From: a virus
IMG/VR virus record: IMGVR_UViG_3300033141_001636
Location: 1 to 26,605 of that record
Length of the DNA: 26,605 nt
Reading direction: 5' to 3' (one strand)
Shown: positions 1 through 26,605 of the stretch, piece by piece
Layout of the letters: each line of letters opens with the position of its first letter
Numbering within the stretch: the stretch's first letter is position 1
Position numbers and translations under genes: made by a program
The notes under the pieces: model-generated
The model's input: only the letters and a program-made list of their open reading frames with translations
Database searches by the model: none
Told to the model about the DNA's origin: nothing

Positions 1-1269
1 TTAAAAAGTTTCTTTTTTTGTTATTTTTCTCCATTAGAGGATTGTAGGAGTGATCCTGATATGAGTATTATTATTTTAAGCGCAAGTGATGGATTAGCAA
101 TCAAAAGATTAGATTTTATTAAAAAGTGGGCAAAAGTACCAAGATATAGACATTTATTAAGGGGTGCAGATATTGATAGTAGGAGGGAGGTTAGATTTAG
201 CAATGGATCAACAATAGAAGTTGCAGGATTTGGCAGTAAGGTTAGGGGTGGTCATCCCAAAAAGATTATATTAGATGATGTTATTGACAGTCAGGTTATT
301 TATAGTGAGGATTATAATAGAAAAACACTTGAAAGGATGTCAACCGAAATTATACCTATGGCTGAACCAGACACAAAAATAGTTATTGTGGGAACACTGC
401 AAAGAGATGGAGATTTATATAGTGTAGATTGGAATAGTATTGAAATGGCAGGAGAGAGGCACTGGATTCATAAGAGATATGATGCAGTTGTAGATGAAGC
501 AAAACAGATTTCACTTTACCCTGAAAAATGGCCGTGGAATAAGTTAATGGCCAAAAAGCAAGAGAGTATTATTTTAACAGGAAGTGACAAATGGTTTAAT
601 AAAGAATACCGCTGTATGCCTGTAAATATAAGTGGGGAGATAGTTAAAACAGAGGATATTCAGGGATACGATGAATTGCCAAATGATTGCTGGTCATTAC
701 AAGAGGACAAGACAAAGAAAATTATAATACCAAATTATTGGGGTTGGGATTTATCAGTAGGCAAAGATCCTGACAAAGGAGATTATACTGGTGGAATACA
801 TTTTTATAGAAGTCGCAAGGGAGATATCTTTATAGATAAAATAGTTAGAAAGCGTATTAAGTTTGATGACAGATTAAAAGAGATTATAGCAGGTAGCAAA
901 TTATACCCGGACGCATTAAGAATAGGAATAGAACAAAACGCATTTCAATATGATAGTGTTAAAACATTAATAACAAATACCGGCTTGCCGATCAAGGGAG
1001 TTCAAACAACAAAGAATAAAATTGAGAAGTTTAATGAGATGTTGCCACCTTTGTTTGCCAATAGAAAGGTCTTTATTAAAAATGGAATAGAGAACAGACA
1101 GGACTTTATAAATGAATTATTATCATTACCAAGAGGAAAGTATGACGATATGGCAGATGCGCTTTGTATAGGAATAGCAGGCATTCAACAAGTAGGAGAG
1201 CCAGACATTACTTGGCTATTTGGCGACGACGATGATGACGATAGTGAGGGCGGTATTATACAACTTTAA
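1..1269 (+). CDS. terL: Terminase large subunit, 5'-truncated by the window edge
   Basis: This is the DNA-packaging motor: an ATPase that pumps DNA through the portal and a nuclease that cuts the concatemer. The frame is open from base 1, so 422 residues are visible and the ATG at 61 is internal. The residues LKS at the very edge may be the tail of Walker A, most of which would lie upstream. Walker B is seen as IILDD (D92, D93), followed by a VGT coupling motif near residue 130. The RNase H-like nuclease carries D250 in WGWDLS, E311 in GIEQ and D382/D383/D386 in YDDMADA. The C-terminus ends in an acidic DDDDDD run. The portal gene normally comes next, but here glycosyltransferases intervene. 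The family call is firm; the missing N-terminus prevents subtyping. Confidence 0.93.
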   Translation, partial: LKSFFFCYFSPLEDCRSDPDMSIIILSASDGLAIKRLDFIKKWAKVPRYRHLLRGADIDSRREVRFSNGSTIEVAGFGSKVRGGHPKKIILDDVIDSQVIYSEDYNRKTLERMSTEIIPMAEPDTKIVIVGTLQRDGDLYSVDWNSIEMAGERHWIHKRYDAVVDEAKQISLYPEKWPWNKLMAKKQESIILTGSDKWFNKEYRCMPVNISGEIVKTEDIQGYDELPNDCWSLQEDKTKKIIIPNYWGWDLSVGKDPDKGDYTGGIHFYRSRKGDIFIDKIVRKRIKFDDRLKEIIAGSKLYPDALRIGIEQNAFQYDSVKTLITNTGLPIKGVQTTKNKIEKFNEMLPPLFANRKVFIKNGIENRQDFINELLSLPRGKYDDMADALCIGIAGIQQVGEPDITWLFGDDDDDDSEGGIIQL

Positions 1270-1280
1270 AAATATAAAAT

Positions 1281-1427
1281 ATGACAAGAGTTAAATCACT
1301 CAAACCAAAAGCAGGTTATCAGCACAGACAACACAGGAAAGTAAGAAAAGTTAAAGATAAAGTGATAGATGTGTATAATTCAATTAAAAAAAAAGATAAA
1401 AAAAGATTAAGAAAAATAAATGTATAG
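1281..1427 (+). CDS. Small basic protein of unknown function (48 aa)
   Basis: A 48-residue reading frame starts 11 bp after the terminase stop and ends 8 bp inside the next gene, as expected of a translationally coupled phage gene. It is extremely basic: about 20 of 48 residues are Lys or Arg, with RVKSLKPKAGYQHRQHRKVR at the N-terminus and a KKKDKKRLRK tail. It has no membrane segment or cysteines. Such composition fits a nucleic-acid-binding or packaging accessory protein, but I recognise no family. It is kept because it fills the gap exactly and its composition is not simply that of the AT-rich background. Confidence 0.5.
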   Translation: MTRVKSLKPKAGYQHRQHRKVRKVKDKVIDVYNSIKKKDKKRLRKINV

Positions 1428-3897
1428 ATACCACGCAATAAAGAGAATAGATATTAATGGCAGAACTTATAATCCCGGAGAGATTATCATCAGTGAAACA
1501 AAAATAGATGGATTAAAAGAAATTGGATCAGAGATAATAATGTCAGTTAATATAAAATCTAAACAAAGAAAATCACAAATAAAAAATACAAAGAAAATAT
1601 ATATAAAGCCAGAGATTAAAGGTAAATTAGCAGATATTATAATACCACACCACAATAGGCACGATCTTTTAAAAAATACATTAGAGGCAATACCATTAGA
1701 TATATTTAATGTTTTTGTTATAGCCGGTGGCAGTTTTGCTCGGAATTGTAATCTGGGCGCAAAGTTAGCAAAGACAGATAATTTGATTTTTATGAACGAT
1801 GACATAGAGCCGGATATAGGCCAGATTATTGAGGCCTGCGAGAATAAAGCAGATTTGGTTGGCTTCTCAGAAGTATTATCAAATGAAGGAAAAAGAATTG
1901 TAAAGGGTATTGGTTGGAGTAGAAATTTATTGTCAAACTTAATGGAAAATCAAAGAGATGTTCAAATACCCTCGGGATTTTTATTTAGAGCAAAAAAGAA
2001 GGCCTGGGAGAAGTTAGGCGGATTTGACGAAACATTTGAGAACGGCGCAGAGGATTTAGATTTAGGATTAAGAGCAAGAGAAATGGGAATGACTATGGAT
2101 TATATTAAAGGAGAACCAATAGTTCATTACCATTCACAATCAGAAGGCAGGTTTAGTAAAGTATTAGAAAATAAAGATTACTTTCAAAAGTTATGGCCAG
2201 ATAAAAGATTAAAAAAGGCATTAGGATTTGACAAGCCAATAAAGAGAGTTCTTTTGGCAAACCAGTTTCTTGAAAACCTTAGTGGAACAGAAACATTTAC
2301 TTATACATTTGGAAAAGAATTAGAGTGCAGAGGATATAAGGTAGATATTTTTACATTTGAACCCGGCCGGTTATCAGAACCATTTTTTACAATAACACCA
2401 AAAAGCGAAAACAAGTTGCGCAAAGAATACGATTATATTTTTATAAATCACAATACCTGTTTGGATTATTTAAAAGACACAAACGGGGTAAAAGTTTTTA
2501 CTTCACACGGGATATATCCAAAGTTAGAACAACCAAAAGAGGGAGCAGATTTTTATGTAGGAATATCAAAAGAAGTTAAGGATTATTTATTAAGCAAAGG
2601 ATTTGACGCAAAGATAATTCATAATGGAATTGATTGTGACAGATTTAAACCAACAAAACCAATACATAAGAAACTAAAAAGCGTTCTTTCAATATGTAAA
2701 GATTTAGACAAAGATTTTAACGACGCTAACGAGAGAATAGAAATAGCTTGTGATAAATTAGGAATAGAATTTAAGAAGGCCAGAGATGTTTGGGATTTAG
2801 AAAAAAGAATGAATGAGGTTGATTTAGTTGTTAGTTTAGGCAGAGGAGCATATGAGGCAATGGCCTGTGGCCGGGCAGTTATAGTATTTGATAAACGGCA
2901 TTATATGAAAGAGAGCAAGGGTGACGGAATAGTAACAGAGGGCAATATCAATGAGATATTAAAAAACAATTTTTCAGGCCGGAGATATAATTTAGATTTG
3001 AGCATTGATGATATTGTTGAGGAATTTAAAAAATATGATAAGTCAATGGGAGAGTTTAATAGACAATACGCATTAGAACATTTTAACATTAAAAAACAAG
3101 TAGATAAGTATTTTGACCTAGCAAACACAAACCGGGACGATAGAGTTTTATTTGTAGGCAGTTCAAAAACAGAATATGGGATAGCAAAGCAATTAGAAAA
3201 GCAGTTGATCAGAAAAGGATTTAAAATAGGATATGGCGGAAAGAGAATTTGTTATGCGAACGATTTAGGAACAATAGATCCAATAGATGGGAGTTTAATA
3301 ATTATAGAGAACCGATCAACATTCAGGAGGGCAATAGAAAGTGGCGCAGATCATATATTTTATAGCCAAAAGAGTTGCGAAGAATACTTTGATCCAGATA
3401 AATCATCTTATTTGCCTTCCGGGATAGATAAGGAAATCTTTAATGATATGAAATTAAAGAGAGAAATAGATATAGGATTTGTTGGAAAGGAAGCATACAC
3501 ATCACGAGTAAAGTTTGTTAAATACTTGAAAGATAAATACGGTGATAGATTTTCAAAACAAGAAGGAATATTTTTTGAGCAAATGGCAGAGTTCTATAAC
3601 AAATGTAAAATAGTGGCAAACCAATCGGCAGGCAATGATATAAATATGAGAATGTTTGAGGCGACAGCTTGTGGTGCATTATTGATAACACAGAAAGTTC
3701 CTTATTTAGACGAGTTGTTTGAGGCCGACAAGGAAATAATAGTTTATTCAACGATGAGAGAAATGATTGAAAAAATAGATTATTATTTAGAACACGATAA
3801 GGAGAGAGAGAAAATTGCCCGGGCCGGGCAGAAAAGAACATTAAAGTATCACACATACCAAGAGAGAGTTAAAGAGATTATAAAATATTTAAAATGA
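1420..3897 (+). CDS. Three-module glycosyltransferase (GT2-like + two GT-B-like)
   Basis: 825 residues. Residues 1-45 resemble a short phage domain (AIKRIDINGRTYNPGE). Residues 68-260 form a GT-A fold family 2 transferase: ADIIIPHHNR start, NDD at 126-128 as the nucleotide-sugar/metal site, and GAEDLDLG at 209-216 as the catalytic acidic motif. Residues 275-598 look like a GT-B enzyme, with HNGIDCDRFKP and YEAMACGRAVIVF. Residues 603-825 are a second GT-B-like unit with IGFVGKEAY and FEATACGALLITQ, as in CgeB/Glyco_trans_1_2 proteins. It overlaps the upstream mini-gene by 8 bp and the downstream transferase by 4 bp. Probable role: glycosylating virion proteins, DNA or host surface; the acceptor is unknown. 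No base-modifying enzyme is visible in the window. Confidence 0.85.
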   Translation: MYRYHAIKRIDINGRTYNPGEIIISETKIDGLKEIGSEIIMSVNIKSKQRKSQIKNTKKIYIKPEIKGKLADIIIPHHNRHDLLKNTLEAIPLDIFNVFVIAGGSFARNCNLGAKLAKTDNLIFMNDDIEPDIGQIIEACENKADLVGFSEVLSNEGKRIVKGIGWSRNLLSNLMENQRDVQIPSGFLFRAKKKAWEKLGGFDETFENGAEDLDLGLRAREMGMTMDYIKGEPIVHYHSQSEGRFSKVLENKDYFQKLWPDKRLKKALGFDKPIKRVLLANQFLENLSGTETFTYTFGKELECRGYKVDIFTFEPGRLSEPFFTITPKSENKLRKEYDYIFINHNTCLDYLKDTNGVKVFTSHGIYPKLEQPKEGADFYVGISKEVKDYLLSKGFDAKIIHNGIDCDRFKPTKPIHKKLKSVLSICKDLDKDFNDANERIEIACDKLGIEFKKARDVWDLEKRMNEVDLVVSLGRGAYEAMACGRAVIVFDKRHYMKESKGDGIVTEGNINEILKNNFSGRRYNLDLSIDDIVEEFKKYDKSMGEFNRQYALEHFNIKKQVDKYFDLANTNRDDRVLFVGSSKTEYGIAKQLEKQLIRKGFKIGYGGKRICYANDLGTIDPIDGSLIIIENRSTFRRAIESGADHIFYSQKSCEEYFDPDKSSYLPSGIDKEIFNDMKLKREIDIGFVGKEAYTSRVKFVKYLKDKYGDRFSKQEGIFFEQMAEFYNKCKIVANQSAGNDINMRMFEATACGALLITQKVPYLDELFEADKEIIVYSTMREMIEKIDYYLEHDKEREKIARAGQKRTLKYHTYQERVKEIIKYLK

Positions 3898-4721
3898 ATA
3901 TAGATAGTTTTGTTATAGTAATTAGCAGACGATATCCAATAGCAAAGTGCTTGAAAGCTATTGCTAAAGCGGATATACCACGCAAGGATTTATATTTACT
4001 CTTATATTTAGATACACAAGATAGATTATTGATTGACTATTGTAAGAATTGGATTGATTATCACGGTCAAAAATGGTTATCAGCGAATATGATTAAGACA
4101 AACAGGACACCTGTTTATACAAACAGAGTTGAGGATTACCCGGAAAAATGGGAAAGGATAATTGAGAACCTGAAAAAGATTAATACACATTTAGATTTTA
4201 GCGAGATTGTCTTTATGGTTGAGGACGATACTATAATACCTAAGAATGCATTTAAAAAACTTTATAGGAGAATTAAGAGTGATAAGGAGATAGGTTGTAT
4301 TCAAGGAGTAGAAGCATTAAGAAAGGCAGGAGAACACGGGCCTTGTGGTGCTTGGTTATTAGATTTATGTATAAGGGGAAAAATAAGGACAAAAGTCGGA
4401 TTGGGTGCAAAAAAAACAGGAATACAGCAAATAGATGGTGGTGGATATTATTGTTGGGCATATAGACAAGAGGCGATCAAGAAAATAAAGCTGAGGTGGT
4501 CATTAAATGGTTGGTGTGGCCCGGATATTTGGACTTGGTATGACATAGGCCAGAATAATTGGAAAACTTTAATTGATTGGAGTGTATGGTGTGGCCACAT
4601 TGAAGACGATGAAAAGATTTTAACACCAGAAGGCACAAGAAACTGGCTATACGATTTTAGTAATGGGACAGAGCAGTCCCCAAAAATGGATTTTAACTAT
4701 GATTACAAAAACCTGTCCTAA
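3894..4721 (+). CDS. GT-A-type glycosyltransferase-like protein
   Basis: 275 residues, starting in an ATGA overlap with the three-module transferase, so the two are probably made together. The N-terminus (DSFVIVISRRYPIAKCLKAI) is a GT-A Rossmann-like start. FMVEDDT at 108-113 is the DxD-like acidic site, preceded by a hydrophobic strand. Later motifs DGGGYYCWAYRQEA, NGWCGPDIW and VWCGHIE resemble the acceptor side and terminal His of family 2-like enzymes. No membrane segment is seen, so it should act in the cytoplasm. It may add a second sugar to what the upstream enzyme starts. The fold call is reasonable; substrate and acceptor are not visible. Confidence 0.7.
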   Translation: MNIDSFVIVISRRYPIAKCLKAIAKADIPRKDLYLLLYLDTQDRLLIDYCKNWIDYHGQKWLSANMIKTNRTPVYTNRVEDYPEKWERIIENLKKINTHLDFSEIVFMVEDDTIIPKNAFKKLYRRIKSDKEIGCIQGVEALRKAGEHGPCGAWLLDLCIRGKIRTKVGLGAKKTGIQQIDGGGYYCWAYRQEAIKKIKLRWSLNGWCGPDIWTWYDIGQNNWKTLIDWSVWCGHIEDDEKILTPEGTRNWLYDFSNGTEQSPKMDFNYDYKNLS

Positions 4722-4941
4722 TTGTTCAAATATATTTAATGTTAAACACGGTCTACAAAAGTTTTGTTGCCCGAATTGTTGCAGGAGATATTGGGATAAA
4801 AGTCATAGGGATTATTACAAAGATTATTACAAGCAGAACAGAAAAAAGATTTTAAAATATTATGGAGATAGAAAAGAAAAATATAATAAGATGCAAAATA
4901 TTTATAAGAAAGATAAAATGGAAATTGAAAGAACATATTGA
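4699..4941 (+). CDS. Small zinc-finger protein, possible endonuclease remnant
   Basis: 80 residues from the ATG at 4699, which overlaps the transferase by 23 bp; an in-frame ATG at 4663 would give 92 residues with a longer overlap. Neither start has an SD sequence. The N-terminus has a zinc-ribbon pattern, CPNCSNIF then FCCPNC, followed by a Lys/Tyr-rich helix (DYYKDYYKQNRKKILKYY). This layout resembles the N-terminal zinc-finger part of free-standing HNH homing endonucleases, but no HNH motif follows before the stop. It may therefore be a truncated mobile endonuclease or an independent DNA-binding mini-protein. It ends just before a strong promoter candidate whose -35 box overlaps its stop codon. 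Confidence 0.5.
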   Translation: MITKTCPNCSNIFNVKHGLQKFCCPNCCRRYWDKSHRDYYKDYYKQNRKKILKYYGDRKEKYNKMQNIYKKDKMEIERTY

Positions 4942-4966
4942 CAAAACATTAAAAATATGTTAATAT
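4938..4966 (+). promoter_or_regulatory. Sigma70-like promoter for the head genes
   Basis: A perfect -35 hexamer TTGACA (4938-4943), a 17 bp spacer and an extended -10 region TGTTAATAT (hexamer TAATAT at 4961-4966) lie at the end of the zinc-finger ORF. Transcription would start near 4973, giving a leader of about 60 nt before the portal ATG at 5032. It is one of the few TTGACA hexamers outside the interior of a gene and the only one I found with correctly spaced -10 sequence. It fits late transcription of the structural operon by a host sigma70 enzyme. Confidence 0.6.
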
Positions 4967-5031
4967 AGGTTGAAAATAACAATTTAAAAAATAGAAAAGA
5001 AAATAACAGCAGAGAGCTATTATTTTTATTT

Positions 5032-7155
5032 ATGAATAATATATTCCAAAGGATTTTCAATAAAATGGGCGCAAAGTTTATTACTAAAGCATTCTTTGGT
5101 ATGTCAGGATTACCCAGACTATCAGGTAAAGAATGGTCAGAGGAAAAACTTTTAACGACATATGACACTTCCGTCTATGTCTTTTCTTGCGTCAAAAAAA
5201 TAGCAGAAAAGGTTGGAGATATTGATTTTAAACTTTATAGAATTAAAAACTCAAAAGGAGATTTAGAACAGATTTTAGTTCACCCATTGTTAGATTTATT
5301 ACACCACCCAAATCCATATAATAGTAAAACCAGTTTTATTAAATTAAAGCAAATCAATGAATCGTTAACTGGTGATGCTTATTGGTTAAAATTAAAAGTA
5401 GGAAACAAGACACAGGAACTTTGGCCTATGCGTCCGGACTGGGTTAAAATTGTGCCAGACGCACAAGATTATATAAAAAAGTATATTTATAAAGTTCCTA
5501 ACCAAAAGGAATTAGTATTTGAGCCAGAGGAGATAATTCATTTTAACGAGCCGTCGCCAATAAAAGAATTTATTGACAGGACAGGACAATCCCCAATTAG
5601 ACCAGCACAAGCAAGAGTAGATACAGAGGATTATGCAACAAAGTTTCAAAGAGATTTTTTTATAAATAACGCGCGCCCTGACGCCGTTTTACAGTCAGAC
5701 CAACCATTAACAAAAGAAAAGATTGACGATTTAAGAAATAAGTGGGCCAAAAAATATAAAGGAGTTGGTAAGAGTTCAAAAATAGGAATACTTGAAAGTG
5801 GTTTAAAATATGTTCAAATAGCTACCAATCAAAGAGATATGGATTATATTGGTGGATTAAAAGCTACCCGGGACGATATCTTAACAATCTTTCAAGTCCC
5901 TAAATCAGTAATAGCAATTACAGATGATGTTAATCGGGCCAACGCACAAGCAGGAATGGAAAACTTTTTAAGAGAAAATATTAAACCAAAAGATAGATGT
6001 TTAGTAGAAACATTAAATCAATTCTTAGTACCAGAATTTGGTAAGGATCTTGTTCTTGATTGTATTGATCCTTCCCCAGAGGATGTAGAATTAAAATTAA
6101 AGATTTATAAAAATGGAACAGAATCTGGTTGGCTAACACAAAATGAAATTAGAGCCAAAGAGGGATTATTACCATTAACAGAAGGTGGAGACACGCCACT
6201 TGTAGATAAAAAACTTAACACAGTAGTTGGATTAGGAATGGCTGTGCCACATAAGAAAACAATATTATTAGGACAACCAATTATTGCTAACATCTTTGAA
6301 GGACGAGGAGAAATAAAAAGAAACATTAGAATTAAAGAATTAGAAATTAAATTAAACGATCAACATAAAAAAAGAATGGCCAATTTAGATAAAAAAAAGA
6401 AAAAGGAATTAGATGAGAAAAGAAAAACAATTTGGCGAACATATTTAGCAGACAGGGATCGCAGAAAAAAGTTATTGTTATCAGAGGAAAGAAAGTTTTT
6501 CAAAGAACAAGAGAAAAGAGTTATTAGCTCTCTTGTAAAAAAAGAATATAAATCAAAAACATATTTTAAAAAATATATTGAAAAAGTATTAGATAACTTC
6601 GATTGGGAAAAAGAAACAGAAAAGCTGTATGCAGTAATAGAACCAGAAGTATTAAGAATAGCAAGAATATCAGGCAAAGCGGCGCTAACAAGAATAGGAG
6701 TTAAACAACCATTTATTACAGAAGGCGAAATGTCTGTCTGGTTAAAAAACTTTGCCAAAGTTGATGCAAGTTTAATTAATGAAACAACCAGAAAGAAATT
6801 ATCTAAACAATTATATCAAGGATTAGAAGCCGGAGAAGGAATAAATGAAATCAAAGACAGAGTAAAAGAAGTTTATAAAATTAGAGGAGATAAGGAGGCC
6901 ATAAGAATAGCCAGAACACAAACTGGCCGGGTAATCAATCAAGCAAGTGTTGAGGCCTACAAACAAACAGATGTTGTTGATAGGAAAGAATGGATTGCCA
7001 CAATGGACGACAGAGTAAGACCAGAACACGCAGAAGCAGACGGCCAAATAGTTGATAAAGATAAACCATTTTCAGTTGGTGGCACTTTGAAAGATGCCCC
7101 AGACGATATCAACTGTCGTTGTGCTGTTGCTCCTGTAATCGTTGGAGATAATTAA
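5032..7155 (+). CDS. Portal protein fused to MuF (SPP1 gp7-like) head morphogenesis domain
   Basis: 707 residues. Residues 20-410 match an HK97-type portal (STYDTSVYVFSCVKKIAEKV-like N-terminal helix, VHPLLDLLHHPN, GDAYWLKL, IGGLKATRDDILTIFQVPKS). Portals form the dodecameric ring at the capsid vertex through which the terminase pumps DNA. A highly charged, probably coiled region (about 430-530) leads to a MuF domain at 600-705, recognisable by IARTQTGRVINQASVEAY and the C-terminal DDINCRCAVAPV. MuF proteins are minor head proteins injected or assembled with the portal. They are normally separate genes downstream of the portal, so the join is a gene fusion. There is no SD before the ATG. It is the first gene after the 4938 promoter. 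Confidence 0.92.
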   Translation: MNNIFQRIFNKMGAKFITKAFFGMSGLPRLSGKEWSEEKLLTTYDTSVYVFSCVKKIAEKVGDIDFKLYRIKNSKGDLEQILVHPLLDLLHHPNPYNSKTSFIKLKQINESLTGDAYWLKLKVGNKTQELWPMRPDWVKIVPDAQDYIKKYIYKVPNQKELVFEPEEIIHFNEPSPIKEFIDRTGQSPIRPAQARVDTEDYATKFQRDFFINNARPDAVLQSDQPLTKEKIDDLRNKWAKKYKGVGKSSKIGILESGLKYVQIATNQRDMDYIGGLKATRDDILTIFQVPKSVIAITDDVNRANAQAGMENFLRENIKPKDRCLVETLNQFLVPEFGKDLVLDCIDPSPEDVELKLKIYKNGTESGWLTQNEIRAKEGLLPLTEGGDTPLVDKKLNTVVGLGMAVPHKKTILLGQPIIANIFEGRGEIKRNIRIKELEIKLNDQHKKRMANLDKKKKKELDEKRKTIWRTYLADRDRRKKLLLSEERKFFKEQEKRVISSLVKKEYKSKTYFKKYIEKVLDNFDWEKETEKLYAVIEPEVLRIARISGKAALTRIGVKQPFITEGEMSVWLKNFAKVDASLINETTRKKLSKQLYQGLEAGEGINEIKDRVKEVYKIRGDKEAIRIARTQTGRVINQASVEAYKQTDVVDRKEWIATMDDRVRPEHAEADGQIVDKDKPFSVGGTLKDAPDDINCRCAVAPVIVGDN

Positions 7156-7174
7156 TTTAATTTAATATAGTTAT

Positions 7175-7999
7175 ATGTTTAAGAAAAAAGACACAATATT
7201 TCAAATAACAAAGTCAAATGATAATGATCAAACAATAGAGGGGATATTTTCAACCTCTGACATTGATAGATCAGGAGATCCGCCCATTGATCAAGAAACT
7301 TGGGATTTAAAAAACTTTAAAAAGAACCCAGTTGTATTATTTGCTCACAACAATATGTTTAGTTCAGATCCGAACATAGTTGTTGGGAAAGTTGTTAAAA
7401 TAGGATTAGACGAAAAAGGAAATCTTGCAGGCAAAATAAAATTTGCAGTTGACGAAGGAGTGGGGATCTATGGAGATTTCATTAAAACAATTTACAATCT
7501 TTATAAAGAAAAGTTTATGAATGCATTCTCAGTTGGATTTATGATGGGTGAGATTGTAATTGATAAGAAAAAGAATACAAGAATGGTTAATAATCAGCTA
7601 TTAGAAATATCTTGTGTTCCTGTTCCGGCTAATGCATATGCTTTGGCCAAACAAAAGGGACTTGATATGTCAGTAATAGAAAAAGTATTAAAGCCTGACC
7701 ATAAAAATCTAAAAGGAGATGTGAAAGAAGTTAAAGAAAAAGAGTTTATTCTATTTGTAGATAAGAAAGAAAAAAGTATTAAAGTCCTTGACGGAGAAAA
7801 AGAAATTGGCAAAGGAATTATTTTAAAACAATTTAGAGATAAATTATTTAAAATCAAAGAACAAAAAAAGGTCGTGACCGAATGCTCGGATAAGCGAAAG
7901 GTTAAGCCCTCTAATAAAGGGACAAAAAATATCAATAAAATTATCCGAACGCTTCTAAGTGAGAAGCGTAAAGTTAAAAGTAATACAGAAACAAAATGA
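7175..7999 (+). CDS. HK97-type prohead protease
   Basis: 274 residues. Family S78 proteases cleave the scaffold region from capsid subunits during head maturation. The expected triad is visible: H58 in VVLFAHNN, S119 in NAFSVGF and E144 in LLEISCVPVPAN. The protease core ends near residue 165. The remaining 110 residues are Lys-rich. The last 45 contain two near-copies of a KRKVK motif and are encoded by DNA with nested inverted repeats, so this tail may be shaped by RNA structure rather than protein function. The gene overlaps the capsid gene by 4 bp (ATGA). The family call is strong. Confidence 0.92.
   Translation: MFKKKDTIFQITKSNDNDQTIEGIFSTSDIDRSGDPPIDQETWDLKNFKKNPVVLFAHNNMFSSDPNIVVGKVVKIGLDEKGNLAGKIKFAVDEGVGIYGDFIKTIYNLYKEKFMNAFSVGFMMGEIVIDKKKNTRMVNNQLLEISCVPVPANAYALAKQKGLDMSVIEKVLKPDHKNLKGDVKEVKEKEFILFVDKKEKSIKVLDGEKEIGKGIILKQFRDKLFKIKEQKKVVTECSDKRKVKPSNKGTKNINKIIRTLLSEKRKVKSNTETK
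7886..7969 (+). promoter_or_regulatory. Nested inverted repeats just upstream of the capsid gene
   Basis: TCGGATAA (7886-7893) pairs perfectly with TTATCCGA (7941-7948). Immediately next to it ACGCTTCT (7949-7956) pairs perfectly with AGAAGCGT (7962-7969) around a 5-base loop. A weaker CCCT/AGGG hairpin lies inside the first stem. The two stems would stack, ending 26 bases before the capsid ATG. The position suggests an mRNA element controlling processing, stability or translation of the capsid message. No experimental class is recognised. Confidence 0.45.
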
Positions 8000-9285
8000 A
8001 TTTAAAAGAAATTTTAGCGAAAAAGTTAAAAGATCTAACTGACGAGGAAAAAACATTTTTAGCTGAACACGCCAGTGAGTTGACTGACGAACAAGCCAAA
8101 GAGTTTGGAATTGAAAAAGAAGTTAATACAGAACTTGATAAAGATGGACTTAGCGAGTTGATTAAATTAGAAGTTCAACAAGGAGTTCAAGAAGCAATGA
8201 AAAAGTTAGTCGCTGTTAAAAGAGGAGAACTTAAAAGTGCGAGTAAAGTATTACCGGCAAATGGCAAATGGTCACAAAAAACCATTGATTGGTGTATAGC
8301 ATTAAGAGATCAAGATTTAGTTAAAATGAAAGCATTGACAACCGCAGACGACGATACTCCAAAAGCAGGATACACTGTTCCAACTGAACTATACAATGAG
8401 ATTATAAGATTAATGCAAAGCGATCCTGTTTATGGCATTGCTCGTAAAGAAATGCGATACTTACCATTTAGTGGCCCGGGAAATACCAGAGATATTACCA
8501 CCTTGGCTAGTTCAGTGACAATGTATTGGACAGATGAAAAAGCTGCAAAGACTTCAAGTCAACCAGGATTTGGTAGAGTTCAACAAATCTTGAAAAAACT
8601 AACTGCCATTGTACCAATGACAGAGGAAATATTAGAGGACACAGCAATCAACTTACCCGGTTTAATAGCCGAGTTAGTTGCTGAGAAAACAGCACAAGAA
8701 GAAGATGAACAATTCTTTAATGGAACAGGCGCACCTTGGACAGGAATCTGTAATAATGGTAGCGTTACATTTCAAACAATGGGCGCTGGATTAGGATTTT
8801 CTGATATTGATGCAGATGATTTATTAGATATGCAAGACGCTGGATTAGTCGGCGCACACGCAGGGGCTAAGTATTATATGCACAGAACTATCTTTAGTTA
8901 TGTTAGAAAGTTGAGAGAAACTGTTTTAGTAGCAGGAGATAGAGAAGGTGCTTATATTTACCAAAGGCCACAAGGAGAAATACCTGCAACGATTTGGGAC
9001 TACCCATTTGAACTGGTTGAAGGTATGCCTGACAAAAATGATAACGCTGCAAACAAAGGGTTTGTAATCTTTGGAAATCTTAAAAAATATGCTATTCTTG
9101 GCGACAAGGGTGGTATGAAAGTTAAGTTATTGACCGAAGCAGTTATTGTTGACACAGACGGACAGACCACATTGAATCTTGCAACACAAGATGCTATTGC
9201 TTACAGATTTGTTCAAAGAGTTGGTTATGTTTTACCATTACCAACAGCAATTGTCGTTCTTAGAACAAGTGCAACTATTAGTTAG
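7996..9285 (+). CDS. Major capsid protein, HK97 fold
   Basis: 429 residues. This is the shell subunit of the head. Residues 1-115 are a charged, helical N-terminal part (LKDLTDEEKTFLAEHASELT and QQGVQEAMKKLVAVK), fitting the delta/scaffold domain removed by the upstream protease. The capsid core starts near AGYTVPTELYNEI (about 125). Family-typical segments are MYWTDEKAAKTSSQPGFG, LTAIVPMTEEILEDT (the E-loop to P-domain region), EDEQFFNGTGAPWTGI, and the C-terminal FVIFGNLKKYAILGDKGGMKV and DAIAYRFVQRVGYVLP. Length and order match the Phage_capsid family. A strong hairpin follows the stop codon and nested repeats precede the start. Confidence 0.95.
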   Translation: MNLKEILAKKLKDLTDEEKTFLAEHASELTDEQAKEFGIEKEVNTELDKDGLSELIKLEVQQGVQEAMKKLVAVKRGELKSASKVLPANGKWSQKTIDWCIALRDQDLVKMKALTTADDDTPKAGYTVPTELYNEIIRLMQSDPVYGIARKEMRYLPFSGPGNTRDITTLASSVTMYWTDEKAAKTSSQPGFGRVQQILKKLTAIVPMTEEILEDTAINLPGLIAELVAEKTAQEEDEQFFNGTGAPWTGICNNGSVTFQTMGAGLGFSDIDADDLLDMQDAGLVGAHAGAKYYMHRTIFSYVRKLRETVLVAGDREGAYIYQRPQGEIPATIWDYPFELVEGMPDKNDNAANKGFVIFGNLKKYAILGDKGGMKVKLLTEAVIVDTDGQTTLNLATQDAIAYRFVQRVGYVLPLPTAIVVLRTSATIS

Positions 9286-9323
9286 ATATAGGATTGGGGG
9301 TAAAATAAAATTACCCCCTATAT
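9286..9323 (+). terminator. Hairpin after the capsid gene (terminator or 3' stabiliser)
   Basis: Directly after the capsid stop, GGGGGTAA (9296-9303) pairs perfectly with TTACCCCC (9311-9318) around AATAAAA. An outer ATATA/TATAT pair (9286-9290 with 9319-9323) extends it across a 5-base bulge. It is by far the most GC-rich stem outside a gene in this stretch. The following sequence (CCGCTTTAATTT) has only a weak T-run, so it may be a partial terminator or an mRNA 3'-end protector that raises capsid expression over downstream genes. Confidence 0.55.
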
Positions 9324-9392
9324 CCGCTTTAATTTAAAAATAATGATTACAAAATATAATAATAAACAATTAACAGGCGATAATAAAAATAT

Positions 9393-9530
9393 ATGCCAGA
9401 AAAAAAAGAAAAAAAAGTTAACTTCTTTGATCCAGTTGTTAATGCATACCGGGAAATCCCGGAAAGTTTAGCGAGAAAACATATCGCACATTTAGAGGAA
9501 CTTAAAAAACAATTAACTAAAAATAAATAA
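9393..9530 (+). CDS. Small helical protein of unknown function (45 aa)
   Basis: 45 residues with a TATATG start context shared by many genes here. After a Lys-rich start it reads FDPVVNAYREIPESLARKHI then AHLEELKKQL, an amphipathic helical sequence with codon use like the neighbouring structural genes. It fills the space between the capsid hairpin and the next virion gene, where HK97-like phages often carry small head or decoration genes. The role is unknown. Its protein-like heptad pattern makes it a better candidate than the overlapping 42-codon frame that starts at 9343. Confidence 0.55.
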   Translation: MPEKKEKKVNFFDPVVNAYREIPESLARKHIAHLEELKKQLTKNK

Positions 9531-9536
9531 TTTTGT

Positions 9537-10031
9537 ATGAAAAATTTAAAACTAAAAGAAAAAGGTATTTTAAAGAGAAATTGGACTATTGAAAGATTTG
9601 CTTCTCAAAAAGATTTTGAGGCAGGAAATTGCTACAAAAAAAGTGTAGTAAATCATAATTGTCTTGCTAACGAAGGAATAAACGAATTATGGACGCATAT
9701 CTGTTCAGCAGGCGGAGTTAAGTATGACAATACTAACGCTTTTTTAATTACTGGAACAGGATCAGGTGCAGCCGCCGCAGGAGATACAGAAGCCACATTT
9801 ACAGCAGGAGTTAGAAAAGGAATGGAAGCAGGTTATCCAACTTATGGCACAAATCAAAAGGCAACTTGGAGAGCGCTTTATGGAGCAGGAGATGCAAATC
9901 AAGCGTGGCAAGAATTTGGAATGTTAAACGCAGATGGTGGTGGAAAACTACTCAATCGCTTGGTATCAGATCAAGGAACAAAAACTGCGGGACAGGTGTG
10001 GCAACTCACTTTCACAATAACTCTTAGTTAA
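9537..10031 (+). CDS. Probable virion protein of unknown function
   Basis: 164 residues, no membrane segment or signal peptide. The N-terminal part (RNWTIERFASQKDFEAGNCYKK) is charged, then come LANEGINELWTHI and DNTNAFLITGTGSGAAA. This pattern, a short helix followed by a run describing values within a Gly/Ala-rich sheet, is one I associate with phage structural proteins of tail or head-decoration type. The C-terminus QVWQLTFTITLS is a typical edge strand. It lies between the capsid gene and the tail fibre, which supports a virion role. The assignment to a specific structure is open. Confidence 0.5.
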   Translation: MKNLKLKEKGILKRNWTIERFASQKDFEAGNCYKKSVVNHNCLANEGINELWTHICSAGGVKYDNTNAFLITGTGSGAAAAGDTEATFTAGVRKGMEAGYPTYGTNQKATWRALYGAGDANQAWQEFGMLNADGGGKLLNRLVSDQGTKTAGQVWQLTFTITLS

Positions 10032-10043
10032 ACTTATTTAAAA

Positions 10044-10592
10044 ATGAAGAAGCAAGAGTTTATAATTTATCTCGCTGGATTTATTGATGGCGAAGGAAGT
10101 ATTGGTATATCTCGTCGTGATAAAACATATAGAACATTTTGTCATATTACTAATACAAATAAAAAGGTATTAGAGATGATAAAGGAAATGTTAGGATTTG
10201 GATACTTGAAAACCAGAAAGGAAAGTAAAGAACATTTTGGGGAAAAGCAAGTATATGAATTGAATTTTGATAAGAATATAATGACAAGAAAATTATTGAA
10301 ATTGGTTTATCCTTATTTGATAATAAAAAAGATTCAAGCAGAGATTGTCCTGAATTATCCTATCCAAAAACATTTAGCAGATAGAAAAACTGGAAAACAT
10401 CACGGTGGTAGAATAACAGATAAAAAAACTAAAATTGTTCAAGAATGCTTATATAGATATTGTAGAGGATTAAACCAAACCAATCATCAATTTGTTGAGC
10501 CAGAAGAAAGTTACTTAAAATCAGTAAAAGAGATTAAGAATTATAAAGAGTTTAAAAAATTAGTATATGTCAACACCTTTCAAAAAGGTTAA
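10044..10592 (+). CDS. LAGLIDADG-type homing endonuclease
   Basis: 182 residues with one LAGLIDADG helix, YLAGFIDGEGSIGI (residues 9-22), whose Asp/Glu (D16, E18) supply the metal site. Single-motif members act as homodimers and cut long asymmetric sites. The rest is basic (MIKEMLGFGYLKTRKESKEH, KLVYPYLIIKKIQAEIVLNY) as expected of the DNA-binding saddle. No intron or intein surrounds it. It sits free-standing between two virion genes and its last 26 bases overlap the tail fibre start, so it may have inserted precisely at that gene boundary. Its AT-rich codon use differs from the structural genes. Confidence 0.85.
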   Translation: MKKQEFIIYLAGFIDGEGSIGISRRDKTYRTFCHITNTNKKVLEMIKEMLGFGYLKTRKESKEHFGEKQVYELNFDKNIMTRKLLKLVYPYLIIKKIQAEIVLNYPIQKHLADRKTGKHHGGRITDKKTKIVQECLYRYCRGLNQTNHQFVEPEESYLKSVKEIKNYKEFKKLVYVNTFQKG

Positions 10593-13062
10593 AAATAGAG
10601 TTGTAACTACTATAAAAGTTGGTAGTAGTATAAACAACACGGACGATCCTGTAACTTTTAATATTACAGACGCCGCCGCGTTCCCCGTTGCGCCATTTTA
10701 TATTACCGTAGAAGTAATTAATGACGATACGACTTATGAGAGAATGCTTTGTACAGACCTTACAGGTGATCAGATAACAGCGACGAGAGCGCAGGACGGG
10801 TCAAGTAAACAGACATTTAGCGCTGGTGATTTAGTGATGGTAAGAGTTATAGCGGCTCATTTTGACGATATGACAGACGCAGTTAATGATTTAGAGGATA
10901 TAAAAGATTATGTAGATAGTCCTATGATAGTTTCTGGTGGAGAGGTTTCAGAAGGAACAAATGCAGGAACATTTAAAGTTGCTGATTTAACTGCTTTATT
11001 AAGAAAAACAGATAGTTTAACTGGAGAATTGACTTATGTGACACTTTCCGAACAGGATAACCAGACAATTACTGCGGCTGATACGACTTATTTTGTATGT
11101 TTAGATTATAATGGTGGAACGCCTCAAATAGTTCTTTCAGAAACTAATCCTTATGCAAGAACATCTTCGCCAGATAGAACACAAATACCTATTGGAAAAG
11201 TAATGAAAGATGGCTCTGATAATGTTCATTATATTTCTGGTGGATTTAATTTTCAAGATGGAGTTATGAAACTTCATCAAAGAGCTGGTTCGTTAAGAAG
11301 TCACGAATTACAAAGTGGTTCAGCTATTGAATACTCGGGTACAAATAATTTTACAATGGAAGCTGGTGTTTTTTATGCTGGTATAAATAGAATTACAATA
11401 GCACAATATGATAGTGCCTCAACTCAATTTACAGGAGTTAGAGGAGATGGTGGAGCAGGTTGGACAGAAGCCCTTTCAAATGTTATTGATTATGCTCATT
11501 ATGATGATGGAGCTGGTGGATTAGGAAATGTTGCAAATAATAAATATGGTTGTCATTGGGTTTATAGGCATATAGATGATGGACACGTCTATGTCAGATT
11601 AGGTATGGGAAGTTATACATTAGCAGAAGCTGAAGTAGCATTAGAACCAACAAAACCATCTCATTTAACTGATTTTGGAGCTTTAATAGGAAAAATAATA
11701 GCACCTTATAATGGTAGTTCATTTACAGAAGTTCAAATGGTGACAGAAAGATTTTTTACAGGAACAGCTGTTTCTGACCACGGAAATCTTACTGGTTTAG
11801 CAGATGATGACCATACTCAATATGCTTTATTGGCTGGAAGGGCGAGTGGACAAACATTGATAGGGGGAACGGCAAGTGGTGAAGACTTAACACTACAATC
11901 AACCTCAGATGGAACAAAGGGCTATATTTATTTAGGTGCGGCTCAAACCTCTTATTTTGATGAGGTTAATGAAGATTTAATAATCACAGGAGATATAGGA
12001 TCAACTGGCACAAGAGTAAATAAAGGCTGGTTTACTGATTTAGAGGTTACCAATCCGCCTACAATTAATGGCTCTCAAATAAGTTCAGGAGATTTAAGTG
12101 ATACAACCACAGTAGGTGGAAATGTTGTTAGTTTAACCAATCCCTCTGCTGAAACTTTTATAAAAATCGCTGCTGATAATACGGTTTCTACGAGAACACC
12201 TGCTAATGTTATGGCAGATTTATCAGGACACGCTGGTGCTGCTTTTGATTTTAATTCTCAAAATCTTACAAGTGTAGGAACTCTTGGTTGTGGTGCTATA
12301 ACAACAAGTGGAGATTTAGTGTTCAGTTCGGATTTAGTTATAAGACGAGACACTGCTGATGGCTCTGATAATGGTTTATTATCATTAACTGGTGGTGGTG
12401 CTATTAGTTCAACAAGAGGTGCTTATATACTTTTATATGGAAATGAAGCTGGTGGTCACGGACGAATGCGTCTTATAGCTGGAAATGATGCTACTAATGG
12501 AAGTATTGAATTTTCAACACAAGCAACTACAAGATTAGATATTGAATATGGTGGAGATTTTGACTTTCAATCTAATAATCTTAAAAGTATAGGAACATTA
12601 GGTTGTGGGGCGATTACTTCAACTGGAAATATAAAAGCAAATACTTCTAATTATGTTTTAGAGGGTTCAAGTTCAAGAGCAGTTTTAAGGAAAATACAAT
12701 TAGCAATTCTTGACGGAACAAATGCCAATACTCTTAAATGTACAGTTACTTCTAAGTGGAATGGTGATGCAATTAACCAAACTGATAATATAGCAAAAAA
12801 TGCTACAACTGGTAATTTTACTCTTGATGATGGTGGTGATACATTAACAATTGAAGCTGCTGGTTTAACTGGTAATGTTATAATGGCAATGGGATATGTA
12901 AGGTCTAATGCAAGTGAAGTTCCTATTACATTATCAATAGATGCTTTAAGTAATGATATAAGAATTAGAACATTTGACCTTACTGGTTCTGCTGAAGATT
13001 TAACTGCACTTGTTGATACTGGAAATATATATGTAAGTATTTTATATTTAACAAGTGAATAA
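10567..13062 (+). CDS. Tail fibre or receptor-binding protein
   Basis: 831 residues. The N-terminal 110 residues (VTFNITDAAAFPVAPFYITV, ERMLCTDLTGDQITATRAQD, FSAGDLVMVRVIAAHFDD) match the virion-attachment module common in siphovirus fibres. A later segment SDHGNLTGLADDDHTQYALL (near 400) is the collagen-like-fibre hinge signature. After it comes Gly/Thr/Asn-rich beta-strand sequence with internal repeats (LTSVGTLGCGAITTSG and LKSIGTLGCGAITSTG), typical of trimeric beta-helical fibres. A small beta domain closes the protein, and no chaperone domain is seen. It probably recognises the host surface. The attachment module uses GAC/GCG/GCC codons freely, whereas the rest prefers GAT/GCT, which suggests domain exchange. 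Placement between capsid and connector genes is unusual. Confidence 0.8.
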   Translation: MSTPFKKVKNRVVTTIKVGSSINNTDDPVTFNITDAAAFPVAPFYITVEVINDDTTYERMLCTDLTGDQITATRAQDGSSKQTFSAGDLVMVRVIAAHFDDMTDAVNDLEDIKDYVDSPMIVSGGEVSEGTNAGTFKVADLTALLRKTDSLTGELTYVTLSEQDNQTITAADTTYFVCLDYNGGTPQIVLSETNPYARTSSPDRTQIPIGKVMKDGSDNVHYISGGFNFQDGVMKLHQRAGSLRSHELQSGSAIEYSGTNNFTMEAGVFYAGINRITIAQYDSASTQFTGVRGDGGAGWTEALSNVIDYAHYDDGAGGLGNVANNKYGCHWVYRHIDDGHVYVRLGMGSYTLAEAEVALEPTKPSHLTDFGALIGKIIAPYNGSSFTEVQMVTERFFTGTAVSDHGNLTGLADDDHTQYALLAGRASGQTLIGGTASGEDLTLQSTSDGTKGYIYLGAAQTSYFDEVNEDLIITGDIGSTGTRVNKGWFTDLEVTNPPTINGSQISSGDLSDTTTVGGNVVSLTNPSAETFIKIAADNTVSTRTPANVMADLSGHAGAAFDFNSQNLTSVGTLGCGAITTSGDLVFSSDLVIRRDTADGSDNGLLSLTGGGAISSTRGAYILLYGNEAGGHGRMRLIAGNDATNGSIEFSTQATTRLDIEYGGDFDFQSNNLKSIGTLGCGAITSTGNIKANTSNYVLEGSSSRAVLRKIQLAILDGTNANTLKCTVTSKWNGDAINQTDNIAKNATTGNFTLDDGGDTLTIEAAGLTGNVIMAMGYVRSNASEVPITLSIDALSNDIRIRTFDLTGSAEDLTALVDTGNIYVSILYLTSE

Positions 13063-13105
13063 AGAATAAATTAGAAAATGAATAAAGATAAACTAATAGA
13101 AATAA

Positions 13106-13903
13106 ATGTTAGATAGAATATTATTAGACAAAGCGTTATTTGATGGCGATGCGGTTCAAACAAAAACTGTTTCAGATATAGGCACAGGAGTAGATGCAAT
13201 ATATGAACTACTTGCCCAGATAGGATTATCAGACACAGGAAGCGGGGCAGATGCAATTAGCGCTATATTATCACAGTTATCATTAAGTGACACAGGAGTA
13301 GGAGCAGAGGCCATAGACGAGATATTGGGACACATAACAGCATCAGACGCAGGAACAGGTGCAGAAGCGCTTGATATACTGGCACAGATCGCTTTAAGTG
13401 ACACCGGGACGGGAGCAGACGCGCTAAACCTTTTAATAAGTATAGCATTATCAGACACTGGATCAGGAAATGAGGCATTAGATTTATTGGTTGGTATAGC
13501 ATTAAGTGATACTGGAATAGGAAATGATATAGTTAGTTCTTTGGCAATAATAGTAAATCAAAGCGATGCCGGTGTAGGATTAGACGCATTAAATATATTA
13601 GCAAGATTAGTTTTATCTGATACAGGGACAGGAGTTGAAACGGTAGGAGTAAGTAAAGAAATAACTTTATCAGATACCGGAGTAGGAGTTGAGGCCGCGA
13701 ACATATTAGTCAACATAGCATTAAGTGATAGCGGCTTGGCCCAAGAAGCATTAAATATAATAGTAAGATTAAGTTTAAGTGATAGCGGAGTTGGCGCGGA
13801 CGTATTAGAAGTTTTTAAAAAAATAAATCCTTATTGTCCGGGAACGACACCTTATTCAAAAAAAACAAGCCCGTATGATAATATGCCTAACATTTGTAAT
13901 TAA
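13106..13903 (+). CDS. Protein of twelve ~18-residue SDTGxG repeats
   Basis: 265 residues. From about residue 20 to 244 it is built of twelve units of 18-20 residues with consensus LSDTGxGxxALxxLxxIx, for example LSDTGTGADALNLLISIA and LSDTGVGAEAIDEILGHI. Each unit alternates a polar SD(T/S)G turn with an amphipathic hydrophobic helix or strand, as a solenoid would. The DNA copies are diverged, so the repeat is maintained at protein level. The C-terminal 24 residues are different (PYCPGTTPYSKKTSPYDNMP). No signal peptide or membrane segment is seen. Its place right after the fibre suggests a virion-attached spacer or fibre accessory. I do not recognise the family. Confidence 0.6.
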   Translation: MLDRILLDKALFDGDAVQTKTVSDIGTGVDAIYELLAQIGLSDTGSGADAISAILSQLSLSDTGVGAEAIDEILGHITASDAGTGAEALDILAQIALSDTGTGADALNLLISIALSDTGSGNEALDLLVGIALSDTGIGNDIVSSLAIIVNQSDAGVGLDALNILARLVLSDTGTGVETVGVSKEITLSDTGVGVEAANILVNIALSDSGLAQEALNIIVRLSLSDSGVGADVLEVFKKINPYCPGTTPYSKKTSPYDNMPNICN

Positions 13904-13911
13904 ATAATTTT

Positions 13912-14493
13912 ATGAGAGGATATTGCGACAAAAATGATATTGAGCGTTATATGTTGACCACAATAGACCCGTCTTTTAATACTCAAATAAACGAGTGGAT
14001 AGAAAGTGTAGAAACAATGATTGATGATTTTACTGGTAGATTTTTTATTGCTGATACAACTGCTTCAATCAGAACATATGACGGGGACGGAACACACGAA
14101 TTGCTTATTGATGATTGTGTAGAATTAACTAAAATAGAAATAGGAGATCCAACTCTAACAAAAGAGGAATTAGACGAGGACGATTATCACGTCTATCCAT
14201 ACAACGAAACTCCAAAGACAAGAGTTTATTATGACGGGATATTTTCAAGTATTAGAGCAGGAATAGATGTAACGGCCAAATGGGGATATTCAGTTGAAGT
14301 CCCGGCTGATATTAAACTCGCCTCAACAATATTAGTATCTTTAATAATTGAGGAAGCCCACCAATCAGAAGGAGAAACCGAGAGTGAAACAATCGGTAAT
14401 TATTCTGTAACTTATAAAAAAACAGAAGCAAACAAAGGGAAGGTTGCCCGGGCCATTGGGATTTTAAATAGATATAGAAAAATATCAATCTAA
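13912..14493 (+). CDS. Head-tail connector (HK97 gp6 / SPP1 gp15-like)
   Basis: 193 residues. These adaptors form a ring under the portal and receive the stopper. The N-terminus MRGYCDKNDIERYMLTTIDP and the helix QINEWIESVETMIDDFTGRF match the start of the gp6-like family. A central beta part (HELLIDDCVELTKIEIGD, DYHVYPYNETPKTRVYYD) and the TAKWGYSVEVPADIKLASTI motif before the last helices are also typical. The C-terminus (NYSVTYKKTEANKGKVARAI) with IGILNRYRK is the usual ending. The stop codon overlaps the next start (TAATG). Confidence 0.85.
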   Translation: MRGYCDKNDIERYMLTTIDPSFNTQINEWIESVETMIDDFTGRFFIADTTASIRTYDGDGTHELLIDDCVELTKIEIGDPTLTKEELDEDDYHVYPYNETPKTRVYYDGIFSSIRAGIDVTAKWGYSVEVPADIKLASTILVSLIIEEAHQSEGETESETIGNYSVTYKKTEANKGKVARAIGILNRYRKISI

Positions 14494-14807
14494 TGACAAT
14501 TAGTAATTTTTACAAATATACATTTTCAACAAACAGGTTAAAAGTAGACCAATCTGTTTATGAGGAAAATCTAACTGGTCAATCTTGTATTATTCAGCAA
14601 GACGAAGGAGAGCCAGTTGAGTTAGATGATGGTGCATTTTATCAACTTTATAGTATGTGGTGTGCCATAATAGATATTGAAAGAGGCGATCAAGTTGTTG
14701 TGGCCGCAGGAGATTTTGCCGGGACTTATCAGGTCAAGGAAGTTAAAAAATTAAATACAAAAGGAAGTAATCAACATTTAGAAATCTTAATAGCATTGCC
14801 GATATGA
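14493..14807 (+). CDS. Head-tail stopper-like protein
   Basis: 104 residues, a likely small beta-barrel. The segment AIIDIERGDQVVVAAGDFAG followed by TYQVKEVKKLN and HLEILIALP matches the end of gp16/stopper-like proteins, in which the ring closes the DNA channel below the adaptor. Position between the gp6-like and gp10-like genes is exactly where a stopper is expected. It shares one base with the gene upstream and four with the gene downstream, so coupled translation is likely. Sequence similarity in this family is low, so the call leans on gene order. Confidence 0.65.
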   Translation: MTISNFYKYTFSTNRLKVDQSVYEENLTGQSCIIQQDEGEPVELDDGAFYQLYSMWCAIIDIERGDQVVVAAGDFAGTYQVKEVKKLNTKGSNQHLEILIALPI

Positions 14808-15190
14808 TAAATATTAAAATGAAAAATACAAAACAACTTCTAAATGCATATGGCAAGATCGGCCAGATAGTCCAAAAAGAAATGAAAGACGCATTAGATA
14901 AATCGGCCGCAGTTGTTGAAAGGGCCGCAAAACATAAAGTTCCAGTTGATACAGGACGATTAAAAGGATCAATACAAAAACCAAGACGGATTAAAGCAAA
15001 AGATACACAAGCATTAGTTGGAAGCAATACTAAATATGCAGTAGCCGTTCATAAAAATAAAACAGCAAGACATAAAGTTGGAGAGTCAGAATATCTTAAA
15101 AAAGCATTAGTTCAAAATGAGAAAAAAATTAGAGGATTTTTTAAAAAAATGATAAATAATATTATAAATTCCTTAAAAAAGTATCAATGA
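14804..15190 (+). CDS. HK97 gp10-like neck/tail completion protein
   Basis: 128 residues, starting in an ATGATAA overlap. The signature KHKVPVDTGRLKGSI (about 44-58) is diagnostic of the HK97 gp10 family, followed by ALVGSNTKYAVAVHKNKT, where the YA..VH pair is conserved. The N-terminus is a long amphipathic helix (AYGKIGQIVQKEMKDALDKS) and the C-terminus is basic. The protein joins the head neck to the tail terminator. A mobile HNH gene separates it from the tail terminator that should follow directly. Confidence 0.85.
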   Translation: MINIKMKNTKQLLNAYGKIGQIVQKEMKDALDKSAAVVERAAKHKVPVDTGRLKGSIQKPRRIKAKDTQALVGSNTKYAVAVHKNKTARHKVGESEYLKKALVQNEKKIRGFFKKMINNIINSLKKYQ

Positions 15191-15191
15191 T

Positions 15192-15245
15192 ATGGCATTA
15201 AAAGGTAAAAAATTAACCGAGGAACATAAACGGAAAATAAGTAAA
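15192..15245 (+). repeat. 54 bp direct repeat, copy A (5' end of HNH gene 1)
   Basis: The first 48 bases of this HNH gene match those of the HNH gene at 17743 with no differences, and 53 of the first 54 match. Similarity then drops sharply. Identity this high at synonymous positions is not needed for protein function and suggests recent common origin or exchange. Confidence 0.9.
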
Positions 15246-15914
15246 TCACTCAAAGGAAGGCATTTACTACCACAACAAGGTTTTCAAAAAGGACATAAAG
15301 TTTCAAAGGAAGTAAGAAAAAAAGTCAGTAAAGCACATAAAGGAAAGCCAAGTTGGAATAAAGGATTACCGAAAGAAAAGCATTGGAATTTCGGGAAACA
15401 TCTTTCTAATAAAACAAAGAAAAAGATAAGTAAAGCTCATAAGGGAATTAAACTTTCAAAAGAACATAGAAAACATTTAAGTGAAGCAAAAAAGGGGTGT
15501 AAAGTTTCTCATTCGCAAGAAACGAGGAGAAAAATAAGTAAAGCAAATAAAGGTAGGAAATTATCAAAAAAATGGAGACAGAAAATAGGAAAAGCAAATA
15601 AAGGAAAACTCAAAGGAAAAAATCATCCTAATTGGAAAGGTGGATATGAAAATAAATTATGGCATAATAGGCAGAGGAGAATTAAAAAATTAGAAGCGGA
15701 AGGTTCACATACACAGGGTGAATGGGAATTACTTAAAAAGCAATATGGCTATATGTGTCCTTGTTGTAGGAAGAAAGAACCTAAAATTAAACTCACAGAA
15801 GACCATATAATCCCATTAAGTAGGGGCGGTTCAGATTATATTGAAAACATCCAACCATTATGCTCACATTGTAATTTTGTTAAGCATATAAAAATAATTA
15901 AGTATAAAAGATGA
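15192..15914 (+). CDS. NUMOD3-HNH homing endonuclease, copy 1
   Basis: 240 residues. The N-terminal 150 residues hold several NUMOD3 DNA-binding repeats of the form LS.EHRKKISKAHKG (for example [32 protein letters not shown]). A zinc-binding HNH nuclease domain sits at about 185-237: CPCC, then EDHIIPLSRGGSDYIENIQP, then LCSHCN. Such free-standing genes spread by cutting alleles that lack them. It starts one base after the gp10-like stop and ends in an ATGA overlap with the tail terminator, so it sits cleanly between two essential genes. Its first 54 bases are almost identical to the second HNH gene at 17743. Confidence 0.9.
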   Translation: MALKGKKLTEEHKRKISKSLKGRHLLPQQGFQKGHKVSKEVRKKVSKAHKGKPSWNKGLPKEKHWNFGKHLSNKTKKKISKAHKGIKLSKEHRKHLSEAKKGCKVSHSQETRRKISKANKGRKLSKKWRQKIGKANKGKLKGKNHPNWKGGYENKLWHNRQRRIKKLEAEGSHTQGEWELLKKQYGYMCPCCRKKEPKIKLTEDHIIPLSRGGSDYIENIQPLCSHCNFVKHIKIIKYKR

Positions 15915-16357
15915 TAACAACGGTAACTGGATTAAAAGCAGTAATAGTAAATAAATTAGCCACTTTACAAATAGACGGCGAGGATGCATTTGTAGCCGTT
16001 TATACGGTTAATCCAAGCAAACCAACGGGATACCCTTGCGCAGCCGTTATAGAGAGTGCAGGAGAGGGAGAGCCGATAGATACGGGCCGGAATGAAGAAG
16101 TAATAGAGTTTAAAGTTAAATTGATACAAGAAATGGGAATTAAAACACCGGCAGAGGCATCGGTAATAAGATTAGCATTAACAGACGCAGTAAAAAAAAT
16201 GTTTAATCAAGACCCTCAATTAGTAGTTGATGAAGTAAATAGTGTTATGACAACCAATTTTACTCCGATTAGTTATGATGAAATAACAAAAGATAGGACT
16301 ATATTTGAAAGTGAATTTTTAATTCAATGTAGAGTTTTAACAAATAATTATTCTTAA
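15911..16357 (+). CDS. Tail terminator-like protein
   Basis: 148 residues. Order and shape fit the lambda gpU/HK97 tail terminator that caps the tail tube: a first helix (GLKAVIVNKLATLQ), a central sheet (FVAVYTVNPSKPTGYPCAAV), then IEFKVKLIQEMG, a helix (RLALTDAVKKMF) and the closing strand FESEFLIQCRV. It starts within the stop of the inserted HNH gene, so its translation may now depend on that gene being read through. Without the insertion it would directly follow the gp10-like gene. Family identity is moderate; sequence conservation is low in this group. Confidence 0.65.
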   Translation: MITTVTGLKAVIVNKLATLQIDGEDAFVAVYTVNPSKPTGYPCAAVIESAGEGEPIDTGRNEEVIEFKVKLIQEMGIKTPAEASVIRLALTDAVKKMFNQDPQLVVDEVNSVMTTNFTPISYDEITKDRTIFESEFLIQCRVLTNNYS

Positions 16358-16360
16358 TTT

Positions 16361-16534
16361 ATGAAGTTTAAAAATGTATCAAACAAAGATTTGGCTATCC
16401 CCGGCATTGGATTAGTTAAATCAGGTGAAATCAAAAATATGCCAAAGGGCTTCTGCAATGCTAACTTTGAAAAAGTTGAGCCAAAAAAGGTCAGTGAGAA
16501 GCCAAAAGATAATAAAGATAAAAAACTTATATGA
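16361..16534 (+). CDS. Small head/tail accessory protein (57 aa)
   Basis: 57 residues ending in an ATGA overlap with the tail tube gene. The sequence FKNVSNKDLAIPGIGLVKSG then MPKGFCNANFEKVEPKK follows a pattern I know from small phage proteins near head-tail genes: a compact beta unit with a PGIG turn and an NPNFE-like ending, followed by a charged tail. Its biochemical role is unknown. The pattern and tight coupling make it a real gene. Confidence 0.7.
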   Translation: MKFKNVSNKDLAIPGIGLVKSGEIKNMPKGFCNANFEKVEPKKVSEKPKDNKDKKLI

Positions 16535-17733
16535 CCAATTACTTAGGAGATAAAAGTTATTTAGCAATAAAGGTTGAGGCAACAGAAAATACACCAATTA
16601 AACCAGATGTATTTATTCCTCTTATTAAAGGAGATATTGTATCAATTCTAAATAGAGAACCAGACAATAGAATGGCCGGACTTGATTGGAAATCAGACGA
16701 TTTATTAAAAGGACGCCACACGCACGAAGGAACTCTTGAACTTTATTGTGACGCAGATACTCTTGGCCATATCTTAAATATGACTTATAAAAAAGGAGTA
16801 ACGGCAGGCGATGCAGCTAATGGATATACTCACCCATTTACAGCGGCAGATCCAAAGAGTTATACAATAGAAATCCAAAAAGGATTATATGCTCAAAGAT
16901 TTTGGGGAGTAAAAGCAGACAATTTGAGATTAGAGTTTGATAACAACAAGATGAAAGCGACTATTGATGTTAAAGCAGTTGGCCAAGTCAGCACAGGAAA
17001 GTTAGAAGTTGCTTTAACAGGAGCAGGAATGACAGAGGTAGTATTACAACAAGATTATGTTAGAAATCCAACAGAAGGACTAAAAGTAGGAGATGTAATA
17101 ACTGTAGGTGGAGTTGATGTAGAATTGACAGGAGTTGAGGCAGACGGAGTGACTGTAACATTTGCGGCAGAAACAATAACAGCAGCAAAAGGTGATTCAG
17201 TATATCTTAAAGCACAAGATTATTCCTATGTGGCATCACAAGAGCCATTATTTGAAGGTGACGCATTGGTTGGAGTAGGAGCAGACGATACGGCAGCAGA
17301 TACTGCAGCAGAATCAAAGGCAACGGCAACACCATTTCAAGAGTTTATTCTTAATCTAAAAAACAATTTATTACAACAAGCAACAACAGGACAGCACGAT
17401 CCTATAAAGTTATTGCCACAAGTTAAAGAAGGACAAGTAACGACAAAAAAACTATTTGAAAATGTAGACCAACACGAAAAATGGTTAGCATTAGACAAGC
17501 AGGCAATGACAATAGTTGTAAAAGGAAAGTTTATTAAAGATGATAGAACAACTTGGGAATTATTGACGGTCAATCTTTATAAGATTAAACTTAATCCGAA
17601 TGTAAATGCTGTTAATGTAGGAGAATATATTTATGATGAGCAAACATTTGAAATCCTATATGATAGAGGCGATGGTAAAGCCATTGCTATTGATTTAGTA
17701 AACAATACTTCGGGAGCGGATTATGGAGATTAG
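16531..17733 (+). CDS. Major tail tube protein
   Basis: 400 residues. The pattern SYLAIKVEATENTPIKPDVF at the N-terminus, then MAGLDWKSDDLLKGRHTHEG, ELYCDADTLGHILNM and YTHPFTAADPKSYTIEIQKG with FWGVKADNLRLEFD, matches the phage tail tube family that polymerises around the tape measure. The length is above the 200-330 usual for tube proteins: residues 155-265 contain an extra beta-rich insert (TEVVLQQDYVRNPTEGLKVG and DVELTGVEADGVTV). The C-terminus resumes the core (IKLNPNVNAVNVGEYIYDEQ). A mobile HNH gene follows directly, separating it from the tail chaperone. Confidence 0.8.
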   Translation: MTNYLGDKSYLAIKVEATENTPIKPDVFIPLIKGDIVSILNREPDNRMAGLDWKSDDLLKGRHTHEGTLELYCDADTLGHILNMTYKKGVTAGDAANGYTHPFTAADPKSYTIEIQKGLYAQRFWGVKADNLRLEFDNNKMKATIDVKAVGQVSTGKLEVALTGAGMTEVVLQQDYVRNPTEGLKVGDVITVGGVDVELTGVEADGVTVTFAAETITAAKGDSVYLKAQDYSYVASQEPLFEGDALVGVGADDTAADTAAESKATATPFQEFILNLKNNLLQQATTGQHDPIKLLPQVKEGQVTTKKLFENVDQHEKWLALDKQAMTIVVKGKFIKDDRTTWELLTVNLYKIKLNPNVNAVNVGEYIYDEQTFEILYDRGDGKAIAIDLVNNTSGADYGD

Positions 17734-17742
17734 TATAATTGT

Positions 17743-17796
17743 ATGGCATTAAAAGGTAAAAAATTAACCGAGGAACATAAACGGAAAATAGGTAAA
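17743..17796 (+). repeat. 54 bp direct repeat, copy B (5' end of HNH gene 2)
   Basis: Partner of the repeat at 15192-15245, with one mismatch (base 49). The two genes start at the same first base of the repeat and diverge straight after it, so the shared tract could be the crossover point for module swaps. Confidence 0.9.
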
Positions 17797-18348
17797 GCCA
17801 ATAAAGGCAAAAAACTAACAGAAAAACATAAACAAAAATTAAGAGAAGCAACCTTAAAAAATCCAACAAGATATTGGTTAGGGAAAAAACGAATACCATT
17901 ATTAGAAGAAACAAAAGAAAAAATAAGAAAAAAATTAAAAGGAAATACTCACGGATTTCAAAAAGGGAAACATACTTCTCTTAAGACAGAATTCAAGAAA
18001 GGACAAATACCTTGGAATAAAAATAGAAAAGGAAAACAAATACCTTGGAATAAAGGATTAAAAGGATTTAGAGCAGGAGAAAAATGTCATTTTTGGAAAG
18101 GCGGAATTACTCCAATAAATGCTAAGATTAGAAATTCACTTGAAATGAAATTATGGCGTGAAGCAGTATTTGAAAGAGATAATTATACTTGTAGATTTTG
18201 TGGAAAGAGAGGTGGTAATTTAGAAGCAGACCATATAAAACCATTTGCTCAATACCCCGAATTAAGATTTGCGATTGATAATGGTAGAACTCTTTGTAAA
18301 GAATGCCACAAAAAAACAGATAGTTATCTAAATAGATGGACTAATTAA
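17743..18348 (+). CDS. NUMOD3-HNH homing endonuclease, copy 2
   Basis: 201 residues. NUMOD3-type repeats ([50 protein letters not shown]) precede an HNH domain at about 148-195: [30 protein letters not shown]. The two HNH genes are different enzymes that share the first 16-18 codons nearly exactly at DNA level. It lies between the tail tube and the tail chaperone, again at a boundary between essential genes. Confidence 0.9.
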
Positions 18349-18363
18349 ATAACTTAAAATAAA

Positions 18364-18699
18364 ATGAGAGAAACAAGAGTAATTAAAACTCCAAGTGGAG
18401 ATAGTGTTGAAATTAAAACTTATATTATAGGCCGGGAAATTGAAACAATAGAGGATATTATGTATTCAGGAGTTAAAGATCCTGACGGAAAATTTAAGTT
18501 TACATTTCTTAGACGACAAACCCATAAACTAATAGAAATAATGGTTGTTTCTATTAACGGAAAAAAAGAAAAAATACTTGATACCATTCTTGATATGAAA
18601 GCAGATGACTATATTTTTATAACAGAAAAACTACAAGAAATAACTGGTGGAAAAACAGATGATCCTGAAACAAAAAAAAAAGATTTAAAAAACGATTAG
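18364..18699 (+). CDS. Tail assembly chaperone, short form (gpG-like)
   Basis: 111 residues. Position between the tube and tape measure genes, the beta-rich N-terminus (RVIKTPSGDSVEIKTYIIGR) and helical C-terminal half (FLRRQTHKLIEIMVVSINGK) fit the gpG-like chaperone that coats the tape measure during tail assembly. It ends KKDLKND and stop, immediately after a run of ten A. A longer frame continues in -1 phase, giving the GT form. Confidence 0.75.
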   Translation: MRETRVIKTPSGDSVEIKTYIIGREIETIEDIMYSGVKDPDGKFKFTFLRRQTHKLIEIMVVSINGKKEKILDTILDMKADDYIFITEKLQEITGGKTDDPETKKKDLKND

Positions 18700-18848
18700 A
18701 TATAGCAGTTGTTTGTCACGAAATGAGTTGGGATTATCATACTTATATGAACCAACCAACTTGGTTTATTAAACTTGTTTCTAATTTAATATTAAATAAT
18801 AGGAATGATAGTTCAAAAATTACAGATTTTAATAGACGCCCAAGATAG
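18364..18848 (+). CDS. Tail assembly chaperone, frameshifted GT form
   Basis: Reading joins frame 0 (18364-18681) to the -1 frame (18681-18848) at the ten-A run, giving about 161 residues. The -1 frame encodes RFKKRLDIAVVCHEMSWDYH then TYMNQPTWFIKLVSNLI, which resembles the T part of siphovirus chaperones. It has no stop back to the slippery tract and overlaps the tape measure start by 44 bp. In lambda the G and GT proteins are made in a fixed ratio, G for coating and GT for binding the tail tube. The T part alone could start at the ATG at 18723, but fusion is the family norm. Confidence 0.75.
18672..18681 (+). other. Slippery tract for programmed -1 frameshifting
   Basis: Ten A residues read in frame 0 as (AC)A AAA AAA AAA before GAT. 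Two adjacent AAA codons can re-pair in the -1 frame (A AAA AAA type heptamer). The short form stops 16 bases downstream. I see no strong pseudoknot or upstream SD-like stimulator. Confidence 0.7.
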
Positions 18849-20385
18849 ATCAACAAAAAAAATAAAGAATATCAAACGGGCTATAATAGGTATGAGCGCG
18901 GCTATTACTGCTGCGAGCGCTTTATCTGTTAAAGCATATATGGCCCAAGAGAGAGCAGAGGCAAGATTAGAACATTTGACGAAGCAAATATCAGACGCCA
19001 CAGACGAGCAGATAGATTCATTAAAAAATCAAGCAAAAGCATTACAACAAGTTGGGGTTGTAGGAGATGAAGTGGCTATGGTAGGACAATCTCAATTAGC
19101 CACTTTTGCCTTGAATACAGATCAAATAAATAAGTTAACGCCGGCTTTATTAGATATGGCCGTTGCATTGAAAGGCGCAAATGTTACACAAGAGGATATG
19201 TTGACAACAGCGAATGCTATTGGCCGGGCCATTGACGGTGGAGCAGGAGCATTAACAAGATATGGAATTAGTTTAACAGACACACAAAAAAAGTTATTTT
19301 CAACTGCAAACAGAATGGAAAGAGTATCAATGTTGTCAGAGATTTTAGAGGGCAACTATGGTGGACTAAATGAAGCAATGAGAGATACAGCAGAGGGTGG
19401 ATTAAAAGCATTAAGAAATAATATAGGAGATTTATCAGAAAAGTTAGGAGAAGCAATAGCAATAGCCGGGAAACCTCTTTTATCAAGATTAGTAGAAATG
19501 TCAACGACTATGAATGAAAGCGGAAAAGAGGTTAATCAGTTATCTTTATCATTTTTAGGATTGAGTAAGTTTACATATGATGTTATAAATGGAATGAGAG
19601 TTATAGCATTACAAGTAGAAAAAGCGAGTATAAAATTTAATATGTTTTGGACTTCTCTTGGTGGATTACTTGGTAAAGATCCTGTTTTTGTAAAAAGATT
19701 AGAGGAAATTAACGATTCATTATTAAAGATTGGAACGAATGCCCAAGATTTTTCAGAGGAAATAAGATTTTTAAGAGAACAAGTATTAGATGGAACAGAT
19801 GCTGAATTTAAAGGATTGGGAATTATAGGTAGTGATGCAATGGAAGCTATTGAAAAAGCAACTGAAAGAACAAAAGATGAAATAAATGAAACAAAAAGTT
19901 TAATAAATAGTTTAGAAAATGATTTACAAAATATTATAGATATTGAAAAAGAGAGATTTGAACAGGAAAAAGATTATGGAACTTCTATAGCGGAAGCGTA
20001 TGTTGAGCAAGAAAATAAAATTAAAGATATAAGAGATAGATTAAGTAAAGAAACAGATAATGAAGAAAGTGATAGATTGGCAAAAGAACTTACGAGAGAG
20101 CAAGAAGCATTAAATAAAAGAAGCCATTTATTAAAACTTTATTACTCACAAATACAAGAGGAAAGACGATCAGCAGGACTAACAGAATTTGGCAGGGAAG
20201 TAGAAAGTATTGAAGCAGGCCAAAGAGCATTTGAAACAGGTCAAACAACTCAATTAAAGGAGATAGCCCATACATATAATTTTGATTTTAGTGGATCAAA
20301 TATATCTGATAAAGAAAAATTAACAAGTGATATTATTGAAGCGATTAATCGCGCTTCAGAACTTAATCAAATAAGCGGGGAATAA
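18805..20385 (+). CDS. Tape measure protein
   Basis: 526 residues. This protein sets tail length and is ejected with the DNA. The N-terminus (IVQKLQILIDAQDRSTKKIK) is the usual start, followed by an Ala-rich hydrophobic helix (IGMSAAITAASALSVKAYMA). Residues 60-240 (LATFALNTDQINKLTPALLD, DGGAGALTRYGISLTDTQKK, NNIGDLSEKLGEAIAIAGKP) match the phage tail tape-measure core. The C-terminal 200 residues are charged coiled-coil. The length is short: at the usual ~1.5 angstrom per residue the tail would be roughly 80 nm. The start at 18805 lies inside the -1 chaperone frame and has a GGA just before it. Confidence 0.88.
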   Translation: MIVQKLQILIDAQDRSTKKIKNIKRAIIGMSAAITAASALSVKAYMAQERAEARLEHLTKQISDATDEQIDSLKNQAKALQQVGVVGDEVAMVGQSQLATFALNTDQINKLTPALLDMAVALKGANVTQEDMLTTANAIGRAIDGGAGALTRYGISLTDTQKKLFSTANRMERVSMLSEILEGNYGGLNEAMRDTAEGGLKALRNNIGDLSEKLGEAIAIAGKPLLSRLVEMSTTMNESGKEVNQLSLSFLGLSKFTYDVINGMRVIALQVEKASIKFNMFWTSLGGLLGKDPVFVKRLEEINDSLLKIGTNAQDFSEEIRFLREQVLDGTDAEFKGLGIIGSDAMEAIEKATERTKDEINETKSLINSLENDLQNIIDIEKERFEQEKDYGTSIAEAYVEQENKIKDIRDRLSKETDNEESDRLAKELTREQEALNKRSHLLKLYYSQIQEERRSAGLTEFGREVESIEAGQRAFETGQTTQLKEIAHTYNFDFSGSNISDKEKLTSDIIEAINRASELNQISGE

Positions 20386-20386
20386 A

Positions 20387-21697
20387 ATGTCAGTATCAGT
20401 AAAATACGATTCAACAGAAATAGTCAATACAACATACACGCCTAGATTTATTAAACACGATTCAGCAACAAGGCGTATATTGACAAGATTAGAATTGGCC
20501 AGAGATGACGGGAGTGTCTTGGTGTCAGATAGACGAGGAGAAAAGATTATAGCTTGTCAGGGATATTTAGCCGGGACAAGTGAGTCGGATTTAGAAACTA
20601 AAATAGATAGTTTCAAGGAATTGTTTAGCAGGCAAGAAAAAAACCTTGATATTTTACGACCGGCCGGCGGAACAACAAGGCGATATGTTGCCACTTGCAC
20701 AAGACATAATTTTAACAGGGATCATTTTCATTTATTATTTGTTCCGTGGACAGCAGAATTTATAGTATTAAGTGGAGAAGGCAAAGACACAAATGAAACA
20801 ACTGCGATTGATGAAGTTTTAACAGCAGTAGCAACCCCATATACAGGTAGCTTTTCTATGTTAGGAAGCAAGCCAGCAAAGCCGACAGAAATTAAAATGG
20901 TATTACAACAAAACTGGGCAGACATTAAAGGAATACAATGGGAAAATCTTGACACAGAAGAAAAAATTATAGTGACAAAAGATGTAAATTGGAATAATGG
21001 GAATTATGTTAAAATAAATTGTAATGATAGATCAGTTCAAGGAACACTTGGCGGATTAGCTTTGGACGATTTAAGATTTTATGGTATGTTCCCAACACAT
21101 TTAATAGGAACAAATAATTATAAAATAACAGCAGGGGGAATAGTTTGTCAACAAAATTATTTAGCTTCAGGTTCAATATCAAGTTTTTTTAATATAAATG
21201 CTCCTGCAAAATATAGAGCGCAAAGTTTTGAAATACCATATGCAGATGATACTTTTCAAGGAATTAGTATACCTGTTAGAAAAACAGGAACGCCGGGAAA
21301 TATAACTTGGAGAATAGAAACTGATAATAATGGAGAGCCGTCAGGAGTATTTGCTGATCCGGCTGGGCCTTCAGATGGAACTATTGCGGCCGGTGATGTT
21401 GGAGCAGCAACAGCTTGGCTAACAAGTTATTCAAATAACTTATGGGAATTAAGTGCTAACACAAGATATTGGTTAGTATTAAGAACAGCAGGAACTTCAG
21501 GAGCTGATTATTATAGTTTTGGATATGATTTTGGTGCTGGATATTCAAAAGGATTTTATTCAGCAAGTGATGATACAGGAACAACTTGGACACCAAATAA
21601 AACAAGAGATTTTTATTTTCAATTAAGATTTGGAGGAGAACCACAAGCAGGATCGCAGATTGATTTAACGGTAAAATATCATAAAACATATTTATAA
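20387..21697 (+). CDS. Distal tail protein (Dit) with inserted carbohydrate-binding-like domain
   Basis: 436 residues. Residues 1-245 fit a Dit ring protein: RRILTRLELARDDGSVLVSD, RRGEKIIACQGYLAGTSESD and LRPAGGTTRRYVATCTRHNF, then the second barrel and FPTHLIGTNNYKI. The barrel closes at the very end (AGSQIDLTVKYHKTYL). Between about 251 and 416 lies an extra beta domain (AQSFEIPYADDTFQGISIPV, NITWRIETDNNGEPSGV, ELSANTRYWLVLRTAG) of the jelly-roll type seen in sugar-binding modules. Evolved Dits with such insertions in lactococcal phages help hold the host cell wall. The gene has a rare SD-like GGGGA 8 bp before its ATG and a 1-base overlap with the next gene. Confidence 0.75.
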   Translation: MSVSVKYDSTEIVNTTYTPRFIKHDSATRRILTRLELARDDGSVLVSDRRGEKIIACQGYLAGTSESDLETKIDSFKELFSRQEKNLDILRPAGGTTRRYVATCTRHNFNRDHFHLLFVPWTAEFIVLSGEGKDTNETTAIDEVLTAVATPYTGSFSMLGSKPAKPTEIKMVLQQNWADIKGIQWENLDTEEKIIVTKDVNWNNGNYVKINCNDRSVQGTLGGLALDDLRFYGMFPTHLIGTNNYKITAGGIVCQQNYLASGSISSFFNINAPAKYRAQSFEIPYADDTFQGISIPVRKTGTPGNITWRIETDNNGEPSGVFADPAGPSDGTIAAGDVGAATAWLTSYSNNLWELSANTRYWLVLRTAGTSGADYYSFGYDFGAGYSKGFYSASDDTGTTWTPNKTRDFYFQLRFGGEPQAGSQIDLTVKYHKTYL

Positions 21698-22857
21698 TGA
21701 AAAAAGTTTTAATAAAAGTTTATAATTCTAATGGCGATTATTTAGATATTTGGAAAGATGCTACCTTTAAGGGATTTGAAAAAAGATTAAATGGTGGCCT
21801 TGGAGAATGTCTAATTGACTTAGGCAGAGAGTTTGATTATGGTGGGGACGATTTAGTTCTTGGAAATCATATAGAGATTTTGATATCAGACGGCGAAAGC
21901 GTAGTTGAACTTGGAGATATGTATAGCACAGAGATAATTTATAAGGGATATATTTCTTTAATAGAGCCGAGAGTAATTGGAAAAAAAGAAGGTATTGTTG
22001 TTCATTGTCTTGGCCATTATACAAAATTAGCACAGGATATTTATAAGAACGGAACGACAACAACGATAGCAGAAGTAGCAACAGACGTCGGTGTAATTTT
22101 AAGAAATATAATGGATAGGTATATTGCCGAAACGACAAATCCTCAATTAAGTTATAACGACGAAACAATAGAGGAAACAGGAGACAACGCGGATTATACT
22201 TTTCAAATGAACACATATAGAGAAGCATTTGATAAAGTTCTCAGTTTAGCGCCAGCCGGTTGGTTTTATTGGATTGACGTGCAAGGTAAAGTTTATTTCA
22301 AAGCAAAGCCAACAGAGCCAACACATAGTTTTATATTTGGAAAAGATTTTACAGAGATCAAAATACAGAAATCAATGGAAAAAATAAGAAACGCAATGTT
22401 ATATTGGAATGGAGAAACTGGAGTAACAAAGATTTATAAACTTTATTCAGATCCAACCTCAATTCTTTTATACGATAGACGAGTTCAGAAGTATTTTGAC
22501 TACGGCGCAGACGCAGAAGCAACGGCAGATTTGATCGGCGCGAAGTTCTTGGCCGAGAATAAAGACCCAGAAATAAAATTGGTTTGTAAAATTTTAGATA
22601 ATAATTTAAGTGATAATAGGGGTTATGATATTGAAAGTATAAATCCCGGAGATACCTGTTCCTTTTATGGATTTGATAGTGAAGTTTCAGATATATTAAA
22701 AGACAATATGCTCATTTCAAGAGTTTATTATACACTTAACGAGGTTGAGATAACAGTAGAGGTAAAGAGATCAACCTTAATAGAGTGGCAAAGATTATTA
22801 AATAATAGGTTGGACGACAGGTCTGGCGACGGTAGTCCTTCCCCATACAGCGTTTAA
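21697..22857 (+). CDS. Tail hub / Tal-like baseplate protein without lysin domain
   Basis: 386 residues, the gene after Dit, where the tail-associated hub is expected. The sequence (KVLIKVYNSNGDYLDIWKDA, FKGFEKRLNGGLGECLIDLG, LGNHIEILISD, IYKGYISLIEPRV, GIVVHCLGHYTKLAQDIYK) fits the gp27-like hub fold that forms the trimeric tail tip. Later segments are MNTYREAFDKVLSLAPAGWF, IEWQRLLNNRLDD and an SPSPYSV end. It is short for a Tal: there is no peptidase, lysozyme or fibre extension, so host-wall digestion at infection would need another protein. Starts within ATAATGA at the end of Dit. Confidence 0.75.
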   Translation: MKKVLIKVYNSNGDYLDIWKDATFKGFEKRLNGGLGECLIDLGREFDYGGDDLVLGNHIEILISDGESVVELGDMYSTEIIYKGYISLIEPRVIGKKEGIVVHCLGHYTKLAQDIYKNGTTTTIAEVATDVGVILRNIMDRYIAETTNPQLSYNDETIEETGDNADYTFQMNTYREAFDKVLSLAPAGWFYWIDVQGKVYFKAKPTEPTHSFIFGKDFTEIKIQKSMEKIRNAMLYWNGETGVTKIYKLYSDPTSILLYDRRVQKYFDYGADAEATADLIGAKFLAENKDPEIKLVCKILDNNLSDNRGYDIESINPGDTCSFYGFDSEVSDILKDNMLISRVYYTLNEVEITVEVKRSTLIEWQRLLNNRLDDRSGDGSPSPYSV

Positions 22858-22867
22858 AAATTATTAT

Positions 22868-23107
22868 ATGTTAGAAGGAAATTTATTACAATTTGGTGGG
22901 CTTGGTTTGGCGGCTCTTACTATTGGAGCTTGGGCTAAATATGTTTTTAATCACCAGAAACATATGCAGAAATCAAATCAAGAAACTATGGACACTGTGC
23001 TAGGTGTAGTAGAAAAAAACACAGAGGCGATGACAACATTAAATGGCCTTGTTAAACAAGATATAGAAACGACAAAAGAGCTAAAACAAATAATACAGTA
23101 TAAGTAG
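22868..23107 (+). CDS. Holin-like membrane protein
   Basis: 79 residues. One hydrophobic N-terminal segment (LLQFGGLGLAALTIGAWAKY) is followed by a charged helix likely to be coiled (QETMDTVLGVVEKNTEAMTT then LKQIIQYK). This layout matches the BhlA/UviB or XhlA-type small lysis proteins that come just before endolysins. It could instead be a simple membrane anchor. Position between the tail hub and the M23 endopeptidase supports a lysis role. Confidence 0.65.
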   Translation: MLEGNLLQFGGLGLAALTIGAWAKYVFNHQKHMQKSNQETMDTVLGVVEKNTEAMTTLNGLVKQDIETTKELKQIIQYK

Positions 23108-23173
23108 CCAACTTTTGTATATAAATTGCAAATAGGGGCTATTCTGTGTGAATAATAGCACTAAAAAAAGTAT

Positions 23174-23959
23174 ATGAATACATTAAGAGATAAAATTAAA
23201 CTAGGATTACCATTTAAGGACTTCAAATGTAATACAATCACACAACATTTTGGAGTTAATGGTAGTTTTTATAAGCGTTATGGTTTAAAGGGCCATAATG
23301 GAATAGATCATTTAGCACCCCGTGGGACACCCATATTGGCCGTATGCGACGGGTATTGCTCAGGAGTCAAAACAACCAAAGAGGGCTATGGAATCTACGT
23401 CAGGCAAGCCTCAGGCGATATAGAATTGAACGGAAAGACAATTAGGTTAGATATTGTTTATGGCCATATGGAAAGAGTTAATTTACACAAAGGAAATAGG
23501 ATAATGAAAGGACAAGTTGTTGGGTGGGCCGATAACACCGGATACTCTATGGGCAACCATTTACATTTAGGAGTTAGGATTATGAATAGCGACGGCAATA
23601 TTGAGAATTACAAAAACGGATTTTTAGGATATTTTGATCACTATCCTCTTTTAGAAAATAAAATTAGTTGGTTGACTTATAGAAAATGGAAAGAGATATC
23701 TAAAATAACCGTGCCAGAATGGGAAATCACGCCGATAGATAAAAGATACGACATATCCGGGGAGAAAAGATTACCTTGGCCGACTTATATTTGGTTAGGG
23801 ATTAAATTACGCAGGCAGTTAACAGAGAGAGAACACGTCGCATTAGTTTATGGACATTGGTCATTTGAAGAAGTATTTAAAAATAAAGTTGGAGAACATT
23901 TTTTGTATTACACAAAGGACGAATATATAAATAGAATTAAAAATAATTTAGGTTTATGA
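23174..23959 (+). CDS. Endolysin: M23 (LytM-type) zinc metallopeptidase
   Basis: 261 residues. M23 enzymes cut peptide cross-bridges of peptidoglycan. All key residues are visible: H41 and D45 in GHNGIDH, H98 in VYGHM, and H129/H131 in GNHLHLGV. The domain spans about 20-140. The remaining 120 residues (WLTYRKWKEISKITVPEWEI, RKLPW-like and WLGIKLRRQLTEREHVALVY) are of unknown type and may bind the wall. There is no signal peptide, so release needs a holin. It ends in an ATGA overlap with a small membrane protein. Confidence 0.9.
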   Translation: MNTLRDKIKLGLPFKDFKCNTITQHFGVNGSFYKRYGLKGHNGIDHLAPRGTPILAVCDGYCSGVKTTKEGYGIYVRQASGDIELNGKTIRLDIVYGHMERVNLHKGNRIMKGQVVGWADNTGYSMGNHLHLGVRIMNSDGNIENYKNGFLGYFDHYPLLENKISWLTYRKWKEISKITVPEWEITPIDKRYDISGEKRLPWPTYIWLGIKLRRQLTEREHVALVYGHWSFEEVFKNKVGEHFLYYTKDEYINRIKNNLGL

Positions 23960-24126
23960 ATTATTCAAAAGAACTTTTACTTTTTGTTGCGACAACACTT
24001 GTTTCAGTTGGCGCTGTTCAAATTGCAGAAAATGTTTGGAGAGGAGTTGCTTTATTAGTTTTGGGTGCTTTAATCTTTGTAGGCAGAGGATTTTATAAAA
24101 AATATCTCTACAAACCAGAGGAATAA
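23956..24126 (+). CDS. Small membrane protein, second holin or lysis accessory (56 aa)
   Basis: 56 residues beginning in the endolysin stop codon (ATGA). Two hydrophobic stretches can be seen: LLLFVATTLVSVGAVQIA and VALLVLGALIFVG, separated by a short polar turn (ENVWRG) and followed by a basic tail (RGFYKKYLYKPEE). This fits a two-helix holin or antiholin. Coupling to the endolysin supports a lysis role. The stop is one base before the first DnaA-box repeat starts. Confidence 0.65.
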   Translation: MNYSKELLLFVATTLVSVGAVQIAENVWRGVALLVLGALIFVGRGFYKKYLYKPEE

Positions 24127-24190
24127 GTTATCCACAGGTTAGGTAGTTTTTGGAGGTTGCTTTTTTTATTATATCAGGCATACTTATAAT
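24126..24190 (+). promoter_or_regulatory. Upstream control region of the DnaA domain IV gene
   Basis: 64 intergenic bases containing DnaA box 1, the tract GCTTTTTTTATT (24159-24170) and TATAAT (24185-24190) directly next to the ATG. That TATAAT is too close to the start for a leadered message. TTGCTT (24157) with CATACT (24179) could give a leaderless message but is weak. The box lies where a bound protein could block or help RNA polymerase, so autoregulation is plausible. Confidence 0.4.
24128..24136 (+). promoter_or_regulatory. DnaA box 1 (perfect consensus TTATCCACA)
   Basis: A perfect R1-type DnaA box, 54 bases before the start of a gene for a DnaA domain IV protein. It belongs to a longer shared sequence, AAGTTATCCACAGgTTAGG, found again at the other end of that gene. 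After it comes a GCTTTTTTTATT tract. Confidence 0.85.
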
Positions 24191-24427
24191 ATGAAAAAAG
24201 AACTATCAATCATACAAACAATTTGTGAAAAACACGGAGTTAGTATTCTTGAATTATTAGGTTCTGGCCGTAGAAAAAAAATAATAGATGCCAGAGTAGA
24301 TTTAGTTTTAGAATTAAAAAGTTTAGGACTTTCCTTAACTGAAACAGGAATTTTATTGGGTAGACGAGATCACGCCACAATAAGGAAATTATTGAAAAAA
24401 GGACAGAAAAAGTTATCCACAGATTAG
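24191..24427 (+). CDS. Stand-alone DnaA domain IV (DnaA-box-binding) protein
   Basis: 78 residues covering only the DNA-binding domain of the bacterial initiator DnaA: helices IIQTICEKHGVSILELLGSG, then RRKKIIDARVDLVLELKSLG and the signature LSLTETGILLGRRDHATIRK. Host DnaA is about 450 residues with an AAA+ ATPase, which is absent here. Arg in the RRKK loop and Asp-His of RDHAT are the box-contacting residues in E. coli DnaA; the next Thr is Ala here. Two perfect boxes lie on either side of the gene, the second inside its last codons. Likely roles are a repressor/regulator of those sites, a competitor of host DnaA, or part of phage origin recognition. It is unlikely to load helicase by itself. 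Confidence 0.88.
   Translation: MKKELSIIQTICEKHGVSILELLGSGRRKKIIDARVDLVLELKSLGLSLTETGILLGRRDHATIRKLLKKGQKKLSTD
24413..24421 (+). promoter_or_regulatory. DnaA box 2 (perfect consensus TTATCCACA)
   Basis: Second perfect DnaA box, same orientation as the first and 285 bp away, read as codons for L-S-T near the end of the DnaA domain IV gene. The 19 bp context AAGTTATCCACAGaTTAGG differs from copy 1 by one base. GCTTTTTTTATT follows again, forming here the inverted repeat GCTTTTTT/AAAAAAGC (24429-24451), with TATAAT at 24453. Confidence 0.85.
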
Positions 24428-24452
24428 GGCTTTTTTTATTTTTAAAAAAGCG

Positions 24453-24458
24453 TATAAT
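24453..24458 (+). promoter_or_regulatory. -10 element (TATAAT) before the putative ncRNA
   Basis: A perfect -10 hexamer 32 bases after DnaA box 2. Transcription would begin near 24465. No good -35 is visible at 16-18 bases (only a T-rich tract), so an activator or the A/T tract itself may help. The DnaA box lies just upstream of the polymerase footprint. Confidence 0.4.
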
Positions 24459-24464
24459 AAAAGT

Positions 24465-24580
24465 ATGGGAAATAAGGACAAAAATACGAATAGAAATCTT
24501 AACCGAAAGGGCGAAACAATCAGAAATGGTTGGCAGTTATTCGTAGCTGTGTCCTTCGTCCTTTCAGTTAAGACTTTTTT
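24465..24580 (+). ncRNA. Putative structured RNA with a three-way junction
   Basis: An 18 bp outer stem pairs 24498-24515 with 24555-24572: 16 Watson-Crick pairs, one G-U and one C-A mismatch. Inside are two hairpins. CAATC/GGTTG (24517-24521 with 24528-24532) closes an AGAAAT loop. GCAGTTA/TAGCTGT (24533-24539 with 24544-24550) closes a TTCG tetraloop. T6 follows the outer stem (24575-24580), so the 3' end would terminate itself. A TATAAT lies just upstream. Coding potential is poor. I match it to no known RNA family. It could be a small regulatory RNA, or a leader or terminator-like element for the gene downstream. Confidence 0.55.
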
Positions 24581-24591
24581 ATTTATAAAAT

Positions 24592-25242
24592 ATGGAAACG
24601 GAAAATAAAATTAAAAATTTTAGATGGAGATTAAAATCTATTGGAAGTATTTCTCATCACGATTCACAATGGAAAGAGATTTTTATTAAAAATGGTTTTA
24701 AATGGGAAGATTGGTGGGAAGGATATTGTAGTGGAATGTGTAATTTGACTGGAAGTTTTAGCGATGATAAAAGATATAAAAAAGGAATAATGAGTTTTCC
24801 ATCAATTTTTGGATTAAAAGGAGAAAATTTATTTATTAAATGGCTTTATACGGGGAAAAGAAAATTTTTAATACCTTTTTATAATTGGTTTGTTGCTTAT
24901 ATAAATAAACAAAAAAAAATATCAGATAAAGAAGAAAGAGAATGTAGGGAAAAATCTAAAAAAATTAATAATAAAAAAATTGAAAATGGTTGGATTTATC
25001 TTTTAAAAAGTAAAAATCTTTATAAGATAGGACGGGCAAAAAATATTCAAAGTAGAATTAAAACTTATAAGACAGAAAATCCTTTTGGAATAAAAATTAT
25101 AATTCAAAAAAAAGTAAATGATTATATTGGAATAGAAATAAAATTATTAAAAATGTTTAATGAAAAACAAATAAGAGGAGAATGGTTTAAATTGAATAAA
25201 GATGATATTAATAGAATTAAAAAATATTTAAATGAAATATAA
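24592..25242 (+). CDS. GIY-YIG (T5orf172/MUG113-type) endonuclease
   Basis: 216 residues. The C-terminal 85 residues form a GIY-YIG nuclease: GWIYLLKSKNLYKIGRAKNI supplies the WIY...YKIG pair and the Arg follows in QSRIKTY. The likely catalytic Glu is in GIEIKLLKMF, and RGEWFKLNKDDI is the typical ending. The N-terminal 125 residues (HHDSQWKEIFIKNGFKWEDW, GYCSGMCNLTGSF) are unfamiliar and may bind DNA. The gene is noticeably more AT-rich than the structural genes, which fits a mobile endonuclease. It sits between the putative RNA and the replication gene, overlapping the latter by 11 bp. Confidence 0.8.
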   Translation: METENKIKNFRWRLKSIGSISHHDSQWKEIFIKNGFKWEDWWEGYCSGMCNLTGSFSDDKRYKKGIMSFPSIFGLKGENLFIKWLYTGKRKFLIPFYNWFVAYINKQKKISDKEERECREKSKKINNKKIENGWIYLLKSKNLYKIGRAKNIQSRIKTYKTENPFGIKIIIQKKVNDYIGIEIKLLKMFNEKQIRGEWFKLNKDDINRIKKYLNEI

Positions 25243-26050
25243 TATTAACATAAATCAATTAGTTTTATCAAAAACAAATCTTGATTTAATAGATTGTGCT
25301 ATTATTGATTATATTTATTATTATTGTAATAGCAAAAATGAAAAAATAGAAAGCCAAAGAATTAAGAATGAAAAAGGTATTTGGACTTGGATAAACTATC
25401 AAACACTTTTAGGGGATATGCCATTGATCAAAATTAAGAGTTCAGGTGCTTTAACTCCAAGAATAAAAAAAATTGAACAAGAGGGTTATATTGAAACTTT
25501 TAGACAAGGAAATCAAAAACTATTCATTAAATTGAATAGTAAAATTGACGAGCTATTCATAGAAACAAACAGAGCTGTTCACGAAAATGAACAGAGCTGT
25601 TCACCAGAACGAACGAATAATAATACTATAAATAATTATACTAAAAATATAGAGTATATTTTTGAATATTGGAATAAACAAAAAATAATAGTTCATTCTA
25701 AATTGACTGATAAAATAAAAACAAAGATTAAATCAGCATTAAAAGATTATAAAAAGGATCAGATATTTTTGGCCATAAGAAAATATAAAATGGTATTAGC
25801 TGGCCCGGAATATTTTTGGACATATCAATGGTCTTTGGATAAATTTTTACATCGTGGATTAACAGACTTTGTAGATAGCCCGATTGATAAGTGGAAAAAA
25901 TCAAACGGATTTGAAAAACCAAAGAAGCGCAAAGTTTATTTTAATGGAGATCCAGTTGTAAAAAAGAACGGCAAGCAATGGGTAATTCAAAATGGAGATT
26001 GGCGAGAGTTTGTCGGTGACGAAAAAGAATTAGTTATTAAATTTGAATAA
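25232..26050 (+). CDS. Phage replication initiator, lambda O-like architecture
   Basis: 272 residues. The N-terminal ~105 residues look like a winged helix-turn-helix initiator domain (NLDLIDCAIIDYIYYYCNSK, IWTWINYQTLLGDMPLIKIK, SSGALTPRIKKIEQEGYIET). An Asn-rich linker (PERTNNNTINNYTKN) leads to a helical C-terminal part, YIFEYWNKQKIIVHSKLTDK and EYFWTYQWSLDKFLHRGLTD, common in phage replication proteins that recruit helicase or its loader. Direct repeats with a 22 bp period lie within the DNA coding the linker, as with lambda O and its origin. Basic segments follow (KPKKRKVYFNG). The helicase loader or helicase itself should be outside the window. Confidence 0.7.
   Translation: MKYNININQLVLSKTNLDLIDCAIIDYIYYYCNSKNEKIESQRIKNEKGIWTWINYQTLLGDMPLIKIKSSGALTPRIKKIEQEGYIETFRQGNQKLFIKLNSKIDELFIETNRAVHENEQSCSPERTNNNTINNYTKNIEYIFEYWNKQKIIVHSKLTDKIKTKIKSALKDYKKDQIFLAIRKYKMVLAGPEYFWTYQWSLDKFLHRGLTDFVDSPIDKWKKSNGFEKPKKRKVYFNGDPVVKKNGKQWVIQNGDWREFVGDEKELVIKFE
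25548..25613 (+). repeat. Three 22 bp iteron-like repeats (candidate origin)
   Basis: Units begin at 25548, 25570 and 25592, exactly 22 bp apart. Units 2 and 3 share AACAGAGCTGTTCAC without mismatch (25568-25582 and 25590-25604). Unit 1 is degenerate (GAGCTATTCA). Unit 3 is centred on a 16 bp inverted repeat, TGAACAG-AG-CTGTTCA. Very AT-rich DNA follows (about 25612-25700), suitable for melting. All lie inside the replication initiator gene. Confidence 0.55.
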
Positions 26051-26068
26051 AAGGTCGGTTTAATTAAA

Positions 26069-26238
26069 CTAAACTAATTTTATGGAGAACATTAAAGGGA
26101 AAAAAATTGATTTATGTCCTAAAATTAAAGAAAATTGTATTTTTAATACTAAAGAATGGAAATATAGAAAACCTAAAGAATGTTTTAATTGTAAAATCTC
26201 TAAATTAAAGGTCTAAACTAATTAACTTGTATTAACTT
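26069..26238 (+). repeat. Short direct repeats near small-gene starts
   Basis: CTAAACTAATT occurs at 26069-26079 (3 bases before the ATG at 26082) and again at 26213-26223 (22 bases before the ATG at 26245). After the second copy, ATTAACTT occurs twice, 10 bases apart (26221-26238). They may be operators or part of promoters, but the AT-rich background lowers their weight. Confidence 0.3.
26082..26216 (+). CDS. Small Cys-rich protein (44 aa)
   Basis: 44 residues with four cysteines: C12 in DLCPKIKENC, C19, and a CFNC pair at 34-37. Together with the Lys-rich body this could bind one zinc ion. Small zinc proteins are common in early regions of phages. It follows the replication gene by 31 bases. 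No family is recognised. Confidence 0.5.
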   Translation: MENIKGKKIDLCPKIKENCIFNTKEWKYRKPKECFNCKISKLKV

Positions 26239-26244
26239 ATTATT

Positions 26245-26605
26245 ATGAAAAAAGAAAATTTAACAAAAGAATTAGAGTTAATAAAAAGTCAAGTTTCAAA
26301 AGCAGAGGTAATTGCCGGTTCATTAGAAATTAAAGTCCCGGACGATATGGTAAATGCGACAGATATTTTAAGTAAGATTAAGATAGTCGGCAAAATGATT
26401 GCCAAGAAAAAAGAGAGTATCACAAAACCATTAAACGAGGCATTAAGAAATGCGAGGTCATTATTCACTCCATTAGAAAATCAATGGTCTGATGCAGAAA
26501 AGACAGTCAAAATGAAAATGGTTATGTTTAACAACGCCGAACGGATCAAAGCAGAAAAGAAAATGGAAAAAATTGAGAAAAAAGTTGAGAGTGGAAAAAT
26601 GAAAC
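26245..26605 (+). CDS. Coiled-coil early protein, 3'-truncated by the window edge
   Basis: About 120 residues are visible and the frame is open to the end. It is all helical: KVPDDMVNATDILSKIKIVG, KKKESITKPLNEALRNARSL, FTPLENQWSDAEKTVKM, then a long Lys/Glu coiled coil (KAEKKMEKIEKKVESGKM). This pattern, with KESITKPLNEAL as the recognisable core, is known to me from phage early-region proteins often near recombination genes (RecT-like). Its role is unknown. The next gene may decide. Confidence 0.6.
   Translation, partial: MKKENLTKELELIKSQVSKAEVIAGSLEIKVPDDMVNATDILSKIKIVGKMIAKKKESITKPLNEALRNARSLFTPLENQWSDAEKTVKMKMVMFNNAERIKAEKKMEKIEKKVESGKMK

What the first reader, a model, noticed from the sequence alone, without database searches (positions are those of the whole stretch)
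13106..13903. Unrecognised solenoid-like protein of twelve 18-residue SDTGxG repeats
A whole gene built of one motif, highly regular in protein but diverged in DNA, which implies selection on the repeat. The SDTGxGxD turn recalls, but does not match, calcium-binding RTX nonapeptides. Its place between a fibre and the connector suggests a virion role. Repeat number could vary between strains.
Basis: partly seen in the sequence, partly recalled or inferred. Interest (0 to 1): 0.6.

Follow-up and report, generated by a model that had tools for sequence, protein, structure and literature searches.

The report
Extendable repeat protein of phage fibres
This is a protein built of twelve copies of a short unit, found in many unrelated bacterial viruses beside their attachment-fibre genes, and it most likely forms the adjustable-length shaft or spacer of a virus fibre.

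Summary
Observation confirmed: window 13106-13903 encodes 265 aa, of which about 220 are twelve SDTGxG units spaced 18 or 19 residues. The repeat is invisible at DNA level, with codon choice as in independent draws. No Pfam or NCBIfam model passes its cut-off. Direct orthologues carry 15-21 units; one differs from a near-identical virus by a 111-bp tandem duplication. The gene typically ends a fibre cluster. A partner gene (window 9537-10031) accompanies the repeat in unrelated viruses; 36 of 79 partner-centred loci carry the repeat, against 0 of 132 arbitrary viral loci. The partner's confident model has a fibre adaptor/collar-like fold. Best reading: an extendable, probably oligomeric, beta-rich fibre shaft or spacer. 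Not shown: the fold (AlphaFold2 monomer pLDDT 40), presence in virions, metal binding, or whether the fibre sits on head or tail. Membership in RTX and Toastrack families was tested and not met.

The parts
13106..13903 (+). repeat protein gene (REP), 265 aa, predicted pI 4.05, predicted charge about -26 at pH 7
13106..13171 (+). N-terminal cap, residues 1-22 (MLDRI..DK..FDG), conserved in direct orthologues
   Evidence: alignment of 7 sequences
13172..13831 (+). array of twelve units, residues 23-242: S-D-T-G-x-G-x-[DE]-x-hydrophobic-x-hydrophobic...
13832..13900 (+). C-terminal tail, residues 243-265, short PY-containing repeats (YC..TTPYSKKTSPY...); PYxK-type tails also in more distant relatives just before the adaptor gene
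9537..10031 (+). partner gene (phrog_23653, unknown function), predicted tail-fibre adaptor/collar-like fold; co-occurs with REP in unrelated viruses
10567..13062 (+). tail-fibre-like protein, 831 aa (phrog_8469 E 8.1e-9, phrog_30299 E 8.6e-7)
13912..14493 (+). head-tail adaptor (phrog_442 E 1.5e-19), the gene directly downstream

Best explanation
REP is a structural component of a virion fibre. The 18-residue unit is a beta-strand-plus-turn module: even positions D2, G4, G6, D/E8 and hydrophobic 10, 12, 16, 18 alternate with small or polar residues. Tandem copies build a shaft or spacer whose length changes by gain and loss of units. A partner protein with an adaptor/collar-like fold (window 9537-10031) would anchor or organise the fibre set, with the 831-aa fibre protein as a neighbouring component. 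The shaft probably needs several chains (I would guess three) to fold. Shown: the repeat, its conservation, the copy-number differences, the fibre-cluster position, the link to the partner, the partner's predicted fold. Inferred: virion incorporation, oligomerisation, length control of reach, and whether the fibre stands on tail or head.
For: Gene order MCP, partner, fibre, REP, adaptor is kept in close relatives (L250-L252, L105) and in the more distant L255. Partner present in 45 of 80 repeat loci against 4 of 39 non-repeat loci of one scan, and those 4 are weak-repeat loci. Conversely 36 of 79 partner-centred loci (18 of 33 at least 14 kb long) carry the repeat; 0 of 132 arbitrary viral loci carry either. 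Among neighbours, 116 downstream proteins give head-tail adaptor (9), scaffold, major head and terminase as the recurrent named families; 52 upstream proteins give tail fibre, tail spike, minor tail and baseplate, one or two members each. Partner model pLDDT 92.9; best PDB match a 953-residue chain of the HFTV1 tail (Foldseek E 1.4e-5; VIA-align Z 10.3, rmsd 4.7 over 133), then phage GP4 fibre-tail adaptor (Z 6.6) and phiKZ gp139 (Z 5.8); BFVD matches include named tail fibre and collar proteins. In myophages SP-15 and LIS04 the partner follows the baseplate J and tail protein I region. Madraxi's partner homologue is annotated minor tail protein. One relative fuses the array to a ConA-like lectin domain (L379, E 2.2e-14). 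Strand periodicity: hydrophobic moment peaks at 180 degrees over 538 units of other phages, and at 150 degrees or more in 53 of 72 distinct families.
Against: No confident structure; the low-confidence model is helical, not beta. 16 of 72 families peak at 120 degrees or less; the window's own units, taken with the 19-residue ones, peak at 95 degrees. Weak sub-threshold matches of relatives are to helical repeats (Adaptin_N E 1.7e-6 in L018, TPR). 43 of 79 partner-centred loci show no repeat; 0 of 6 mycobacteriophage repeat loci (L006-L011) show the partner in the flanks fetched. Foldseek's only significant PDB match for the partner is one chain, and Z 5-7 may be a common arrangement. No virion proteomics is available for this virus.
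Confidence: 0.6

Rival explanations
1. REP is a capsid (head) fibre or decoration, analogous to phi29 gp8.5, whose trimeric stem is a supercoil of repeating helix-turn-helix motifs; it stands on the head, not the tail.
For: The gene lies between major head protein and head-tail adaptor. [quoted passage not shown] PMC7602432, passages). 16 of 72 repeat families have helix-like periodicity, and the low-confidence model is helix plus turn.
Against: Only 22 residues precede the array, too short for the ~110-residue base of gp8.5. Most families, and the window's 18-residue units, show strand periodicity. In Madraxi the gene follows minor-tail genes and precedes the terminase.
Confidence: 0.2
2. REP is an autonomous single-chain beta-solenoid: one coil of 18 residues with a calcium-binding RTX-like turn (TGxGxD-x-hydrophobic) on one side only, folding when Ca2+ is met outside the cell.
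For: Unit length equals two RTX nonapeptides; G4-x-G6-x-[DE]8-x-hydrophobic10 matches the recalled RTX half-motif GGxGxDxUx; acidic at position 8 in 253 of 280 units chosen without regard to it; protein strongly acidic.
Against: Pfam lists no RTX model among hits up to E 1 for the window or E 10 for eight relatives. E is common at position 8 (150 of 538). Single-chain prediction failed.
Confidence: 0.15
3. REP is a flexible, largely disordered spacer or an assembly factor (chaperone) for the fibre rather than a shaft.
For: pLDDT 40 throughout; last gene of the fibre cluster, where fibre chaperones often lie (recalled).
Against: Strict conservation of D2, G4, G6, D/E8 and alternating hydrophobics across unrelated families; relatives fuse the array to lectin and propeller domains.
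Confidence: 0.05

Closest known systems
Minor tail proteins of mycobacteriophages (e.g. phiT45-1 gp23) and Rhodococcus phages REQ1 Orf64, Madraxi gp8
   Same: Arrays of [DE]TGxGxD-type units about 18 residues apart, mostly in tail/fibre regions
   Different: There the array is joined to glycine-rich or other N- or C-terminal domains; the window protein is almost only array; identity 25-33%. In REQ1 the gene follows a lysin gene, not a fibre
Toastrack domain DUF4097 (PF13349)
   Same: DTGSG turn repeated every 18-21 residues; found by the same DNA pattern in bacterial genomes
   Different: Hydrophobic profile anti-correlated (r = -0.58), position 8 is V/I, never acidic, in 85 units; G15 in 94%; window has no Pfam DUF4097 hit up to E 1
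RTX calcium-binding repeats
   Same: GxGx[DE]x-hydrophobic in half of each unit (recalled motif)
   Different: Period 18, second half lacks the motif, no Pfam match
phi29 head fibre gp8.5
   Same: Repetitive fibre encoded in the head region
   Different: No base domain; periodicity mostly strand-like; no sequence match in the PDB
Phage fibre adaptor/collar proteins (HFTV1 tail chain 9h4p_BD, GP4 fibre-tail adaptor 8jou, phiKZ gp139)
   Same: Predicted fold of the partner protein
   Different: No sequence match in the PDB; this concerns the partner, not REP

Membership tests
RTX (hemolysin-type calcium-binding) repeats | Tandem nonapeptides GGxGxDxUx (motif recalled) | tested here: not met
   Period 18/19 with one G-x-G-x-[DE] per unit; no such Pfam hit listed up to E 1 or E 10 in eight relatives
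RTX (hemolysin-type calcium-binding) repeats | Calcium binding | not testable with these tools
   Only conserved acidic positions were seen
Toastrack DUF4097 | Match to PF13349 | tested here: not met
   Not among window hits up to E 1; the three bacterial proteins checked do match
Toastrack DUF4097 | Core pattern: hydrophobic at 8, 10, 13, 17 and G15 | tested here: not met
   Phage pattern is acidic at 8, hydrophobic at 10, 12, 16, 18
phi29-type head fibre | N-terminal beta-barrel base domain (about 110 residues) that binds the capsid | tested here: not met
   22 residues before the first unit
phi29-type head fibre | Trimeric helix-turn-helix supercoil | not testable with these tools
   Single-chain model without confidence
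Phage fibre module component | Encoded in a fibre/tail gene cluster | tested here: met
Phage fibre module component | Present in the virion as an oligomer | not testable with these tools
   needs proteomics or structure
Fibre adaptor/collar fold (partner protein) | Fold similarity to a solved fibre-anchoring protein | tested here: inconclusive
   Foldseek prob 1.00 to an HFTV1 tail chain, Z 10.3, 6.6 and 5.8; which HFTV1 protein that chain is was not established

The most novel reading that the evidence does not exclude
An unnamed, phage-wide 18-residue beta repeat (DxGxGx[DE] followed by alternating hydrophobics) forms the length-adjustable shaft of a distinct class of virion fibres that come with their own adaptor-fold partner; fibre length evolves by tandem gain and loss of units, and the fold is a new intertwined, possibly metal-bound, multi-chain architecture.
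Probability: 0.35. Interest if true: 0.65.

Novelty: new variant of a known kind. Interest (0 to 1): 0.5.

Why it matters
Repetitive fibre shafts decide how far a phage can reach, yet many environmental phages have fibres that no family model describes. A repeat and partner pair found together in many unrelated viruses gives a marker for finding fibre modules, a possible new shaft fold to solve, and a system in which fibre length may differ by whole units between near-identical viruses, so that reach and adsorption can be compared directly.

Tried and rejected
Structure prediction of REP from a 10-sequence alignment failed (pLDDT 40); no fold search was run on it because a low-confidence model gives meaningless matches. 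Profile and single-sequence searches of the PDB with REP or relatives gave nothing significant. Plasmids: no match. PADLOC hits are weak (E 0.002-0.009) and were rejected as compositional. Weak Pfam matches to TPR, ELMO_ARM, Adaptin_N, DUF7673 are all under their cut-offs and were taken as compositional. Homology to Toastrack, suggested by a pairwise BLASTP E of 1e-7, was rejected because the cores are out of phase. An N-terminal FD-type tag was tested: 6 of 35 short-capped genes against 28 of 479 control ORFs; a mild excess, not used. Literature searches for the motif, for 18-residue repeats and for repeat variation in phage tail proteins found no description (search listings only); only openly licensed papers are held. 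The bacterial-genome scan was not used as evidence of spread: 30 of its loci were Toastrack-like by spacing and many others had 6- or 9-residue periods.

Full report
Observation. ORF 13106-13903 (+) encodes 265 aa. Twelve units of SDTGxGx[DE] type follow each other at 18 or 19 residues; no shuffle of 20,000 comes near. The DNA shows no tandem repeat at score 40, and codons at shared residues agree no more often (44% of 496) than codon usage predicts (42-48%): an old array held together by selection on the protein. Pfam and NCBIfam have no passing model; PHROG 1696 ('major tail protein') matches at 3.8e-6 here and at 7e-18 in a relative.

Genome and neighbourhood. The window is an IMG/VR virus record of 26,605 bases. 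Named genes run terminase, portal, head protease, major head protein, partner (9537), LAGLIDADG endonuclease, fibre, REP, head-tail adaptor, HK97-gp10-like, tail tube, tape measure, peptidase.

Relatives. tblastn finds 23 phage records (20 Mycobacterium, 3 Rhodococcus). Eleven of the loci are direct orthologues (7 distinct proteins) sharing the N-terminal cap and/or the PYC...SPY tail; the six full-length distinct ones are 58-68% identical to the window protein. Their unit counts are 15, 15, 16, 16, 19 and 21, against 12 in the window. L105 differs from L064 by one extra 37-residue (two-unit) copy, seen in DNA as a 111-bp tandem repeat. An assembly artefact cannot be excluded.

The unit. In 538 distinct 18-residue units of other phages (selected for D2, G4, G/A6, D/E8) the remaining positions alternate: hydrophobic at 10, 12, 16 and 18 (56-77%), small or polar between; the hydrophobic moment peaks at 180 degrees. 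By family, 53 of 72 peak at 150 degrees or more and 16 at 120 or less; the window's 18-residue units and its orthologues peak at 180, though including its 19-residue units gave 95. Position 8 is acidic in 253 of 280 units selected without regard to it. AlphaFold2 on a 10-sequence alignment gives pLDDT 40, low-confidence helices. I read this as a beta-rich unit that does not fold as one chain; the second half is inference.

Architecture elsewhere. Of 97 distinct repeat genes, 35 have at most 60 residues before the array and 51 have more than 150; short-period C-terminal tails are common among the short-capped ones (by eye). Of 17 large proteins scanned, one (L379) carries a ConA-like lectin domain, and two copies of one protein (L050 and L353, same contig) carry NHL propeller repeats. 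PF13385 rings somewhere in 12 of 50 records, not always in the repeat gene.

The partner. A blast of the window's genes against repeat loci showed that the gene 9537-10031 recurs in many viruses sharing no other detected gene with the window. With an HMM: 45 of 80 repeat loci and 4 of 39 others of the same scan (Fisher p 1e-6); the four others are weak-repeat loci and many repeat loci are short fragments. The two genes are on one strand in every locus where both were seen, mostly with the partner upstream, in some downstream. From the partner's side, 36 of 79 loci, and 18 of 33 of at least 14 kb, carry three or more units; of 132 loci drawn by arbitrary DNA patterns (1.14 Mb) none carries either. 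The partner family is common (at least 526 relatives in a capped scan), so it is not exclusive to the repeat. Mycobacteriophage repeat loci lack it in the flanks fetched (0 of 6).

Partner fold. Model pLDDT 92.9. Best PDB match: a chain of the Haloferax virus HFTV1 tail (E 1.4e-5; residues 376-508, Z 10.3); next GP4 fibre-tail adaptor, phiKZ gp139 and a Bas63 connector chain (Z 6.6, 5.8, 5.3). BFVD matches include tail fibre and collar proteins, also from archaeal viruses. In the HFTV1 paper (PMC12494034; outline, passages and one section read) the baseplate hub anchors three tail fibres; I did not establish which protein chain BD is.

Position. Among 116 downstream proteins the most frequent named families are head-tail adaptor (9), scaffold, major head and terminase; among 52 upstream, tail fibre, spike, minor tail and baseplate, one or two members each. 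So REP typically closes the fibre cluster before the head module resumes.

Mechanism. Shown: repeat, conservation, copy-number differences, cluster position, association with an adaptor-fold partner. Inferred: REP forms an oligomeric shaft or spacer; units set its length; the partner anchors or organises the fibres. Head or tail placement is open: the gene stands in the head region, as phi29's head-fibre gene does (PMC6542822 and PMC7602432, passages; also passages of PMC12796354, and PMC10172136, on capsid fibres), but lacks a base domain.

Comparison. The nearest named 18-residue DTGSG repeat is Toastrack DUF4097, which the same pattern picks up in bacteria; its core is out of phase with the phage unit (r = -0.58), so I take it as analogous. 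RTX shares half a unit only. No description of the phage repeat was found (search listings only).

Noticed in passing
window 10044-10592: LAGLIDADG endonuclease gene between the partner and the fibre gene; relatives L250-L252 and L105 show partner and fibre adjacent without it, so it looks like a recent insertion.
   Followed up: partly
window 15192-15914 and 17743-18348: Two further homing-type endonucleases (NUMOD3/HNH; HNH) in the head-tail region; the second is 87% identical to one at the same place in L249/L130, absent from the match list of L252.
   Followed up: partly
window 1420-3897: An 825-aa protein with a glycosyltransferase-like C-terminus (phrog_2170, E 7.7e-7) between terminase and portal, an odd place for such a gene.
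   Followed up: no
window 25550-25614: About 2.5 copies of a 22-bp direct repeat inside ORF 25232-26050, which has a weak replication-initiation match; iteron-like.
   Followed up: no
L105:7380-7639: 111-bp tandem duplication (two repeat units) in an otherwise near-identical orthologue of L064; contig L259 ends within the same repeat region.
   Followed up: partly
L244, L236, L213 and about 27 other bacterial loci: Toastrack DUF4097 proteins share the DTGSG turn at an 18-residue period with the phage repeat but with a different core pattern.
   Followed up: partly
C-termini of many repeat genes, e.g. L049, L118, L257, L347: Short-period (about 7-12 residue) repeats follow the 18-residue array in otherwise unrelated families; possibly a second anchoring module.
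   Followed up: partly
Viral contigs: The partner family (phrog_23653-like) is very common, at least 526 relatives in a capped scan, yet has no assigned function in PHROGs, Pfam or NCBIfam.
   Followed up: partly
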